Positions 1 to 64,000 of a stretch of DNA of 64,000 nucleotides are shown one piece after another. The notes below the pieces were generated by a model. The model was not told where the DNA came from. It worked only from the letters and a program-made list of their open reading frames with translations, and did no database searches. This DNA comes from Akkermansiaceae bacterium. Lineage in GTDB: Bacteria > Verrucomicrobiota > Verrucomicrobiia > Verrucomicrobiales > Akkermansiaceae. The stretch's first letter is position 1; each line of letters starts with the position of its first letter. The stretch lies in contig SUVN01000006.1 of assembly GCA_015061985.1 (NCBI GenBank), positions 1-64,000 of the forward strand, in the 5' to 3' direction. Both the position numbers and the translations under genes were made by a program.

Positions 1-2
1 TG

Positions 3-563
3 GTGGAAAAGACGGTGCCGATTCTGACGCCGGAGGAAGCGGAGCAGCTGGTACAGGCAGCGCGGGAGTACAAGGGCGGCATTTGTCTGCCGGCGGTGGG
101 GCTGATGCTCTATGCAGGGATTCGTCCGCACGAGGTGGCGAGGCTCACCTGGGCCGATGTGGATTTGCCGGGCAAGCGGGTCAACATCGCCCCGCAGCAC
201 AGCAAGACCGGCGGAGCCCGCCCCGTGACGCTGCTTCGCCCGGCATTGCAGCTGCTGAGCACAACACAAGCCCCTGCCCCGCAGCGCATCTGCCCGCCGC
301 AATGGCTTCACCACTGGCGAGCGGTGCGCCGCCACGCGGGCTGGAACCGCCTGACGCGCCCCTGGCCACAAGACATCTGCCGCCACAGCTACGCCAGCTA
401 CCACGCCGCCCACTTCCGCAACCTGCACGAGCTGCAGCTGCAAATGGGCCACCGCAGCACTGATTTGCTCCGCACGCGGTATCTGAATCTGCCGGGAGCC
501 ACCAGCACCACGGCCTATTGGAGCGAGCAGAATGACGATTTACGAATGACGAATTTAAAGTAA
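3..563 (+). CDS. Tyrosine recombinase/integrase, C-terminal catalytic part (5' end outside window)
   Basis: The protein is the catalytic half of a tyrosine recombinase, which cuts and rejoins DNA through a covalent phosphotyrosine. Visible residues are the first arginine in GIRPHEV (about residue 41), the second arginine in ICRHSY, the histidine in MGHRS and the likely nucleophile tyrosine in TRYLNLP. The usual HxxR histidine of box II is not present. It aligns along its whole length with the last ~185 residues of the 328-aa recombinase at 53843-54829, including SKTGG, CRHxxASYHAA and RYLNLP, so the N-terminal DNA-binding domain should lie left of the window; the GTG at position 3 is probably internal. 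The last residues (NDDLRMTNLK) look like read-through beyond the conserved end. Family assignment is firm; activity is unknown. Confidence 0.85.
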   Translation: MEKTVPILTPEEAEQLVQAAREYKGGICLPAVGLMLYAGIRPHEVARLTWADVDLPGKRVNIAPQHSKTGGARPVTLLRPALQLLSTTQAPAPQRICPPQWLHHWRAVRRHAGWNRLTRPWPQDICRHSYASYHAAHFRNLHELQLQMGHRSTDLLRTRYLNLPGATSTTAYWSEQNDDLRMTNLK

Positions 564-650
564 GCGGACTACGCCGATTATTACACAAATGAGAACGTCC
601 CTACAACAAACGGGGACTTTTCAAAACTTTGGGGCACAAGTGCTTCCCCT

Positions 651-749
651 CCCACATTTTCCGAACGACTTTTCCACCAATCGCCCACATTTTCTGTACG
701 ACTTTTCTACCGATCCCGCACATTTTCTGCACGACTCTACTCTATTGCC
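651..749. repeat. Three imperfect 33-bp tandem repeats
   Basis: Three head-to-tail units of 33 bp start at 651, 684 and 717. Each begins with a CACATTTTC core (CCCACATTTTC, or CGCACATTTTC in the third) and contains CGACTTTTC (CGACTCTAC in the third). The reading frame through them (589-846) gives a low-complexity peptide that I treat as spurious. On the opposite strand the units read GAAAATGTG, a word also seen in the repeats just upstream of the ATPase gene at 1369. The rest of the 564-1368 gap holds the hairpin array and the palindromic repeats listed separately. Confidence 0.85.
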
Positions 750-904
750 AAGGGTTGAAAAGGGATGCGCAGGCAATCCGATGCATGCTTTCAGCTCCAT
801 TCGTATGAGTCAGAACAATATTGAAGGAAAAGCATATGAGGGATAAAAAGCTAGTCACTCTGTATCAACGGTATTCATAGCATATCAACAACAGAGAAGG
901 AAAA

Positions 905-1168
905 GTGAAATTGTGCCTGACGGCACAGTGAAATTCTCGCCAAAGGCGAGAGTGAAATTATCCGCTTGGCGGATAGTGAAATTACCGCCGCTTGGCGGCG
1001 GTAGTGATGAAGAATGGCAGCCCAAGGGGCTGCGGAAAGATAACACCCTGGGAGGGCGTAGGCTTGCCGTAGACCCCTGCTGCCAAAGCAGCAATTTCAC
1101 CGGCGCACAGAGCCGATTTCACGCGGCGCTAACCGGATTTCACTCTGCCCAAATGAGCAGGATTTCAC
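905..1168. repeat. Hairpin array 1 (GTGAAATT-linked short inverted repeats)
   Basis: About nine short perfect or near-perfect inverted repeats follow one another, separated by a constant linker. In the left half the linker is AGTGAAATT and the hairpins are GTGCC/GGCAC (913-926), CTCGCC/GGCGAG (936-950), ATCCGC/GCGGAT (960-974) and ACCGCCGC/GCGGCGGT (984-1002), then GCAGCCC/GGGCTGC (1017-1033). In the right half the linker is inverted (AATTTCAC) between GCTGC/GCAGC, CGGC/GCCG, CGG/CCG and CTGC/GCAG hairpins. The flanks GAGAAGGAAAAG and CTTTTATTTCTC are themselves an imperfect inverted repeat. A homologous array lies at 32932-33197. No protein is coded here. Confidence 0.9.
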
Positions 1169-1212
1169 TTTTATTTCTCAGGATGCTTCATCAGCATGGT
1201 ACCTACACCATA

Positions 1213-1300
1213 TTTTCGGTGAGAAAACGTGCAAAAACGCCCTATTTTTCATTAAGAAAATGTGCATACAAAACTTGTTTCTCCATTGAGAAATGTGAAA
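1213..1300. repeat. Three palindromic repeats upstream of the ATPase gene
   Basis: Three small palindromes with 32-33 bp spacing: TTTTC-GGT-GAGAAAA (1213-1227), TTTTTC-ATTA-AGAAAA (1245-1260) and TTTCTC-CATT-GAGAAA (1278-1293). Each is followed by a related tail (GTGCAAAAAC, TGTGCATACAAAAC, TGTGAAACAAAG). They end about 70 bp before the ATG of the DUF4143 ATPase, a position suited to regulation of that gene; this role is inference. Confidence 0.75.
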
Positions 1301-1368
1301 CAAAGTAACTTTTCACATTGACAACAAAAGAAATAGATGATAATCTTCTTTCAAAGAAAAACACCACC

Positions 1369-2718
1369 ATGAAAAGAGCCGCCCTTTCTACACTTATCGA
1401 TTGGAAACAGGATTCCCTGCGCAAGCCGATGTTGATGATGGGAGCCCGGCAGGTGGGCAAAACCTGGCTCATGCAGGATTTCGGTAAAAAGCACTTCAGA
1501 AACACCGTTTATGTGCGCTTTGATCTGGATAAACTCATCAAGCAGAATTTTGAACAGGATCTGGATGTAAAACGGCTTCTTTCTGTCCTGCAACTTCATG
1601 GGAGGAAACCCATTATCCCGGGTGAAACGCTCATCATTCTGGATGAAATACAGGAATGCCCGCACGCACTGACAGCATTGAAGTATTTTTACGAAGAAGC
1701 CCGGGAATATCACATCATCGCAGCGGGCTCACTACTGGGACAGAATGAACACCACGGTACCGGATTTCCTGTAGGCAAGGTGGATATGATGACATTATAC
1801 CCCTTGAGTTTCAGCGAATTTCTGCAGGCAACAGGAAACGAAATGTTTGCAGATTTGCTGGACAGCAGAGACACGACGCTCATCAATGGTTTTGCGCCTC
1901 GTCTGACAGAACTGTTGAAGACCTATTATTTTGTGGGTGGCATGCCGGAAGCCGTAAGCACATATGTGCAAAGCGGGGATTTTTTACGCGTCCGCAAAAT
2001 ACAGACTGCCCTCCTGAATGGATATCGCAAAGACTTCAGCAAGCACGCTCCCGGCGCTGTTTCCCATCTGATAAGTCAGATTTGGAACTCCATCGCGTTG
2101 CAATTATCACGAGAAAATAAGAAATTTCTCTGTAAAGATGTGCAACCGGGCATGCGTATGCGCCAACTGGAAGATGCCATGCAATGGTTGGCAGATGCCG
2201 GACTCATCTACCAGGTAAGCCGCATTTCGAAACCGGCAGTCCCCATCGCAGCATACAAGGAGCGAGCATTCAAGTTATTTTATCTGGATGTGGGCTTGCT
2301 GTCTGCCATGTGCGGTCTGTCGGTCAAAGTCCTGTTAGAACCTTCCCGCATTTTCAGTGAGTTCAAGGGAGCGCTGGCAGAACAATTCGTGCAACAAGAG
2401 CTGCGACTAATCTGCGAAGAAGAACCGGTATACTGGGTTTCCGAAAGCAATCAGGCAGAAATTGATTTTATCATCCAGCAAGATGCAGAACTGATTCCTA
2501 TCGAAGTAAAAGCAGAAGTTAACCTGAAAGCGAAGAGCTTGAAAACGTATTGCAAAAAATTTCAGGTACCGACGGCCGTGCGTCTCTCACTGGCCAATTG
2601 GAATGAGCAGGAAATGCCGATAGGCGACTCCGGAGAAAACTGTCGGTTACTGAACCTGCCCCTCTACGCCACAGGCCAACTGATTGCAACGCTGACCACA
2701 CCCAAAGAGAAAGGGTAA
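1369..2718 (+). CDS. AAA ATPase with DUF4143 C-terminal domain
   Basis: A P-loop ATPase of the AAA_14/DUF4143 family, whose cellular role is not established. Walker A is GARQVGKT at residues 25-32 and Walker B is LIILDEIQECP near residue 90; a sensor-like IIAAGSLLG follows. The DUF4143 half ends with AEIDFII and IPIEVKAE, which resembles the D...ExK core of a PD-(D/E)xK nuclease fold. The track starts at a TTG at 1318; I chose ATG 1369 because the seventeen extra residues are not family-like and the ATG begins the conserved MKRAALSTL segment. No clear Shine-Dalgarno is seen. A second, divergent member is at 52438-53670, also preceded by repeats. Confidence 0.85.
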   Translation: MKRAALSTLIDWKQDSLRKPMLMMGARQVGKTWLMQDFGKKHFRNTVYVRFDLDKLIKQNFEQDLDVKRLLSVLQLHGRKPIIPGETLIILDEIQECPHALTALKYFYEEAREYHIIAAGSLLGQNEHHGTGFPVGKVDMMTLYPLSFSEFLQATGNEMFADLLDSRDTTLINGFAPRLTELLKTYYFVGGMPEAVSTYVQSGDFLRVRKIQTALLNGYRKDFSKHAPGAVSHLISQIWNSIALQLSRENKKFLCKDVQPGMRMRQLEDAMQWLADAGLIYQVSRISKPAVPIAAYKERAFKLFYLDVGLLSAMCGLSVKVLLEPSRIFSEFKGALAEQFVQQELRLICEEEPVYWVSESNQAEIDFIIQQDAELIPIEVKAEVNLKAKSLKTYCKKFQVPTAVRLSLANWNEQEMPIGDSGENCRLLNLPLYATGQLIATLTTPKEKG

Positions 2719-2922
2719 AAGGAAAATTCGCGTTGATTGCAAACGGCGAACAGTACAGGGTAATAGCAAAGCAGACAGGTCTTGGCACGGGACTTCATTC
2801 CCGCACCGGGGAAACGCGGAGAAAGCCTGCATGGGCGAGCAACTGCTGCCACACAACATACGCAGGAGCCCCCACATGCCACATGGGCACATGGGGGATA
2901 TGGAACACCGGGCGGGAGCTGC

Positions 2923-3582
2923 TCAGACGCTATGCCGGATGATTTTGCCGGTGTGCAGATAGATAATGTGCTCGCAGATGTCGGAAGCAAAATCGGCTAT
3001 TCGTTCCAGATCACGGGAGAGGCCCATGCAGGCGATATAGTATTCTGCAGCAGCGGGGAAGCGGGTGATGGCGCGGATGGCCAGCAGCTTGTTATTGTGG
3101 CGCATGTTATCCACGGCATCATCCCGCTCCATCACGCGATAAGCCAGTACAGTATCAGAGGTTCGGAGAACGGTCAGGGCATCGCGCAGCATGCTGAGCA
3201 CCAGTTCCGACATGGCGGCAAAGTCCGGGCGCTCCGGCACCGCATCATCGGGGAAGCGGGAGACTTCCTCTGCCCGCTCGGCAATGTGGGAACCAAAGTC
3301 GGCCATGCGCTCCAGAGCCGTGTTGATTTTGAGGATAGCCGCCACGGTTCGCAGGTCGGAGGCAACGGGTTGGTAGAGCGCCAGCGTTTTGAGGCACTCC
3401 TCCTCAATGCGGATTTCTGCGGCATCGATTTCCGAATCGGCGGCAATGACGCTCTCTGCCAGAGCGGTATCGCCGGTACGGAATGCCTCCAGTGCGCGGG
3501 TAATGGCCTGTTCCACCCGGCAGCCCTGCTCCGCAATCATGCTCTGCAAACGAAGCAACTCTCGAATAAAATGTTCTTTCAT
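2923..3582 (-). CDS. phoU: Phosphate transport system regulatory protein PhoU
   Basis: PhoU is a cytoplasmic all-helical protein that links the Pst phosphate transporter to the PhoR/PhoB two-component system and lowers phosphate-regulon output when phosphate is plentiful. The 219-aa protein matches the family length and shows the two tandem PhoU helical bundles, each with its acidic metal-binding signature (roughly DLRTVAAILKINTALERMADFGSHIA near residues 75-100 and SRDLERIADFASDICEHI near 185-205). It is the last gene of the leftward pst operon, 23 bp after pstB. No phoB or phoR gene is in the window. Confidence 0.95.
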   Translation of the reverse strand: MKEHFIRELLRLQSMIAEQGCRVEQAITRALEAFRTGDTALAESVIAADSEIDAAEIRIEEECLKTLALYQPVASDLRTVAAILKINTALERMADFGSHIAERAEEVSRFPDDAVPERPDFAAMSELVLSMLRDALTVLRTSDTVLAYRVMERDDAVDNMRHNNKLLAIRAITRFPAAAEYYIACMGLSRDLERIADFASDICEHIIYLHTGKIIRHSV

Positions 3583-3605
3583 GATGGTATTTAGTTGTAA
3601 GAAGT

Positions 3606-4367
3606 TTAACCGAAACGCCCGGTGATGTATTCCTCTGTCTTTTTACAGGAGGGATTGGTAAAGATGCGACCGGTTTCCCCGACCTCGACAATGCTGCCTT
3701 TGTAGAAAAAGGCGGTGTAATCAGAGATACGGGAAGCCTGCTGCATGTTGTGGGTAACGATGACAATGGTGAAGCGCTGCCGGAGCTCCAACACCAGTTC
3801 CTCAATACGGAGGGTAGCCACCGGATCAATGGCACTGGTGGGTTCATCCATCAGCAGCACTTCGGGCTCTGCCGCTATGGCTCGGGCGATGCAGAGGCGC
3901 TGCTGCTGCCCGCCGGAGAGCGCCATGCCGCTCTCGCGCAGCTTGTCCTTGACCTCATCCCAGATACAGGCACTGCGGAGAGCCTGCTCCACGCGGTCGA
4001 CAATCTCTGCTTTATTGAGTTTGTAATGCAGCCGCAGCGGGTAGGCCACATTATCAAATATGCTCATGGGAAACGGAGTGGGTTTCTGGAAAATCATGCC
4101 CACACGGCGGCGCAAGTCCAGCAAATCCACCCCCGGTGCCAGAATATTCTCTCCATCCAGCAGCACCTCCCCGGTCGCACGCTGGTTGCGATGCAGCTCA
4201 AAAATGCGGTTATACACACGCAAATGGGTGGATTTTCCGCAACCGGAGGGACCGATGACCGCCGTGACCCGATTGGCGGGGATATCCAGCCAGTTGTCGA
4301 ACAATGCCTGATTGGAGCCGTAATAAAAGTTGAGATTACGGACTGATATTTTAGTGTTGTTTTTCAT
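3606..4367 (-). CDS. pstB: Phosphate ABC transporter ATP-binding protein PstB
   Basis: The ATPase subunit of the high-affinity phosphate importer, acting on the cytoplasmic face of PstC/PstA. Walker A GPSGCGKS, the Q-loop region [22 protein letters not shown], the signature [14 protein letters not shown] and Walker [12 protein letters not shown] are all present. The track ORF has 30 upstream residues of junk; the start [17 protein letters not shown] (ATG at 4365-4367) gives a normal 253 aa and overlaps the end of pstA by 17 bp, suggesting translational coupling. One small oddity is STHLRVYN where most PstB proteins have STLLR. Confidence 0.97.
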
Positions 4368-5238
4368 GGAAAATACTTCTGGTGAGGATATTGATAAGAA
4401 GGATAAGCAGGCAGATGATGAGTGCCGCCCCCCAACCGGCAGCATGCATGCTCTCAAAGGGGGAATTCATGGTGTACTCGTTGATTAATACCGGAATGCT
4501 TGCCGTAGGGCGGGAGAAAAAGCCGCCGGGCCAGGCATCCGCAAACATGGCGGTAAACAGCAGCGGGGCTGTCTCGCCGCTCACTCTGGCCAGAGCCAGC
4601 AGCACCCCGGTCACCAGGCCATTGCGCGCCGATCTCGCCACGATGCAAAGAGTGGCACGCGCGCGGCTCATGCCCAGCGCAAGGGCGGATTCCCTAAGCG
4701 TTACCGGAACCATGCTGAGCATATCTTCCGTGGTTCGCATGACTACCGGGAACATGATGACAGCCAATGCCACAGCCCCTGCAAAGCCGGAAAAATTCCC
4801 CGTACTCACGACCAGCAGCACATACACAAACAAGCCCACGATGATGGATGGCACCCCCATCATCACATTGGCACAAAAGCGAAGGACGGCGGCAAGTCTG
4901 CTGCCCTGCCCGAATTCTGCCAGATAGATACCACCCGCCATGGCCGGAGGAACGGCCAACAGAGTGGCGACACTCGTCATCATCAGGGTACCCAACAGGG
5001 CGTTGGCTATGCCGCTTCCCGGCTCTCCATAGGGCTTTGACGGAGAGGTCAGGAACTCCCACGAGATGCTTTGCGCCCCGTGTGTCAGCACGGTGCAGAG
5101 AATCCACCCCATGCCCCCGACTGCCAGCACCACGGAAAACAGGGAAAAGACAGAGAGCACCTTATTTTTGAGTTTCCGGAATAATAACGGTCTGCGTTGA
5201 GCCGCTGTCAGAACGGATGTTTGTTGACTGTTCATCAT
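4351..5238 (-). CDS. pstA: Phosphate ABC transporter permease PstA
   Basis: Inner-membrane permease subunit of the PstSCAB phosphate importer. The 295-aa protein has about six hydrophobic segments and the EAA-type loop that contacts the ATPase ([21 protein letters not shown], around residues 180-200), followed by [12 protein letters not shown], characteristic of PstA. Its 3' end overlaps pstB. Two adjacent ATG codons (5238 and 5235) could serve as start. It is separated from pstC by 237 bp that hold a dispersed repeat, an unusual break inside a pst operon. Confidence 0.95.
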
Positions 5239-5261
5239 GGTATATTGTTGAGAACTTCTAA

Positions 5262-5448
5262 TAAATCGCCGGATGGGACTTTAATGTACAAGGGAAAAAG
5301 TACGATGTACAAAGGAAAAGTCAGGCGCGCCTCCGGCTCGCAGTAGTAGAATAAAGATTTGGTTGCATAGCGTGCGGATTCTGCACCTTGTCCCTCGTCC
5401 ATTTGACTTTGTACTTTCCGTTAATTTTCCCATTCACCGAGCTAATCA
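5262..5448. repeat. Dispersed intergenic repeat, copy R1
   Basis: Lies between pstA and pstC. Its ends are imperfect inverted repeats (GATGGGACTTTAATG on the left, the reverse complement of AATGGGAAAATTAACGG on the right). It contains AAGTACGATGTACAA, shared with copy R5, and on the minus strand AAGTACAAAGTCAAATGGAC, shared with copy R2. The interior differs between copies. Confidence 0.75.
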
Positions 5449-5475
5449 GACTTTTCAGGAATTCCTTGTTTTTTG

Positions 5476-6402
5476 TTAACGGACTTCACCGCGTTTTGCA
5501 CCGGTGAGATGCAGATAATACTGGGCCGCTATCTGGATTCCGAGACAAAGCACCAGCAGTACCAGCCCCAGAGCAAAGAGCGAGCTGCGCTGCAGGCCAT
5601 CGGACTCCGCAAAATTGCAGGCAAGCGTTGCAGCAATGGTTGTGCCGCCGGAGAAGAGCCCCGCAGGCACCTCCATCAGGTTGCCAATCACGAATAACAC
5701 CGCCATCGTTTCGCCCAAAGCTCGCCCCATGCCGATGAATATTCCGCCCAGCAATCCGCGCACACCATAACGCACCACCACATCGCGAGTCACCTCCCAG
5801 CGGGTGCAGCCCAGACCGTACGCGGATTCCCGCAGCACCGTCGGCGTCATGCGAAACACATCGCGCATAACGGCACTCATGTAGGGCAGAATCATCAGCG
5901 CCAGAATCACCCCGGCCGTCAGGAAACCAAAGCCATTGTAATCCTCGCCCAGCAGCCAACGGCCCCCCGGGAGCTCCGCAAGACCAAGAGTTTCCGCAAA
6001 AAAGGGCTGTACATGCTCCAGCATGAGAGGCACCAGCACGAAAAGCCCCCACATCCCATATATCACGGAGGGAATGGCTGCCAGCAAATCCACACAATAG
6101 CTCAAAGGCCGCCCCAGCCACCCGGGGACTTCCACCACAAACAGGGCGGCCACAAATGCCGGAGGCACCGCCAGCAGCAAGGCCAGACCGGTGGTAAACA
6201 GCGTGCCCGCCACATTGGGCCAAGCCCCATAGAGCTCTTGCGCAGGGTCCCAGGCCGATGACCACAGGAATCCCACGCCAAACTCCCGCCAGGCATCAGC
6301 TGAGTGCAGCCCCAGCTGCAGAAAAATACCGGGCACCAGTAACCCGATGCACAACGCACAGCCTGCGCATATCCATTTGAATATTCTGTCTCTCCTTTGC
6401 AT
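5476..6402 (-). CDS. pstC: Phosphate ABC transporter permease PstC
   Basis: Inner-membrane permease partner of PstA. The 308-aa protein carries several transmembrane segments, the PstC-typical LLAAIPSVIYGMWGLFVLVPL and the EAA loop TVLRESAYGLGCTRWEVTRDVV, then GRALGETMAVLFVIGN. It is the first gene of the leftward pst operon here. The usual first gene, pstS for the periplasmic phosphate-binding protein, is absent: the gene upstream is a TatD-type hydrolase. A good sigma70 promoter lies 36 bp ahead of the ATG. The C terminus ends in TGAKRGEVR. Confidence 0.95.
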   Translation of the reverse strand: MQRRDRIFKWICAGCALCIGLLVPGIFLQLGLHSADAWREFGVGFLWSSAWDPAQELYGAWPNVAGTLFTTGLALLLAVPPAFVAALFVVEVPGWLGRPLSYCVDLLAAIPSVIYGMWGLFVLVPLMLEHVQPFFAETLGLAELPGGRWLLGEDYNGFGFLTAGVILALMILPYMSAVMRDVFRMTPTVLRESAYGLGCTRWEVTRDVVVRYGVRGLLGGIFIGMGRALGETMAVLFVIGNLMEVPAGLFSGGTTIAATLACNFAESDGLQRSSLFALGLVLLVLCLGIQIAAQYYLHLTGAKRGEVR

Positions 6403-6444
6403 ATTACAGATTCACTTCGGCCGCCACGGCCTGCGTTCATCCGT

Positions 6445-6473
6445 AATGTAGTGCAGGAACGGTAAAATTTCAA
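6445..6473 (-). promoter_or_regulatory. Predicted sigma70 promoter of pstC
   Basis: On the minus strand TTGAAA, a 17-bp spacer and TACATT, placing the transcription start near 6438 and a leader of about 36 nt before the pstC ATG. No repeat resembling the E. coli Pho box was seen. Confidence 0.6.
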
Positions 6474-6541
6474 TCTTTCCACTGTGAAAGAACCGCCACT
6501 TGCAACATGGCTATTTCGTCACAGAACCCGGCAAGCCCGCA

Positions 6542-7351
6542 TCAGAGCGGCAAGCGGAAGAAGCGGCAGGCATTGCGCGTGGTGGCGGCGGCCACCTCCT
6601 GCCAATCCAAGCCGCGCAGGGCTGCTATTTTCTCCACCACAAAGCGCGTGCGTCCCGGGATATTCAGCTTGCCGCGGAAGGGCTCCGGCGAGAGATAGGG
6701 GGAATCCGTCTCCACCATGAAGCGGTCAAGCGGGCACCAGGCGGCCACGGACTGCACATCCTCCGTCTTTTTGAACGTGAGGAGCCCGGTAAAGGAAATC
6801 ATGCCGTTGAGTTCCCCGAACACCAGCTCCGCCTGAGCCTGCGAACCGATAAAACAATGGAACACGGGGCGCACCTTCGGGAACTGGCGCGCAATCGCCA
6901 CGGCATCATCAAAGCAGGCAGAGCCCGCCCCCACCTTGTCGCGGGTGTGGAGGGAGATATTCAGCCCCAGCTCCTCCGCCAGCGCATAGTGCTGCTCCAG
7001 CAGCTCCCACTGGCGCGCGCGGAAATCCTTTTCGCTCCACCCCTCCGGCGCATCCCAGAAATAATCCAGCCCCGTCTCGCCGATGGCTGCCAGGGAATGA
7101 CTGCGGCACAGCTCCGCCATCCGCTCCATGGCGGCGGCATCCGCCTCATGCGCATCGCTTGGGTGTACCGCCAGACAGACCGACACGAACTCCGGCATCT
7201 CTGCCGCCAGCGCCAGGTGCTTCTCCCAATCCCACGGGTTCGTGCCCTGCGTGATGCAGTGTCCCACCCCCAGTTCCAGAGATTCGGCCCGCACCTGTTC
7301 CATGGGCGGGTACTTGGGCGAAACCAGATGGCAATGCGTGTCGATAATCAT
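6542..7351 (-). CDS. TatD-family metal-dependent hydrolase
   Basis: A TIM-barrel metallo-hydrolase of the TatD family; known members are metal-dependent DNases or RNases. Metal ligands are visible in order: DTHCH at residues 4-8, GETGLDYFWD, ISLHTRDK, VFHCFIGS and the final METDSPYLSPEP. The track ORF begins 65 residues upstream inside a dispersed repeat; the start at MIIDTHCHL gives 269 aa, normal for the family. It is transcribed leftward, ahead of pstC but separated from it by that gene's own promoter. The exact substrate cannot be told from sequence. Confidence 0.9.
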   Translation of the reverse strand: MIIDTHCHLVSPKYPPMEQVRAESLELGVGHCITQGTNPWDWEKHLALAAEMPEFVSVCLAVHPSDAHEADAAAMERMAELCRSHSLAAIGETGLDYFWDAPEGWSEKDFRARQWELLEQHYALAEELGLNISLHTRDKVGAGSACFDDAVAIARQFPKVRPVFHCFIGSQAQAELVFGELNGMISFTGLLTFKKTEDVQSVAAWCPLDRFMVETDSPYLSPEPFRGKLNIPGRTRFVVEKIAALRGLDWQEVAAATTRNACRFFRLPL

Positions 7352-7397
7352 GCCGCAGGTTGTACCCCGCCGCACCAAAAAAGTCAAGTCTATTCGA

Positions 7398-7683
7398 TTC
7401 CCGGTACAGCGTTCGACAAATAGCTGAACAGCAAGAATAGACACATCGGTAGATAAATGGGAAGTTAACGAAAAGTACAAAGGCAAATGGACGATGGACA
7501 AGATACAGAATTCCGCTCGCGCTGCTCGCAGGCAAACGCTTTTCAACTAATTCTTTGACCATTGCGAGCCGGCGGCTCGCCTATCTTTTCCTTCGTCCAT
7601 TGTTCTTTGTCCATTGCCCTTCAACTTCACATCATTATCCTTTGCAAACCTGTGGAATCATTTACCGAACGATATACCGGGAA
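7398..7683. mobile_element. Dispersed non-autonomous element, copy R2
   Basis: A 286-bp segment with inverted-repeat ends: TTCCCGGTACAGCGTTCG at the left and the reverse complement of CGAACGATATACCGGGAA at the right. The left end continues as AATAGACACATCGGTAGAT, also present at the right end of element R4 near 33225; the right end (CCTGTGGAATCATTTACCG) matches the left end of R4 near 32880. The interior carries AAGTACAAAGGCAAATGGAC, found in R1. No transposase is coded, so it resembles a MITE. Between it and the LysR gene (7684-7830) I see nothing I can name. Confidence 0.75.
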
Positions 7684-7830
7684 ACTCGGCTCAGCGAAGA
7701 TACCCAAATGACATACACCGCCGCTTGCCCGACTCCGACCTTACGGTCTTCGCAGCTGAAGCTTTGGCGCGACAGTCGCGTGCGAACCACGCCCGCACGT
7801 CCTTCAGCGATGGGTCACAGCTGTGCCCCC

Positions 7831-8733
7831 TCAGCGCCGTGAGAGGTGCTTGATAAAGAAGCGTATCACCTCCTCTGCTGCCGGGCGCACCCGCAGCAGA
7901 CGCGGATTCCACGCCAGACTCAACTTGCGGCTCAGCGAATCCAGCGCGGGGGATTCCAGTTTCAGCACATCCCCCGGCAACTCCACCTCCGCTATATCCG
8001 GCAGGAAAGCGGCATAACCGCCTGTCCGCAACAGCCGCAGAGCAAAGGGAAAGGACTGCGTGGCATTCATATTGGCCATCTTCAGCCCCGCTGCCTGCAA
8101 GACCTCCTGCAAGCGCGTGTAGAACGAACCGCTGCCCAGCGTTGCAATCGGCAGAGTTGTTACCGCCCGGGCAAAGCTCAGCCCCGCCCGCTGCAAATGC
8201 CCCGGCACATACAGCGCATACTTCACCCGCGCCACCGGCACACTCTCCAGCACATCAGAAGAGATGGCACTCGTGCGCAGAATCCCCATATCCAGCTCCA
8301 TATCCAGCAGCTGACGCGATACATCCGCATTCCGCAGATTCGCAAAGGAGAACTGCCAGGGCTGCCCCTCCTGCACCGCCTGCCCCAGCACAGGGGCCAC
8401 CATCCAGGCATGAATACTATCGCCGCAGCCCAGCATATAACGGTACATGGTAGCAGAGGCTCGGCACTTGAAGTCATCCAGCGCACAGAAGGATGCATTC
8501 ACAATCTGCAGCAGCTCCTGTCCCGCCGGGGTCAGCGTCAGCACGCGTCCCTGCCGCCGCGTGAGCGTGATACCGAAGAACTGTTCCAGCTCCTTGAGCT
8601 GGCGGGAATACTGGCTCTGGCGCGTGGCATCCCCGCGCGCCGCCGCCGCAATGCTCCCCGCCTCCGCCACCTCCTGCAAGGTGTGAAGCCGGTCCAGCGA
8701 TAAGCCATGCTCCGAAAACAATTGCTCAAACAT
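7831..8733 (-). CDS. LysR-family transcriptional regulator
   Basis: A 300-aa one-component regulator with an N-terminal winged helix-turn-helix (LDRLHTLQEVAEAGSIAAAARGDATRQSQYSRQLKELEQFFG, about residues 12-55) followed by the family's linker and a substrate-binding-like effector domain. The dimerisation/recognition order and LTPAGQELL are typical of LysR proteins. The effector is unknown and no divergently transcribed target gene sits next to the 5' end: the neighbour across 8734-8876 is a broken PEP-CTERM gene read in the same direction. An intrinsic terminator for that gene separates the two. Confidence 0.85.
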   Translation of the reverse strand: MFEQLFSEHGLSLDRLHTLQEVAEAGSIAAAARGDATRQSQYSRQLKELEQFFGITLTRRQGRVLTLTPAGQELLQIVNASFCALDDFKCRASATMYRYMLGCGDSIHAWMVAPVLGQAVQEGQPWQFSFANLRNADVSRQLLDMELDMGILRTSAISSDVLESVPVARVKYALYVPGHLQRAGLSFARAVTTLPIATLGSGSFYTRLQEVLQAAGLKMANMNATQSFPFALRLLRTGGYAAFLPDIAEVELPGDVLKLESPALDSLSRKLSLAWNPRLLRVRPAAEEVIRFFIKHLSRR

Positions 8734-8811
8734 CTGTCTTTATAGTACAGTTTTTACACCTATTCTCAAGTATAAATACCACTTTCTCCGTTTTTTCTTT
8801 CCAGCGAATCG

Positions 8812-8846
8812 AAAAAAAACGCTGCACCCCTTCACAGGCTGCAGCG
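8812..8846 (-). terminator. Rho-independent terminator after the broken PEP-CTERM gene
   Basis: On the minus strand CGCTGCA ... TGCAGCG forms a 7-bp stem followed directly by eight T residues, 30 bp after the stop codon. Confidence 0.9.
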
Positions 8847-8876
8847 TTGGAACATAAACTAAGCTTCAGGCAAGCC

Positions 8877-9607
8877 TTACTTGCGTCTGCGACGCATAAC
8901 CAGACCGGCAAGAGCCAGCAGAGACAGTGTAGCCGTGGCTGGCTCCGGAACAGCGGGTGCAATCGGGGCTGTATACGCCTTGGTGATACTAATGGACGTT
9001 TGTGCATTCGGCATGGATGCTGCTCCCGTATTGGTAAGTGTAGCAAAGTTAAATGAGCCTACGATATTGCTTTCACTAATCGAGAATTTAATATCACTAT
9101 CTGCGGTATTGGTGACAGTCAACAGGTTTGAGCCATTGTACGTGAGAACCATCCCAAGAGTCAGCGGGGAAACAGTCTCTGCATTAGAACCGGTTTTCAA
9201 TGCCGGTACATTGCTTGCGTCTACGCCCGTCAGCTTTGATTCAGATGAGCCATATGACCACCTGTTAATACCAACAACAACCCGTTCCGAATTATTATCA
9301 GAACCAAAGTACATACGGAAATTATCATCTGCTTTTTCCGCCGTTGTGTTGTAATTGTACGGATCATTCGTTGAGACTAATCCTGAACCATACTGATTAG
9401 CCCAGCCGGAAGCTGTAGTTTCTACTATCAGCGTAAAAGCTTCACCATTCTCAATGGCCGCTTCTCCGAGAGCGATGGTGTAGTACCATTCAGCGTTACG
9501 CTGTACGTAGCCGTTCCGTTTCCATTGTCAACAAAACTCCACTCCGGCGTGGTTGCTGCCACAGCAGCACCGGTGAGAGCCATAAGCGCAATGATTGTCT
9601 TTTTCAT
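8877..9607 (-). pseudogene. PEP-CTERM surface protein gene with a frameshift
   Basis: The start MKKTIIALMALTGAAVAATTPEW (ATG at 9605-9607) is a signal peptide almost identical to the intact PEP-CTERM paralogues of this cluster. Reading continues to about SVTLNGT and then goes out of frame; another frame takes over at YTIALGEAAIENGEAFTLI and runs to the stop at 8877 with the C-terminal signal VPEPATATLSLLALAGLVMRRRRK. One base appears gained or lost near 9480-9490. The intact product would be secreted through the Sec system and processed by an exosortase-like enzyme, as proposed for PEP-CTERM proteins. It has the cluster's promoter palindrome upstream. Sequencing error cannot be excluded. Confidence 0.8.
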
Positions 9608-9705
9608 TGTCAGTAATAAGTTTTAGTCAGTTATAAGGTTAGCGGTGTGACTGTCCCTCTCGCTTCTCGTAGTGGTTGTGAGCTGAGTCCCCGCCTTATG
9701 GGGGC

Positions 9706-9728
9706 AGTATATCGCATTTCTAATGCGA
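9706..9728 (-). promoter_or_regulatory. PEP-CTERM promoter with palindromic operator (divergent copy)
   Basis: On the minus strand the palindrome TCGCATTAGAAATGCGA (9712-9728) is followed directly by the -10 box TATACT (9706-9711), exactly as in front of the other PEP-CTERM genes. The leader downstream (9608-9705) differs from that of the other copies. The rest of 9608-9965 holds the HipB operators. Confidence 0.75.
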
Positions 9729-9889
9729 AGCTGCACAGAGATAGCAATATGATGTCTCCCGGGGGTGTTGAGAAAAGCCTATACTCTTTTGAATCTCTAT
9801 TGTAAAACCTCATATATCTTGTAAAGAACAAACACAGATTGCCATCACAGGCGTCAATTGTGATACAATTGTGCCGTCAGTTGAAATAG

Positions 9890-9917
9890 TTAAATTCATC
9901 ATAAATGATGAATTTAA
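9890..9917. promoter_or_regulatory. Palindromic operator O1 of the HipBST-like operon
   Basis: A perfect inverted repeat with 12-bp arms, TTAAATTCATCA and its complement, around a 4-bp centre. It lies just upstream of the predicted hipB promoter. HipB proteins are known to bind palindromes in their own promoters; that this is such a site is inference. Confidence 0.7.
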
Positions 9918-9929
9918 TAGAAAAATTGC

Positions 9930-9976
9930 TTGCAAAACACAAAAAAAACACTAAAATCACCGTATATGGTGATTTT
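9930..9976 (+). promoter_or_regulatory. hipB promoter and palindromic operator O2
   Basis: TTGCAA (9930-9935), a 16-bp spacer and TAAAAT (9952-9957) form a plausible promoter. A second perfect palindrome, AAAATCACC-GTATAT-GGTGATTTT (9953-9976), overlaps the -10 box and the hipB start codon, so a bound repressor would block both. Confidence 0.65.
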
Positions 9977-10184
9977 GAGCAATGCAGCAGAATTAGGAAA
10001 AGAAATACGCTTTCGACGGGAATCGTTGGGGGTAACGTTGCAACAACTGGCAGATTTGACAGGAATAGGCATCAACACACTTAGCCGTTTGGAGCGTGGT
10101 GTGGGCGGAGTTACTCTGAAAACACTGCTTGTGGTGCTGCAAACGCTGGGTTTGAAATTGGGAATGGAAACAGAAAGGAGCTGA
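9966..10184 (+). CDS. hipB: HipB-like XRE-family antitoxin/regulator
   Basis: A 72-aa DNA-binding protein made almost entirely of one XRE helix-turn-helix (GKEIRFRRESLGVTLQQLADLTGIGINTLSRLERGVGGVTLKTLLVVLQTLGLKL). The track start is a TTG at 9930; I chose ATG 9966 because it begins MVILSNAAELGKEIR, the length expected for HipB. It is followed 7 bp later by the HipS-like gene and then by the kinase gene, the order of the three-part HipBST systems. Its likely job is autorepression through the two palindromes ahead of it. The start codon lies inside operator O2. Confidence 0.85.
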   Translation: MVILSNAAELGKEIRFRRESLGVTLQQLADLTGIGINTLSRLERGVGGVTLKTLLVVLQTLGLKLGMETERS

Positions 10185-10191
10185 GAGATAA

Positions 10192-10530
10192 ATGGAACGC
10201 CGAGCTACTGTTTTTGTCAACAAAATTGCAGCTGCAACACTTTTTAAACACGAACAAGCTGATGCACGGAGATATGAATTGCGTTATCTACCGGACTACC
10301 TGACGCTCCCGCAGGCAACAGGCGTAAGTTTGCTGCTACCTCTGCGGAGCGAGCCTTATTATAGCGATTGCCTGTTTCCCATTTTTGATAACATGTTACC
10401 GGAAGGGGAGTACAGACGCAGCATCTGTCTGCGGCTCCGTTTGGATGAGTCAGATTCTTTCGGTTTACTGTTAGCCTTGGCGCAGTATGATTCCATTGGA
10501 GCCGTCACGGTTAAGGAGGATATACAATGA
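10192..10530 (+). CDS. hipS: HipS-like protein (HipA N-subdomain as a separate gene)
   Basis: A 112-aa protein equivalent to the N-terminal subdomain of HipA (motif FPIFDNMLPEGEYRR and the SFGLLLALAQYDSIGAVTV stretch). In the described HipBST systems this small protein is the antitoxin of the HipT kinase, unlike in HipBA where the domain is part of the toxin. Its TGA overlaps the ATG of the kinase gene (ATGA), indicating coupled translation. Start ATG 10192 is preceded by AAAGGAG at about 12 bp. That it acts as antitoxin here is inferred from architecture. Confidence 0.85.
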   Translation: MERRATVFVNKIAAATLFKHEQADARRYELRYLPDYLTLPQATGVSLLLPLRSEPYYSDCLFPIFDNMLPEGEYRRSICLRLRLDESDSFGLLLALAQYDSIGAVTVKEDIQ

Positions 10531-11480
10531 ATACCCCTCTTTTTTCAGAGTATAGTCCGGCTGATTGCCGTCGGTTGTTTGACGGGCAGAATATCAGCCC
10601 GATTTTACCGTACGAAAGCTCTCCTTTCAACGATGAGGAAAGTGAGACTGATAGCCCCGGCTGCATATCTGTATCCGGAGCGCAGGAAAAATACTCTCTG
10701 GTATCGGATGGCCATTTTCTGCGCTACGCAAAACAAGGTGAGCAAGGACTCTATATTTTGAAGCCGCGGCCGCACCGTATGAAGTTACGGATGGATATGC
10801 CGGTAAACGAATGGCAGAGCATGCGCTGGGCTAGGGAATTATTCGGGCTTCCCGTAGCAGAATGTTCTCTCTGTTTTTACGGGGATGGCGAACCGGCGTA
10901 TCTGGTGAGACGCTTCGATGTGAAACCGGACGGCAGCAAGCGCAGAATGGAAGATTTGGCTGCGTTGGGAAATATTCCCACACAGGGAAACAGCGGCAGT
11001 AAATACGAAGGCAGCTATGAGGAACTTGCCTCCATCATTGCTTGTTATTCCGTTGCACCGCGTATTCAGCTCATGCTCTTCTTTCAATATGTTGTGGTGA
11101 ATTATCTGCTGTGCAATGGGGATGCGCACATGAAGAATTTTGCCCTCTTGGAGGATGACTCCGGAGGAATGGTACTGGCTCCGGCCTACGATGTCATGAA
11201 TACTCGCCTGCATGTGGAAGACTCTGACTTTGCTTTAAGCCGCGGTTTATTTGCCGATGGTCAATCTGTTTCTCGGTCAGGTATGGGCGCTCATTTTCTC
11301 TATTGGGCAGAAAGAATAGGACTCCCCCGTAAAGCTGCGGTTCGTTATTTGAGGAAAGCGCTCTCTCAACAGAAGAAACTGGAACAGCAAATACATGCTT
11401 CTCTGCTCAGCAAGAAGGCTCTTCATTCCTACCTGTACCACATCCGCGAGCGTTTCTTGCATCTGCAGAAAGGACTGTGA
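10527..11480 (+). CDS. hipT: HipT-like serine/threonine kinase toxin
   Basis: A 317-aa HipA-family kinase lacking the N-subdomain, which is supplied by the preceding gene. Family kinases inhibit growth by phosphorylating translation components such as aminoacyl-tRNA synthetases (GltX for HipA, TrpS for HipT). The nucleotide loop is SVSGAQEK (residues 48-55); its two serines match the SxS autophosphorylation motif of HipT. The catalytic loop NGDAHMKNFAL and the metal-binding APAYDVM (DFG equivalent) are intact, so the kinase is probably active. A strong ribosome site AAGGAGG sits 8 bp before the ATG. The operon lies inside the PEP-CTERM gene cluster. Confidence 0.88.
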   Translation: MNTPLFSEYSPADCRRLFDGQNISPILPYESSPFNDEESETDSPGCISVSGAQEKYSLVSDGHFLRYAKQGEQGLYILKPRPHRMKLRMDMPVNEWQSMRWARELFGLPVAECSLCFYGDGEPAYLVRRFDVKPDGSKRRMEDLAALGNIPTQGNSGSKYEGSYEELASIIACYSVAPRIQLMLFFQYVVVNYLLCNGDAHMKNFALLEDDSGGMVLAPAYDVMNTRLHVEDSDFALSRGLFADGQSVSRSGMGAHFLYWAERIGLPRKAAVRYLRKALSQQKKLEQQIHASLLSKKALHSYLYHIRERFLHLQKGL

Positions 11481-11490
11481 ATGTCTCTTC

Positions 11491-11530
11491 AATAAAGAAA
11501 ATAAGACCGCTGCCGGTGAAAAAGCAGCGG
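11491..11530 (-). terminator. Terminator between hipT and a PEP-CTERM gene
   Basis: CCGCTGC and GCAGCGG form a stem; on the minus strand it is followed by TCTTATTTTCTTT. It lies between convergent genes and may stop transcription in both directions. Confidence 0.6.
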
Positions 11531-11562
11531 CCTAGATTGATAGGTAAACTAAAAGCAATAAA

Positions 11563-12336
11563 TTACTTTCTGCGACGGCGAGCGGCGAGACCAGCCAGAG
11601 CCAGCAGGCTCAGCGTAGCCGCGGTCGGCTCAGGAACTGCGGTAGTTGTGATAGCTTTGACAGCAGCAGAGTCTAACGCACGATCCCAGATGGTTACATT
11701 GTCAATAGTAAATGCCCCATTCTCGCCGATACCGCGCCCACCACCGAAGCGCTGACCAAACTGAATACCGCCGATGCCACCATCACTAGTCCAGTTTGTC
11801 CACTGCCCAACCTGGTTTCCATTCACATAGCCTGTAAAAGTCTTCGCCGTGACATCGGAGACAAATGTGAAAGTGTAAATATCCGCTGCAACCATAGTTG
11901 TTGTGATACCCAGTTCCATGTTTGTTGCAGAAGCATCACCATTGCCGTTGAAGAGGGTGCTACCGGTGTTGTACATGTACAGCATGCCGTCATTGTTGGC
12001 TTGAAGCTGCAGTTTGCGCTCATCGGAGTTGGGATGAGCATTTACGGTAGAGGCAAGGCAGAGAACATCCTGCCACGCGGAGACGTTCAGATCCGTAATA
12101 TCAAAAGAAATCGTGAAAGAAGCACCGGTGGTAACATTGGCCCAAGGGGCATCTGAGTATGTCAGGGTGCCGTTTGCTACCGTGCCGCCACTCAGCGCTC
12201 CCTTGGAATCCGAACCGTTCCAATCCAGCCCCATCACAACTCCTTCCTTTTGAGTGCTGCTCATCTCGGAATAACCAATGGAGGCTGCTGATGCCATGCC
12301 GCCAAGAGCCAAAAGTACAATAATTGTCTTTTTCAT
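11563..12336 (-). CDS. PEP-CTERM protein with LamG-like domain
   Basis: A 257-aa secreted protein. Residues 1-17 (MKKTIIVLLALGGMASA) are a signal peptide; the middle resembles a LamG/concanavalin-like jelly roll (SFTISFDITDLNVSAWQDVLCLAS, FTFVSDVTAKTFTGYVNGNQVG, FTIDNVTIWDRALDSAAVKAI), a fold often used for binding glycans; the end is VPEP, a hydrophobic stretch and RRRRK, the PEP-CTERM sorting signal thought to be processed by an exosortase. It is the first of three leftward paralogues, each with the same promoter and leader. No enzyme motif is visible. Confidence 0.88.
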   Translation of the reverse strand: MKKTIIVLLALGGMASAASIGYSEMSSTQKEGVVMGLDWNGSDSKGALSGGTVANGTLTYSDAPWANVTTGASFTISFDITDLNVSAWQDVLCLASTVNAHPNSDERKLQLQANNDGMLYMYNTGSTLFNGNGDASATNMELGITTTMVAADIYTFTFVSDVTAKTFTGYVNGNQVGQWTNWTSDGGIGGIQFGQRFGGGRGIGENGAFTIDNVTIWDRALDSAAVKAITTTAVPEPTAATLSLLALAGLAARRRRK

Positions 12337-12464
12337 TTGTTTAGTAATAAGTTACAGTTTGTTAGGTTTAAAGTTGCACGACATCTGTCTCCGGCTTCCT
12401 CGCGCACTGGAATGGCTCGGTTCCGCGACTCGTGCGCGAGTAGTATATCGCATTTCTAATGCGA
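12337..12464 (-). promoter_or_regulatory. PEP-CTERM promoter, operator and structured leader
   Basis: On the minus strand: palindrome TCGCATTAGAAATGCGA (12448-12464), -10 box TATACT (12442-12447), then a leader of about 100 nt beginning with a strong hairpin whose arms are CTCGCGCAC and GTGCGCGAG (12399-12440), and ending AACTTATTAC before the start codon. The same block precedes the genes at 12653, 13711 and 15395. The remainder of the 12337-12652 gap holds further duplicated sequence and a terminator. Confidence 0.8.
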
Positions 12465-12556
12465 AGCTGCACCTCACTATCAAAACCACCCTGCGCTATC
12501 TGCAGGGTAAAAAGCCCTTACCCGTCAAATCCGCACCCGCGAAAAATGAATGCAGC

Positions 12557-12589
12557 AAAAAGCGCTCCCCTCACACAAGGGAAGCGCTT
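12557..12589 (-). terminator. Terminator of the PEP-CTERM gene at 12653
   Basis: AGCGCTT and AAGCGCT arms plus a CCC/GGG extension form a stem; on the minus strand five T residues follow. Confidence 0.7.
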
Positions 12590-12652
12590 TGTATAACAAT
12601 TAAATGTTACAACACTAAATTACTTTCTGCGGCTGCTTGTCACGCCATAGCT

Positions 12653-13420
12653 TTAGCGACGGCGGCGGCGGGAAGCCAGACCTGCCAGAGCCAGCAAGGA
12701 AAGAGTAGCGGTAGTGGGCTCGGGAATGGTGGTCACCTTAAGCTGAATATCATTGACATGACCGACAAATGATGAGTCACCATCGAACGTAGCGGTTATG
12801 GCATTAACGCTAAATGTTTCACCAAGATCAATTTTTGCGGTATAGCCATCGTATGCCAGAGTGCCGACAAACTGTGACGAGGTGGTGTTATATGCCACAG
12901 TAAAGGTTACATCATTAGTATTTACAGTACTGCCGCTGTTTACTACAAATGTTACGCTGTTTGCATTCTCTCCCGCTCCGTCTTTAAGGGCGGTATAACT
13001 TGTGATGTTGGCTACTGCTCCAGAATTATTTGTACTACCAAAGGCATACCCTCGTGCAACAGCATCTCCCGTATCGGTTGTAGTACCCAGACGTACTTCA
13101 TTGCCATAGGTTTTACCCATTACCACTGCGCCATTGTTATTAGCAAGAGCAAGTGTGAGAACAGAGTTGCTGCTACTAAAGTCGCATGAATACGAGAACT
13201 CCAGCACCTGATTCAGACCAAGGGTTATGGATTGAGTGAGTGTACCTGTTGGTCCATTGACCCACCAGCCACCACCGCTGTATGTCAGATTGCCGCTGTT
13301 TACCGTAGTACAGTCCTTGTTAGGGGCTGAAACATCCCACGTGAGGTCGGCTCCGGTGATAACCGTATCAGCCGCAGCCACACCTGCCAGCGCCATAAGA
13401 GCAATAATCGTCTTTTTCAT
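12653..13420 (-). CDS. PEP-CTERM protein, unknown ectodomain
   Basis: A 255-aa secreted protein: signal peptide MKKTIIALMALAGVAAADT, a beta-rich Ser/Thr/Asn-rich middle (for example TLTQSITLGLNQVLEFSYSCDFSSSNSVLTLALANNNGAVVMG) and the PEP-CTERM tail IPEPTTATLSLLALAGLASRRRRR. It is a close paralogue of the protein at 15395, sharing middle motifs (LTLAL, VLG/VMG, ATFDGD/VTIEGG) and even the sequence after the stop codon (CTAAAGCTATGGCGTGACAA), which points to a recent duplication. Function is unknown; surface display is inferred from the tail. Confidence 0.85.
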   Translation of the reverse strand: MKKTIIALMALAGVAAADTVITGADLTWDVSAPNKDCTTVNSGNLTYSGGGWWVNGPTGTLTQSITLGLNQVLEFSYSCDFSSSNSVLTLALANNNGAVVMGKTYGNEVRLGTTTDTGDAVARGYAFGSTNNSGAVANITSYTALKDGAGENANSVTFVVNSGSTVNTNDVTFTVAYNTTSSQFVGTLAYDGYTAKIDLGETFSVNAITATFDGDSSFVGHVNDIQLKVTTIPEPTTATLSLLALAGLASRRRRR

Positions 13421-13547
13421 CGTTATGTAATAAGTTATAGTTTGTTAGGTTTAAGGTTGCACAATATCTGTCACCGGCTTCCTTGCGCACTGGAATGGCT
13501 CGGCTCCGTGACTCGTGCGCGAGCAGTATATCGCATTTCTAATGCGA
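13421..13547 (-). promoter_or_regulatory. PEP-CTERM promoter, operator and leader (copy 3)
   Basis: Same block as at 12337-12464: palindrome 13531-13547, TATACT 13525-13530, leader hairpin arms at 13482-13490 and 13515-13523. Here one arm has a single mismatch (CTTGCGCAC), so the leader hairpin is slightly weaker. Confidence 0.78.
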
Positions 13548-13640
13548 AGCTGCACCTCACTATCAAAACCACCCTGCGCCATCCGCAGGGTAAAAAGCCC
13601 TTACCCGTCAAATCCGCACCCGCGAAAAATGAATGCAGCA

Positions 13641-13672
13641 AAAAGCGCCGCCCTCATCACAAGGGAAGCGCT
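13641..13672 (-). terminator. Probable terminator of the PEP-CTERM gene at 13711
   Basis: AGCGCcgCCC and GGGaaGCGCT form an imperfect stem followed on the minus strand by a short T run; it occupies the same place as the terminator at 12557-12589 in the duplicated spacer. Confidence 0.55.
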
Positions 13673-13710
13673 CGGAAGAAATAATTTCTCGTTGTGACCT
13701 GACCAACGCC

Positions 13711-14517
13711 TTACTTGCGGCGACGGCGGGCGGCCAAACTGGCCAGTGCCAGCAGACTCATCGTAGCTGTGGTCGGCTCGGGAACCATGATAGCACCACG
13801 ATGGAATGAAACATTAGAAAACGTCCCATCAATTCCATCACCGCCGAATGTATAGGAAGTGATCCAGGATTGACCGTAATTCTGAGTGAACACTTCAGTT
13901 TCCAATGCCAGCTGACCATCGACAAACAAGGTTATTACATGCGCATTAGCATCAGAAACTCCAGAGTTTTCAAAGTTAATCGGTGAGGCCCATGAAAGAA
14001 CGTATTCATGTTCTCCAACAAGATTTACAGAGCTCATCCCTTTTACAGACGGCGTGCCATATCCTGTACTGGTAATCCCGTTTAATAGGCCATCAGTACC
14101 CACATTTATTGTGTACGACCAGTTAGAGGCTTCGCCAAATGTAAGGAGACGTCCCGTGGAATTCTCTGCCATATTGGCAGTAAACGATACCGTAATATCC
14201 CCGGCATTCACATCAAAAAGGCTACCCATCTTCACTGTGGCTCCGGCTTTGGTAGTAAAGCTTCCATTCTCGCCTACGGTATACGTACCACTAAAAGATA
14301 CAGTGCCTCTATTCGTCACATCGCCATTTCCCCAAGCTGCATCAATATGAGTTTCTCTCGACACACTCAAACCTCCATCTGTGGTAGTGAGCGTAACTGC
14401 GGCTCCCAGCTCAGCAACGGCATCCGCTCCACCCCAAATGTGAGGAACGTTTGTCGTAGGCGTTTCGGCAAACGCCACGCCAGACAACGATAAAAGAACA
14501 ATAATCGTCTTTTTCAT
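13711..14517 (-). CDS. PEP-CTERM protein with LamG-like domain
   Basis: A 268-aa secreted protein with signal peptide MKKTIIVLLSLSGVAFAET, a concanavalin/LamG-like beta sandwich (DITVSFTANMAENSTGRLLTFGEASNWSYTINVG, EYVLSWASPI, HVITLFVDGQLALETEVFTQ) and the tail VPEPTTATMSLLALASLAARRRRK. The arrangement, with a short FVDGQ hairpin followed by a closing strand TFSNVSFHRGA, is typical of LamG-type domains in which the last strand ends just before the anchor. It belongs to the same duplicated cluster as its neighbours. Ligand unknown; attachment to the outer surface is inferred. Confidence 0.87.
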   Translation of the reverse strand: MKKTIIVLLSLSGVAFAETPTTNVPHIWGGADAVAELGAAVTLTTTDGGLSVSRETHIDAAWGNGDVTNRGTVSFSGTYTVGENGSFTTKAGATVKMGSLFDVNAGDITVSFTANMAENSTGRLLTFGEASNWSYTINVGTDGLLNGITSTGYGTPSVKGMSSVNLVGEHEYVLSWASPINFENSGVSDANAHVITLFVDGQLALETEVFTQNYGQSWITSYTFGGDGIDGTFSNVSFHRGAIMVPEPTTATMSLLALASLAARRRRK

Positions 14518-14644
14518 TTGTTTGTAATAAGTTATAGTTTGTTAGGTTTAAGGTTGCACGACATCTGTCTCCGGCTTCCTCGCGCACTGGAATGGCTCGG
14601 TTCCGCGACTCGTGCGCGAGTAGTATATCGCATTTCTAATGCGA
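14518..14644 (-). promoter_or_regulatory. PEP-CTERM promoter, operator and leader (copy 4)
   Basis: Palindrome 14628-14644, TATACT 14622-14627 and the leader hairpin with perfect CTCGCGCAC / GTGCGCGAG arms. Nearly identical to copy 2. Confidence 0.8.
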
Positions 14645-15261
14645 AGCTGCCCGGGGGCATGAAAGCAACTGATTATGAATTTTATCTGACGGCACTGAAG
14701 TGATTGTTGCGTTGTTGATGAGGATGGCATTTGCTGCTAACTGAAGTGGAGAAAGTATGATGCTTGGGATTTTTTATCAAACAGACAGAATAATCATCAG
14801 ATTTATTGTTGTGTCGGTAGTATTGACATCTCCTCATTTCAGATGTTGTTATGTTGCTGTTTTTATGCGGCAAGTGGTATTGAAGCGCTACAACCTGTAT
14901 GTGTGTGGCTTCCGCAGTCTGCTTTTGTGGTGTTTGTTCTCCCTTTGAGCGGTTTCCCTGTTTCGCTGTTTATCCGGGACCTTCTACTTTTTGTCGTTGT
15001 GAAATAAGGGTGGATTTTTGTAGGATTTTGACCTGTATATTTCATCATGGAAGAAAGCAAAATACCCGTACGTCCTCGCAATCTCAGAACAAAAAGACAA
15101 AATCGTATAATAGCTGCCTTTATAAAAATCCGAACTTTTGAAAAAATTAACAACGAGTATATCTGATATGTTTTTTTCAAAGAGGCGATTTTTGGCTTCT
15201 TCATTATCTCCCTACCACCTCTCCGAAGTGCACTTTTTTAAACATTTTATACAAAAAAGTC
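14645..15261. other. AT-rich intergenic stretch without a supported gene
   Basis: About 600 bp between two divergent PEP-CTERM promoters. The only longer frame (14863-15204, minus) codes a lysine-rich, low-complexity product with no recognisable domain or ribosome site, so I do not call it. Base composition is clearly lower in GC than the flanks. Confidence 0.5.
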
Positions 15262-15394
15262 TGTACACAGCATTAGAAATGCGATATACTACTCGCGCAC
15301 GAGTCGCGGAACCGAGCCATTCCAGTGCGCGAGGAAGCCGGAGACAGATGTCGTGCAACCTTAAAACTAACAAACTATAACTTATTACATAACG
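15262..15394 (+). promoter_or_regulatory. PEP-CTERM promoter, operator and leader (copy 5)
   Basis: -35 TGTACA (15262-15267), a 17-bp spacer made up by the palindrome CAGCATTAGAAATGCGA (15268-15284), -10 TATACT (15285-15290), start near 15297 and a leader of about 98 nt with the CTCGCGCAC / GTGCGCGAG hairpin (15292-15333). This copy lacks the longer palindrome arms of the minus-strand copies. Confidence 0.82.
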
Positions 15395-16165
15395 ATGAAA
15401 AAGACAATTATTGCTCTTTTCGCACTGGCCGGTGTGGCATCCGCTGATACCATCTCGCCGATTACCGATACAGCATCAGGTTCTTGGACAACACACGGTA
15501 CTGCCCAGGTAAAAGACGGTGTCATCTCTGCCACGAATACTAATTGGCAGGTCGATGCTGCCACTTACACGCTGTCAAGCTCACTGAATTATGCCACAAC
15601 TGATACGCTGAGCTTCTCCTTTAATGCCACGAACAACGGTACCGGCAACAGCTGCCTTACCCTTGCCCTTATCGGAAGCACCAACGCTATCGTGCTGGGG
15701 CACGGCAGCTATGATAAACCCGCCGATGAGATTCAGGTGGCCGTAACGAGTGATGTTTCCGTCACAGGTGGCTATGTATTCGCTAACACCAATCCTACTG
15801 ATGACCTGACCCTGACAGCCGCAGATACACTGAGCGGAGGCATGCCTGCCAATGGTTCTACCTCCACGATCTCCGGTTCTATTTCCTGGGACGGTGATTC
15901 CTGGGCTCTTGAGCTTGGTTCTTCTGCTACTAGCGCCACTCTCTCCTATGACTTGGGGATTACAACACTCGGTGTATCCAAAATTATGGTAACTATCGAA
16001 GGTGGTGGAGCTCCCGATAACGGCAACACGGCGTGGCAGACTCCCACCATGAGCAATCTGAGCATCAGTACCCCCTCCGTTGCACCTGCCGTCCCGGAGC
16101 CGACCACGGCTACGCTGAGCCTGTTGGCTCTGGCAGGTCTGGCTGCCCGTCGCCGCCGTCGCTAA
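15395..16165 (+). CDS. PEP-CTERM protein, unknown ectodomain
   Basis: A 256-aa secreted protein with signal peptide MKKTIIALFALAGVASADT, a beta-rich middle (DTLSFSFNATNNGTGNSCLTLALIGSTNAIVLGHGSYDK, SWALELGSSATSATLSYDLG) and the PEP-CTERM tail VPEPTTATLSLLALAGLAARRRRR. It is the only member of the cluster on the plus strand and is most like the protein at 12653, with which it also shares sequence just past the stop codon. It has its own strong terminator. No catalytic motif seen. Confidence 0.87.
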   Translation: MKKTIIALFALAGVASADTISPITDTASGSWTTHGTAQVKDGVISATNTNWQVDAATYTLSSSLNYATTDTLSFSFNATNNGTGNSCLTLALIGSTNAIVLGHGSYDKPADEIQVAVTSDVSVTGGYVFANTNPTDDLTLTAADTLSGGMPANGSTSTISGSISWDGDSWALELGSSATSATLSYDLGITTLGVSKIMVTIEGGGAPDNGNTAWQTPTMSNLSISTPSVAPAVPEPTTATLSLLALAGLAARRRRR

Positions 16166-16224
16166 AGCTATGGCGTGACAAGCCGCCGCAAGTAAGCCTT
16201 TCTGAACAGGCTATATCATTTCAA

Positions 16225-16259
16225 ACGCTGCTGCCATTCTCCGGTGGCAGCGTTTTTTT
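16225..16259 (+). terminator. Rho-independent terminator of the PEP-CTERM gene
   Basis: ACGCTGC and GCAGCGT form the stem, followed by seven T residues. Confidence 0.9.
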
Positions 16260-16355
16260 GCAGCCGAATAGATGCTGCCGCCGATACGTTTTTCGGGAAG
16301 TTATGCTAAATAGATTGAATTTTCAGCACGGGAGCGCTATCATACCGACAGAGCT

Positions 16356-16775
16356 ATGGATTCTACTCCGGAAAAAGACCGCCCCGGTATCCCCTTCTTC
16401 AACGAAACCGTTGCCGCCGGCTTCCCCAGCCCGGCCATGGGTGAGCTCAACGGCACGCTCGATTTGAATGAGCTCTGCATCCGCCACCCGGCTGCCACCT
16501 ACTTTATCCGCGCACGCGGCGAGAGCATGATAGGAGCCGGCATAGGCGACGGAGATATTCTGGTAGTGGATCGCAGTCTCACCGCCCGCAATGGTGATAT
16601 CATCATCGCCGCCGTCAGCGGAGAATTCACCGTCAAGCGCCTCGACATGCGACCCGACTCACCCGTCCGACTCCTTCCGGAGAACCCCGCCTATTCCCCC
16701 ATCACCCTCACCCCGGAGCTCGAGGCTGAATTCTTCGGCGTTGTCACCCACTGTCTCAAAAATCTGAGGAACTAG
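16356..16775 (+). CDS. umuD: UmuD-like S24 family peptidase (orphan)
   Basis: A 139-aa LexA/UmuD-type self-cleaving protein. In known systems RecA filaments stimulate cleavage and UmuD' then works with UmuC as a translesion polymerase. The cleavage site AAGFPSP has Ala-Gly at residues 21-22; the catalytic serine is in GESM (Ser57) and the lysine in FTVKRL (Lys94), so the dyad is complete. The length fits UmuD rather than LexA, as there is no DNA-binding domain. No umuC follows: the next gene is convergent and its stop codon overlaps this one (CTAG). The partner polymerase must be elsewhere, or the role has changed. Confidence 0.9.
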   Translation: MDSTPEKDRPGIPFFNETVAAGFPSPAMGELNGTLDLNELCIRHPAATYFIRARGESMIGAGIGDGDILVVDRSLTARNGDIIIAAVSGEFTVKRLDMRPDSPVRLLPENPAYSPITLTPELEAEFFGVVTHCLKNLRN

Positions 16776-17602
16776 TTCTTACGGGATTTTACCCAGCAGA
16801 TTCCCTTACGGACAAGGCTGCTGATACAGAAGTAACAGATAAGGGAGAGAATGAGTATAACAGCCAGTGATTGACCTCCCTCATTCGAGTCTTTGAACAG
16901 CTCCGGGTCTGCGGCCAGATTGAGCCGCGCCATCAGTGCCCTTGCCGCGAAAAACAGGATGACAAGCGCCGGAAGCAGGCTCCACAAGGTCGGGCGCTCC
17001 GCCGGGGCGGTTTCGGGCTCCTGCACCTTGGGCGGAGCATCCGGCAAATGGGTATGAATGGCGTACTCCAGTTCGTGCACATTCTGCACAAAGAGAAAGC
17101 CCAGCGGGATGCAGTGACCGCCATGTGCCCATAACTGCTCCATGACAATATCACCGCAGCCGCGACCGTATTCCCGCACTTCCTTGATTAAATCATGTGC
17201 CAGCGGGTAGCTTCGGGCAACAGGGCGGCGGCGGAAGGTGGAGGGCCGCAACACCAGAGCGCGTTTGTCGGTGAGCACATACACGGTGCGGCGGTCCAGC
17301 GACCGCTCCCACCACGGGCTGATGAGAAATCCCACCCCCACCAGGACAAAGGGCAACAGGAGAAGCAAACACACAAGAAGCGGCAGACGGACTGCCGCAT
17401 TATTCCAATGAGAGACTATGCCCAGAAAAGCGAGCGAGAGCGTCCCATTCCATAATAAGGCAAAGAACATACGGTAAGCATAGCCCGGTTTCCAGAGCGA
17501 GGTCATGGGCTTCTGCACCAGGAGCAACTGCTCATCCGCTGTTAGTTCCCGTTCAATCCACGCCCTGTCCTGTACGGGCAATTCCGTATCGCTGAGTTTC
17601 AT
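16772..17602 (-). CDS. Membrane protein of unknown function with PH-like region
   Basis: A 276-aa protein with two hydrophobic segments near residues 45-100, a middle basic region (RRTVYVLTDKRALVLRPSTFRRRPVARSYPL, which recalls bacterial PH-type domains, where a YxLTxxR strand pair is usual) and two more hydrophobic segments near the C terminus. The N-terminal motif ADEQLLLVQKPMTSLWKPGY resembles the start of the small broken gene at 28539-28758 (KDEELLWVGQPKPRLW), so the two are distant paralogues. It lies next to an ECF sigma operon but 64 bp beyond its last gene. Function unknown. Confidence 0.7.
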   Translation of the reverse strand: MKLSDTELPVQDRAWIERELTADEQLLLVQKPMTSLWKPGYAYRMFFALLWNGTLSLAFLGIVSHWNNAAVRLPLLVCLLLLLPFVLVGVGFLISPWWERSLDRRTVYVLTDKRALVLRPSTFRRRPVARSYPLAHDLIKEVREYGRGCGDIVMEQLWAHGGHCIPLGFLFVQNVHELEYAIHTHLPDAPPKVQEPETAPAERPTLWSLLPALVILFFAARALMARLNLAADPELFKDSNEGGQSLAVILILSLICYFCISSLVRKGICWVKSRKN

Positions 17603-17666
17603 TGGTAAGCCCTTATACCATATTTATTCGAACAAACAAAGGAAAAAGCAGAGAAACCTTATCCCG

Positions 17667-18407
17667 TCAGAACACCTTGGGTTCTTTCGTGATGGTGCGG
17701 AAACGGCGTTGGAAGGCGGGGGGAAGGGTGTGCCAGGGTTGGGTGAGGAGGGTGGCAGTATAAGAGTCTCGTGCACCGGAGGTGATGATTTCCAGACGCC
17801 CGGGGCGATGGCGGAGGCGGATGAGGCCGTCCTTATCGCGATAGGTGAGGCGGATGTGGCCGGTGCGGGCGGCGCGACCACCGGCATCCCGGCAGATGCG
17901 GCGCAGCTGTTCTTCCACGTCTGCCAGGGTGGTGCCGGGGCGGGCAAGAGCCACGGCAAGCTCATACTGGCGGCTGATGAGGTTGCCCATGGCGACCGGG
18001 CGCGGAGGATTGGCATGCACACGGCCGATGACGGCAGGAGCGGGGCGCGCCGTCAGGGTGACATTGACGGTGAACTGTTCTTCCCCACGACGCAGCTGCA
18101 GTTGCAGGACATCCCCTGCCCCGCTGTGCCGCATGCACAGGAAGAGCCCCTCGCGGCTTTGCACCTTGTGGCCGTTGACGCTCAGCAGAGCGTCTCCGCT
18201 GCGGATATCAGCGCGGGCAGCGGGGCTGTCGGGCGCGACCTCAGACACATACAGATGCTGCGTCCGCTCATCGACACGGGTTCGGATACCCAGGAAAACA
18301 TCGCTCGTAATCATTCTCTGCGGGGCGGACACAGTAAGGCTGTTGCCTGCACCGCCGGGAAGAGCGGCGAGGAGGAACATGCTCAGAATGATTAAGAGGC
18401 GATTCAT
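17667..18407 (-). CDS. Secreted or periplasmic PDZ-domain protein
   Basis: A 246-aa protein with an N-terminal signal peptide (MNRLLIILSMFLLAALPGGAG) and one PDZ domain (FLGIRTRVDERTQHLYVSEVAPDSPAARADIRSGDALLSVNGHKV, about residues 37-85). PDZ domains bind C termini or extended peptides; no protease domain is attached. The remaining 130 residues are basic and not recognised. It is the third gene of a leftward operon after an ECF sigma factor and its likely anti-sigma factor, with gaps of 15 bp, so it may sense envelope protein state for that pair. This functional link is inference. Confidence 0.75.
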   Translation of the reverse strand: MNRLLIILSMFLLAALPGGAGNSLTVSAPQRMITSDVFLGIRTRVDERTQHLYVSEVAPDSPAARADIRSGDALLSVNGHKVQSREGLFLCMRHSGAGDVLQLQLRRGEEQFTVNVTLTARPAPAVIGRVHANPPRPVAMGNLISRQYELAVALARPGTTLADVEEQLRRICRDAGGRAARTGHIRLTYRDKDGLIRLRHRPGRLEIITSGARDSYTATLLTQPWHTLPPAFQRRFRTITKEPKVF

Positions 18408-18421
18408 GGTATCAGCTCAGA

Positions 18422-18844
18422 TTAAAGGAAGCAGTCGTTGATGGTGAAGGGCAACTCTTCCTCGGTTTCGATGTGGAATTCAATGCCGTGGCGAGTGACG
18501 GCTTCGCGTTCCGGTGCGGGTGGGAAATGTTTATCCCAATCAGCGGCGGCAATGGTCTGCACTTCTGCGGGCGGGAGTGCGGCAAGGCCGGGAGTGGATG
18601 CCGCATCCGGCTCCGGCAGGTCAAGCAGCACGAGGCAGCCGAGAGCCAGCATGAGGGCGGCGGCACAGGCCAGCAGACGACTGCGGGTATAGCCACGTTC
18701 CGCGAGCCTTCTGAAGCGGGAATCCAGCCGGGATTCCAGGCGAGCGGTCATGGCAGCATCCATCTTCACGGAGCGCAGCTCGTGAGCAGCCAGCTCACGG
18801 AGCATTTGCTCCATGTCGTGAATCTGATGTGACGGATTGTTCAT
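18422..18844 (-). CDS. Probable membrane-bound anti-sigma factor
   Basis: A 140-aa protein with a cytoplasmic, helical, charged N-terminal half (MEQMLRELAAHELRSVKMDAAMTARLESRLDSRFRRLAERG), a single transmembrane segment (LLACAAALMLALGCLVLL, about residues 57-75) and a short periplasmic C-terminal part. This is the plan of single-pass anti-sigma factors, and the gene directly follows the ECF sigma gene (15 bp gap) and precedes a PDZ protein. No zinc-binding HxxxCxxC is present. Assignment rests on topology and context rather than on sequence similarity. Confidence 0.65.
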   Translation of the reverse strand: MNNPSHQIHDMEQMLRELAAHELRSVKMDAAMTARLESRLDSRFRRLAERGYTRSRLLACAAALMLALGCLVLLDLPEPDAASTPGLAALPPAEVQTIAAADWDKHFPPAPEREAVTRHGIEFHIETEEELPFTINDCFL

Positions 18845-18859
18845 GGCGTTGTCGAGAGG

Positions 18860-19393
18860 TTATGATTCGTTCATCATCTGTTTCAGTTTGCGGAGTGCGG
18901 CATCATAGCGGGCGCGTACCGTGGACTCACCGACACCGAGCATGCGCCCGATTTCGGCAAAGCTGAGGTCTTCCCAGAGATGCAGGGTAACGACTTCTGC
19001 CTGTTTTTCCGGCAGACGGGAAAGAAGGGTGCTGAGGCGGAGGTGGGAATCCTCTGCGGGGGTGGTCGCCGGGGCAGATGCCATCGGCTGGCGGCTGCTG
19101 TAGCGGGCTTCTGCCCTGCGGCGGCGACTTTCGGCCATGCTCATCTTCATGGCCTCATTCGAGAGTGCCCGCAGCGTGTAGGGCAGAAGCGATTCCTCAT
19201 CTGCGGCAACTCTGCCGTGGTAAACGGCCTCCGCGACCCGCTCCAGCGTGCGTGACAGCAGCAACTCCACATCCGCAGAGCTGTCTGCCCTGCGGCGGGC
19301 ATAGAGGTAGAGACGGTGGCGCACGGCATGAAACCAGCTGCGGCACTGCTGCCGCGCGGCTTCATCACCTTTTCTGTGCCACCAGTTGAACAT
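18860..19393 (-). CDS. ECF-type RNA polymerase sigma factor
   Basis: A 177-aa group IV sigma factor that would redirect RNA polymerase to a small set of promoters. Region 2 is rather divergent (residues 15-80, SWFHAVRHRLYLYARRRADSSADVELLLSRTLERV); region 4 is clear (LSRLPEKQAEVVTLHLWEDLSFAEIGRMLGVGESTVRARYDAALRKLKQMM, about 122-174). The order sigma, anti-sigma, PDZ on the minus strand suggests an envelope-stress or surface-linked signalling unit. A perfect palindrome 49 bp upstream (19442-19457) may be part of its control region. Confidence 0.88.
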   Translation of the reverse strand: MFNWWHRKGDEAARQQCRSWFHAVRHRLYLYARRRADSSADVELLLSRTLERVAEAVYHGRVAADEESLLPYTLRALSNEAMKMSMAESRRRRAEARYSSRQPMASAPATTPAEDSHLRLSTLLSRLPEKQAEVVTLHLWEDLSFAEIGRMLGVGESTVRARYDAALRKLKQMMNES

Positions 19394-19441
19394 GGGTCAG
19401 TTGCATCTTGCAGAAGCGGTCTCCGCGCTGTCGCCCTGCCC

Positions 19442-19457
19442 GCTCCCGTACGGGAGC
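19442..19457. promoter_or_regulatory. Perfect 16-bp palindrome upstream of the sigma gene
   Basis: GCTCCCGTACGGGAGC is fully self-complementary. It lies between the sigma gene start (19393) and the stop of the gene behind it (19528). It could be an operator or a small terminator hairpin; no T run follows. Confidence 0.45.
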
Positions 19458-19527
19458 AGACAGGTGAATCGCGGCAGGCAGCGGAGTGTCGTCTTCATGG
19501 GTATGGCGTGTGACTCAGGGTAGAAAG

Positions 19528-20496
19528 TTAAAGCATATCCTGCACTACGTCCGGCAGCGTCTGCACCGGCGCTTTGGCATCATCTTTCCAGATTTTGATT
19601 TTCAGCATCGGCTCCGGCAGCTTCTCCGGCGCTTTCTCCACGGAGCGCTTCTTTTTGGTGCTCCACGGCTGGTTATCGTAAAATGCCTGCTGCGGGCCGG
19701 AGAGGCGGGACATGAGCTGCTCCCGGCGCTTCTGTTCGGCCTCGCGGCGCTGCTGCTTCTCAGCGTCAAGCCCTGCCACAGCCTCTGCCGGCACCCAGAA
19801 GGTCCAGCTGCGGCCGGGCGGGATATGCTCACTCATCAGCCGGATGGGTTCCGGCAGCTCCGCAAAGGCCATTTTGCGCGTGGTTCGGGTGTAGAAAGCA
19901 ACGCCGGTTTCCCGCGTGCCGCGATTGATATCGCGCAGGGCATCTGTCCCCGGTTCCACCAGCATCTGCACCCCGTTGGGCAGCACCGTCACCCCCGCCC
20001 GCTGACGGTTGGCCGCCAGAATCTGCTTTTCCTTCTCTGCCTCCCGCAGCCGCAGGACGGGGCGATAGGCCGCCGCCATGCGGTTATAGAGCTTCATGTA
20101 CGCTTCCCATTGCCGTTCCTTTTCCTCATCCGTGGCGGGAGCGGGCAGCGCGGCCAGCTCCTGCAGACGCGCAAGGGCGGCTTCCGCATCAAAGTCACGC
20201 GGTTCAAAGCGTTTGAGGGCATCATTGGCGATATCGGCCGCCATGGGGCAACGCGTCTGCGAGATATCCTCCACCGGCTGTCCGGTGCGCAACACCGTAG
20301 ACAGCGTTTCCACAAAAATCTGCTGATTGAATGCCTCTGCCAGACCGCTGCGGAGACGTTGCAGACGCGCCGCTGCATCCTGCGCCACCACCTCCGTGAT
20401 GTCGCGGCGCAGCTCCGGTGTCACCTCCTGCGCGGGCAGGACACATGTGCCCCCCGCCAGCAGCAATAACATGCTCAAATATGTTCGTATGGCCAT
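19528..20496 (-). CDS. Secreted protein with degenerate FKBP-like domain
   Basis: A 322-aa exported protein (signal peptide MAIRTYLSMLLLLAGGTCVLPAQ). Residues ~25-155 are helical and resemble the N-terminal dimerisation domain of FkpA/Mip-type FKBP proteins. Residues ~165-245 follow the FKBP plan: VTVLPNGVQMLVEPGT, then a short loop, VAFYTRTTRK, and IPPGRSWTFWVPAEAV, but the usual catalytic aromatic residues are largely missing, so prolyl isomerase activity is doubtful. A lysine- and glutamate-rich tail follows. It is probably a periplasmic chaperone-like protein. Transcribed separately from infC, which has its own terminator. Confidence 0.7.
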   Translation of the reverse strand: MAIRTYLSMLLLLAGGTCVLPAQEVTPELRRDITEVVAQDAAARLQRLRSGLAEAFNQQIFVETLSTVLRTGQPVEDISQTRCPMAADIANDALKRFEPRDFDAEAALARLQELAALPAPATDEEKERQWEAYMKLYNRMAAAYRPVLRLREAEKEKQILAANRQRAGVTVLPNGVQMLVEPGTDALRDINRGTRETGVAFYTRTTRKMAFAELPEPIRLMSEHIPPGRSWTFWVPAEAVAGLDAEKQQRREAEQKRREQLMSRLSGPQQAFYDNQPWSTKKKRSVEKAPEKLPEPMLKIKIWKDDAKAPVQTLPDVVQDML

Positions 20497-20572
20497 AGAA
20501 CGAGTGCTGTCTACCTATAGTAATCCACGCCGCGCCGCAATCCGCAACTTTTTTCTGTTTTTTTTCTGATTT

Positions 20573-20608
20573 TCCGTAAAAAAACCGCCGCAGAAGCCTG
20601 CGGCGGTC
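20573..20608 (-). terminator. Rho-independent terminator after infC
   Basis: On the minus strand ACCGCCGCAG and CTGCGGCGGT form a 10-bp stem followed by seven T residues. Confidence 0.95.
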
Positions 20609-20642
20609 GTAAAAAATCGGGAAACGGTGCAAAAAAGGCTCT

Positions 20643-21296
20643 TTATTCGTCGCCCTCGGCATCGAATTCCTCGGAATCGGCATCGAAATCCTCTTCCTCG
20701 TACTTCTTGAACTTGCGCACACGCTGGGCAGCGGGCAGCGGAGCCAGCACCATGGTGACGGTGTTGCCGGCAAGCTTGGCGGGCTGATCCACCTGGCCCA
20801 TGGTCTTCATATCCTCCACCACCTTGGCCATCACATCCAGACCGAGCTCGCGGTGGGCGTTCTCGCGGTTGCGGAAGCGAAGCTGGAAGCGAACCTTGTG
20901 ACCATGGTCAAGGAACTGCTCGGTGCGGCTCATCTTGACGTTGTAGTCATTGACATCCGTACCGACTCGGAGTTTGACCTCCTTCATCTTGACGGCTTTG
21001 GTCTTGTTGTTCTTCTGCAGCTTGGCCTGCATGTACTTGTACTTGCCGTAGTCGATGAGACGGCAGACAGGCGGATCTGCATTCGGCGCGACCTCTACGA
21101 GGTCGAGACCAATTTCCTTGGCCTTGGCGAGAGCATCGCGGGTGGCCATGACACCGAGCTGGTCCCCCTTGGCGGTGACAACTCGTACTTTCGGAGCGCG
21201 GATGCGGTCATTGACGCGAATCTGCGGAGCTTTGCCGGCCTGGTCGCGACGATTGTTGCGGTTGGCGGGCTTGGTTGGTTTCTGTGGTGCGGGCAC
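20643..21296 (-). CDS. infC: Translation initiation factor IF-3
   Basis: IF-3 binds the 30S subunit, prevents early 50S joining and proofreads the start codon. The 217-aa protein has the N-domain (IRVNDRIRAPKVRVV...GVMATRDALAKAKEIGLDLVEVAPNADPPVCRLIDYGKYKY), the linker and the C-domain (KEVKLRVGTDVNDYNVKMSRTEQFLDHGHKVRFQLRFRNRE). Ahead of it is a basic extension of ~25 residues and behind it an unusual acidic tail (EEEDFDADSEEFDAEGDE). The start is a GTG at 21294-21296; an in-frame stop 27-30 bp upstream excludes a longer form. It follows thrS, as in many bacteria, but rpmI and rplT do not follow. Confidence 0.96.
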   Translation of the reverse strand: MPAPQKPTKPANRNNRRDQAGKAPQIRVNDRIRAPKVRVVTAKGDQLGVMATRDALAKAKEIGLDLVEVAPNADPPVCRLIDYGKYKYMQAKLQKNNKTKAVKMKEVKLRVGTDVNDYNVKMSRTEQFLDHGHKVRFQLRFRNRENAHRELGLDVMAKVVEDMKTMGQVDQPAKLAGNTVTMVLAPLPAAQRVRKFKKYEEEDFDADSEEFDAEGDE

Positions 21297-21390
21297 GTGT
21301 GTGTGTTCTGGTGTTTGACAGCCCCGGCGGGGTCAGATGCGCCGTCTTGCGAATCCGGCGCCGGGGCGGAAGAGAGTTACGATAGTAGGT

Positions 21391-23316
21391 TTACTGCTTA
21401 TCAGCGGGTGTTTCGGGCTGCAGTGCGGGGCGAATAAGACGTTCAGAGATTTCTGCCGTGACCGCCTCCACAAAGGCATCCACGGTCATGGTGCCGATGA
21501 CATCCAGCTCGCGGTGGCGGATGGAGACAAGCCCCTGCTCTGCCTCGCGCTGACCAACCACGACCATGTAGGGCACGCGATCCAGACGGGCATTGCGAAT
21601 CTTGGCACCAATCTTGTCCGGGTCGGCATCCAGCTTGACGCGGACGCGAGCTTCAGCAAGCTTCGTGCGCACCATTTCGGCAAAGTCTGCCACCTTGTCG
21701 GAGATGGGCAGCACGCGCACCTGCTCGGGGGCGAGCCAGGTGGGGAACTTGCCGGCAAAGTGCTCGATGAGCAAGCCGGTGAAACGCTCCATGGAGCCGA
21801 AGGGCGCACGGTGAATCATCACCGGACGGTGAGGCTTGTTGTCTGCCCCCGTGTAGGAGAGGTCGAAACGCTCCGGCAGGTTGTAGTCCACCTGCACGGT
21901 ACCCAGCTGCCAGTCGCGGCCGATGACATCGCGCACAATGAAGTCAATCTTGGGGCCATAGAAAGCGGCCTCGTTCTCCGCCTCAATGTACTCGAAACCG
22001 CTTTCGGCCAGCACCTCTCGGAGGGCAGTCTCTGCCAGTTTCCAGTTCTCATAGGTGCCGACGTACTTCGGGTCGGAGTAGTCCTTGTCGCGCAGGGAGA
22101 GACGGACACGGAAGTCGGTCATCTCCAGTGTGCCGAGGATGTGCTTGACGATACCGATGCACTGTGCCACCTCCTGCTTAATCTGGTCGGGGCGGCAGAA
22201 GATGTGAGCATCGTCCTGAGTGAAGCCGCGCACGCGGGTCATGCCGCCCAGCTCGCCGCTCTGTTCCCAGCGGTACACGGTGCCGAACTCTGCCAGACGC
22301 ACGGGTAGGTCGCGATAGGAATGCGGTTCATTAGCATAGATGCGGATGTGGTGCGGGCAGTTCATGGGCTTGAGCATGAAGCCCGTGATGGTGCGGGTGT
22401 CCAGCGCGTTGAAGAGGTCGGCACAGCTGGCGTTCTCATCGCGCAGTTTCTTGAAGTCGTCCGGATCGGGGATGGGAGGGAACTGGCTCTCCTTGTAATG
22501 CTCCCAATGGCCGGAAGTCATGTAGAGGTCCAGCTTGCCGATGTGGGGGGTGAACACCTGGGAGTAGCCGATGCGGTCCAGCTCCTCGGTGATGAAGTCC
22601 TGAAGCTCGCGGCGGATGATGGAGCCCTTGGGCTTCCACAGCACGAGCCCCTGCCCCACCATCTCATCAATGGTGAAGAGCCCCATCTCGCGGCCAAGCT
22701 TGCGGTGATCGCGCTTGCGGGCTTCCTCCAGACGGGCGAGGTGCTCATCCAGCTGGGTGCGGTTCGGGAAACAGGTGCCGTACACACGCTGCAAACGCGG
22801 GCCGTTGGCATCACCCTGATAATAAGCAGAAGCAACGCTCATCACCTTGAATGCCTTGCAATTGCCGGTACGCCCCACATGAGGCCCGGCGCAGAGGTCG
22901 GTGAAGTCACCGTTGCGGTAGATGGAGATTTCCTCCCCCTCGGGAATACGGTTGAGGAGATCCACCTTGAACTTGGAGGCCACATCGCGCGGGCCCACGG
23001 AGCCGAGCTCACCGCTCTGAGCCATCTGCATGGCTTCATCGCGGGAAACGGTAGTTCGCTCAAAGGTCTGGTTCTCCTTGACAATCTTCTTCATCTCCGC
23101 CTCAATCAGCTCAAACTCGGCGGTGGTGATGTTGTGATCCAGCTCAATATCATAGTAGAAGCCGTTCTCAATGGCGGGGCCGGCGGCAAGCTGGGCCTGA
23201 GGCCAGATACGGCAGATGGCAGCAGCCAGAACGTGTGCGCAGGAGTGACGCAGACGCTCCAGATCGCTGGCCTGATTTCTTTCTTCCAGAGTCTTTCGTT
23301 CTTTCTGTTCAGACAT
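21391..23316 (-). CDS. thrS: Threonyl-tRNA synthetase
   Basis: Charges tRNA-Thr with threonine. The 641-aa class II enzyme shows the editing domain (LRHSCAHVLAAAI ... GDFTDLCAGPHVGRTG), catalytic motifs 1-3 (MLKPMNCPHH, YRWEQSGELGGMTRVRGFTQDDAHIFC, HRAPFGSMERF) and the anticodon-binding domain (WLAPEQVRVLPIS). The N-terminal TGS domain found in most bacterial ThrRS is missing: the protein begins 25 residues before the editing domain. The length is nevertheless near normal because of an insertion around HWEHYKESQFPPIPDPDDFKKLRDENASCADLFNAL. A sigma70 promoter sits just upstream. infC follows 94 bp downstream. Confidence 0.97.
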   Translation of the reverse strand: MSEQKERKTLEERNQASDLERLRHSCAHVLAAAICRIWPQAQLAAGPAIENGFYYDIELDHNITTAEFELIEAEMKKIVKENQTFERTTVSRDEAMQMAQSGELGSVGPRDVASKFKVDLLNRIPEGEEISIYRNGDFTDLCAGPHVGRTGNCKAFKVMSVASAYYQGDANGPRLQRVYGTCFPNRTQLDEHLARLEEARKRDHRKLGREMGLFTIDEMVGQGLVLWKPKGSIIRRELQDFITEELDRIGYSQVFTPHIGKLDLYMTSGHWEHYKESQFPPIPDPDDFKKLRDENASCADLFNALDTRTITGFMLKPMNCPHHIRIYANEPHSYRDLPVRLAEFGTVYRWEQSGELGGMTRVRGFTQDDAHIFCRPDQIKQEVAQCIGIVKHILGTLEMTDFRVRLSLRDKDYSDPKYVGTYENWKLAETALREVLAESGFEYIEAENEAAFYGPKIDFIVRDVIGRDWQLGTVQVDYNLPERFDLSYTGADNKPHRPVMIHRAPFGSMERFTGLLIEHFAGKFPTWLAPEQVRVLPISDKVADFAEMVRTKLAEARVRVKLDADPDKIGAKIRNARLDRVPYMVVVGQREAEQGLVSIRHRELDVIGTMTVDAFVEAVTAEISERLIRPALQPETPADKQ

Positions 23317-23336
23317 ATTTTACTTGGTGAAGCTTT

Positions 23337-23365
23337 ACTATGGCGTGTTTGCGCTCATTTTTCAA
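23337..23365 (-). promoter_or_regulatory. Predicted promoter of thrS-infC
   Basis: TTGAAA, 17-bp spacer, CATAGT on the minus strand; transcription would begin near 23330, leaving a leader of only about 14 nt, too short for a T-box or attenuator. Confidence 0.65.
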
Positions 23366-23414
23366 GTCTAATCCGCGCCACATAGGCAAAAATCAATAAA
23401 AACAAGCGTTTTGC

Positions 23415-24290
23415 CTATTTTTTCTTCTTCCTGTGTCCGGGGAAGCCCCCACGCAGCGCACGTCTGTGCGTGCGAATGGAGTTCAGGTAAATCTTCAGGC
23501 GGCGCAGCGGATAGGACAACAGATGCAACACCCCCGCCAGCGATGCGTAACTGTATGGCTGCTGAGTTTTGGAAAAATGCTCAGTACTGGTATAAGTGGC
23601 AGCAATACTGGATATCCCATCCACATGTTCAATCAAATCCGGCTGAACCATATAAATGCTCACCCCGGGCAGCGCAGCAATATTGTCGCGATAAAATGAA
23701 TCCACTGCTCTATAGATGGACAGCCACTCCCACGCATTCTCCTCTGTCGGCATCATCGACAAAATCGTATCATACATGCTCTGAGGAACAAGGTAGCCAT
23801 ACCCGGCCAATACCCCTTCTGTTTTCCAGAGGGAATGGCTTCCTTCCGTATATACTTTACGGCCATAGGGGGTTGGACGACTGTATCCGAGATAGAGCAT
23901 ATATTTGCCCTGCAGGTTATCCAAGGCATACTGCATGATACGGAGAGCACCTTGTTCATCCAGCACCCGCACATCATCCTCCAGCACCAACACGTTCCGC
24001 CACCCTTCCATCTTTGCGCGCTCAATTGCACGGCGATGCGAAAGGGCACATCCCGCAGTCCCCCCCCAGAAATGGGCGCGTTCCATGGTGCGGGGCATGA
24101 ACCACGGCGGCTTACCGTAACCCGGCAATTTTCTCCCGTCTACAGCTACCAGCCGATGCACCTTCTCCGCAGGTATTTTCCCGTCATTTCCGGAGATGAA
24201 AGATTCCATTCGCTCGGGAAAATTATCCAAATTAATTACCAGGATGCCGTCAACTTTGTCCCATGCCTGATGTACTTTCTTTTCGGACAT
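23415..24290 (-). CDS. Glycosyltransferase family 25 protein (LPS biosynthesis type)
   Basis: A 291-aa cytoplasmic sugar transferase of the GT25 family, which adds hexoses to lipooligosaccharide or other surface glycans. Family marks are VDGILVINLDNFPERMESF at the start, the acceptor region GGTAGCALSHRRAIERAKMEGWRNVLVLEDDVRV with its acidic metal-binding EDD, and AGYGYLVPQSM. The C terminus is very basic (HRRALRGGFPGHRKKKK), suggesting contact with the membrane surface. It is the third gene of a leftward group with two nucleotidyltransferase proteins, so it probably uses a sugar nucleotide they help to make. Confidence 0.85.
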   Translation of the reverse strand: MSEKKVHQAWDKVDGILVINLDNFPERMESFISGNDGKIPAEKVHRLVAVDGRKLPGYGKPPWFMPRTMERAHFWGGTAGCALSHRRAIERAKMEGWRNVLVLEDDVRVLDEQGALRIMQYALDNLQGKYMLYLGYSRPTPYGRKVYTEGSHSLWKTEGVLAGYGYLVPQSMYDTILSMMPTEENAWEWLSIYRAVDSFYRDNIAALPGVSIYMVQPDLIEHVDGISSIAATYTSTEHFSKTQQPYSYASLAGVLHLLSYPLRRLKIYLNSIRTHRRALRGGFPGHRKKKK

Positions 24291-24385
24291 ACAACCTAAT
24301 TACTATGATTTATACTACGCGTGCTTCAATCTCTGATGAAACAATCACCTGCCACCGCCCCTATGATATCTGTTCCCCTTCGATT

Positions 24386-24805
24386 TTATTTGTTAAGTCC
24401 TTGTCGAATGCTGGTGGTGGAGCGCTCCGGAAGATTACCATGCGGAATGCGGGAACTGGTGATAAGACGAATTCCCTTGGACTCCACGAAAGCTCTCTTC
24501 TCATCACTGATACCGTCTGCATTCACAAAGAAGATATCCGGTTTCACCTCATCCAACAGGGGAGCGAAATCGAGATGCTTCCCGGTATCCGGGCCTATGT
24601 ACACCTTCTTGACATAGCGAATGGCTTCCAACATATACTTACGCTCCTCTTCCGTATACATGGTCTTGCGGTTCTTGAGCGCCATTACTGTGGCGTCAGA
24701 ACCGATGGAAACGTAGACATCGCCATAACTCGCAGCTTCTTCGAGGAACGCGATATGGCCGCTGTGCAGCACATCAAAACAACCGGAAACAAATACTTTA
24801 GGCAT
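24386..24805 (-). CDS. Cytidylyltransferase-family protein (HldE C-domain / TagD type)
   Basis: A 139-aa nucleotidyltransferase with the family signature FVSGCFDVLHSGHIAFLEEAASYGDVYVSIGSD (HxGH at residues 14-17) and the second motif near the end (IRLITSSRIPHGNLPERSTTSI). Such enzymes activate glycerol-, ethanolamine- or heptose-phosphate with CTP or ATP. The track ORF starts 80 residues upstream inside the next gene; ATG 24803-24805 begins the conserved MPKVFVSGCFD. It lies 25 bp after a larger protein with a related N-terminal domain, so the two probably act in one sugar-activation pathway. Substrate unknown. Confidence 0.85.
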   Translation of the reverse strand: MPKVFVSGCFDVLHSGHIAFLEEAASYGDVYVSIGSDATVMALKNRKTMYTEEERKYMLEAIRYVKKVYIGPDTGKHLDFAPLLDEVKPDIFFVNADGISDEKRAFVESKGIRLITSSRIPHGNLPERSTTSIRQGLNK

Positions 24806-24830
24806 ATCAATGCTATGATTTGAGATACTA

Positions 24831-25985
24831 TTATTCAATGACACCACGCTTTCGGAGGCGCTCCAGGTATTTCGGGGACCACTCCACGGCTTCATCCTTA
24901 CCGAACGTGCGGCAATAGGGTTCGATGGGGTACAAATCCTCGCAGGCTTCCAGCGCTTCTTCACGGGCTTCGGGAGTCTCATACAGATAGACGGCGTAAC
25001 CACCATGACCGCCGCCGCAGTATTTATGCGCCAGACAATCGCCAATCTTCGGCAGCGGGAGCATCCCTTCCTCCAACTGAAGCTTGTAGCTCATCTGTAC
25101 ACCTATGGACAGCACGGTAATATCCTGCTCCTGCACGCCCAGACGTGCCACGCGCCCGGCTTTGGCTATCTTGCTGAAATTGCGTTCCAGACAGACCAGC
25201 CCGGGGGTATTGTGCTCAATCCGGGTATCATACACAGCCATACGGCCACGGAGGAATTCGCCTGTATTCTTGAAATCCAGTACGGGTTTCTCCCCGGATT
25301 TCCACACACAAGCTCCGGTCTCTGCTATCACGGCCGGGTCCTGCCAGCCCACGCCAAGGCCAAGCTCAGAAGCAACCGGATCCCAGCCGTTCAGCACGCT
25401 CCAGCCGCCGCTGCCGCCCAAACCGGCACCCTTGCGGTACAACCATTCCTTGAGCGAAACCGTGGGAGATATGGAGCAGTTGACAATGAACTCACCGGGG
25501 ATGGCATTCTCCGGCACATCCAGCCAGCCACCGGCAAAATCCACCCGCAAAGGCGCATGAGTGGGAGCCTTGATACGGTTCAACATCTCCACGCTGCTGG
25601 CGGTTTTGCCTTCGGGAGCGGCTTTTTCCAGCACCACGAACTCCACACCGTTCTCTACACAGAACCGGCGTTTTTCTTCCTTGTACCTATCATCCGTGGT
25701 CACCGCCAGAATATCCGGCTTCACCTGTAAAAAGACAGTTTCAAACGAGAGCGCAGCGTCTTCATCAGTAGAAAGCACCACCTCATCCACCTGTTCGAGG
25801 GAAGAAATAACGGCCAGTTTATCTGCATCATCCAGCAGGGATTTACGACCATACAAACGCCACAGCAAATCAGAGGGTGGATAGGAAACAATCAAATAAT
25901 CCCCCAGCGCCCGCGCATCCTGAAAAAACTTCACATGACCGGCATGCAACACGTGAAACGCACCCGTTACAAACACCTTTTTCAT
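24831..25985 (-). CDS. Fusion: cytidylyltransferase domain plus GHMP sugar kinase
   Basis: A 384-aa two-domain protein. Residues 1-~135 form a nucleotidyltransferase (MKKVFVTGAFHVLHAGHVKFFQDARALGDYLIVSYPPSD, HxGH at 14-17). Residues ~140-375 are a GHMP kinase most like HddA/fucokinase types: APLRVDFAGGWLDVP (substrate strand), GLGGSGGWSVLNG (ATP glycine loop) and KYCGGGHGGYAVYLYE (motif 3). A kinase and a nucleotidyltransferase in one chain would phosphorylate a sugar and activate it, as HddA and HddC or Fkp do, but here the nucleotidyltransferase is of the small HxGH type. Heptose or fucose are guesses. It is first in the group with 24386 and 23415. Confidence 0.82.
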   Translation of the reverse strand: MKKVFVTGAFHVLHAGHVKFFQDARALGDYLIVSYPPSDLLWRLYGRKSLLDDADKLAVISSLEQVDEVVLSTDEDAALSFETVFLQVKPDILAVTTDDRYKEEKRRFCVENGVEFVVLEKAAPEGKTASSVEMLNRIKAPTHAPLRVDFAGGWLDVPENAIPGEFIVNCSISPTVSLKEWLYRKGAGLGGSGGWSVLNGWDPVASELGLGVGWQDPAVIAETGACVWKSGEKPVLDFKNTGEFLRGRMAVYDTRIEHNTPGLVCLERNFSKIAKAGRVARLGVQEQDITVLSIGVQMSYKLQLEEGMLPLPKIGDCLAHKYCGGGHGGYAVYLYETPEAREEALEACEDLYPIEPYCRTFGKDEAVEWSPKYLERLRKRGVIE

Positions 25986-26005
25986 TATTCAAACGGTTCT
26001 TACAT

Positions 26006-26446
26006 TTATTTTTGCAAACCCAACCAACGGTAAAACATCCCATTGATATCCGGCAGAGAAAATCGAGCAGGTGTCGGCTTCTGCGCCGGTTCGGAGTCAG
26101 CCACGACAGGCTGAGCAGATGTCTGAGAAATTAACCAGCGCTGCAACAGGGGGATAGCAAGAGCGGAGAGCGCTTGCAACGCCACGGTACTTCCCTTCAG
26201 CTCCGCTTTCTGAGGCATCTTCTTAGTTTTCTTTCCGGAAAGTTTCTTCGCCACAACCCCGGCAATCACGAGACCGGTCAACACACCGCCACCCACCTTG
26301 AGAGCCGTACCGGATAAGGGAAACGCACGCACACACCCCCGCACACCGCGACGAACGGACTCCACAGAGTCCACCATACGTACGCGGCTTGCAGCCACTC
26401 GAGTCAGGGCTTGTTGGCGTCGGGCTTGATCATTAACGCAAGACAT
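26006..26446 (-). CDS. Small basic protein, YqjK-position (unknown function)
   Basis: A 146-aa protein, third of the trio with YqjE- and YqjD-like proteins. It has a basic amphipathic N-terminal region (RRQQALTRVAASRVRMVDSVESVRRGVRG), one likely membrane segment (VGGGVLTGLVIAGVVAKKL, near residues 50-70), a KKTKK patch and a second weak hydrophobic stretch (VALQALSALAIPLLQRWLI). Its start overlaps the end of the preceding gene by 43 bp. By position it matches YqjK of the E. coli yqjDEK group, but sequence similarity is weak. Function is unknown. Confidence 0.6.
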   Translation of the reverse strand: MSCVNDQARRQQALTRVAASRVRMVDSVESVRRGVRGCVRAFPLSGTALKVGGGVLTGLVIAGVVAKKLSGKKTKKMPQKAELKGSTVALQALSALAIPLLQRWLISQTSAQPVVADSEPAQKPTPARFSLPDINGMFYRWLGLQK

Positions 26447-26844
26447 TGCTTATCATTCTTTAATTCCTGAATCGTGGCGGGAGCGAAGGGCATCCTTCCG
26501 TACTTTCCGGCAAGCAGAATCAACACACAAGCCCCGAGCAAATGCAATACCAGCACCGTGCTCAACGCCCCAATCCACCCCAGCCAGAGCTGTAGTACAA
26601 CGCTCAACAGGGCACAGGCCACCAGATATGCCCCGGCAAGCAGCACACAGGCTGCCGCCAGCAAACAGATACGGCGTACCTGTACCTGCATGTATTCCTG
26701 AAGCTCTGCAGCAAACAGTTCTGAAAGAGCCCCCAGATGCTCCGACACCTGAGCGGCTGCTGCGCGCACCCCCTCAAAGGCCGACATTGCCTGCTGCTTA
26801 TATTCAGCAGGGGGAGCCGGTTTGTTTTTGAATAAGCCGAACAT
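26404..26844 (-). CDS. YqjE / holin-X superfamily membrane protein
   Basis: A 146-aa inner-membrane protein: short polar N terminus (MFGLFKNKPAPPAEYKQQ), an amphipathic helix, then two adjacent transmembrane helices (ICLLAAACVLLAGAYLVACALLSVVLQLWLGWIGALSTVLVLHLLGACVLILLAGKYG, residues ~70-125). This hairpin topology fits the Actinobacterial Holin-X / YqjE family (PF07332). The track start lies 14 residues upstream; MFGLFKNKP at 26844 is the family-like start. It follows a DUF883/YqjD-like gene, the same order as in E. coli. No phage genes surround it, so a lysis role is unlikely. Confidence 0.75.
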   Translation of the reverse strand: MFGLFKNKPAPPAEYKQQAMSAFEGVRAAAAQVSEHLGALSELFAAELQEYMQVQVRRICLLAAACVLLAGAYLVACALLSVVLQLWLGWIGALSTVLVLHLLGACVLILLAGKYGRMPFAPATIQELKNDKQCLALMIKPDANKP

Positions 26845-26912
26845 ATCAACTGCAAGCCCCGCCGAGTGATTACAGGACGTAATCACTCAACGGAAGAAAT
26901 ACCAACCCTCAC

Positions 26913-27242
26913 TCAGCGCTTAGAGACACCCAGAAGCAGCCCGATGAGCACACCCACACCGAGAGCGCCCAGCATGGAGCCGGTCGGGTTCTCTTTCACA
27001 TACTCCTCACCGGCTTTGTGAAGTTCCTTGGCCTTGCTGCAAGTCACATCCCAACCCTCGTTCACCTGCTGGCGGGCCTGTTCCGTGTAGTTACGCACAC
27101 TTTCCATCTGTTCCGACGCAACGGCGCGAAGCTTCTCGTACTGCTCGCAGGCATATTTGCGGGCGGCGGTCAGGCGATCGCAGGCATCTGTCGTGGGAGC
27201 AGGAGCCGGCACAGGGGTCTCAATTTTTTCTTCGTTTTCCAT
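26913..27242 (-). CDS. YqjD/ElaB-like DUF883 membrane-anchored protein
   Basis: A 109-aa protein with a proline-rich acidic head, a long helical region (AARKYACEQYEKLRAVASEQMESVRNYTEQARQQVNEGWDVTCSKAKELHKAGEEYVKENP) and one C-terminal transmembrane segment (GSMLGALGVGVLIGLLLGVSKR). This is the plan of the DUF883 family; in E. coli YqjD and ElaB bind ribosomes at the membrane in stationary phase. First gene of a three-gene operon with its own promoter at 27313-27341. The ENPTGSMLGALGVGVLIGLLL end is the most conserved part of the family. Confidence 0.85.
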   Translation of the reverse strand: MENEEKIETPVPAPAPTTDACDRLTAARKYACEQYEKLRAVASEQMESVRNYTEQARQQVNEGWDVTCSKAKELHKAGEEYVKENPTGSMLGALGVGVLIGLLLGVSKR

Positions 27243-27312
27243 GATGAGGTTGTGATTTATTTTTTACTGAAAAGGTTCAACTCTGAGAGTCATAATCTCC
27301 CTCGTTCCATAC

Positions 27313-27341
27313 TATATATCACATACTCTCACAGAATGCAA
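27313..27341 (-). promoter_or_regulatory. Predicted promoter of the yqjD-like operon
   Basis: TTGCAT, 17-bp spacer, TATATA on the minus strand; start near 27306 and a leader of about 64 nt. Confidence 0.6.
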
Positions 27342-27405
27342 GCCGTCAGGACATAAATATGTCTTTTTTCCGTCAATACTTTCAAGAAGGGGGCGCACAA
27401 ACGAT

Positions 27406-28410
27406 TCACACCGGCTTTTCCAGCAAGCGCGCCACATGGAAATGACTGCGGCAAAGTTTACGGGTAATGCGGGCGCGGCGCAGGCCTTTGAAGGGGATGA
27501 GGAGCGCCTGGATGACGGCGCGGCGGCGAAGGCGGCGCACAATCTTGCGACGAATAATGGGGCGAATCACCCGGCTGAGCCCGCAGAGAAGCGTATCGAG
27601 TGCCCGGAGGGTATCGTTTGCCACCGGCCAGTCACATCGGACGGCGTGGCGCAGGATTTCATGCACGGTTCGCACGGCGTAGGAAGGATGCGCTTTGCAC
27701 TGCATCAGGATTTCCTCACGATGGGATGCGATGAAGCGCAGGAAATCCACATGAAGCGCCTCTTGCTCTTCCCGTTCCGGGCGCAGATATTGGCGACAGG
27801 TGCTCAGTGAAGCCACCCGGTACGCCGCATCTGCCGCCAGCACGCGGTGCATCATATCCACATCTGCCAGGGCGGGGTAGCGCTGCCGGTCAAAGCCACC
27901 CAACCGGCGCAGGAGGGAGGATGCGCAGAAAAAGGCCGCGTGATTGCAGGGGGGACGCAGGAAGAGGTGTTCCGGATTGGGAGTCTGCGGGCGGTGGCGG
28001 CCGTTATCAGGGTTCACCTGCACCGCCGTAGAGAACACGCACTCCGCCTCCCCCCGCAGGATAGGGACACAGCAGGCGGCCGTATTCTCCACCATCAGCT
28101 CCGTCTCCGGCGTGATGAAGAGGCATACCCTGCCCTGCGCCAGCTGCAGGCCGCGGTTCATCGCCTCGAAGCGGTTTGTCAATGTTTCCGATACAAATCC
28201 GCTGATATGCCATCGGTCTCGCTCGGCTGCCAGATAGTCCTGAGAACCATCGGCAGAATCCATATCCACCACCAGACACTCCACGCGAAGCTCCCCCTGC
28301 ATCATCAGCGGCTGCACCGCGCCAACGCAGTTAGGCAGCACCGCCATGGAGTCCCGGCAGATGATGATGAGAGAGAGGTCGAAATCCGCGTTTCGGTCAG
28401 CAGCAGACAT
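27406..28410 (-). CDS. Glycosyltransferase family 2-like protein
   Basis: A 334-aa GT-A fold transferase. The N-terminal part shows LSLIIICRDSMAVLPNCVGAV and the nucleotide-sugar binding VDMDSADGSQDYL, followed by NRGLQLAQGRVCLFITPETEL, where the usual DxD is replaced by TPETE, and a later LADVDMMHRVLAADAAYRV, equivalent to the family's ED/QxxRW-like acceptor region. The C terminus is extremely arginine-rich (RPIIRRKIVRRLRRRAVIQ), probably membrane-associating. The weak DxD makes the substrate and even activity uncertain. It stands alone between the yqjD operon and a broken small gene. Confidence 0.75.
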   Translation of the reverse strand: MSAADRNADFDLSLIIICRDSMAVLPNCVGAVQPLMMQGELRVECLVVDMDSADGSQDYLAAERDRWHISGFVSETLTNRFEAMNRGLQLAQGRVCLFITPETELMVENTAACCVPILRGEAECVFSTAVQVNPDNGRHRPQTPNPEHLFLRPPCNHAAFFCASSLLRRLGGFDRQRYPALADVDMMHRVLAADAAYRVASLSTCRQYLRPEREEQEALHVDFLRFIASHREEILMQCKAHPSYAVRTVHEILRHAVRCDWPVANDTLRALDTLLCGLSRVIRPIIRRKIVRRLRRRAVIQALLIPFKGLRRARITRKLCRSHFHVARLLEKPV

Positions 28411-28538
28411 AGCTTATCAGGTACGGAACTGAGTGTACCGCAACCCGGTTGTATTAACAAGGAAAATGACGCATTTCCGCTGCTATTTTGTTACATGCTC
28501 CCCCGCAGCTTTCGCCATACGGCGCAAAACGTAGCGAG

Positions 28539-28758
28539 TCACAATTTATTCGCCGGGTTCGAACCTTCATTCACCTGTACATACATCACAGCCCCGATGC
28601 CTCCCGGCAATGAAAGCATACCGCATAAAAAAAAGCAATCCGCTCGTCACCGTCCACAGACGGGGTTTGGGTTGTCCCACCCAGAGCAACTCCTCATCTT
28701 TTTTGAGAGCTCCCTGCAACACCGCCCGCTCCGGCGGATTCAAATCATCTATATTCAT
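28539..28758 (-). pseudogene. Small membrane protein gene with frameshift in a homopolymer
   Basis: The start MNIDDLNPPERAVLQGALKKDEELLWVGQPKPRLWTVTSGLLFF is followed, after a run of eight T on the coding strand (A8 at 28627-28634), by MRYAFIAG and an early stop. With seven T the frame continues LCGMLSLPGGIGAVMYVQVNEGSNPANKL, completing a transmembrane segment and a natural end at 28539. The intact ~72-aa product would resemble the N-terminal part of the 276-aa membrane protein at 16772 (DEQLLLVQKPMTSLW). It may be a pseudogene, a phase-variable gene or a sequencing error; all three give this pattern. Confidence 0.65.
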
Positions 28759-28782
28759 AAGGCATTCCGGTAAACACAAAGC

Positions 28783-28815
28783 GCCCGCAGATGCAGAAAC
28801 GCAGCTGCGGGCGGC
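28783..28815 (-). terminator. Probable terminator of the glycyl-tRNA synthetase gene
   Basis: GCCCGCAG and CTGCGGGC form an 8-bp stem; the minus strand continues GCTTTGTGTTT, a broken T-rich tail. Confidence 0.6.
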
Positions 28816-28826
28816 AAAAGATGGTG

Positions 28827-30410
28827 TTAGTGGATGCGCTTGAGCAGCCAGGGCAGCAGCTCCTTGACAGCCACACGCTCCTGCTCCATGGAATCGCGGT
28901 GGCGGATGGTCACCGTATCCTTGAGCGCGGGGTCGCCCTCCTCACCCAGCGTCTCAAAGTCCACCGTGATGCAGAAGGGTGTGCCGACCTCGTCCTGGCG
29001 GCGATAGCGGCGTCCCACAGCCCCCGTCTCGTCGTAGAACACATTCATGAACGGGCGCAGTTCTGCCTCAATCTCGCGGGCAATGCGCACCTGTTCCGCG
29101 TTCTTCTTGAGCAGCGGGAAGATAGCGGCCTTGATGGGAGCCATGCGCGGGTGGAAACGCATCACGGTGCGGATGTCGCTCTTGCCGTCCTTGCCGAGCT
29201 CTTCCTCATCGAAGGCCTCACAAATGACGGCCAGCACCGTACGGTCGCAACCGGCAGAGGGCTCCACCACGTGGGGAATAAACTTCTCGCGGGTCACCTC
29301 GTCGAAGTACTCCATGGGCTTGCCGGAGCCCTTCTGGTGGGTGGAGAGGTCATAATCGGTGCGGTAGGCGATACCCTGCAACTCCTGCACACCGAAGGGG
29401 AACTGGTACTCCAGGTCATATGTCTTTTTGGAGTAGAAGGCCAACTCATCCTTGGGCACGTCCAGGATATGAATCTTGTCGCGGGGGATACCGATGTTCT
29501 CGTAGAACACCAGGCAGTTCTCCAGCCACTCATCCGTCAGGCGGAAGCCATCCTCCTCGCGGCAGAAGTATTCGATCTCCATCTGCTCGAACTCACGGGA
29601 ACGGAAGGTGAAGTTGCGCGGGTTAATCTCGTTGCGGAAAGACTTGCCAATCTGGGCGATACCGAAAGGCACTTTCATGCGGGATGAATCCAGAATGTTC
29701 TTGTACTGGCAGAAGATGCTCTGAGCCGTCTCGGGGCGCAGCCAGCCCGTGGCCGAGGGGTCATTTTCATCCGACGTGGCACCGATGGTGGTCTTGAACA
29801 TCAGGTTGAACGAGCGGGCCTCCGTCACCAGAGAACCGTTGGCGGGGTTGTAACGCACAGAATCCGTCACTTCCTCCGTTGTCTCCTCTGCCAGCTCGAT
29901 ATCGGCCGCCTGCAACTTCTTGCCGGAAATCTGGGCGTAGTACTGGGCCGCCCCCTTGCGAGCGGTCTTGGCGCTCTTTTCATCCGTGCCCGGCACCAGC
30001 ATGGAGAACTCCTTCTTCGTGCTCCAGGAACCGTCCTTGGCGGAAGCGCCCTTCCACCAGTAGGCCACGCCGCTCTGGGCGGGAATCTGGTCAGCACGCA
30101 GGCGCTCCTTGGTGAGCAGACAGTCGCAGAGCGGGTCAGTAAAGCCGTTCACGTGACCGGAAGCCTCCAACACGGAGTTGTGCGTGAGGATGGCACCATC
30201 CATACCCACGATATCGGGGCGTTCCTGCACGTGCACACGCCACCAGTAGTCCTTGAGATTGCGCTTCAGCTCAGCACCGAGAGGACCGTAGTCCCAGCAG
30301 CCGTTGAGGCCGCCGTAAATCTCTGCTGCCTGAAAAATGAAGCCTCTGCGCTTGCAAAGGCTGACGATTTTTTCCATTCGGACGGGATCCGTCTGCGTAC
30401 GATCTGCCAT
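28827..30410 (-). CDS. glyS: Glycyl-tRNA synthetase, single-chain (alpha2) type
   Basis: Charges tRNA-Gly. The 527-aa class II enzyme is of the homodimeric eukaryote/archaea-like type, not the bacterial alpha2beta2 type. Seen are KIVSLCKRRGFIFQAAEIYGGLNGCWDYGPLGAELK, motif 2 IAQIGKSFRNEINPRNFTFRSREFEQMEIEYF, GWLRPETAQSIF, and motif 3 VEPSAGCDRTVLAVI, then the anticodon-binding domain MAPIKAAIFPLLKK. A promoter (TTGGCA-17-TAGAAT) would start transcription only about 4 nt before the annotated ATG, so either the mRNA is nearly leaderless or the true start is the second ATG, residue 12 (MEKIVSLCKRRG). Confidence 0.97.
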   Translation of the reverse strand: MADRTQTDPVRMEKIVSLCKRRGFIFQAAEIYGGLNGCWDYGPLGAELKRNLKDYWWRVHVQERPDIVGMDGAILTHNSVLEASGHVNGFTDPLCDCLLTKERLRADQIPAQSGVAYWWKGASAKDGSWSTKKEFSMLVPGTDEKSAKTARKGAAQYYAQISGKKLQAADIELAEETTEEVTDSVRYNPANGSLVTEARSFNLMFKTTIGATSDENDPSATGWLRPETAQSIFCQYKNILDSSRMKVPFGIAQIGKSFRNEINPRNFTFRSREFEQMEIEYFCREEDGFRLTDEWLENCLVFYENIGIPRDKIHILDVPKDELAFYSKKTYDLEYQFPFGVQELQGIAYRTDYDLSTHQKGSGKPMEYFDEVTREKFIPHVVEPSAGCDRTVLAVICEAFDEEELGKDGKSDIRTVMRFHPRMAPIKAAIFPLLKKNAEQVRIAREIEAELRPFMNVFYDETGAVGRRYRRQDEVGTPFCITVDFETLGEEGDPALKDTVTIRHRDSMEQERVAVKELLPWLLKRIH

Positions 30411-30420
30411 AACGCAGGCT

Positions 30421-30449
30421 ATTCTATCCTAAATTACAGCGCTTGCCAA
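30421..30449 (-). promoter_or_regulatory. Predicted promoter of the glycyl-tRNA synthetase gene
   Basis: TTGGCA (30444-30449), 17-bp spacer, TAGAAT (30421-30426); predicted transcription start near 30414. Confidence 0.65.
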
Positions 30450-30472
30450 GCCAAAAGCAGGTTCTCAGCGCC

Positions 30473-31291
30473 TCATTTCTGCGACACCGTCACCACCTCC
30501 AGGTCGTCCGGCACCAGAATGTTGCCGGCAAAATGCTGCGAGGCCTCTGCTGTGTATGCCGTCTTGCGCGTTGCCAGCGTGGCATCCTCCGTGTGGTAAA
30601 GCAGCAGATTCCGCACCCCTAGCTGCGCAGCCAGTCGCCCGGCATCCAGCGCGGTGCTGTGGTGTTTTTCATAGGGACGGAAGCGCTCCCGGTCGGCATA
30701 CAGACAGAAAGCCTCGCAAAGCAACCAGTCTGCCCCCTCCACGTGCTCCCGCGTACGCTCCGCATACGGTTCATCCCCCAGACACACCAAGCGCTGCCCA
30801 TCCGGCAGCTGCAAACGGAAGCCGAACTGCTTCGTCTTCGTCGAGCCGATATCAAATGCCACCCCCGGCATCCCCAGCACAGTGAACGCATCGCCATCCG
30901 CCAGCGGACAGAGCAGAATATCCCCCCCGAAATGAGCACACACCTTCCCCGGCAGCGTGCGGCGGCAAATCCATTCCAGCGTCTCCAGCGCCTCCTCATG
31001 CCCGAATACGCGGAGCCTGCCCGCGTACTTCCCGGCATTCATGGCCTGAGCAATCATCCGCACCACCCAGACCACACCGAGGATATGGTCCGTGTGGGCA
31101 TGCGTCACGAACAACTCATGAATCCGAGTGAGCGGGAGCTGTGCCTCCTGCAGGCGGGACAGGATTCCGTTGCCGCCTCCGGCATCCGTCAGGAACACCT
31201 CCTCCCCGCAACGAAGCGCAAAGCAGGTGTTGTAACAACGGGTCACGGCGGCATTCCCCGTGCCCAACATCGTGAGCGTGATATCGTGCAT
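30473..31291 (-). CDS. MBL-fold metallo-hydrolase (RNase Z-like)
   Basis: A 272-aa metallo-beta-lactamase fold hydrolase. The metal motif HAHTDH (in ELFVTHAHTDHILGVVW) is intact, preceded by LTMLGTGNAAVTRCYNTCFALR and FLTDAGGGNGI, and followed by LVCLGDEPYAE and EKHHSTALDAGRLAAQLGVRNLLLYHTED, the layout of the RNase Z/ELAC relatives. The tRNA-exosite arm of true RNase Z is not obvious, so it is safer to call it an RNase Z-like hydrolase. It is transcribed toward the glycyl-tRNA synthetase gene, 62 bp away. Substrate unknown. Confidence 0.8.
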   Translation of the reverse strand: MHDITLTMLGTGNAAVTRCYNTCFALRCGEEVFLTDAGGGNGILSRLQEAQLPLTRIHELFVTHAHTDHILGVVWVVRMIAQAMNAGKYAGRLRVFGHEEALETLEWICRRTLPGKVCAHFGGDILLCPLADGDAFTVLGMPGVAFDIGSTKTKQFGFRLQLPDGQRLVCLGDEPYAERTREHVEGADWLLCEAFCLYADRERFRPYEKHHSTALDAGRLAAQLGVRNLLLYHTEDATLATRKTAYTAEASQHFAGNILVPDDLEVVTVSQK

Positions 31292-31489
31292 GCGGACATG
31301 TTACACCTCTTCCCCCCGCTTTTCAACCACAAAGGAAGAGAGATTCCGCTTCTGAGATTGAATTTCAACACCGTTCTTCAAAAGCTCCCTCTTTTACCAG
31401 ACAAAGTGCAGAATTTCGCTCACTTTGCTCGCATGTTGACACCTTGCAACCAACACGTTTCCCTACTGCAAGCCGGAGGTTCGCCGAAC

Positions 31490-31550
31490 TTTTCCTCGTC
31501 CATTGTTCTTCGTCCATCGTCCCTTCAAAGTCCTATCTTTTTCGGGCAAA
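31490..31550. repeat. Dispersed intergenic repeat, partial copy R3
   Basis: TTTTCCTCGTCCATTGTTCT and GTCCATCGTCCCTTCAAAG match the right half of copy R2 (7585-7630). The left end of the element is not evident. It fills most of the gap between the MBL and YD-repeat genes. Confidence 0.6.
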
Positions 31551-31572
31551 TCAGTGGGGCACTGTATGCGTT

Positions 31573-32790
31573 TCAACGCATGGTCACGGGATCTGCCACC
31601 GGGGCGACGGTGGAGCTGCCGTCGGCGTGCAGGCTCAGACAATAGGGCTGACCGTCGGGGCTGCGGGCATAGCGTTTCTCGCAGCAGTCGGCGTGGGAAC
31701 CATCCGCCCGCCAGAAGTATTCATAAGACTTGCTTCCGTCCGTGGAATAGAGACTCACTTTCTCCGCATACCCCTTGGCCGGGTTATCGCGCGGCAGGCC
31801 ATCCGGCCCGGCATAGCATTCCCACTCCGGCTGCCCCCCGGAAGTATGGCGCACCAGATGCTCCGTCCATCCATCAGGTGCAGGAGAAGGCGCTCCGCCG
31901 TTCATCTGCAAGAAGCTGCGCCTCATCCGGGTGGCGGGATAGTATTCCTGCACCACAGCAGAAGCCCCCACCTGCGGATGCACCACCGGCTTTCCCTCCG
32001 CATCCATCCACTCGCGCCGCAATTCCTGCCCATCTTTGTTGCGAACGATGCGTTGCACCGCCACGCCGCCGTCATTGTTCGCCGGAAAATCATGCACAAA
32101 GTTACGCCGACTTTCGACCCCGTAGGTATCATCGTATTCGTAGCGCACCGTCTCCTCTCCGGCAGAATCGGGTTTTGCCAGGCCGTTCACCCCCAGATTC
32201 CGAACCATCAGCGGCCGGCCCTTGGCATCATACACCGTCCGCTGCTCCGCAATGGCCGTGGGGTGCGCCACCGTCGGCTGCCCCTGCGCATTGCGATATG
32301 ATGTACGCACCAGATTCCCGTTGCCATCATAGGCGAACTCACGCACCGCCACCCCGGCAGCATCCTCTGCGGGTTTTCCATTCGCATCCAGATTCATGCG
32401 GCGGGTTACCCGCCCGGCCTCATCATACTCTACCGTCTGGGTGGCCACCCGGCTCCCCGGCAGGGCGTGCGGCTTCCCGTCTGCATTCACGAAGCGAGCC
32501 TCTACGGTGCGCCCCTCTGCATTCTGTCGCATCTGCACATGCGCCACGTTGGGCACAGCCCCTTTACCCAGCACCCCAACGGGCTGAGGCGGCAGAGGGG
32601 CAGCAGGATTACTCAATCCGACGCAGCAGACAACATTCGCGGGCTGCTCATGCAGCCTGAACACCCGCAATACACCGCTGCCCAGGGTTCCCCCCAGCAC
32701 CGCCACAACGGCCAGCGTGCCGGTATACCCCCACACCTGTTCCACCCAGCGCCAGTAACGGGGTGCCTGCTGCAATTCTTCCTCCTCCAT
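31573..32790 (-). CDS. Single-pass membrane protein with YD/RHS-like repeats
   Basis: A 405-aa protein with one N-terminal transmembrane segment (WGYTGTLAVVAVLGGTLGSGVLRVF, about residues 20-45) and no cleavable signal. The outside part is built of repeated units such as VNADGKPHALPGSRVATQTVEYDEAGRVTRRMNLDANGKPAEDAAGVAVREFAYDGNGNLVRTSYRNAQGQP, each with a DANGKP turn and a YDxxGR/YDGNGN motif, as in YD-repeat and RHS proteins. There is no toxin tip or core-closing DPxGL motif, so it is not a full RHS protein. The C terminus may bind another surface partner. Function unknown. Confidence 0.7.
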   Translation of the reverse strand: MEEEELQQAPRYWRWVEQVWGYTGTLAVVAVLGGTLGSGVLRVFRLHEQPANVVCCVGLSNPAAPLPPQPVGVLGKGAVPNVAHVQMRQNAEGRTVEARFVNADGKPHALPGSRVATQTVEYDEAGRVTRRMNLDANGKPAEDAAGVAVREFAYDGNGNLVRTSYRNAQGQPTVAHPTAIAEQRTVYDAKGRPLMVRNLGVNGLAKPDSAGEETVRYEYDDTYGVESRRNFVHDFPANNDGGVAVQRIVRNKDGQELRREWMDAEGKPVVHPQVGASAVVQEYYPATRMRRSFLQMNGGAPSPAPDGWTEHLVRHTSGGQPEWECYAGPDGLPRDNPAKGYAEKVSLYSTDGSKSYEYFWRADGSHADCCEKRYARSPDGQPYCLSLHADGSSTVAPVADPVTMR

Positions 32791-32831
32791 ACCTCAGAGG
32801 AAACATTTCATTTGCAATAAGTTCGATAACA

Positions 32832-33278
32832 ACTAGTATACCATTCGATAAATAACTGGGCGCTAGTATATCGTTCTGCAAATAATTCCACAAGTTTACA
32901 AAGAATAAATGGGAATTTGTAGAGGGAAGATGTGCGGGCAAGCCCGCACGCGAAATTGCCCTGACAGGCAGCGAAATTCATGGCTGGAGCCATGAGCGAA
33001 ATTATCCACTACGTGGATAGCGAAATTACCGCCGGAACGGCGGTAGTGAAAAAGAATGGCAGCCCAAAGGGCTGCGGAACTCTATCACTGCTGCCGGAGG
33101 CAGCAATTTCGCTGACAGCGTAAGCTGTTAATTTCGCTCGGCGAAAGCCGAATTTCGTTCGCGCCGCAGGCGAGAATTTCACTTCGCTCTTCAGAGCGAA
33201 CTTCCTCGACAAATTCCCATTGATCTACCGATGTGTCTATTTCTGCTGTTTAGCTATTTATCGAACGCTATACTAGTC
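32832..33278. mobile_element. Dispersed element R4 with inverted ends, carrying hairpin array 2
   Basis: The ends ACTAGTATAccaTTCGATAAATA and, inverted at the right, ACTAGTATAGCGTTCGATAAATA match closely. Inside them lies a second inverted pair: AATGGGAATTTGT (about 32909) and ACAAATTCCCATT (about 33210), perfect over 13 bp. The right end also carries AATAGACACATCGGTAGAT in inverted form, shared with R2, and the left inner end CTAGTATATCGTTC is related to the right end of R2. No transposase is present. The interior is the hairpin array. Each end reads outward as a possible -10 box (TATACT). Confidence 0.75.
32932..33197. repeat. Hairpin array 2 (GCGAAATT-linked short inverted repeats)
   Basis: About eleven short hairpins: TGCGGGC/GCCCGCA, TGCC/GGCA, CATGGC/GCCATG, ATCCAC/GTGGAT, ACCGCCG/CGGCGGT, GCAGCCC/GGGCTGC, GCTGCC/GGCAGC, ACAGC/GCTGT, CGGC/GCCG, CGCC/GGCG and TCGCTCT/AGAGCGA. 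The linker is AGCGAAATT in the left half and its inverse, AATTTCGCT, in the right half. The order ATCC, ACCGCC, GCAGCCC and the spacer AGAATGGCAGCCCAA are shared with array 1, so the two have a common origin. Confidence 0.9.
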
Positions 33279-33365
33279 TGACTTTCAACCGCTGAAACAC
33301 CTCTTCTGTTCAAACAAAATCCCCTGTTTTGCCGCCACTTTTCGCGTTCATCAGAATCTTTAGCC

Positions 33366-33394
33366 TTGAAACCTCATGAAAAAGAGTATAAAAT
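33366..33394 (+). promoter_or_regulatory. Predicted promoter of pgk
   Basis: TTGAAA, 17-bp spacer, TAAAAT; start near 33401, leader about 54 nt. Confidence 0.65.
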
Positions 33395-33454
33395 GCCCGC
33401 GCGGAGCAGTAGAACAAGCTGATTCCGATAAACTTCCAACAAAATAACACAACT

Positions 33455-34657
33455 ATGGCAAAACTGACTGTTCGCGACCTCGACGTCGCCGGTAAGGAAG
33501 TCCTCATGCGCGTGGACTTCAACGTTCCCATGAAAGACGGCGTCATCACCAACGATGCCCGTATCGTGGCCGCCCTGCCCACCATCAAGTACCTGGTGGA
33601 AGGCGGTGCCCGCCTCGTGCTCTGCTCTCACCTCGGCCGCCCGGAGGGCACCGGCTATCAGGCCGAGTTCTCCCTGAAGGCTGCCGCTGAGTGCCTGTCC
33701 GGCCACCTGGGCAAGACGGTTGCTTTCGTTCCCGAGACCATCGGCGAGGCCGCCACGGCAGCCCGTGCTGCGCTGCAGGACGGCGATGTGCTTCTGCTGG
33801 ACAATGTTCGCTTCGACAAGAAAGAAAAGAAGAATGACCCCGAGTTCGCCAAGGCTCTTCTGGGCAACGCCACGCTGTATGTGAACGACGCATTCGGCTC
33901 TGCCCACCGCGCTCACGCCTCCACGGAGGGTGTGACCCACTTCGCCGAGAAGTCTGCCATGGGCTTCCTCATCGAGCACGAGCTCGAGTATCTGGAAGGC
34001 AAGCTGGAGACTCCCGAGCAGCCCTTCGTCGTCATCATGGGCGGCGCCAAGGTATCCGACAAGATTCAGGTGCTCTCCAAGCTCATGGAGAAGAGCCAGA
34101 CCTTCATCATCGGCGGTGCCATGGCCAACACCTTCCTGGCTGCTCAGGGCCACAACGTGGGCAACTCCAAGATTGAGGCCGACAAGCTGGACCTCGCCAA
34201 CGAGATTCTGGCCGATGCCAAGGCTCGCGGCGTGAAGTTCATCCTGCCCGTTGACACCCGCTATTCCTTCAAGTTCGAGGAAGGCGCAGAGACTTTCTGC
34301 ACCGCTCCCTGGGCAGAGGGCGGCGAGGTACCGGAAGGCGGCATGGGCATCGACATCGGCGACAAGGCCATCGAAAACATCTGCTCCATCCTGAAGAGCG
34401 CCAAGACCGTCCTCTGGAACGGCCCCATGGGCGTGTTCGAGCTGGATTCTTTCGCCGCCGGCACCAAGGCTGTGGCAGAGTGTCTGGCAGAGGCCGACTG
34501 CACCTCCATCGTGGGTGGCGGCGACTCTGTGACGGCTGCCAAGAAGTTCAAGGTGGCTGACAAGCTTTCCTTCTGCTCCACGGGCGGCGGCGCTTCCCTC
34601 GAGCTGCTGGAAGGCAAGGTTCTGCCCGGCATCGGCTCCCTGACCGACAAGGCATAA
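33455..34657 (+). CDS. pgk: Phosphoglycerate kinase
   Basis: Glycolytic enzyme that transfers phosphate from 1,3-bisphosphoglycerate to ADP, in the cytoplasm. The 400-aa protein has the N-domain marks VLMRVDFNVPMKDG and LCSHLGRPEG, the hinge region VIMGGAKVSDKIQVL, and the nucleotide-binding VLWNGPMGVFELDSFAAGTKAVAE plus VGGGDSVTAAKKF and TGGGASLELLEG. Length and motifs are normal. It stands alone rather than following gapA, with its own promoter and terminator. Strong use of GC-rich codons (ctg, gcc, aag) suggests high expression. Confidence 0.98.
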   Translation: MAKLTVRDLDVAGKEVLMRVDFNVPMKDGVITNDARIVAALPTIKYLVEGGARLVLCSHLGRPEGTGYQAEFSLKAAAECLSGHLGKTVAFVPETIGEAATAARAALQDGDVLLLDNVRFDKKEKKNDPEFAKALLGNATLYVNDAFGSAHRAHASTEGVTHFAEKSAMGFLIEHELEYLEGKLETPEQPFVVIMGGAKVSDKIQVLSKLMEKSQTFIIGGAMANTFLAAQGHNVGNSKIEADKLDLANEILADAKARGVKFILPVDTRYSFKFEEGAETFCTAPWAEGGEVPEGGMGIDIGDKAIENICSILKSAKTVLWNGPMGVFELDSFAAGTKAVAECLAEADCTSIVGGGDSVTAAKKFKVADKLSFCSTGGGASLELLEGKVLPGIGSLTDKA

Positions 34658-34684
34658 TCGCCCCGGAACAAGCTATTTCAACTA

Positions 34685-34717
34685 TCGGCAGTCTGCATCA
34701 TCAGGCTGCCGATTTTT
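34685..34717 (+). terminator. Rho-independent terminator of pgk
   Basis: CGGCAG and CTGCCG stem followed by a run of six T. Confidence 0.9.
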
Positions 34718-34728
34718 TCGCCCCATAC

Positions 34729-35175
34729 TCAATCACGGTGGTAAGGAGAGCCGGCAAGGAGCGTATGGATGCGGTAAATCTGCTCCAGAAGAACCACAAG
34801 CGCCAGCTCATGCTGCATCGTATGGCGGCCGAGGCAGAGCACTTCATCACAAGTATCGCGCAGCGCCTGCGTATGCCCGTCTGCAGCACCGATAAGGAAC
34901 GCCACATGCTTGACGGAATGCAGCTGCCACCGACGCACCCGGCTCTCAAACTCGCGCGTGGTCCAATTCTGCCCGCGCTCATCCATGGCGATGCGCAGAC
35001 ACCCCTCACTGGCCTGCAGTAGCCGGGCAGACACCTCCTCAGAGCTGCCGGCCTTCACATAGCGCAGCTCCACCTTACCCAGCGGTTTCAGGCGCTCCTC
35101 AAAGAACCGAACGCCGTCGCGGGCATAAGCGATGGACGGTCTGGCCGCCGCTATGATACGAAAATCCACGGGCAC
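34729..35175 (-). CDS. rlmH: 23S rRNA pseudouridine-1915 N3-methyltransferase RlmH
   Basis: A SPOUT-family methyltransferase that methylates pseudouridine 1915 of 23S rRNA on the assembled ribosome. The 148-aa length is close to the usual 155. Family marks are the SAM-knot segments [46 protein letters not shown], although the second glycine of the usual FxIGGxxG is alanine here. The start is a GTG at 35173-35175; a second GTG two codons on is equally possible. It converges with pgk, sharing the terminator region. Confidence 0.93.
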
Positions 35176-35288
35176 AGCTTACCGCATCCCTTTTCCCAAG
35201 GCAAGTAAAATCATAACCGAGCCTCCGGCGAAGCACAAAAGATAGCACATGCGCTTGAATAGTCAACACCGCTCTTCGTGAAGCCCCC

Positions 35289-35424
35289 GTTGCCCGATAA
35301 ATAGATATGAATGTAATGCACGAGGAACGAAGTACGATGTACAAGGTGAATGTTCGGCGAGCAAAGCAAGTGAAATTTTGACTTTGTACTTCTCGTTAAC
35401 TTCCCATCTATCAGGCGAATCTCC
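35289..35424. repeat. Dispersed intergenic repeat, copy R5
   Basis: Inverted ends GCCCGATAAATAGAT and (inverted) GCCTGATAGATGGGA; contains GAAGTACGATGTACAAGG as in R1 and, on the minus strand, GGGAAGTTAACGAGAAGTAC as in R2. It accounts for most of the 35176-35536 gap, the rest being the carA promoter. Confidence 0.7.
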
Positions 35425-35485
35425 CGGACATAAGCATCCGCAAAAACCTGTTAGTTCAGATTTTTCGTCTGCCTGAATTATAGCC

Positions 35486-35514
35486 TTGCCATTCCCGCGC
35501 GGGTGCGCTATAAT
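35486..35514 (+). promoter_or_regulatory. Predicted promoter of carA
   Basis: TTGCCA, 17-bp spacer, TATAAT, a near-perfect sigma70 promoter. The spacer contains the palindrome CCCGCGCGGG. Transcription would start near 35521, giving a 16-nt leader. Confidence 0.8.
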
Positions 35515-35536
35515 GCCACGGCTTCAAATAACTGGC

Positions 35537-36673
35537 ATGAAAGCAATTCTTGCACTCGAAAACGGAATTATCTTCGAAGGCACCTCATTCGGTGCCACCG
35601 GTACTGTCACCGGTGAACTCGCATTCAACACCGCCGTTGTAGGCTATCAGGAGCTCCTCACCGACCCCTCCTGGAAAGGACTTTTCCTTACCTATACCTA
35701 CACCCACATCGGCAGCTACGGCATCAATGAGGAGGACAACGAAAGCGACCGCCCACAGGCCGCCGCCGTCATTGCCACCGAGCTTTCCCGCCTGCACTCC
35801 AACTGGCGCTCCACGGAATCCCTGAGCGATTGGCTTGCACGCTACGGCGTTCCTGGCATTGAGGGGGTCGACACCCGCCGGCTCACCCTCATTATCCGCG
35901 AACAGGGTTCTCTGCGCGCCTGTCTCAGCACGGAGCTGAGTGCAGAGGAAGCCATTGCCGCCGCCAAGGCCGCCCCCACGGTGGTCGGCAGCGATTTGGC
36001 AAGCACCGTCTCCGCACCCGCCGCTTATCACTGGGACGGCGAATCCCGCGGCTGGAAGCTGCCGAACAAATCCCGAGGCGACCTTTCCTACTACACCGAG
36101 CTCCCCGCAGCCACCCGCAAGGCCGTGGTTCTGGATCTGGGCGTACAGCGCAGCGTGCTGGCCACCCTGCGCCGCGACGGCTTTGATGTGACCGTTGTAC
36201 CCGCTACCACATCTGCCGCTGATATTATGGCTCTGGGTGCCGACGGTCTCTTCCTTTCCCACGGCCCCGGCGACCCCGCCGCCCTCAGCGGCATTGCTGC
36301 AGAAGTAGCTCAACTCATCGGCAAACTGCCCATTTACGCCATGGGGCTGGGGCATCAGGTGCTGTCCATGGCACTGGGCTGCAAAACCGTGAAGCTTCCC
36401 TTCGGCCACCACGGCGGCAACTATGCCGTGCGCGACCTGCGCAACGATGCCGTCTCCATCACCACGCAGAACAACCTCTTTGCCGTGGATTCCGACTCCG
36501 TGACCGGTGATGCCGTCATCACCCACACCAACCTGAGCGACGGCACCGTGGCCGGCGTGGCAAGCAAGAGCGCACCCGCCGCAGGCGTGCAGTTCCTGCC
36601 TGTTCCCCCTCCCTCCGATGCTTCCCGCACCTTTGCGGAGTTCATCGACATGGTTGACACTTTCAAGAAATAA
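35537..36673 (+). CDS. carA: Carbamoyl-phosphate synthase small subunit, glutaminase-dead form
   Basis: CarA normally hydrolyses glutamine and channels ammonia to CarB for pyrimidine and arginine synthesis. The 378-aa protein has the typical N-domain (MKAILALENGIIFEGTSFGATGTVTGELAFNTAVVGYQELLTDPS, GVPGIEGVDTRRLT) and a class I amidotransferase fold (FLSHGPGDP, KLPFGHHGGNYAVRD). All three catalytic residues are lost: the nucleophile site reads AMGLGHQ (Gly270) instead of GICLGHQ, and FxxQGHPEASPGP is replaced by VQFLPVPPPSDA. The fold is otherwise well kept. It probably serves as a structural partner of an ammonia-using CarB. The track's upstream start at 35486 lies in the promoter. carB is not in the window; purA follows in the same transcript. 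Confidence 0.93.
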   Translation: MKAILALENGIIFEGTSFGATGTVTGELAFNTAVVGYQELLTDPSWKGLFLTYTYTHIGSYGINEEDNESDRPQAAAVIATELSRLHSNWRSTESLSDWLARYGVPGIEGVDTRRLTLIIREQGSLRACLSTELSAEEAIAAAKAAPTVVGSDLASTVSAPAAYHWDGESRGWKLPNKSRGDLSYYTELPAATRKAVVLDLGVQRSVLATLRRDGFDVTVVPATTSAADIMALGADGLFLSHGPGDPAALSGIAAEVAQLIGKLPIYAMGLGHQVLSMALGCKTVKLPFGHHGGNYAVRDLRNDAVSITTQNNLFAVDSDSVTGDAVITHTNLSDGTVAGVASKSAPAAGVQFLPVPPPSDASRTFAEFIDMVDTFKK

Positions 36674-36708
36674 TCCCGCCCCCACAGGGGCTCAAGCAGC
36701 ACTACATC

Positions 36709-37983
36709 ATGAACACACTCGTTATCGGCTCCCAGTGGGGCGATGAAGGCAAGGGCAAGGTCATCGACTTCCTGACCGAGACTGCTGACTTCGTTGTCCG
36801 CAGCCAGGGCGGCAGCAATGCCGGCCACACCGTCATTGCCAACGGAAAGAAATACGTCCTCCACCTGGTGCCCTCCGGCATCCTGTGGCCGGGAAAAGTG
36901 AACGTCATCGGCAACGGTGTCGTCATCAACCCCACCTCACTGGTGGAAGAAATGACCTATCTGCGTGACCTCGGCGTTTCCATCACCCCGGAGAACCTCA
37001 TCATCTCCGACCGCGCCCACGTGGTGCTGCCCATCCACAAAGAAATCGATGCCGCCCAGGAGGAAGCCCTCGGCGAGCACAAAATCGGCACCACCAAACA
37101 GGGTATCGGGCCCACCTATGCCGACAAGGCTCGCCGCATCGGCATCCGCATGATTGACCTGGCAGACCCCGAGCGTCTCCGCAAGGTGCTGGAAGCCCGC
37201 ATCGAGACCGCCAACGATGAGCTGGCCCGCCTCGGCTGGCCGAAAGCTGACCCTCAGGTGACCATGGATGCCGTGATGGCCGCAGCCGACGTGCTGCGCC
37301 CGCACATCACCAACACCATCCCCGCCCTCAACAAAGCCATCAAGGCCGGGAAGACCGTTCTCTTCGAGGGTGCACAGGGCGCCATGCTCGACATCGACTT
37401 CGGCACCTATCCCTTTGTCACCAGCTCCAACACCAGCGCCGGCGGCTGCTGCACCGGCTCCGGTGTAGCTCCCACCCGCATCGACAAGATTATCGGTGTC
37501 TGCAAGGCCTACACCACCCGCGTGGGTGAGGGCCCCATGGTCACGGAGGATGCCGAGATTGCTGATTACCTGCACGGGCTGGGTCGCGAGTTCGGTGCCA
37601 CCACCGGGCGTCCCCGCCGCTGCGGCTGGGCAGACGGCGTGGTGCTGCGCTACTCTGCCATGTTCAACGGCTTCGACGAGATGGCCATGACCAATCTGGA
37701 TGGCCTCGACGAGTGCGACACCATTAAGATTTGCACCGGCTACCGCTGCGGCGATGAAGTGCTGGAGTACCCCCCTGCCCTCATGGACGACTGGGCCAGG
37801 TGCGAGCCCGTGTATGAGTCCGTCCCCGGCTGGAAGCAGGACATTTCCAAGTGTACCACATGGGAAGAGCTGCCCGAGGCTTGCAAGGCGTATGTCAAGC
37901 GCTTCGGCGAGGTCATCGGCTGCCCCGTGGGCACCGTGGGTGTAGGCCCTGACCGCGAGCAGACCATCGCTGTTCCCTACTGA
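36709..37983 (+). CDS. purA: Adenylosuccinate synthetase
   Basis: Condenses IMP with aspartate, using GTP, in the first step of AMP synthesis. The 424-aa enzyme has the P-loop-like IGSQWGDEGKGKVIDFLTE with the catalytic aspartate, the loop GGSNAGHTV containing the catalytic histidine, IGTTKQGIGPTYADKARRIGIR, the IMP-site segments and VGVGPDREQTI at the end. All key residues are present. It lies 35 bp after carA with no promoter or terminator between, so the two are probably co-transcribed. A strong terminator follows. Confidence 0.98.
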   Translation: MNTLVIGSQWGDEGKGKVIDFLTETADFVVRSQGGSNAGHTVIANGKKYVLHLVPSGILWPGKVNVIGNGVVINPTSLVEEMTYLRDLGVSITPENLIISDRAHVVLPIHKEIDAAQEEALGEHKIGTTKQGIGPTYADKARRIGIRMIDLADPERLRKVLEARIETANDELARLGWPKADPQVTMDAVMAAADVLRPHITNTIPALNKAIKAGKTVLFEGAQGAMLDIDFGTYPFVTSSNTSAGGCCTGSGVAPTRIDKIIGVCKAYTTRVGEGPMVTEDAEIADYLHGLGREFGATTGRPRRCGWADGVVLRYSAMFNGFDEMAMTNLDGLDECDTIKICTGYRCGDEVLEYPPALMDDWARCEPVYESVPGWKQDISKCTTWEELPEACKAYVKRFGEVIGCPVGTVGVGPDREQTIAVPY

Positions 37984-38010
37984 TAGCTTCGAAATCAGTA
38001 CTTTTTTCTC

Positions 38011-38045
38011 AACGCCGTGTTCCCCTCCCTGCGGAACACGGCGTT
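38011..38045 (+). terminator. Rho-independent terminator of carA-purA
   Basis: AACGCCGTGTTC and GAACACGGCGTT form a 12-bp stem followed by TTTT. Confidence 0.92.
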
Positions 38046-38135
38046 TTGCCATTTTTTCATTATGTAACAACTTAACCTTGCGTTAGCGAGAGCAATATGC
38101 TAGTCTGCGCTGTAAACAATTCTCTCCTCCGCATC

Positions 38136-39377
38136 ATGAGCAACACGCCGGAACCGCCTGCCGATATTGACTATTCTACCGTCACCGTACCCCAAAGCAA
38201 AAGGCGTTCATTTGCCAACATGCTCTTTCTGATGCTGGGATTCACCTTCTGCTCGTCCAGCATGATGGTGGGAGCCCAGCTGGGCAACGGCTTTGACCTC
38301 CCAAACTTTCTGCTGGTCATTCTGCTGGGAGGTCTTCTGCTGTCGGCCTACACGGGGATGCTGGGCTACATCGGCAGCCGCACGGGGTATTCTCTGGATT
38401 TACTCTGTCGCAGAGCCTTTGGACGTGTGGGCTCTTACCTGCCCTCCACCATCATTGTCATCACACAAATTGGCTGGTTCGGCGTGGTGCTGGGACTCTT
38501 TTCCGTGCCCACAGCAGAAGTGCTGCACATTAATCCCTGGTGGGTGGTCATCATCGGTGGTGTGCTGATGACCGCATCGTCCTACTACGGAGTCAAAGGG
38601 CTGATTATCATCAGCGCCATATCCGTACCGCTGGTCGTGCTGCTGGGCTGTTATTCCGTGGGAGCAGCCACCATAGCGGGCGGCGGTATCGTGGAAGTTT
38701 TCGCAAAAAAATCGGGTGGTCTTTCTTTCATGATTGGTATCGATCTGGTAGTTGCCTCCTTTGTGAGCGGCGGCACTACCACACCGAACTTCACACGCTA
38801 TTCCCGCACACCGCTGGGAGGCTTGATGGTGACGGTAGCGGCTTTCCTCTTCGGCAACTCTCTCATGTTCATCTTCGGGGCCGCAGGCGGTGCCTTTACC
38901 GGGAAGAATGATATCTTCTATGTCATGATTGCGCAGGGTCTGATTATTCCAGCTCTGTTCGTTCTCGGCACCAACACATGGACAACCAATGACAACTCAC
39001 TGTATTCCTGCGGTCTGGGTCTGGCCAACCTGACCCGCCGCAATCCGCGCCCGCTGATTCTCATCGCCGGTATCATCGGAACACTTGCCTCGCTCTGGCT
39101 GCGTGACAACTTTGTCAACTGGCTCATCTTCCTCTCAGCCATTCTGCCGCCCATCGGCATGGTGCTGATACTCGACTACTTTGTCCACCGCAAGCGCTAT
39201 CAGCCGAAAACACGTCCCTATCGCGGTGTCTTCATCGGCCCGGTACTTTCCGTCGGCGCCGGCGTAATAGCAGGCACCGTCCTGAAGGGGTACGGCATCA
39301 GCGCCATTAATGGCATGGTTGTTTCCTCCGTTGTGTATCTGCTCTGGTCCTATACCGCCAAGCTGAAGAAAGAATGA
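38136..39377 (+). CDS. codB: NCS1-family cytosine/purine permease (CodB-like)
   Basis: A 413-aa inner-membrane transporter with about twelve hydrophobic segments. CodB imports cytosine with a proton or sodium ion. Family marks are FANMLFLMLGFTFCSSSMMVGAQLGNGF, GYIGSRTGYSLDLLCRRAFGRVGSYLPS, the substrate-site loop SFVSGGTTTPNFTRYSRTP and TNTWTTNDNSLYSCGLGLAN. The start ATG 38136 removes thirteen residues of the track ORF and fits other CodB proteins. No cytosine deaminase gene is near, so substrate (cytosine versus other nucleobase) is inferred only from family. It follows the purA terminator and precedes tyrS. Confidence 0.88.
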   Translation: MSNTPEPPADIDYSTVTVPQSKRRSFANMLFLMLGFTFCSSSMMVGAQLGNGFDLPNFLLVILLGGLLLSAYTGMLGYIGSRTGYSLDLLCRRAFGRVGSYLPSTIIVITQIGWFGVVLGLFSVPTAEVLHINPWWVVIIGGVLMTASSYYGVKGLIIISAISVPLVVLLGCYSVGAATIAGGGIVEVFAKKSGGLSFMIGIDLVVASFVSGGTTTPNFTRYSRTPLGGLMVTVAAFLFGNSLMFIFGAAGGAFTGKNDIFYVMIAQGLIIPALFVLGTNTWTTNDNSLYSCGLGLANLTRRNPRPLILIAGIIGTLASLWLRDNFVNWLIFLSAILPPIGMVLILDYFVHRKRYQPKTRPYRGVFIGPVLSVGAGVIAGTVLKGYGISAINGMVVSSVVYLLWSYTAKLKKE

Positions 39378-39411
39378 CCCCAACACAGCGTGTCAACACA
39401 CGCGGACATCA

Positions 39412-39450
39412 TTGACAGAGTGTGCCCGGCATGGTATGATGCCGGGCACA
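39412..39450 (+). promoter_or_regulatory. tyrS promoter with a 12-bp-arm palindrome over the -10 box
   Basis: TTGACA (39412-39417), exactly 17 bp, TATGAT (39435-39440): a consensus promoter. TGTGCCCGGCAT (39421-39432) and its perfect inverse (39439-39450) flank GGTATG, so the palindrome covers the spacer and the -10 box. The transcript would begin inside the right arm, near 39447, so the repeat acts on DNA (an operator) rather than as an RNA hairpin. Leader about 19 nt. Confidence 0.8.
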
Positions 39451-39465
39451 CCACTTTTCCACGAT

Positions 39466-40689
39466 ATGACCTTTTACGAAGAGCTTGAATGGCGCGGTCT
39501 GGTAAACCAGATTTCCAGCCCGGATTTGATTGAGAAACTCAACCGGGGCGGACTGACGTTCTACATCGGCACGGATCCCACGGCCGACAGCCTGCATCTG
39601 GGGCACTATTCCAGCTTTCTGGTCACCCGCCGCCTGAAAGCCGCCGGCCACCATCCCATTCTGCTGGTCGGTCTGGCAACGGGGCTGATTGGTGACCCGC
39701 GCGGCACCGTGGAGCGCGAACTGAAGCAGAAGGAAGAAGTGTTCCGCAACTACGAAGCCCTGCGCGCGCAGGTGGAGAAAGTATTCGGGTTCGAGGTGGT
39801 GAACAACTACGACTGGGTCAAGGATATCAGCGTCATCGACTTCTTCCGCGACTACGGCAAGTACATCAACGTGGGCTACATGCTGTCCAAGGACCATGTG
39901 CGCCGCCAGATGGAGACGGGCATCTCTTACGCCGAATTCTCCTACATGCTGATTCAGGCGCTCGACTTCAAGCACCTGCACGAAACACGCGGAGTGGACT
40001 TGCAGGTGGCCGGCAGCGACCAGTGGGGCAACATCACCACAGGTATTGAGCTGATTCGCAAGACGACGGGTGACGAGGTGTATGCCCTCACCATGCCGCT
40101 GGTCACGGATGCCCAGGGCAACAAGTTCGGAAAGAGCGAGGGCAACGCCCTCTGGCTGGACAAGAACAAGACTTCCTCCTATGAGCTGTACCAATTCCTG
40201 CTCAATTCGGATGATGCCTGCGTCATCACCTATCTGAAGCGTCTGACCTTCCTGACACCGGAGCAGATTATGGACATCGAGGCACAGCACAAGGAGCACC
40301 CCGAGCTGCGCCTGGCACAGAAAGCTCTCGCCAGAGAAATCATCACCGATTTGCACGGAGCGGAAGAGTTCGCCCACGCCGTAGAAATCAGCGAAAAACT
40401 CTTTGCCGGAGATTTCCGAAGCCTCAGCCTCCGCGACATCAAGGCCGGCATGAAAAATGTGCCGCAGGTGCCCCTGACCACCGGACCGCTGGCCGATGTG
40501 CTGGTTGCTGCCAAGGTATGCAGCTCCAAGCGCGAGGCACGCGAATTCATCGGCAACGGCGCTATTTCGCTCAATGGCGAGGTAGTGAAAGACGCAGCCT
40601 TTGAGGTATCGCCCGCCATGGCTCTGGGCGGCGAGCTTGTCATCATCCGCCGAGGCAAGAAGAAGTTCTACATGGGTCTGTTTGCCTGA
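39466..40689 (+). CDS. tyrS: Tyrosyl-tRNA synthetase
   Basis: Charges tRNA-Tyr. The 407-aa class I enzyme has the HIGH motif as HLGH (TADSLHLGHYSS), the tyrosine pocket (YMLIQALDFKHLHETRGVDLQVAGSDQWGNI), the KMSKS loop as KFGKSEG and a C-terminal S4 RNA-binding domain (SSKREAREFIGNGAISLNGEVVKDAA). The track start at 39412 is a TTG in the promoter; ATG 39466 begins the conserved MTFYEELEWRGL. Its stop codon overlaps the start of the next gene (TGATG). No T-box leader is present. Confidence 0.97.
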   Translation: MTFYEELEWRGLVNQISSPDLIEKLNRGGLTFYIGTDPTADSLHLGHYSSFLVTRRLKAAGHHPILLVGLATGLIGDPRGTVERELKQKEEVFRNYEALRAQVEKVFGFEVVNNYDWVKDISVIDFFRDYGKYINVGYMLSKDHVRRQMETGISYAEFSYMLIQALDFKHLHETRGVDLQVAGSDQWGNITTGIELIRKTTGDEVYALTMPLVTDAQGNKFGKSEGNALWLDKNKTSSYELYQFLLNSDDACVITYLKRLTFLTPEQIMDIEAQHKEHPELRLAQKALAREIITDLHGAEEFAHAVEISEKLFAGDFRSLSLRDIKAGMKNVPQVPLTTGPLADVLVAAKVCSSKREAREFIGNGAISLNGEVVKDAAFEVSPAMALGGELVIIRRGKKKFYMGLFA

Positions 40690-41555
40690 TGCGACTCGGA
40701 TTGACAGGCCTATTGGTACTGCTGGCAGGCGGGTGTCCGGCCAACGATGAGATGCCCCCGGCTCTCCAGGCAGTTCTGGATATCGAACCCTATGCGGAAT
40801 ACGCACAGGCCGATGTTCCCCTGCCCCCGACATCCACACAGATGGAGGCCATGCCCCGGCAACTATTTATCGCGCGCGCTGACGCGATAAAAAAGGTACT
40901 GTATCACGGCATGGCCCGCACCCGTGCCAACCGATGGCGCGAAACCGACAGCAATCTGGCGGCTATGGCGAGAGAGGCAGAATCGCTCGCGGATGCACCG
41001 CCGGAGTTTGTTGCGCTGCTGAAAATACGGGCGACCGGCAACTTACCGAGGACAAGAGCTTACACTCTCCGCAAAGCGCAGGAACATCTGCTGCAAATGT
41101 ATGCCGTGGATGAGCTGCAGATGCGGCTGCTGCTCGATTGCGCGGATGCCGATGAGAAAACGGCAGACGAGCTCCTGCAACACCTTCCGCTGCATGCCGT
41201 GTTCAATATGGTACCGCAAACGCCCCCCACGCGGGCTCAGATTACGGCGGATTTGCAGCTCTACGCCGATATTCTCCATAGCGCAGCCGGGCTACTGGAA
41301 AAGGTGCAGGATGAGGAAAGCGCCCGAGCGATTCTGCCGGAGTTGAAACGCCTGCTCCTGCTCCATGATACCACGCTTGTTACCCGTGCCCAGCTGCTGC
41401 AGGGACTCATCCGGCCCGATTCGGTGGAAATGAAAACTGCAGCCGCCGCGCTGACCAAGGCCGAAAAGGAACTCCGCACACAGCGAGTGCGGCTGACGGA
41501 GAATAACTGGTTCGGCAGCAAAGAGCTCCGGGCGCTTGATTACCTGCTCAACTAA
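40689..41555 (+). CDS. Predicted lipoprotein of unknown function
   Basis: A 288-aa exported protein. The N terminus MRLGLTGLLVLLAGGCPANDE has a short basic region, a hydrophobic core and a lipobox-like LLAGGC, pointing to lipid attachment at Cys16; Ala at -3 is a less common variant. The rest is mostly helical and charged (QMRLLLDCADADEKTADELLQHLPLHAVFNM, ARAILPELKRLLLLHDTTLVTRAQLLQGLI), with no known domain. Start ATG overlaps the tyrS stop, so it is coupled to tyrS translation, though a functional link is unlikely. tig follows 134 bp later with its own promoter. Confidence 0.7.
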   Translation: MRLGLTGLLVLLAGGCPANDEMPPALQAVLDIEPYAEYAQADVPLPPTSTQMEAMPRQLFIARADAIKKVLYHGMARTRANRWRETDSNLAAMAREAESLADAPPEFVALLKIRATGNLPRTRAYTLRKAQEHLLQMYAVDELQMRLLLDCADADEKTADELLQHLPLHAVFNMVPQTPPTRAQITADLQLYADILHSAAGLLEKVQDEESARAILPELKRLLLLHDTTLVTRAQLLQGLIRPDSVEMKTAAAALTKAEKELRTQRVRLTENNWFGSKELRALDYLLN

Positions 41556-41620
41556 TAGGGAGGCAACGCAAGCATAAAATGCTCGATACACAGATATTTG
41601 CGTCATTGCAGATTCTGTGC

Positions 41621-41649
41621 TTGCCTTTTACACCCCCTTGAGGCATAAT
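41621..41649 (+). promoter_or_regulatory. Predicted promoter of tig
   Basis: TTGCCT, 17-bp spacer, CATAAT; start near 41656, leader about 34 nt. Confidence 0.65.
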
Positions 41650-41689
41650 CGGCACGCATTTTTTTACAGTTTTCTAACTCCACCATACC

Positions 41690-42997
41690 ATGGATATCAG
41701 CATCAACAAGACCAGCGATTGCCAGGCAACGCTTACTGCCACCGCCTCCGCTCAGGAAGTGTCCTCCATGAAGGACAGCATCATTGCCACCTATTCCAAG
41801 AGCGCCCGCATCCCCGGCTTCCGTCCCGGTAAGGCCCCCAAGAGCGTGATTGCCAAGCGCTACGCCTCCGCCATTGCAGAGGAAATGGACTACCGCATCA
41901 AGTCCGATGTGCAGGAGCAGGCCCTGGAGCAGAATCCCGACATGAAGGTGCTTGACTTCGGCACCCCCTCCGTCACCAACAATGAAGACGGCTCCACCAC
42001 CCTGACCTCCACCCTCACCATCGTGCCGGATTTCGAATTGCCCGAGTACATGGGTATCGAGGTGTCCGTCCCCTCCACGGAAGTGAGCGATGAAGAAGTG
42101 CAGGAAACGCTGCAGAAGTACGCAGAGTCCTCTGCCCGCCACGAAATCGTGGAGCGCGCCGGCGCCAAGGGCGATATCGCCGTGATTGATTTCAAGACCA
42201 CCATCGAGGGCAAGCCCACCGCCGAATACTGCGGCAAGCCCGTCGGCTTCATGGAAGGCCGCGACGGCCACTGGATGGCTCTGGAAGAAGACTCCTTTGT
42301 TCCCGGCCTGCCCGAGGGACTCATCGGCCTCTCTGCCGGCGACTCCAAGGACATTGTCGTCACCATGAAAGAAGATTTCCCCATCTCTGATCTGGCCGGC
42401 AAGGAGGTGACTTTCTCCTGCACGGTGAAAGAAGTGCGCGAGAAGCAGGTGCCGGAAATCACAGAGGAACTCTTCGCCGCCGCCCTGCCCGGCAAGTCCC
42501 TTGACGAAATCAAGGACATCGTCCGCGAAAACCTCAAGAGCAACAAGGAGCGCGCTAACGATGAAGCCAAGGCTGACCAGATTTCTGAGAAGATTGCCGA
42601 CCAGCTCACTTTCGCCCTTCCTGCTGACCTCGTGGAGCGCGAAAACGACAACACCGTCCAGCGCAAGGTATACGCCGCCATTCAGGCAGGCAACTACGAC
42701 ATCGCTAAGGACATGGATGCCCTCCGCGCCGATTCCGTGAAAGAAACGGAGCGCAATCTGCGCGTCTATTTCGCACTGCAGGAGATTGCCGCCAAGGAGA
42801 ACGTCACGGTGACTGATCAGGAGCTGCTGGAGGCTATGTCCCGCATGGCTGAGCAGGCTCAGGAGAAGAACCTCAAGAACTTCATCCGCAAGATGTATCG
42901 CGAGAACCGCGTGACGGGCATCCGTCTCTCCATCGTCACCTCCAAGGTGCTTGACCTCCTGGCTCGCAATGCCAAGGTCACGGTAAAGGAAGACTAA
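41690..42997 (+). CDS. tig: Trigger factor
   Basis: Ribosome-bound chaperone that shields new chains at the tunnel exit. The 435-aa protein has the N-terminal ribosome-binding domain with the signature SARIPGFRPGKAPKSVIAKRY (GFRxGKxP, residues ~38-60), the FKBP-like domain (KGDIAVIDFKTTIEGKPTAEYCGKPVGFMEG ... FVPGLPEGLIGLSAGDSKDI) and the helical C-terminal arms. The clpP-clpX genes that often follow tig are absent; a terminator and the autotransporter promoter come next. Codon use suggests high expression. Confidence 0.96.
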   Translation: MDISINKTSDCQATLTATASAQEVSSMKDSIIATYSKSARIPGFRPGKAPKSVIAKRYASAIAEEMDYRIKSDVQEQALEQNPDMKVLDFGTPSVTNNEDGSTTLTSTLTIVPDFELPEYMGIEVSVPSTEVSDEEVQETLQKYAESSARHEIVERAGAKGDIAVIDFKTTIEGKPTAEYCGKPVGFMEGRDGHWMALEEDSFVPGLPEGLIGLSAGDSKDIVVTMKEDFPISDLAGKEVTFSCTVKEVREKQVPEITEELFAAALPGKSLDEIKDIVRENLKSNKERANDEAKADQISEKIADQLTFALPADLVERENDNTVQRKVYAAIQAGNYDIAKDMDALRADSVKETERNLRVYFALQEIAAKENVTVTDQELLEAMSRMAEQAQEKNLKNFIRKMYRENRVTGIRLSIVTSKVLDLLARNAKVTVKED

Positions 42998-43021
42998 GCC
43001 CCCTCTTCTCTCGGATTTTCG

Positions 43022-43060
43022 CCCCGATGCGCGGTCTCTCACCGCCATCGGGGCCTTTTT
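43022..43060 (+). terminator. Rho-independent terminator of tig
   Basis: CCCCGAT and ATCGGGG arms with an inner GCGGT/ACCGC helix, followed by CCTTTTTATTTAT. Confidence 0.85.
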
Positions 43061-43098
43061 ATTTATCCTGGCGCATTTGATGCTAATTATCTTCCGTT

Positions 43099-43127
43099 TT
43101 GGTCTCTTTTGAGCTTGACTCTATAAT
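43099..43127 (+). promoter_or_regulatory. Predicted promoter of the autotransporter gene
   Basis: TTGGTC, 17-bp spacer, TATAAT; start near 43134, leaving a leader of about 130 nt before the ATG at 43264. Confidence 0.65.
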
Positions 43128-43263
43128 CCGATAGGGTAGAATGGACAAAGTAGAGATTTTGTTGTGCACTTTGTGCCCCGGAAGATGCATGAAGCCGCGC
43201 AACAAACTTCTCCCCGGCCTGACTCCGGGCATCTATCTTCCGACATTTCAACAACATACATAT

Positions 43264-46200
43264 ATGAAACCACACCTCCCCGTGTCTCTGCTTCGAGCAC
43301 TTGTTACTGCCGCGATTGCTTTCCCTGCGTTTGTATCCGGCGGGACAGCAGATATCCCCAGTGACTACACTCAAATCATTGCTACCACGACGAGCGACGT
43401 TGCAGGTTCGCAACCCAAGATGGCTTTTACATTGAAGCCAGCCAACCTGAGCACGGTTACCAACCCCACCATGACGTGGAATCCGGCAACTACCCTGCCC
43501 ATCACTCCCAGAGTAGACATCCTTTTCACCAGCTTTGATGATGGCAATAAATGCAGCATCAATATGTCTTCCGGCGGTTTTTTGATGACCGTGGGAGATG
43601 CTACATTTGTCAGTCTGTACAATGTCACGTTTGACAGCAATAACGCATCAGTCAAGTCAGATAATAACATTACAGGCTATGGCGGTACCATTATTTCCGG
43701 AGGCATGACGCACGATGCGGAAGGATTTCTGGAAGGGTATGAAATGCCTGACGGAGATGTAACATTCCGCAATAACCGCAATCTTTCTATCACCAGAAGC
43801 AGCCTGAGTGTTGCAGCGGAAAACGGGACAAAAATGGTGCGGGCCTACGGCTTCGGTGGTGTCATCATGTCGCCCACAACTGTCATTACCGGCAATAAGG
43901 ATATATACCTCGAAGCCAACACCCTGTCGGTTAAATCCAGCTCCAATCAAGCGAGCGAGGCCTACGGCTTCGGTGGTGTCATCTACGGCTCCGATATTTC
44001 CATTACCAATAATGAAGATGTCTATATTCAAGGCAATCGGCTGGATGTGACCACGTCCGGCGCGGCCGGCAGAGCCGGCGGAGCTGCACTCTTCTCCAAT
44101 CATACCGTGAGTATTGAGGGTAACACCTCAGTGACCATCCGTAACAATATCGTTCACTACAAGGACAGAACGCAAGAACATTCCTATCTTGAAAGTATCT
44201 GCATTGACTCCGAGCATCAGGGGCAGCTGAAACTTGCAGCCGGGGCTAACACAACTATCTCCCTCTTCGACCCGATAACCGTTGACTGCAATGTATCCAT
44301 CAATGCCAACTTCACCAATTCCGCCGGTGATTCTGAAAAGGCTGTGGGTGATGTCATGTTCTCCGCTCTGCACGCGGAAGCCGATTTGACAGCATTCCTC
44401 AAGGGGCTGCTGGGTGAAGGAAACGAACAGCCTTCGGTTGATGATCTTCTGCTCTCCCGCACCTCTCTGGTTCAGGGGACAACAACTCTTCATTCAGGCC
44501 GCATGATGCTGTGCGATGGTGCCAGATATGAAGGCGCAGGCTTTGTTGGTCTTGCCGGGTCTACCCTGTACATGCGTTCTTCCTCCATGTACGGAATCCT
44601 TGACCCGGATGCCGTGATTGCGTTCGGCGACGGACGGATTGTATTCCAATCCGGTGCCAATCTGTACCTGAAAAGCACCTCCAGCATGATTGATGCGGTA
44701 GAAACCAATTTTGCAGGTACCAACAAGGTGACGTTTGATATATCGTCCACCAATCTGACAGCCTCCAGCCTGTTCGTTAACGGGGAGCTCACCTTCAATG
44801 CCGGGACAACCCTTTACATCACTTCCGACAATCAGTTAACGGAAGGCGTATACACGCTCCTGAACACTACTGACCTCAATATTGAGGGGTGGAGCTCTGC
44901 CAATGTGACAGTCACGAGCAACGAAGATATCGGCTTTGATGCCACTTATGCCAACCTGCGTTGGGAGATTGTAAATAACGTCAATACACTGTACTACTAC
45001 ACCTCCATGCCGCCCTTACTGGACGCAACCTGGACTAATGAAGATGGGGACTTTGTGTGGAGTTCAACCGCTATCAACTGGGAGCAGATGGGACAGGCCT
45101 ATGCGTTCTCCAATGGTGCAACCGCTACTTTCACGGATGATGGATGCGGCACAATTCATCTGAAAGGCACTCTCCGCCCTTCAGAAGTACTGGTGGACAA
45201 CACTCTGGGCAAAGACTACGAATGGGTTGCTCATGCTGACGGCGGCAAACTTGCAGGTGACATGACCCTCACAAAGCGCGGTGCCGGCAAGCTCACAATT
45301 TCTTTGGCCAACGAATACACAGGCGGCACTTTTGTGGAGGATGGCACTCTGGTTGCCGGACACATTCAAGCTTTCGGCACGGGTGATATAACGGTAAAGG
45401 GAGGCAGTCTGGATTTGCAGAATCTGGCAGTCACCAATAAGGTAACGGTCAATGCAGGCTCGTTCATAGGCACAGCCTACGATGGTATTCTTACCGTTAC
45501 GGGTGATGCTACCCTCGGTGACAACACCACCGCGGCATCCATCAACCTCAAAGCTGCCTACATCAAAGGTGGTTCCATCGTCAGTACGAACATCACTGCA
45601 GAGGAGGCCACCATTGAAACCATCATCGCAGGGACTACGAACCTGACCGTCAATGGCAATACTACCATGCGCGGTGACCACACCTCCACAGGCACCTTTA
45701 CCGTCAATGGCGGAACGCTGCGAGTGGAAGGCTCCACATCTGCTGATCTGAACCTGAAAGGAGGCTCCTTTGTTGTGGAAACGCCTATGGTTCTCACTCA
45801 GGGACAGGATGTCACCTTCAACGGCGGCAATATGGTGGGTTCGCTGGAAACAGCCAATGGTTCAACTCTGAAGATCTCTGCCTCTTCTTCCATTTCCGAA
45901 GACCTGACGCTGAACGGCGGCACCGTCACTCCGGGCGGCTCCGGAATCAGCCTGAAAATCGGTGGTGATTTGATTATCCTCGGAAACACGACTATTGATG
46001 TTAACGCGTACGTTGATGAAGGCACCTATGTGCTGATGTCCGCTACCAGCATCAGCGATAATCTTGACCTGCTCACCGCTGTCACGGATACACGTAATGA
46101 AAACACTCTTGACGTGAGCGGCTCCAGCCTGGTTCTCAAGGTAAAGGAAAACCCTGCGACCCTCGCGTGGGACGCAGGCGCAGAGGGTATCTGGAGCACC

Positions 46201-48330
46201 CAGTCGGAGCAGGAATGGATTGTCGTGGACGGCGGCACAGACCCCAATCCTGATTCCTCTTTCTATAATCGAGATAAAGTCGTGTTCGACAAGGGTGGCG
46301 CGGCCGAAATCGTCGGCGAAGTGAAACCTGAATCCATTTCCGTGACCGGGACTGAGGATGTTTCATTCTCCGGCTCCGGTTCCATCGTCGGCGATGCTTC
46401 GCTTGTGAAGGAGGGAAGCGGCACGCTGAACATGAATGCCTCCAATGCCTACCTGGGTGGCACCGTCATCAAGGAAGGTACGGTTAATGCAGGCGGCAAA
46501 GACTCGTTCGGCCGTGCAGTCGGAGAGGATGGGAAAGTTCAGCTCGGCGCTATTGAGCTTCAGGGCGGACATCTCAACATGGGCGATTATGCGGTTGAAA
46601 ATGACGTGATGGCCTCCGGCGGCAAGTTCACCGGCACGGCTTACGACGGTGAGCTGACCGTGAAAGGCAATATCTCCGTAGGCGATAACACGACCGCTGC
46701 CGCCATTGCTCTGAAAGAAGGCTCCATCAAGGATGGTTCCCTCAAGGATACGTCCATTACGACTAGTGGTGATGCCGCCATTGAGTCTGCACTCAAGGGC
46801 ACGACTTCCCTCACGGTTGAAGACGGCGAAACTATCCTCAGGGGCAAGAATTCCTCTTCCGGCGATACCACCGTCAACGGTGGAGCTCTGCGCATTGCCC
46901 GCGATGAAGCCTTTGGCCCCGGCAATATCTACCTCAACAACGGTCGCATGATTGCAGAAGACAGCACCACGCTGGCGCTCTCCGGTAAGCAGGCGCTCTA
47001 TTTCCGTGGTGGCAGCATCACAGGCAACGTGGGCTCCGGCAACTCCACCGCCATCGTACTGGATCGCAATGGCGATATCGACGGCAATCTGCGCCTCAAC
47101 GGCGGCACCGTTTACTTCAACGGCAAGGCAGCCGCCCCGGCGGCAAGAACCGCTCAGGCTCGAAGCATGGCCGTCAAGTCCAATGGTTGCACCCTCTCCG
47201 TCTCCGGCAGCATTACGCTGACAGCAGACACGCTGGTTGAGCTGGAGGCCGGGCAGTACGCCGATGGCGACATTCTTATGGAAGCCGACAGTCTGACGGG
47301 CGATTTCGGCCAGCTAGTTCTCAACTATGACGATGGTAACCCCAACACGGAATACGCCCTTGCCCTGAAGGAAACTGATGGTAAGGTGCAGGTCTGGCTC
47401 GACCTTGACAAGGTTTATGAACACACCGATGGCAAGTGGGATATTTCCAACGGCGATCTCCGCGACCTGCTCGTGCAGAGCAACTGGGGAATGTTCGCCT
47501 CCTCCCATGCGTTCTCCGATGCCATGCAGGGCCAGCGTTCTGCCTCCGGCGTGGTGGGCAGCAAGGGGGTCATGGTCTGGGCCTCCGCTCTCTACAACCA
47601 CATGTCCGTAAATGATGACGGCACGAAGAACGGCGGCGACACCGACACCATGGGCGCTGCCGTAGGTATCGAAACCATGATTGGTTCCCGCAGCTGCATC
47701 GGTCTGGCCGTGGGCGTGACTTCCTCGGACATCAGCGTTGGTAACATTGCCGACGAGATGGAGCAGGACGGCACCTACATCGGCCTCTACGGTGCAACGG
47801 TGCTCTCCAGCAACGACATCAGCGGTCTGACTCTCAGCTGGTCTGCTGCCTACGGTGCTGTGGATTCCTCTCCCTCCGGTGCAGCCTCCAGCATTGAGTG
47901 GCAGCAGGACAGCTTCCAGCTCAACGGACGTCTGGATTGGAGCCGCAGCATCAGCGACCGCACCACGGTCAACGTGTTCGCCGGGCTGGAGTACTTCATG
48001 ACCACGGCTGATGAAGTGGCCGGGGTGGACAGCGGCGAAATCAGCAATCTGCGCGCCGAACTGGGTGCCGGCATTACCCGCCGCTACGCCTCCTCCGTGC
48101 TGTATGCAGAGGCTCGACTTCTGGGCGACATCATGCGCGATGATCCCACTCCCACCATCAACGGCTGGAGCGAGGAAGGTGCCAATCCCGGCACCGTGGG
48201 TGCAGGCTTCCGCGTGGGTGCCGCCTACGACATCAATGAGTTCTGGAGCATCGGTGCTAATGCCGGCGTAGAAATCATGGGCGATGCCACGAGCGCCGGT
48301 GCAAACGTGGGCGCTTCCCTCAAGTTCTGA
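43264..48330 (+). CDS. AIDA-type autotransporter with beta-helix passenger
   Basis: A 1688-aa type Va secreted surface protein. Residues 1-~27 form a signal peptide (MKPHLPVSLLRALVTAAIAFPAFVSGG). The passenger to about residue 1400 is a repetitive Gly/Asn/Thr-rich beta helix with autotransporter-associated strand repeats (LTKRGAGKLTISLANEYTGGTFVEDGTL near 670; VKEGSGTLNMNASNAYLGGTVIKEGTV near 1045). The C-terminal ~280 residues are the outer-membrane barrel (GVMVWASALYNHMSVNDD ... EYFMTTADEVAGVDSGEISNLRAELGAG) ending in the typical aromatic GASLKF. The passenger contains a duplicated unit of about 375 residues. The track's earlier start (43141) overlaps the promoter; ATG 43264 begins the signal peptide. 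Probably an adhesin; no protease motif seen. Confidence 0.93.
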   Translation: MKPHLPVSLLRALVTAAIAFPAFVSGGTADIPSDYTQIIATTTSDVAGSQPKMAFTLKPANLSTVTNPTMTWNPATTLPITPRVDILFTSFDDGNKCSINMSSGGFLMTVGDATFVSLYNVTFDSNNASVKSDNNITGYGGTIISGGMTHDAEGFLEGYEMPDGDVTFRNNRNLSITRSSLSVAAENGTKMVRAYGFGGVIMSPTTVITGNKDIYLEANTLSVKSSSNQASEAYGFGGVIYGSDISITNNEDVYIQGNRLDVTTSGAAGRAGGAALFSNHTVSIEGNTSVTIRNNIVHYKDRTQEHSYLESICIDSEHQGQLKLAAGANTTISLFDPITVDCNVSINANFTNSAGDSEKAVGDVMFSALHAEADLTAFLKGLLGEGNEQPSVDDLLLSRTSLVQGTTTLHSGRMMLCDGARYEGAGFVGLAGSTLYMRSSSMYGILDPDAVIAFGDGRIVFQSGANLYLKSTSSMIDAVETNFAGTNKVTFDISSTNLTASSLFVNGELTFNAGTTLYITSDNQLTEGVYTLLNTTDLNIEGWSSANVTVTSNEDIGFDATYANLRWEIVNNVNTLYYYTSMPPLLDATWTNEDGDFVWSSTAINWEQMGQAYAFSNGATATFTDDGCGTIHLKGTLRPSEVLVDNTLGKDYEWVAHADGGKLAGDMTLTKRGAGKLTISLANEYTGGTFVEDGTLVAGHIQAFGTGDITVKGGSLDLQNLAVTNKVTVNAGSFIGTAYDGILTVTGDATLGDNTTAASINLKAAYIKGGSIVSTNITAEEATIETIIAGTTNLTVNGNTTMRGDHTSTGTFTVNGGTLRVEGSTSADLNLKGGSFVVETPMVLTQGQDVTFNGGNMVGSLETANGSTLKISASSSISEDLTLNGGTVTPGGSGISLKIGGDLIILGNTTIDVNAYVDEGTYVLMSATSISDNLDLLTAVTDTRNENTLDVSGSSLVLKVKENPATLAWDAGAEGIWSTQSEQEWIVVDGGTDPNPDSSFYNRDKVVFDKGGAAEIVGEVKPESISVTGTEDVSFSGSGSIVGDASLVKEGSGTLNMNASNAYLGGTVIKEGTVNAGGKDSFGRAVGEDGKVQLGAIELQGGHLNMGDYAVENDVMASGGKFTGTAYDGELTVKGNISVGDNTTAAAIALKEGSIKDGSLKDTSITTSGDAAIESALKGTTSLTVEDGETILRGKNSSSGDTTVNGGALRIARDEAFGPGNIYLNNGRMIAEDSTTLALSGKQALYFRGGSITGNVGSGNSTAIVLDRNGDIDGNLRLNGGTVYFNGKAAAPAARTAQARSMAVKSNGCTLSVSGSITLTADTLVELEAGQYADGDILMEADSLTGDFGQLVLNYDDGNPNTEYALALKETDGKVQVWLDLDKVYEHTDGKWDISNGDLRDLLVQSNWGMFASSHAFSDAMQGQRSASGVVGSKGVMVWASALYNHMSVNDDGTKNGGDTDTMGAAVGIETMIGSRSCIGLAVGVTSSDISVGNIADEMEQDGTYIGLYGATVLSSNDISGLTLSWSAAYGAVDSSPSGAASSIEWQQDSFQLNGRLDWSRSISDRTTVNVFAGLEYFMTTADEVAGVDSGEISNLRAELGAGITRRYASSVLYAEARLLGDIMRDDPTPTINGWSEEGANPGTVGAGFRVGAAYDINEFWSIGANAGVEIMGDATSAGANVGASLKF

Positions 48331-48354
48331 TAACGCGCTCCCGCAATTCTCATC

Positions 48355-48392
48355 AGCGTGCTGTATCGATTATCGGTACAGCACGCTTTTTA
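48355..48392 (+). terminator. Rho-independent terminator of the autotransporter gene
   Basis: GCGTGCTGTA and TACAGCACGC form a 10-bp stem followed by TTTTTATAT. Confidence 0.93.
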
Positions 48393-48412
48393 TATCCCCC
48401 TGCCCTGCGGGC

Positions 48413-48451
48413 AAAAAAAAGCCCTCTGCGCGGCTGCAGGCGCAGAGGGCA
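48413..48451 (-). terminator. Rho-independent terminator of tal-galE
   Basis: On the minus strand GCCCTCTGCGC and GCGCAGAGGGC form an 11-bp stem followed by eight T. Confidence 0.95.
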
Positions 48452-48479
48452 ATCGTTGTAAGGATTTTTACCGGCAGTA

Positions 48480-49469
48480 TCAATAATGGCCGCCACGGGG
48501 GCCATTGTGCCACTTCCAGGCGGTTTCCACAATCTGGGTCACATCCTGATACTTGGGAATCCAGCCAAGGATTTCCGCCGCCTTACGGGAATCGGCAATC
48601 AGACGAGGCGGGTCACCCTCGCGACGCGGGCCGTAGGAGACCGGAGCCTTCATGCCCGTCACCTTCTCCGCAGCATCGATAATCTGTTTCACGGAGAATC
48701 CGTTGCCGGTTCCCAGATTGAACCAGTTGGTCTCGCCGCCCTTCATCAGGTAATCCAGTGCGCGCAGGTGGGCATCAGCCAAATCATCCACGTGGATATA
48801 GTCGCGGATGCAGGTGCCGTCCGGGGTATCATAATCCGTACCGAACACGGTGATACCCGGGCGCTCGCCCTTAATGGCCTGCAGAATCACGGGGATGAGG
48901 TGACTCTCCGGCTCATGATCTTCGCCGATGGCGCCATCCACGGAGGAGCCGGAGGCATTGAAGTAACGCAGGAACACGCTCTTGAGGCCGTAGGCGCGGT
49001 CGCAATCCTTGCACACCTTTTCCAGCATGAACTTGGAACCACCGTAGGGGTTGATGGGATCCTGCTTCTCGGTTTCGGGAATCGGTATCTGCGTGGGCTC
49101 ACCATAGGTGGCACAGGTGGAGGAGAACACGAAGCGCTTGGTGCCCGCCAGTATCATGGCACGCAGCAGCACCAGCGGCTTGGCGATATTGTTCTCGTAA
49201 TACTTCAGCGGGTCTGTCACAGACTCACCCACCTGAATGAAGGCGGCAAAGTGAACCACGGCATCGAACTTGCCGTTGATGAGCAGCGGGTACACCACAG
49301 CGGGGTCACCCAAATCACCTTTCACCAGGGTCACTTCCTTGTCTACAATGGCAGCCTGATGCCCGTAGACCATGCTATCCAGCACCGTCACGTCTGCTCC
49401 GGCTTTCACCAGCTGACGCACCGTGTGGGAACCAATATATCCGGCACCGCCGGTTACTAGTACTTTCAT
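48480..49469 (-). CDS. galE: UDP-glucose 4-epimerase
   Basis: Interconverts UDP-glucose and UDP-galactose using bound NAD, supplying galactose for surface glycans and for galactose use. The 329-aa short-chain dehydrogenase fold has the NAD motif VTGGAGYIGSHTVRQL, FSSTCATYGEP with the catalytic serine region, the catalytic NPYGGSKFMLEKV (YxxxK) and YIHVDDLADAHLRAL. It follows the transaldolase gene by 33 bp, probably in one transcript, and ends at a strong terminator facing that of the autotransporter. Confidence 0.96.
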   Translation of the reverse strand: MKVLVTGGAGYIGSHTVRQLVKAGADVTVLDSMVYGHQAAIVDKEVTLVKGDLGDPAVVYPLLINGKFDAVVHFAAFIQVGESVTDPLKYYENNIAKPLVLLRAMILAGTKRFVFSSTCATYGEPTQIPIPETEKQDPINPYGGSKFMLEKVCKDCDRAYGLKSVFLRYFNASGSSVDGAIGEDHEPESHLIPVILQAIKGERPGITVFGTDYDTPDGTCIRDYIHVDDLADAHLRALDYLMKGGETNWFNLGTGNGFSVKQIIDAAEKVTGMKAPVSYGPRREGDPPRLIADSRKAAEILGWIPKYQDVTQIVETAWKWHNGPRGGHY

Positions 49470-49502
49470 CGTTTGATTCAGATTGAAGTTAATAATGTAA
49501 AA

Positions 49503-50459
49503 TTACAGCATGGATGCCAGCAGAGCCTCCAGCTTGCGGATATCAGCAGAGAACTTGCGGATACCCTCTGCCGTCTTTTCCGTGGCCATAGCGTCCTCAT
49601 TGAAGAGGAAGCGGAAGCTCTTCTCATCAGCCGGGATGCGCTCAATATCGCTGGCCTGCGCAGCCTCCGGTGTCAGCACCGGTGTCACGGGCTCCTCACT
49701 GCCGGCCAGCTCTGCCAGCAGGTTCGGAGAAATCGTCAGCAGGTCGCAACCGGCCAGCGCCAGAATCTCACCCGTGTTGCGGAAAGATGCGCCCATAATC
49801 TGCACCGGGTAGCCAAACTTCTTGTAGTAATTGTAAATCGTGCGCACAGAGATGACACCGGGGTCGGTCTCTGCGGTGTAGTCCTGCCCGGTACTGCTCT
49901 TGTACCAGTCCAGAATACGCCCTACAAACGGAGAGATGAGACGCACGCCGGCCTCTGCGCAGGCCACGGCCTGCACCAGGCTGAACAACAGCGTGAGGTT
50001 GCAGTGAATACCCTCCTGCTCCAGCTGTCGGGCAGCCTGTATGCCCTCCCAGGTGGAAGCTATCTTAATCAGCACGCGTTCGCGCGGAATCCCGGCGGAC
50101 TCGTACAGCGCCATAATCTCGCGAGCCTTGGCCACCGTCCCCTCGGTATCGAAGGAAAGGCGGGCATCCACCTCGCTGGACACACGACCGGGCACGCGCT
50201 TGAGAATCTCCAGACCGAACGCCACAATCACGCGATCCATCAACTCACCCACGCGCTCAGCGGGATTGCTCACCGTAGCCTTGAATTCGGCCACCACTGC
50301 ATCCAGAATAGGACGATACTCCGGCTTGGCTGCTGCGGCCAGAATAAGGGAGGGATTCGTCGTAGCATCCTGCGGAGAGAACTCCTCCATCTGACGGAAA
50401 TCACCCGTGTCTGCCACTACGGTCGTATATTTCTTCAATTGCTCAAGCTGTGTTGCCAT
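49503..50459 (-). CDS. tal: Transaldolase
   Basis: Pentose phosphate enzyme that moves a dihydroxyacetone unit between sugar phosphates through a Schiff base. The 318-aa protein is of the TalA/TalB class: [29 protein letters not shown] with the Schiff-base lysine, [12 protein letters not shown] and [13 protein letters not shown]. The track start is 62 residues too early; ATG 50457-50459 starts [21 protein letters not shown] as in other family members and fits the promoter 18 nt upstream. galE follows. Pairing with galE suggests sugar metabolism, not a strict pathway. Confidence 0.96.
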
Positions 50460-50483
50460 AACGTACTGATTTGAGGTTGGCTC

Positions 50484-50512
50484 ATTGTAACATAATTGAG
50501 CGCCTACTTCAA
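50484..50512 (-). promoter_or_regulatory. Predicted promoter of tal-galE
   Basis: TTGAAG, 17-bp spacer, TACAAT on the minus strand; start near 50477. Confidence 0.7.
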
Positions 50513-51898
50513 GCCTGCAACTCCTCTGTGCCTCTTTTCTGTTCAGATTCTGTATCGGTGCTGAACTGTGATTATTCGGTTTTGTGTCGCGAATATCGTT
50601 TTCTGCGTGTCTGTTTCTATCAATCAGAAGCCTTGAAATAATCATCGCAAATTCTCATATCGCGCGATTTTTATTCATACCTGCAATAATTTTTTACAGC
50701 AAGAAGAAAGTTAGTCTCCATAATCCATCTTTATTTTCTATAAAATAATTTATTATTCCTGTAATTTTCATTATAATAACAGCAGCTAATATTTTTTGAT
50801 ATTATTTCTTTCGCCTTTTTATTTAATCTTGGTAATTGCTATCGTTTCTTAACTCTATTTTTTTACTCTTTTACTGCATCGAGAAACATCCCGCAAAAGC
50901 GCTCCTCCCGCAAAAACTCGGCACTCTTGCGCCACTCAATAAACAGACCGCAAACAATCAAATAAACAACGCCCAAAATCCACGAACTTTACCCCCGACC
51001 ATGTGCGCATTCAGGCAAGCGGAGCATTCTTCCTATTAACAGAAACAAGATACCCTACAAAGGGCAACGCAAAAGAAATATAACTTCTGTTATATATTCT
51101 TGCTCTGCTTCTTATGTTTTCTTATTCCCGACCGTTTCTCTTTCTTTAATTTCTATAATTGTTTTCGTTGTTAAAGCTTAATCAAGCGTAGAATTTTGCA
51201 CCGAACAAGCGCTCCTTTTATCCTCAGCAAAACATCACGATGATTCGTCCTTGTCAGCAGGAAAAAGCTCTCAAAACAGACGAGTAAAGCTAAAATAATC
51301 CTCTCAACAAGGCTCTATTTCCCGCTGAATCGCCCCTTCCATTTACGAACCCAAGGACCATAAAAAGTAAATTTTCGCGAAATTTTGAATATTTCTAGTT
51401 ATATGTTGATTTAATTTGCTAATATAACACACTATTAACATTCTCACAATCGTTTCTTTCGTTTTATTATATCGGATAGATTAGACTATCAAAATACCTC
51501 TGCCTCTATTATTTGTACATACGCCCAAATACCTATCAAGCAAAACTCACCTTGCAACAGCTTAAGCTTCTCCGATACGAAGACTAAACACCATACAGTC
51601 CCCCTTAGCCCCGGCAAAATCTCCTTTTTTAGCACACCTGAGGCACTTTTCGCCGAAACAACTAAAAGTAAGCACTCTATGACAAATATCAAAAATACCC
51701 GCGAGAATCGCATATTCCGTACAGAATCACGGGCGCGTTTCAAATTTTCGATTCTCGCGGCACTTTAAATCCCGAAGAAATCCGCTGAATTCCCCCTTCA
51801 GGACGTTTCCCGGGACTCAACTTCCGCCGACATCCCATGAAGCACAGGCACCCACAGAATTGGACTGGTACATTTCAATGGTAGGGAGCGAATTGATT
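50513..51898. other. 1.4-kb AT-rich region without a supported gene
   Basis: Base composition is far lower in GC than the flanking genes, with long A/T runs. The track ORFs here (50836-51039 and 51489-51743) have no recognisable domain or ribosome site and I do not call them. It holds a 12-bp inverted repeat, CCGCGAGAATCG (51699-51710) and its inverse (51749-51760), and an AATTTTCGCGAAATT palindrome near 51368. I see no cluster of DnaA boxes I could defend. Confidence 0.6.
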
Positions 51899-52441
51899 TT
51901 ACAGCTCACGGAAGAACTCTTCAACCGGCACAGAGGAACCCGGAATCGGCATATTGCCCAAATCTATCACGGTTTCGTTCTTAAAATCGAAGAGATGCAG
52001 CGCACCGGATTTCTGGCGAAGGTACAGCTCCGTGGGGTATTTTTTCCAGGCAGCCTCACCGCCCTGAAAGCCGATGCAGGTATACCATGGCTCAGGCCCA
52101 TCACTCAACCCTTCTGTCGGGTGGACGTTGACGCTGTAGAAAGTTGTGCCATCAATGTCATACGTGTGCATATACCAGCGGCGTTCCCCTCCGCTGTATA
52201 GTGTCTTACTGCCGAAAAGCGAGCCGATGATACTCCCCAGAACCACCAGACAAAGCACGCCGAAACACCCCAGAGAACACCCATGCGAACACCCGCTCTT
52301 CTTCCCTTGCAGACGCATAGTTATCAACGCCCGCCCAATGATGACCAACGCTACCACGGCCGCCACAGGCATCACATAAGGAGCAATTTCGTACCACATA
52401 TTATCAAGCACAAAAGGTTTGTTCCGACGCTGTTTCCTCAC
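51899..52441 (-). CDS. Small membrane protein, possibly coupled to the ATPase
   Basis: A protein of 180 aa if begun at the GTG (52439-52441), which overlaps the stop of the ATPase gene as GTGA, or 166 aa from the ATG at 52397-52399 (MWYEIAPYVMPVAAVVALVIIGRALI). It has two hydrophobic segments (about residues 18-40 and 55-75) around a cysteine-rich turn (CSHGCSLGC), then a soluble part (RRWYMHTYDIDGTTFYSVNVHPTEG ... EPWYTCIGFQGG). I do not recognise the family. Overlap with the ATPase suggests joint expression, but a working partnership is only inference. Confidence 0.55.
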   Translation of the reverse strand: MRKQRRNKPFVLDNMWYEIAPYVMPVAAVVALVIIGRALITMRLQGKKSGCSHGCSLGCFGVLCLVVLGSIIGSLFGSKTLYSGGERRWYMHTYDIDGTTFYSVNVHPTEGLSDGPEPWYTCIGFQGGEAAWKKYPTELYLRQKSGALHLFDFKNETVIDLGNMPIPGSSVPVEEFFREL

Positions 52442-53670
52442 ATAGCAGATATGGGAAACGCCTTATGCCCTTTACCGATGGAGAACATCTCCCTTGCGGT
52501 ACAGAGAACGACACCCGGCTGCATTTCGGCATTGCCAGTGGGGATGCCGCCCACCGCTTTTAAATCAGCCGATGTCGGACTGCTACTCCGCTTGACTTCC
52601 ATGGGATAGATTTTCCCGCTGTGTTCCAGCAGGAAGTCCACTTCGGCTCCATTGCTGTCCCGATAGTAACTCAGGCGAGAACGCAGCCCGCGGCTGCCCA
52701 GAGCCCGATATAATTGCCCGAACACCCAGGTTTCCAGGATAGCTCCACTCATGGCTCCGCTTTGCAAAGAGGCCGGAGTAGGCCAGCTGCAAAGCCACGC
52801 ACAAAGGCCGGTATCCATGAAATATAACTTGGGGGATTTGCTCAGACGCTTAATCGTATTGATAGAATAGGGCTGCAGCAGAGTGACGATACCACTCGCT
52901 TCCAGAATACTTACCCAGCTTTTTGCCGTCTTGGGAGAAATCCCGGCATCTTTTGCCAAATCGGCATACACAAGCTGCTGCCCAGTACGCGCGGCAGCAG
53001 ATTGCATGAGCACCATAAACGCGTTTTTGTCACCTACCTGAGTCAATGCCTGAACATCTCTCTCCAGATACGTTTGCAGATAGGAATCAAAATATTGGTC
53101 TACATTTCGATTGAGATCCCGGTGCAGTGCCGGATAGCCCCCGCGCCAGATGCGTGCATAGAGTTCATTGATATCGCACGAACGACGCGCCGGCATCAAT
53201 TCAGTCATCCGCTCAAGCGTGGGAAAAAAGTCGGCCTCGTTGCTTGTACGGGTTATTTCGCGCTGGGAGAGAGTGCAAAGCTCCAGAATCCCCACTCGCC
53301 CGGCCAGGCTTTCACTCACCCCCTTCATCATGTGAAACCGCTGGGAACCGGTCAGCCAATACATGCCCGGGCGGTCTTCCTTATCCACCATCCACTTGAT
53401 GGCTCTCAGCAGTTCCGGTGCATACTGCACCTCATCGATACAGAGCGGTGTCCCCTTCTCTTCAAGATACCCGATAGGATCATTTTTGGCCTGTCGTAGC
53501 TCTCGAAAATCATCGAGATTAACATAATTCATATCCCCGGGCATGATTTGCTTCAACATCGTCGATTTGCCCACCTGCCGAGCACCGGTTATCAGCACGC
53601 ATGGAAAGCTGCGGCTCATTTCCTCAACCGTAGAAAGTGCTTTTCTGGGAATGTATTCGTTCTCGTTCAT
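52438..53670 (-). CDS. AAA ATPase with DUF4143 C-terminal domain
   Basis: A 410-aa P-loop ATPase of the AAA_14/DUF4143 family, the second in the window. Walker A is GARQVGKST (residues ~29-37), Walker B TPLCIDEVQYAPELLRAI, sensor 1 YWLTGSQRF; a winged-helix-like part follows (LVYADLAKDAGISPKTAKSWVSILEASGIVTLL), then the DUF4143 end with SNGAEVDFLLEHSGKIYPMEVKRS, resembling a PD-(D/E)xK core (E-D-ExK). Cellular role unknown. Its promoter region carries palindromic direct repeats (53730-53830), and a tyrosine recombinase lies just beyond them. Confidence 0.85.
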   Translation of the reverse strand: MNENEYIPRKALSTVEEMSRSFPCVLITGARQVGKSTMLKQIMPGDMNYVNLDDFRELRQAKNDPIGYLEEKGTPLCIDEVQYAPELLRAIKWMVDKEDRPGMYWLTGSQRFHMMKGVSESLAGRVGILELCTLSQREITRTSNEADFFPTLERMTELMPARRSCDINELYARIWRGGYPALHRDLNRNVDQYFDSYLQTYLERDVQALTQVGDKNAFMVLMQSAAARTGQQLVYADLAKDAGISPKTAKSWVSILEASGIVTLLQPYSINTIKRLSKSPKLYFMDTGLCAWLCSWPTPASLQSGAMSGAILETWVFGQLYRALGSRGLRSRLSYYRDSNGAEVDFLLEHSGKIYPMEVKRSSSPTSADLKAVGGIPTGNAEMQPGVVLCTAREMFSIGKGHKAFPISAM

Positions 53671-53729
53671 CTTCCTGTCCCATTCTGCCCCCGCCCGCAG
53701 AAATTGTCAAGCAAAATGAACTCCGCTTC

Positions 53730-53830
53730 TATGCAAAACAGGAATCTGATTCCCGTTTTGCATAAAATTTTACCAAATTGGCTCTCCTTTTTATGTAATA
53801 ATGGAATTAGATTCCCGTTTTGCATAAAAT
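53730..53830. repeat. Palindromic direct repeats between ATPase and recombinase
   Basis: A near-perfect palindrome at 53731-53763 (arms ATGCAAAAC-GGAATC) and a 20-bp direct repeat ATTCCCGTTTTGCATAAAAT at 53749-53768 and 53811-53830, 62 bp apart, both preceded by GGAAT. They lie upstream of the ATPase gene and just past the 3' end of the recombinase gene, so they may be operators or a recombination site. Confidence 0.8.
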
Positions 53831-53842
53831 CAACCAGGTCAT

Positions 53843-54829
53843 TCAGCTTAAATTCCAGTACGCCTTGGCCTGCTTCACCTGTGGCAGATTCAGGTAACGG
53901 CTCAGGAGCAAATTGGCACTGCGGTGCCCCATCTCCAACTGCAGCGCCCCCAAATCCTGAAAATACGCCGCATGATAGCTCGCAAAGGTATGTCGGCACA
54001 CATCCGGCACCCACCGGCCCGGGGCAAAACCGGCAGCGCGGCGCAGCCGCCTCCAGCGGTTTTCCCAGTTTCCGGGAATACGCAGCGGCACACCGCGCAG
54101 CTTCCCCCTGTTGCGCAGCGGAACGGCGCGGCCACCGCCGGTCTTGCTACTGCTCGGCGGCACTATGACCCTGCCCTGCTCCGCTTGAATACGGCTTTCA
54201 TCCAAACGAGCCACCTCCTGCGGACGCAGCCCGCAATACAGCATCAAATGCAGCGACAGCCGCATCGCCCGGTGCTCCGGCTGCTGCGCCGCCGCCTCCA
54301 ACCGCTTGATTTCTTCCGGACTCAGGGGGCGGATTTCCTGCTCCCTCACCTGTCGGCATTCTATGCGTGACACAGGATTTTCGCTACACCACTCCTGCCG
54401 CAAACCAAAAGAAAAGATACTGTGAAGAATAGCCCGTCCTTTGTTATAGCTATGCACACTTCCACCGAAAGCCGCCTGCAACAGCTCCCGACACTCACGG
54501 GTAGACATCGCCCGCAGCGGTCGCTCTGCCACCCCCTCCACCCGCAGCATGCGCCGCACAAAATGCCGCAAATCGCGCAGCGTCACCGGCCGCCGTCCCG
54601 CCCTCGCCTGCACACTCGCCCATGCTGCCGTCTCAAAAGAAACCGTATGCTCCTCTGCCCTGATTGCCGACACCCCGGCATGCAGCACCCGCCGCATCAA
54701 CCGCATCATTTCTCCCCTCTCCATCCCGACACACCGCTCCCCCAGCTCCTCCGCCGTCTCCATCACCAGACGAGCTATATCGTTGAGATTCAACGGCAAC
54801 TCCTTAATAATTTCCTTTGCTGTTTTCAT
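53843..54829 (-). CDS. Tyrosine recombinase/integrase
   Basis: A complete 328-aa tyrosine recombinase. Residues ~60-145 form the helical core-binding domain; the catalytic domain has the first arginine in YCGLRPQEVARL, SSSKTGGGR with a candidate lysine, the second arginine in VCRHTFASYHAA, the histidine in LEMGHRSANLL and the tyrosine in RYLNLP. As in the left-edge copy the box II histidine is not at its usual place. It may integrate the accessory region on its right, or be a housekeeping-like relative. It is divergent from the type ISP gene, and both promoter regions carry the same 17-bp palindrome. Confidence 0.9.
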   Translation of the reverse strand: MKTAKEIIKELPLNLNDIARLVMETAEELGERCVGMERGEMMRLMRRVLHAGVSAIRAEEHTVSFETAAWASVQARAGRRPVTLRDLRHFVRRMLRVEGVAERPLRAMSTRECRELLQAAFGGSVHSYNKGRAILHSIFSFGLRQEWCSENPVSRIECRQVREQEIRPLSPEEIKRLEAAAQQPEHRAMRLSLHLMLYCGLRPQEVARLDESRIQAEQGRVIVPPSSSKTGGGRAVPLRNRGKLRGVPLRIPGNWENRWRRLRRAAGFAPGRWVPDVCRHTFASYHAAYFQDLGALQLEMGHRSANLLLSRYLNLPQVKQAKAYWNLS

Positions 54830-54849
54830 AGTCTTTTCGGTAGGTGGTT

Positions 54850-55029
54850 CAGCATTTCATATGCTGTATAAACCTGTAAGCTTACGACTTACTCATACTA
54901 CGGGCATGAAATGAATACGAATGATTTTTCTTGCGCGCACATGGTTCACATAGTACTGTACATATTGCAGCATTTAAACGGGCAAAACAGATTTTTCTGC
55001 TTGACCAGCATATGAAATGCTGATAAATA
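54850..55029. promoter_or_regulatory. Divergent promoter region with paired 17-bp palindromic operators
   Basis: CAGCATTTCATATGCTG (54850-54866) and its exact inverse CAGCATATGAAATGCTG (55006-55022) face each other across the recombinase / type ISP gap. The second lies between TTGACC (55001-55006) and TAAATA (55024-55029), a 17-bp spacing, so a bound protein would block the type ISP promoter. Predicted start near 55036 is next to the GTG at 55037. No control protein gene is adjacent. Confidence 0.75.
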
Positions 55030-55036
55030 GAGGCAT

Positions 55037-58000
55037 GTGAAATCCTCTCTCCGCACTATCCTTGATGACATTCGCTCCGCCACTTTAGACCTCTCCGAAG
55101 CCGATAAAGGGCATCGTTTTGAGGTGCTCATGAAGCGGTACTTACAAACTGACCCCATCTACAAAGCGCGATTCTCGGATGTCCGGCTTTGGAACGAGTG
55201 GACTTACGCCAAAGGTCATGATGTGGGCATTGACCTCGTGGCCAAGGAGGCTGATTCTGACCGTTATGTAGCCATTCAATGCAAGTTCTACGAGCCTACG
55301 CACCTGATGAACGCTCACGATGTGGATACCTTCTTCATGGCGCTCAACTCCACTATCAAAACAGAGCATAGTGACAAGGATTCTTTTGTAAGCGGCATCA
55401 TCATAGCCACGACTGACCATTGGAATCTGGTGTTGCAGGATGCCATGTTCAAGCAGCACATCCCCTGTCAGCGTATCGGTTTATCAGACTTGGAAGAAGC
55501 CGCTGTTGATTGGGCTGCCATCAGCAAAGGTAATGCAGGAGAACTGCCCAAGTATGAAGCTCTCCCCCATCAGCGTGAAGCCATTGATGCAGTGAAAGAG
55601 GGTTTCAAGTCTGCCAATCGTGGCAAACTCATCATGGCTTGTGGCACAGGCAAGACTTTCACCGCGCTCCGATTGACGGAAGAATACACCTATGGCAAGG
55701 GTTGTGTCCTGTTCCTTGCACCCAGTATCGCCCTTGTGGCTCAAAGTCTGCGTGAATGGATGAGCCAGACCACCTGCAAAATCCACCCCATTGCCGTGTG
55801 TTCGGATGGTGAAGCATCCTCCATTGATGACCTCAATGACCTCTCTGCTCGTGACCTCCCCGCACGTGCTACCACAGACCCCACGACTATCGCGCAACTG
55901 TATGCCAAGTTCAAGGATAGCCATCTGACGGTTATCTTCTCCACCTACCAGTCCATTGAGAAGTTGCATACGGCTCAAAAGGTCGGTGCTCTGCCTGAAT
56001 TTGACCTCTGCATCTGTGATGAAGCCCACCGCACAACAGGAGTATCACTTTATGATGAGAAGAAAGGTAAGCACAATGAATCACACTTCACAGAAATTCA
56101 TAAGCAGGACTATCTTGCATGCCGTAGGCGCATCTACATGACCGCTACGCCCAAGATTTATGCAGAATCCGCACGACAGAAAGCCAAAGATGCCAATGCG
56201 TTGTTGGCTTCCATGGATGACCGCTCCTACTTTGGTGATGAGTTCTTCCGACTTCCGTTCTCGCGTGCCGTCCGTAAGGGATTGCTTACGGATTACAAGG
56301 TGCTTATCCTTTGTGTAGATGAGGATTATGTCAAAGAGGTGTTAGACGAACATCTCCAACAGGATGAAACAGGTGCTATTGAATTGGATGAAGCCGTGCG
56401 TCTTGTCGGTTGCTACAATGGCTTGCGTAAGAAGGTAAAACTTCCCAAGAAGCCTGATGCCACCAATGAAGATGCTGCATACGACCCATCTCTACCCGAT
56501 TTGTTGGCTCATGATGAAGACTTCCTTATCTCCGACCCCGCACCCATGAATCGTGCCGTTGCTTTTGCTAACAAGATAGCAGTCTCCAAGCACTATACCG
56601 AGATGTGGAAAGATGTTGTGGAGGCTATCCGTAAGCACGATGAAGAAGATACCACTTTCATTGATAGCGAGATGCAGCATGTGGATGGAAACATGGACAT
56701 GGGTGAGCGTGCTGCTCTGCTCTCGTGGCTCAAAGGTAATGCAGGAACAAACGCCAATCATGGTGTACCCGAATGTCGTATTCTCTCCAATGCTCGCTGC
56801 TTGTCAGAAGGTGTGGATGTTCCGTCCTTGGATGCGGTCATGTTCCTTGCCCCTCGTAAATCGCAGGTGGATGTAGTGCAGTCCGTGGGGCGTGTGATGC
56901 GCCGTGCAGCGGGTAAGAAGTTCGGTTACATCATTCTGCCCATCGGTATATCTCCCAGGGATAAGCCCGAAGAAGTCCTTGATAAGGATGAGAAATACAA
57001 GGTTGTGTGGGATGTCCTGCAAGCACTCCGCTCCCATGATGACCGCTTCAACGCTGAAATCAACTCCATTGAACTCAACAAAGGTCGTGGTAAGCGTTTT
57101 GTGGTGGGTGGTGTCACAGGTAAGAAGAAAGGCCAGAAGCGCACAGGTAAAGATAAGGGTGATGAAAAGGAGGATAAGCCTGATGATACATTCATCCAGC
57201 CTGACCTTGACTTGGAATTTGAGAAAGAACTCTCCTCTTGGACTGATGGTATCCTCGTCAGAACCGTCCAGAAGTGCGGTGACAGGCGTTACTGGGAGGA
57301 TTGGGCAAAGAACATCGCCAAGATTGCAGAGCGTCAAATAAAGGCTATCAGCGACCTTCTTGACAAGGGTATCGGATTAGAGGAGTTCCAACTCTTCCTG
57401 TCAGGTCTGCGTGAGAATACGAACCCTGCCATTACGGAAGCAGATGCTATTGAAATGTTGGCACAGCAGTTCATCAGCCGACCTGTCTTCAACGCTCTCT
57501 TTGAGAAGTATCAGTTCGCAGAGAACAATCCTGTCTCCAAGACCATGAACGACATGCTTGACATCGTTCATGATAACACTGATGCCGATGATTTGCGAGA
57601 ACTACGCCGTTTCTACGATTCGGTGAAAGACCGTGCCCAGAGCATTGATAACGCTGCTGGTCGTCAGCAGGTAGTTGTGGAACTTTACGACAAGTTCTTC
57701 AAGCAAGCATTCCCCAAGATGTCCGAGAAACTGGGCATTGTCTATACCCCCATCCCTGTGGTGGATTTCATTGTTCATTCCGTTCATGAGGTTCTGAAAA
57801 AGGAATTCGGGGTCAAAGATGGCATCGGAGCGCAGGGGGTGAAGATACTTGACCCCTTTACAGGCACAGGCACATTCATCGTCCGAGCCATCCAGAGCGG
57901 TCTTATCAAGCGTAGCCAACTGCCATACAAATACCGTAATGAACTCTTTGCTTGTGAGATAGTGCTGCTTGCCTACTACATCGCCTGTGTGAATGTGGAG

Positions 58001-59923
58001 GTGGCCTATCATGGTGTCATGAAGCAGGAGGAATACGAGCCCTTCAATGGCATCTGCTTGACCGATACTTTCCGTATGGATGGCAACAGTGCCAACGATA
58101 AGGACTTGTTCGCAGCCTTTGAGGAAAACGGTGAGCGTGTGAAGAACCTTTGCAAGCAGGACATCCGTGTGATTATCGGTAATCCTCCGTATTCTGTGGG
58201 TCAGAAGTCTGCTAACGATAACAATCAGAATGAAGCCTACCCATACTTGGATGAGCGTATCGCCAAGACTTATGCAGTTGGATGTAAGGCTTCTACTTCA
58301 ATCAAATTATACGACTCCTACATACGCGCATTCCGATGGGCATCTGACCGCATTACTGATAATGGTATTCTCGCCTTCGTTACCAATGGCTCATACATTG
58401 ACAATGCTACTATGAGTGGCTTCCGTAAATCGCTCATGGGTGAGTATGATTCTATCTACTGTTTCAATCTTCGTGGTGCTATCCGTGGAAAAACTCGTAA
58501 TGACTCCAAGAAAGAGGGGCAGAATGTCTTTGACATCATGACAGGGGTAGCAATCATCATCCTCGTCAAGAAGAAGAACCGACCCGCAGGCCAGCAGGCT
58601 ACGCTTCATTATCACGACATCGGTGATTATCTCTCTCGTGAGCAGAAACTAGACATCATTACGGGTTTTGGCAACTACTCTGCTATCCCTTGGCAGATAC
58701 TCACCCCTGATGAGCACGGAGACTGGCTCAATCATCGCACCTCTGGTTACGAGAAGTTCCTGCCCATCGGGGATAAGGAAACAAAGGGGAAGAAAGATGT
58801 CAAGGCTCTCTTTGACATCTTCTCACTTGGGGTTGGGACAAACCGAGACGCTTGGGTGTATAATTATTCACAGAATGCTTTGTATTCACATCTTCCTGTG
58901 TTCATCAACGCATACAACGATGGGTTACGACAAGGTATCAAACCTGATGACCCAACCAAAATCAAATGGTCAAGCAAACTCGTTTCATTTTTTGACAGAG
59001 GCGTTTCCATTGCGTATCAGGAATCAAAATATCGCAATTCCCTTTATCGTCCATTTTGCAAACAGGTGTTGTATTTTGACAATGCATTGAACCATAGGCA
59101 AGGACAGATGCCTAAACTCTTCCCCACAGCACAGCATAAGAATGTAGCCATCTGCATTCCTAGCGTAGGTGCTCGTCAAGGTTTTACCTCATTCATTGTA
59201 GATACTCTGCCTGACCTTCATGTGTATTCAGATGGTGCTCAATGCTTCCCTCTCTACTGGTATGAGGAACGCAATGCCGATGCACCGATGCTTGACCTTG
59301 GTTTGGAAGCCAATGATGGGGACTACAAGCGTCACGATGGCATCTCTAACTTCGGTCTGAAACAGTTCCGCACAGCCTACGGAGACCCCAAGATTGGTAA
59401 GGAGGACATCTTCTATTATGTGTATGGCCTGTTGCACAGCACAGAATACCGCACACGCTTTGAGAACGACTTGAAGAAGGAACTTCCCCGCATCCCCTTT
59501 GCAAAGGATTTCCGGGCATTCTCCAAGGCAGGCCGTAAGTTAGCGGAACTCCATCTGAACTACGAGACAATTGAGCCGTGGCCGGTCAAGGAGGAAAGTC
59601 ATGGTAACTTCCGAGTGACCAAGATGCGTTTCCCCAAGAAAGACATCCGTCACACCATCATCTACAATGATTCCTGTACGCTCTCGGAAATCCCGGAAGA
59701 AGCCTACGAATACATTGTCAATGGCAAGTCCGCAATTGAGTGGCTGATGGAACGCTACGCCGTCACCATAGATAAGGACAGTGGCATCGTGAATGACCCA
59801 AATGATTGGTGTGATGAACAGGGAGACCCTCGCTACATTATAGACCTCGTGAAGCGAGTTATCCGAGTCAGCATTGAAACGATGGAGATAGTAAAATCCC
59901 TGCCCCAGCTGGAGGAGAGGTGA
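55037..59923 (+). CDS. Type ISP-like single-chain restriction-helicase-methyltransferase
   Basis: A 1628-aa defence enzyme of the LlaGI/LlaBIII (type ISP) plan. Residues 1-~115 hold an Mrr-like nuclease (GHDVGIDLVAKEADSDRYVAIQCKFY, D-QxK). Residues ~165-640 are an SF2 translocase: ACGTGKT near 205, CDEAH near 328, QSVGRVMRRA near 615. Residues ~890-1250 are an N6-adenine methyltransferase: ILDPFTGTGTF near 940 (SAM site) and IIGNPPYSVG near 1049. The remainder should be target recognition. It would cut foreign DNA and protect the host without separate subunits. The start is a GTG just behind the predicted transcription start, so the mRNA may be leaderless. Codon use is unlike the core genes (more cgt, aag, lower GC), suggesting transfer. 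All catalytic motifs look intact. Confidence 0.93.
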   Translation: MKSSLRTILDDIRSATLDLSEADKGHRFEVLMKRYLQTDPIYKARFSDVRLWNEWTYAKGHDVGIDLVAKEADSDRYVAIQCKFYEPTHLMNAHDVDTFFMALNSTIKTEHSDKDSFVSGIIIATTDHWNLVLQDAMFKQHIPCQRIGLSDLEEAAVDWAAISKGNAGELPKYEALPHQREAIDAVKEGFKSANRGKLIMACGTGKTFTALRLTEEYTYGKGCVLFLAPSIALVAQSLREWMSQTTCKIHPIAVCSDGEASSIDDLNDLSARDLPARATTDPTTIAQLYAKFKDSHLTVIFSTYQSIEKLHTAQKVGALPEFDLCICDEAHRTTGVSLYDEKKGKHNESHFTEIHKQDYLACRRRIYMTATPKIYAESARQKAKDANALLASMDDRSYFGDEFFRLPFSRAVRKGLLTDYKVLILCVDEDYVKEVLDEHLQQDETGAIELDEAVRLVGCYNGLRKKVKLPKKPDATNEDAAYDPSLPDLLAHDEDFLISDPAPMNRAVAFANKIAVSKHYTEMWKDVVEAIRKHDEEDTTFIDSEMQHVDGNMDMGERAALLSWLKGNAGTNANHGVPECRILSNARCLSEGVDVPSLDAVMFLAPRKSQVDVVQSVGRVMRRAAGKKFGYIILPIGISPRDKPEEVLDKDEKYKVVWDVLQALRSHDDRFNAEINSIELNKGRGKRFVVGGVTGKKKGQKRTGKDKGDEKEDKPDDTFIQPDLDLEFEKELSSWTDGILVRTVQKCGDRRYWEDWAKNIAKIAERQIKAISDLLDKGIGLEEFQLFLSGLRENTNPAITEADAIEMLAQQFISRPVFNALFEKYQFAENNPVSKTMNDMLDIVHDNTDADDLRELRRFYDSVKDRAQSIDNAAGRQQVVVELYDKFFKQAFPKMSEKLGIVYTPIPVVDFIVHSVHEVLKKEFGVKDGIGAQGVKILDPFTGTGTFIVRAIQSGLIKRSQLPYKYRNELFACEIVLLAYYIACVNVEVAYHGVMKQEEYEPFNGICLTDTFRMDGNSANDKDLFAAFEENGERVKNLCKQDIRVIIGNPPYSVGQKSANDNNQNEAYPYLDERIAKTYAVGCKASTSIKLYDSYIRAFRWASDRITDNGILAFVTNGSYIDNATMSGFRKSLMGEYDSIYCFNLRGAIRGKTRNDSKKEGQNVFDIMTGVAIIILVKKKNRPAGQQATLHYHDIGDYLSREQKLDIITGFGNYSAIPWQILTPDEHGDWLNHRTSGYEKFLPIGDKETKGKKDVKALFDIFSLGVGTNRDAWVYNYSQNALYSHLPVFINAYNDGLRQGIKPDDPTKIKWSSKLVSFFDRGVSIAYQESKYRNSLYRPFCKQVLYFDNALNHRQGQMPKLFPTAQHKNVAICIPSVGARQGFTSFIVDTLPDLHVYSDGAQCFPLYWYEERNADAPMLDLGLEANDGDYKRHDGISNFGLKQFRTAYGDPKIGKEDIFYYVYGLLHSTEYRTRFENDLKKELPRIPFAKDFRAFSKAGRKLAELHLNYETIEPWPVKEESHGNFRVTKMRFPKKDIRHTIIYNDSCTLSEIPEEAYEYIVNGKSAIEWLMERYAVTIDKDSGIVNDPNDWCDEQGDPRYIIDLVKRVIRVSIETMEIVKSLPQLEER

Positions 59924-59950
59924 CATAAATAGAGAGAATTTTAATTCCCT

Positions 59951-61750
59951 TTAAATGACTCTTTCGAAAGCTTCGCGATCTTTCATAAATCGACAAATGG
60001 GGAATGTTAAAAAATTTTCCATGTCGTTCTTCTCCAATTTCTGAAAATTCCTAAGCGCACTTTGTTCCATGTCAAGCAACAAATATGCACCCACCTTTCC
60101 TATCAGAGGCACAGATGCATCTTCTATCACTTTTGTAATGTCATCAATCTCGCTAGGCTGCAAATGACGCATTCGCTTGACGACTTGAAAATTGTTTAAC
60201 AAAGAAATAAAATGTGTGCTTCTGGTATCATTTTTCAATAGCCAATGAGAAAGATTTTGAGCAGCTTTTATAATATCTTCTCTATAAACATCTGATGAAT
60301 CAAAAGCTAGAAGCAACTTAAGCAAAAAAATCGTAAGTGCAGGAAAATCCTTCGTTTCGTCGGAATTATTAGTTAAACGGTCAACTACTCTTAAAAAATT
60401 AACATTTTGAGCATTTTTGATAAATTCTACAGGCATACCCGGATAAGGTGAAACGTGATTTACAACGCCAGCATCATCTTTTATTGAAACTTTACCAACG
60501 AAATCATTAAAATTTTTCAATCGATAAAGCTGTGTTTCGAAATCTTTCTGAGCAAAAACAGCCAATTTTAATGAACCGATTTCAAGCACGTTACCCATTA
60601 CATCCGGTCCACTAAGCGGAAATGATTCATCTTGTAGCACACGGCTAACCAGACAATGTAAGTTTCTATCATCTTCTTCGGTCAAAGATGAAAGATTTAA
60701 ATCATCATTATAATCAAGCATGTTTAATGCTGTTCTCAAATCTTCCAACTCATGAAGCATTAAAGCTTGCTCTTGTAACATTTTTTCATCGTCTTTAAAA
60801 ATTGTCTTTTGAAAAGATATTTCTAAGTCACCTATCTCTAATTTTTTATGTTGTATAATAGCAGACAAAAACTTCAATCCACTAATTCTATCATTAAGAC
60901 TTCCTTTTATAAGCTGTCTTACATTTAATTGTTTTGTCTTTCTATTTTGTTTCAAAATAAAACATTTCCCAATAATTACAGTTTCTTCCTCTTTTGTTAG
61001 CAAATGTACTACAGATGAGTAAAAAATCTTATCACCTATAACAACATCTACATTCAGTCGCTTTCTAATCTGCTGCAAGGTAGAACGAAATATTGGTACT
61101 TTCACACCATATGACAAATCTGCATATACATAAACGGGATTAGAAAATAAATAATCACATGGCGTTAAGTATTTATCTTTCTGCGATGTTACAAAACCAA
61201 TAGAAGCATTTAATGAATAGTTGGTTTTTTCAAGAATTTCTTGTATTTCATCACTCGAAAGATGCTTTGACGTACTCTGTTTTTTTAAATCTTCTGCAAA
61301 GTTTAAAATCAAATCATCTATATCTTCGCTTAGCTCAGGAAATGGGAACAAATCTATATTTCTAGTTATTGAACCTTTTCCTTTAGCTCCAAGTAGTAGT
61401 CGCAACTCATAAGGTAAAAGAGCGGCATAATATACCTTTTTACTTTTTCCCCTTATCAAAACAACGAAAAATATAACACCACCTCTTTGCGCATAATTAT
61501 TCAAATCGCTAAGTCTAACGGAGAAATGCCATTTTTTAGGAAACGCTTCCTTTTTAAAAGTTTTTCCTTTTATCTGAACAGGTATATCCATAACGTAGTC
61601 CTTACTACTACGTTCTTCTGCTTTCCGATATACTTCAATTACACCATCAAAAGAAACCGTTTTATCATTGGTCGAAAAACGAGATTCTAAGTAAGCACAA
61701 TCTTCAATTAAACGTGCTACCGCATTAACAGCCTTTGCCTCAATACTCAT
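59951..61750 (-). CDS. DUF4365-type protein with nuclease-like N terminus
   Basis: A 599-aa protein of clearly lower GC than its neighbours. The first ~150 residues resemble DUF4365: KAVNAVARLIEDCAYLESRFSTNDKTVSFDGVIEVY ... VMDIPVQIKGKTFKK ... FSVRLSDLNNYAQRGGVIFFVVLI, where D, D and QxK fit a PD-(D/E)xK nuclease core. The remaining ~450 residues are not recognised and end in a helical part (IDDITKVIEDASVPLIGKVGAYLLLDMEQSALRNFQKLEKND). It converges with the type ISP gene (27 bp between stops) and lies upstream of AbiE genes, so a role in phage defence is likely by context, not proven. Confidence 0.65.
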   Translation of the reverse strand: MSIEAKAVNAVARLIEDCAYLESRFSTNDKTVSFDGVIEVYRKAEERSSKDYVMDIPVQIKGKTFKKEAFPKKWHFSVRLSDLNNYAQRGGVIFFVVLIRGKSKKVYYAALLPYELRLLLGAKGKGSITRNIDLFPFPELSEDIDDLILNFAEDLKKQSTSKHLSSDEIQEILEKTNYSLNASIGFVTSQKDKYLTPCDYLFSNPVYVYADLSYGVKVPIFRSTLQQIRKRLNVDVVIGDKIFYSSVVHLLTKEEETVIIGKCFILKQNRKTKQLNVRQLIKGSLNDRISGLKFLSAIIQHKKLEIGDLEISFQKTIFKDDEKMLQEQALMLHELEDLRTALNMLDYNDDLNLSSLTEEDDRNLHCLVSRVLQDESFPLSGPDVMGNVLEIGSLKLAVFAQKDFETQLYRLKNFNDFVGKVSIKDDAGVVNHVSPYPGMPVEFIKNAQNVNFLRVVDRLTNNSDETKDFPALTIFLLKLLLAFDSSDVYREDIIKAAQNLSHWLLKNDTRSTHFISLLNNFQVVKRMRHLQPSEIDDITKVIEDASVPLIGKVGAYLLLDMEQSALRNFQKLEKNDMENFLTFPICRFMKDREAFERVI

Positions 61751-61800
61751 AATTCATTTATTAAAAAATAGAATATAGCGTACTTCATAAATGATATTTA

Positions 61801-62790
61801 TTACTTATTAATTTCTTCTTGTAATTTAATAAGCTCTGCCAGAATTGTTTCAAAACCTGGATATTCCCCATAAATCATATTTTTCATTTCCTGATAGTCC
61901 TTCTTGAGATCCGCGAGAAAATGAGGGGGAGGGAGAAGGCGAAAAGTTCCAGGTTTTGCGTCAGGATAAGCACACCATGCGCTGCCAGAATAAAAGCGTT
62001 GCTTGAACTCAACCACTTTTTGCAGCAAGAAAGGATTTTCCAGAGCGCGCGTCTTTATTTGTTTATTGCGTGCCAGCATCACCATATCATAATAATGTCG
62101 TGCGTAGCGTTTACGGAAATGCTTACTTTCCGGACGCCCGGCTTCTGCATGCAGAATGGTCGCCTTTTCCCAGAATGTTCTCTCAGCGGTTGTCACCTGT
62201 ATCCTTGCTTCCCTATGGAGAAACACATAAGGATATTGCTCTGCGGCATAAGGTGTAATAATAGCGGTTTGATGCGGTTCCCATGCGGCCAAAGCCCCTA
62301 TTTCCAGCTTAATTTCGGGACGCAAATATGAATCGACAGGAAAAGCCTGCGGATAATGTATCAAAATGTTAACATCCCCATTATCCTCATGACTGAGAGC
62401 TGTTTCACATATTCCCTTACAAAATTCTGAGATGGTAGGATATATTTCTTCTTCTATACAGGTGTTACTCCAGGCAAGCAGTTGTTCGTTTAAGACCTTT
62501 GTTTTGTTCTTTGATCGCTTTTCCATCGGCTCACCCACGGGATTGCCCTCCCAATTCAGAATGAGGTCTATATCCTCCGAGAAACGTTCAATCACACCAT
62601 ACACTTTCGACAAACTGGTTCCACCCTTGAAAATTAGCTTATTTTTCAAGGAAGACTCAAATAGTTGTTTAAGCGTCCAGCATACCCAGAAATCCTTTTC
62701 GACTATCTGTTCAGTCACATTCATTTTCTCCGCAGTCTGTCGAAACAATGCCATGCGGTTCTCCGCGGGTAATGTAGCTATACGATTCAT
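61801..62790 (-). CDS. abiEii: AbiEii-like nucleotidyltransferase toxin
   Basis: A 329-aa toxin of the type IV AbiE abortive infection system. Family members are nucleotidyltransferases; recent work on related MenT toxins shows tRNA modification. The core motif is LIFKGGTSLSKVYGVIERFSEDIDLIL (GGxSL plus DxD), followed by TAERTFWEKATILHAEAG and RYARHYYDMVMLAR, both typical of AbiEii. The track start at 62838 is upstream of MNRIATLPAENRMALF; ATG 62788-62790 overlaps the stop of the antitoxin gene as ATGA, so I prefer it. It would act in the cytoplasm on phage infection. Confidence 0.93.
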   Translation of the reverse strand: MNRIATLPAENRMALFRQTAEKMNVTEQIVEKDFWVCWTLKQLFESSLKNKLIFKGGTSLSKVYGVIERFSEDIDLILNWEGNPVGEPMEKRSKNKTKVLNEQLLAWSNTCIEEEIYPTISEFCKGICETALSHEDNGDVNILIHYPQAFPVDSYLRPEIKLEIGALAAWEPHQTAIITPYAAEQYPYVFLHREARIQVTTAERTFWEKATILHAEAGRPESKHFRKRYARHYYDMVMLARNKQIKTRALENPFLLQKVVEFKQRFYSGSAWCAYPDAKPGTFRLLPPPHFLADLKKDYQEMKNMIYGEYPGFETILAELIKLQEEINK

Positions 62791-63404
62791 GAGTGAGAAA
62801 TAGCGGTTATTATTTGGCGAAGCAGCTCCCCAATCCAAGCGGGAGCATAACGGGAATCATTCAGAATTTTCTTTGTTTCTTTCTCACCCACGTATGCCGC
62901 TATTCCGGCATAGCTATCTAGCGTAAGATTTTCCTGCCCCAGAGATAGCAGTGCCTGAACGACAACTTCCGTGCGTCTGCTGGTGAACTTGGACATCTTG
63001 AGTGAAGCTTGCCTGAATTCGAGCGTTCTGTTCAATATGTTATAGACAGTACCCTTGGCATCCGAAAGATAAGTATAACGTCCCGGAACCTGCGTACTCA
63101 GACCCAAATAATTGAGGGCCGTCGCACCGGTTATTTGTATGTGCCACTGATTCTTGCGGGCTATAGCTTGAGCAACCTTGTCCATATCCGGAGCCATATA
63201 TTCCCGCAGAAAGGTATCGTACTGAGGATAATCGTAGATACCTACAGTCAAAGAACGAATGATTTTTTTATTCTTCAGACTATTCAAACATCGTCCAACT
63301 GTTCCCCTATTAGCAATACGATAGAAATCACTATTGGTAATGACGCATCCTACACCCTTACGCCGAATGCTTGCATATATCTTATCTTCTACACTTAACG
63401 ACAT
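62787..63404 (-). CDS. abiEi: AbiEi-like antitoxin/transcriptional regulator (DUF6088)
   Basis: A 205-aa protein with an N-terminal winged helix (SVEDKIYASIRRKGVGCVITNSDFYRIANRGTVGRCLNSLKNKKIIRSL) and the DUF6088/AbiEi C-domain (WHIQITGATALNYLGLSTQVPGRYTYLSDAKG, EFRQASLKMSKF). AbiEi antitoxins neutralise the toxin without a protein complex and repress their own operon by binding inverted repeats. A perfect 10-bp-arm palindrome lies 20 bp upstream (63424-63448) and is the likely operator. The gene overlaps the toxin gene by four bases. Confidence 0.9.
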   Translation of the reverse strand: MSLSVEDKIYASIRRKGVGCVITNSDFYRIANRGTVGRCLNSLKNKKIIRSLTVGIYDYPQYDTFLREYMAPDMDKVAQAIARKNQWHIQITGATALNYLGLSTQVPGRYTYLSDAKGTVYNILNRTLEFRQASLKMSKFTSRRTEVVVQALLSLGQENLTLDSYAGIAAYVGEKETKKILNDSRYAPAWIGELLRQIITAISHS

Positions 63405-63423
63405 TTTATAATTTCCATCTTTT

Positions 63424-63448
63424 GAAGAAGATTACCGCAATCTTCTTC
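63424..63448. promoter_or_regulatory. Candidate AbiEi operator
   Basis: GAAGAAGATT-ACCGC-AATCTTCTTC, a perfect inverted repeat with a 5-bp centre, 20 bp upstream of the AbiEi start codon. Confidence 0.7.
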
Positions 63449-63516
63449 ATTTTTCAAGCAAATTCTGAATTAAATTCTCATTCTTACACGCCTGCCAGGC
63501 ACGACTGACACTACGC

Positions 63517-63999
63517 TCAAAGAACAGAACGATACCCGGCAGCGTGTTCAAAAGCATCAGCCATATCATTTTGACGAGCTTCAGAAATGCCAAAGCTCGC
63601 CGCAATGCACCGCCAGTTGGATACCGCACGCGCAATCGGTGTCAGAAGCTCACGAACTTCGCTCGGGCGTATATAGAACAAACCGGCATGTTCACTCAGT
63701 AATTCAAGAGAAGCGGTGTTATCACCCTCTACAATATCCATGGACAGAGTGTGGCCTTTCACATATTCCGGAGTGGGATTCACATCAAAAACCGGCGCTA
63801 ACCGCCAGCCTTTGCGTTCCATTCGCAAAAATCCGTGATTACGCGGGTGGTCATCCACATTGGTGACCATGATACTCAAGGCAATGCGTCCCCATAGCTC
63901 ACGCAAATCCTTCCTGGGCGTAGCAGAATACCGACTTATACACCCCGCCAATTCTTCATAGGAACGCACTTCCCCATCTCTCGCCTGCATCAGCGTCAT
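63517..63999 (-). CDS. HipA-family kinase, C-terminal part (5' end outside window)
   Basis: The last ~160 residues of a HipA-type serine/threonine kinase toxin. The catalytic loop NVDDHPRNHGFL (D and N) and the metal motif APVFDVNP (DFG equivalent) are present, so the visible half looks active. The helical C-terminal part (EVRELLTPIARAVSNWRCIAASFGISEARQNDMADAFEHAAGYRS) ends naturally. The ATG at 63997-63999 is internal, since the ATP-binding half is missing and must lie beyond the right edge. It differs from the HipT-like protein at 10527 and reads toward the AbiE operon. Whether hipB accompanies it cannot be seen. Confidence 0.88.
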   Translation of the reverse strand: MTLMQARDGEVRSYEELAGCISRYSATPRKDLRELWGRIALSIMVTNVDDHPRNHGFLRMERKGWRLAPVFDVNPTPEYVKGHTLSMDIVEGDNTASLELLSEHAGLFYIRPSEVRELLTPIARAVSNWRCIAASFGISEARQNDMADAFEHAAGYRSVL

Positions 64000-64000
64000 A

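Follow-up and report, generated by a model that had tools for sequence, protein, structure and literature searches.

Carbamoyl-phosphate synthase (CPS) is the textbook example of an enzyme that passes ammonia from glutamine through a sealed channel, and according to a structural paper animal CPS1 is the only CPS type that does not use glutamine (PMC4655335). The described systems closest to the locus reported here are the bacterial glutamine-dependent CPS (CarAB, CPS II; TIGR01368, TIGR01369) and the animal CPS I (human CPS1, activated by N-acetylglutamate). The locus shares with CPS II its two subunits, domain order and fold, with matches above the family cut-offs, but differs from it in that the small subunit (CarA) encoded in the window, the 64,000-nucleotide stretch of DNA analysed here, is devoid of the Cys, His and Glu of the glutaminase site, and in that the stretch beta-254 to beta-272 of the large subunit (CarB) is altered in many lineages whose CarA has lost the Cys (Cys-less lineages). 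With animal CPS I it shares a disabled glutaminase site and, by inference here, ammonia as nitrogen source. In human CPS1 the glutaminase Cys is replaced by Ser294 (PMC4655335) and position beta-258 is an Asn. However, animal CPS I is one fused chain, whereas carA and carB are here separate genes on different contigs, all three triad residues are lost in the window CarA, and the origin is independent. The likeness to CPS I proposed in a sequence-only reading of the window hence holds as functional logic, not as family membership.

Related defects have been made in the laboratory. The E. coli CarA mutants C269S (PDB 1c30) and G359F (PDB 1m6v) keep the fold, but these are engineered proteins, whereas the window belongs to a natural lineage in which both subunits have changed. 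When the tunnel of E. coli CPS is blocked or perforated, the enzyme ceases to use glutamine but remains active on external ammonia, and for human CPS1 a different route for ammonia has been proposed (PMC4655335). Ammonia-dependent synthesis of carbamoyl phosphate is also on record in a microbe, by the carbamate-kinase-like CPS of Pyrococcus furiosus (cited in PMC6245113). The latter is an unrelated kinase-type enzyme, while the CarB of the window genome is a full protein with two ATP-grasp domains. The open-licence literature searched contained no account of a bacterial CarA that naturally lacks the Cys.

The carA gene of the window (35537..36673, + strand) encodes a protein of 378 amino acids, identified on the basis of its open reading frame, profile matches, an alignment with E. 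coli CarA and a predicted model. It is preceded by a sigma-70-like promoter, TTGCCA-17-TATAAT (35486..35514, + strand; 11/12 consensus matches), and followed by purA, coding for adenylosuccinate synthetase (36709..37983, + strand); both had been claimed beforehand, and purA was confirmed while the near-consensus promoter holds as a pattern match only. The protein matches TIGR01368 over its full length with 364.8 bits (curated cut-off 307) and includes the CarA-specific N-terminal domain PF00988 (residues 5-129; 35549..35923, + strand; 154.6 bits) and, by profile match, the class-I glutamine amidotransferase domain PF00117 (residues 197-355; 36125..36601, + strand), the latter catalytically dead by sequence. 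An AlphaFold model made with an alignment of relatives reached a mean pLDDT of 88.7 and a pTM of 0.90, and the best-matching solved structures are E. coli CarA chains (TM-score ~0.90), followed by human CPS1 (0.83).

The alignment with E. coli CarA locates the loss. Indeed, (i) E. coli FGICLGHQ reads YAMGLGHQ, Gly270 (codon 36344..36346, + strand) replacing the nucleophile Cys269, (ii) E. coli FQGHPEASP reads VQFLPVPPP, Leu354 (36596..36598, + strand) replacing the catalytic His353 and Val356 (36602..36604, + strand) the catalytic Glu355, the PGPHD stretch after Val356 being likewise rewritten, and (iii) Asn240, adjoining the conserved GPGDP loop, is replaced by His242 (36260..36262, + strand), His312 by Asn and Gly313 by Leu. 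Asn240 is gone from most Cys-less CarA lineages. Ser47, Leu270, Gln273 and Asn311 are kept. The protein consequently fails the test for a Cys-His-Glu glutaminase triad (C269G, H353L, E355V): it is a full CarA that preserves its fold and its two domains and lacks the catalytic triad, as had been claimed on both counts. Since the nucleophile is missing, hydrolysis of glutamine by this protein is hardly to be expected, an inference drawn from sequence alone and without an assay, and the database annotation 'glutamine-hydrolyzing' probably does not apply to it. The possibility that the tunnel in CarA is blocked at Gly293, the way it is in human CPS1, was considered and rejected, Gly293 being retained in the window protein; Ala or Cys at position 293 is also seen in intact CarAs.

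The gene is under purifying selection, its dead domain included. Among the closest relatives (L001, L059, L064 and L065; dS 0.45-0.81), dN/dS is 0.10-0.11 for the whole of carA and 0.08-0.09 for the dead amidotransferase domain; the median for pairs of Akkermansia with an intact CarA is 0.16. Deep pairs inside the Akkermansia Cys-less clade give 0.35-0.55, in part through saturation, which indicates that on some branches constraint has loosened and CarA has changed fast.

The source assembly (2.37 Mb, 53 contigs, 90% complete) encodes one CarA (on contig C41) and one CarB on a separate contig (C14), the latter of normal full length, with two ATP-grasp domains and a TIGR01369 match of 1511 bits. 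A second intact carA would have refuted the sequence-only reading; it was searched for and not found in this 90% complete genome. Both users of carbamoyl phosphate are encoded, namely ornithine carbamoyltransferase (argF, L202) and aspartate carbamoyltransferase (pyrB, L203), both NCBIfam-named. The class-I glutamine amidotransferases PyrG and HisH retain their Cys motif; the general use of glutamine has therefore not been lost, and the loss is specific to CPS. PF00117 has just three matches in the source genome (PyrG, HisH and the dead CarA), and a GuaA or TrpG amidotransferase was not seen there, which could reflect an assembly gap, a search miss or auxotrophy.

Comparison of CarA across relatives showed that the loss of the Cys is fixed in a clade of Akkermansia, recurs elsewhere and coincides with changes in CarB. 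A Cys-less CarA is encoded in 28/59 Akkermansia genomes, most of which have also lost the His and Glu, a pattern well beyond chance. In a CarA tree computed with the active-site columns removed, the 27 Cys-less rows of sufficient length form one clade within the vertical Akkermansia CarA (98% bootstrap, 92% SH-aLRT). Position 269 is mostly Gly in these proteins and Ser in two of them (L043, L044), as in human CPS1. The neighbour of carA is purA at 26/27 Cys-less loci versus 21/30 intact Akkermansia loci.

Nine of the 28 Cys-less Akkermansia genomes, but none of the 31 with an intact carA, have a second locus for CPS, purF-carA-nadE-carB, whose CarA has the complete triad and branches elsewhere in the tree (Fisher p = 0.0005, an indication only, as the rows are phylogenetically non-independent). 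This locus is considered foreign, and the inferred order of events is loss of the Cys first and partial regain of a glutamine-type CPS afterwards. No intact carA copy was detected in the other 19 Cys-less genomes, six of which are at least 95% complete; missing sequence alone would almost never produce such a result. Within the second locus (L034-L042), nadE, coding for a 261-aa NAD synthase, lies between carA and carB in 8/9 genomes.

Outside Akkermansia, a scan of named genomes revealed Cys-less CarAs in Opitutales (FGVGFGHQ and similar), where the gene adjoins carB, and in Clostridia MAGs, one of them a goat duodenum record. An intact carA accompanies the dead one in G430, G431, G432 and G435, and only the dead one was found in G429, G384, G433 and G434. 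In a survey of Clostridia, the class of G435, CarA was found in 277/393 genomes, and 25 of the 30 lowest-scoring CarAs are Cys-less, with Gly, Ser, Ala, Glu or Asp at position 269, each being the sole match in its genome. Together with G433, which belongs to this survey too, at least 26/277 CarA-bearing Clostridia genomes have a Cys-less CarA as their only one, a lower bound as the higher-scoring genomes remain mostly unread. On a Clostridia CarB tree made without columns 250-282, the Cys-less state requires 15 changes, 10 of which are forced by well-supported branches; regain of the Cys is possible in principle but unlikely, since three catalytic residues would be needed. The low-scoring Verrucomicrobiota CarAs outside Akkermansia are mostly intact, G384 being the sole Cys-less one among the survey genomes read. 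Most of these genomes are apparently MAGs, and duplicate sampling inside clades inflates the raw counts; the tree-based counts are more trustworthy.

The partner subunit has changed as well. A first set of CarB sequences, drawn from Akkermansia, Opitutales and four Clostridia, has 353 columns with at least 90% conservation among rows with intact partners. Only two of these, beta-254 (Gln) and beta-258 (Asp), have lost the conserved residue in half or more of the rows of each of the three Cys-less groups; in the Akkermansia Cys-less CarBs, the conserved columns altered in most rows are 254, 258 and 262 only. In a second set, restricted to Clostridia (27 Cys-less and 96 intact rows, 179 conserved columns), the top-ranked columns are 272, 254, 261, 97 and 265. 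The two sets share the rows L104, L114, L115 and L117 and are not fully independent. Among the Clostridia rows, beta-258 is neither D nor N in 11/27 Cys-less versus 1/96 intact, beta-261 is changed in 11/27 versus 5/96, and the Arg at beta-265 is lost in 5/27 versus 0/96. In an independent-pairs test, beta-258 and beta-261 vary with the loss of the Cys (5.7/10 pairs concordant, none opposed, median p 0.03), whereas beta-254 fails (1.3 concordant versus 0.2 opposed). These p-values are optimistic, the CarB sites having been chosen from the same data, and the median of about 0.03 is a best case. Every Akkermansia Cys-less CarB retains C232, A251 and A314, which form the gate; in Clostridia, A251 is a Cys in 3/27 Cys-less and 8/96 intact rows. 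Losses at conserved CarB positions from about beta-254 to beta-272 hence concentrate in Cys-less lineages, and the ammonia gate is almost always kept. The CarB of the window genome keeps Q254, R265 and E278 and is changed at marker positions 258, 262 and 264. In E. coli, beta-Arg265 contributes to the wall of the tunnel where it faces CarA residues 360-361, which fall within the rewritten stretch of the window protein. The placement of the CarB stretch relative to CarA is inferred from this E. coli background and not read from a structure.

The carA gene of the window most probably encodes the small subunit of an ammonia-dependent CPS (probability about 0.86). The use of ammonia is inferred, without enzyme activity data, because the triad is lost, the gene is under selection and is the sole carA, carB, pyrB and argF are present, and the gate is kept. 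The claim that this CPS is functional but unable to use glutamine, and hence uses ammonia, is supported by all computational tests tried. According to the proposed mechanism, CarA would still bind CarB and hold it in its active shape, as a scaffold or activator, without cleaving glutamine; free NH3 would enter from solution, probably by the CarA-CarB contact at the site of the former tunnel wall, and would react with carboxyphosphate in CarB; and the carbamoyl phosphate produced would go to arginine and pyrimidine synthesis. Within Akkermansia the conversion would have taken place a single time, in an ancestor, and in other groups it would have occurred many times independently; some Akkermansia descendants would later have acquired a second, glutamine-type CPS. 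The nine relatives with a second intact CPS suggest that ammonia alone may not always suffice.

Among the rival explanations, the one that survives best is that CarA is purely structural or regulatory and that CarB alone runs the ammonia reaction. The conservation of the dead domain despite the absence of catalysis would fit a structural or sensing role, and E. coli CarB alone is able to use ammonia. This explanation is nevertheless unlikely as a separate one, and it overlaps the preferred reading rather than contradicting it. Another possibility is that a glutamine-type CPS is encoded in the missing tenth of the genome and that the window carA is a duplicate with another role. Nine congeners do have a second intact carAB, and the source genome is only 90% complete. 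However, the dead gene sits at the carA-purA locus and is the carA that Akkermansia has inherited vertically, 19 Cys-less genomes have no intact copy even though six are at least 95% complete, and a single carB was found in the source genome, which leaves little room for a duplicate. There is equally little support for a separate glutaminase or other amidotransferase that would dock on the complex and supply it with ammonia from glutamine. Intact PyrG and HisH imply that glutamine is available, but no replacement amidotransferase adjoins carA in the window, the PF00117 matches in the genome are limited to PyrG, HisH and CarA, and the tunnel-side CarB changes favour an altered entry over a preserved sealed channel. 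Lastly, a pseudogene or an assembly artefact, for which only the fragmentation of the source assembly into 53 contigs speaks, can be regarded as practically ruled out by dN/dS and recurrence, the frame being open, a promoter pattern present, selection purifying and the Cys lost in 27 more congeneric genomes; the claim that carA is not a pseudogene therefore held.

Beyond the ammonia-dependent reading of the window locus, a bolder reading is that bacterial CPS switched from glutamine to ammonia at least a dozen times independently in Verrucomicrobiota and Clostridia, including many lineages from guts or digesters, with the glutaminase discarded each time and, in many cases, beta-254 to beta-272 altered in a way that gives external ammonia direct entry. 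The balance of evidence tips towards this reading by a narrow margin, and the link with guts and digesters rests on a handful of records with known habitat. If it is true, at least 26/277 sampled Clostridia with CarA and about half of the sampled Akkermansia species break the glutamine rule, the repeated losses are natural experiments on the entry of ammonia into CPS, a Cys-less CarA may mark bacteria living at high ammonia, and the automatic annotation 'glutamine-hydrolyzing', together with metabolic models, is wrong for Cys-less species.

As for habitat, the proposed ammonia-rich gut mucus niche is plausible but not shown. The named Akkermansia members were obtained from goat colon, goat cecum and roe deer rectum, all of them hindgut sites. 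No Amt-family transporter was detected in any of the 59 Akkermansia genomes (0/59), all 14 control genomes (14/14) being positive. The lack of Amt is consistent with an ammonia-rich habitat, but it is common to the intact relatives and therefore does not explain the loss of the Cys; the ammonium transporter was rejected as a separating trait, Amt being missing in Cys-less and intact lineages alike. Internal production of ammonia by urease was also rejected, as the urease alpha subunit was found in 0/59 Akkermansia genomes.

Several minor observations concern other CPS genes of these groups. No CarA was found at E <= 1e-40 in 57/388 Verrucomicrobiota genomes, several of which belong to one genus (g70). 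A second full CarB (1350-1371 bits) accompanies a single CarA in the intact-CarA Akkermansia genomes G004, G013, G015, G017, G036, G044, G046, G048, G052, G053 and G056, and this lone second CarB could possibly use ammonia. In the single-contig Akkermansia genome G265, carA (C1:812086-813172) extends over two frames with its Cys intact, which points to a frameshift or a sequencing error. Finally, the intact CarAs of G240 and G248 each give two partial matches to the family in a single frame, and their two halves may be separated by an insert.
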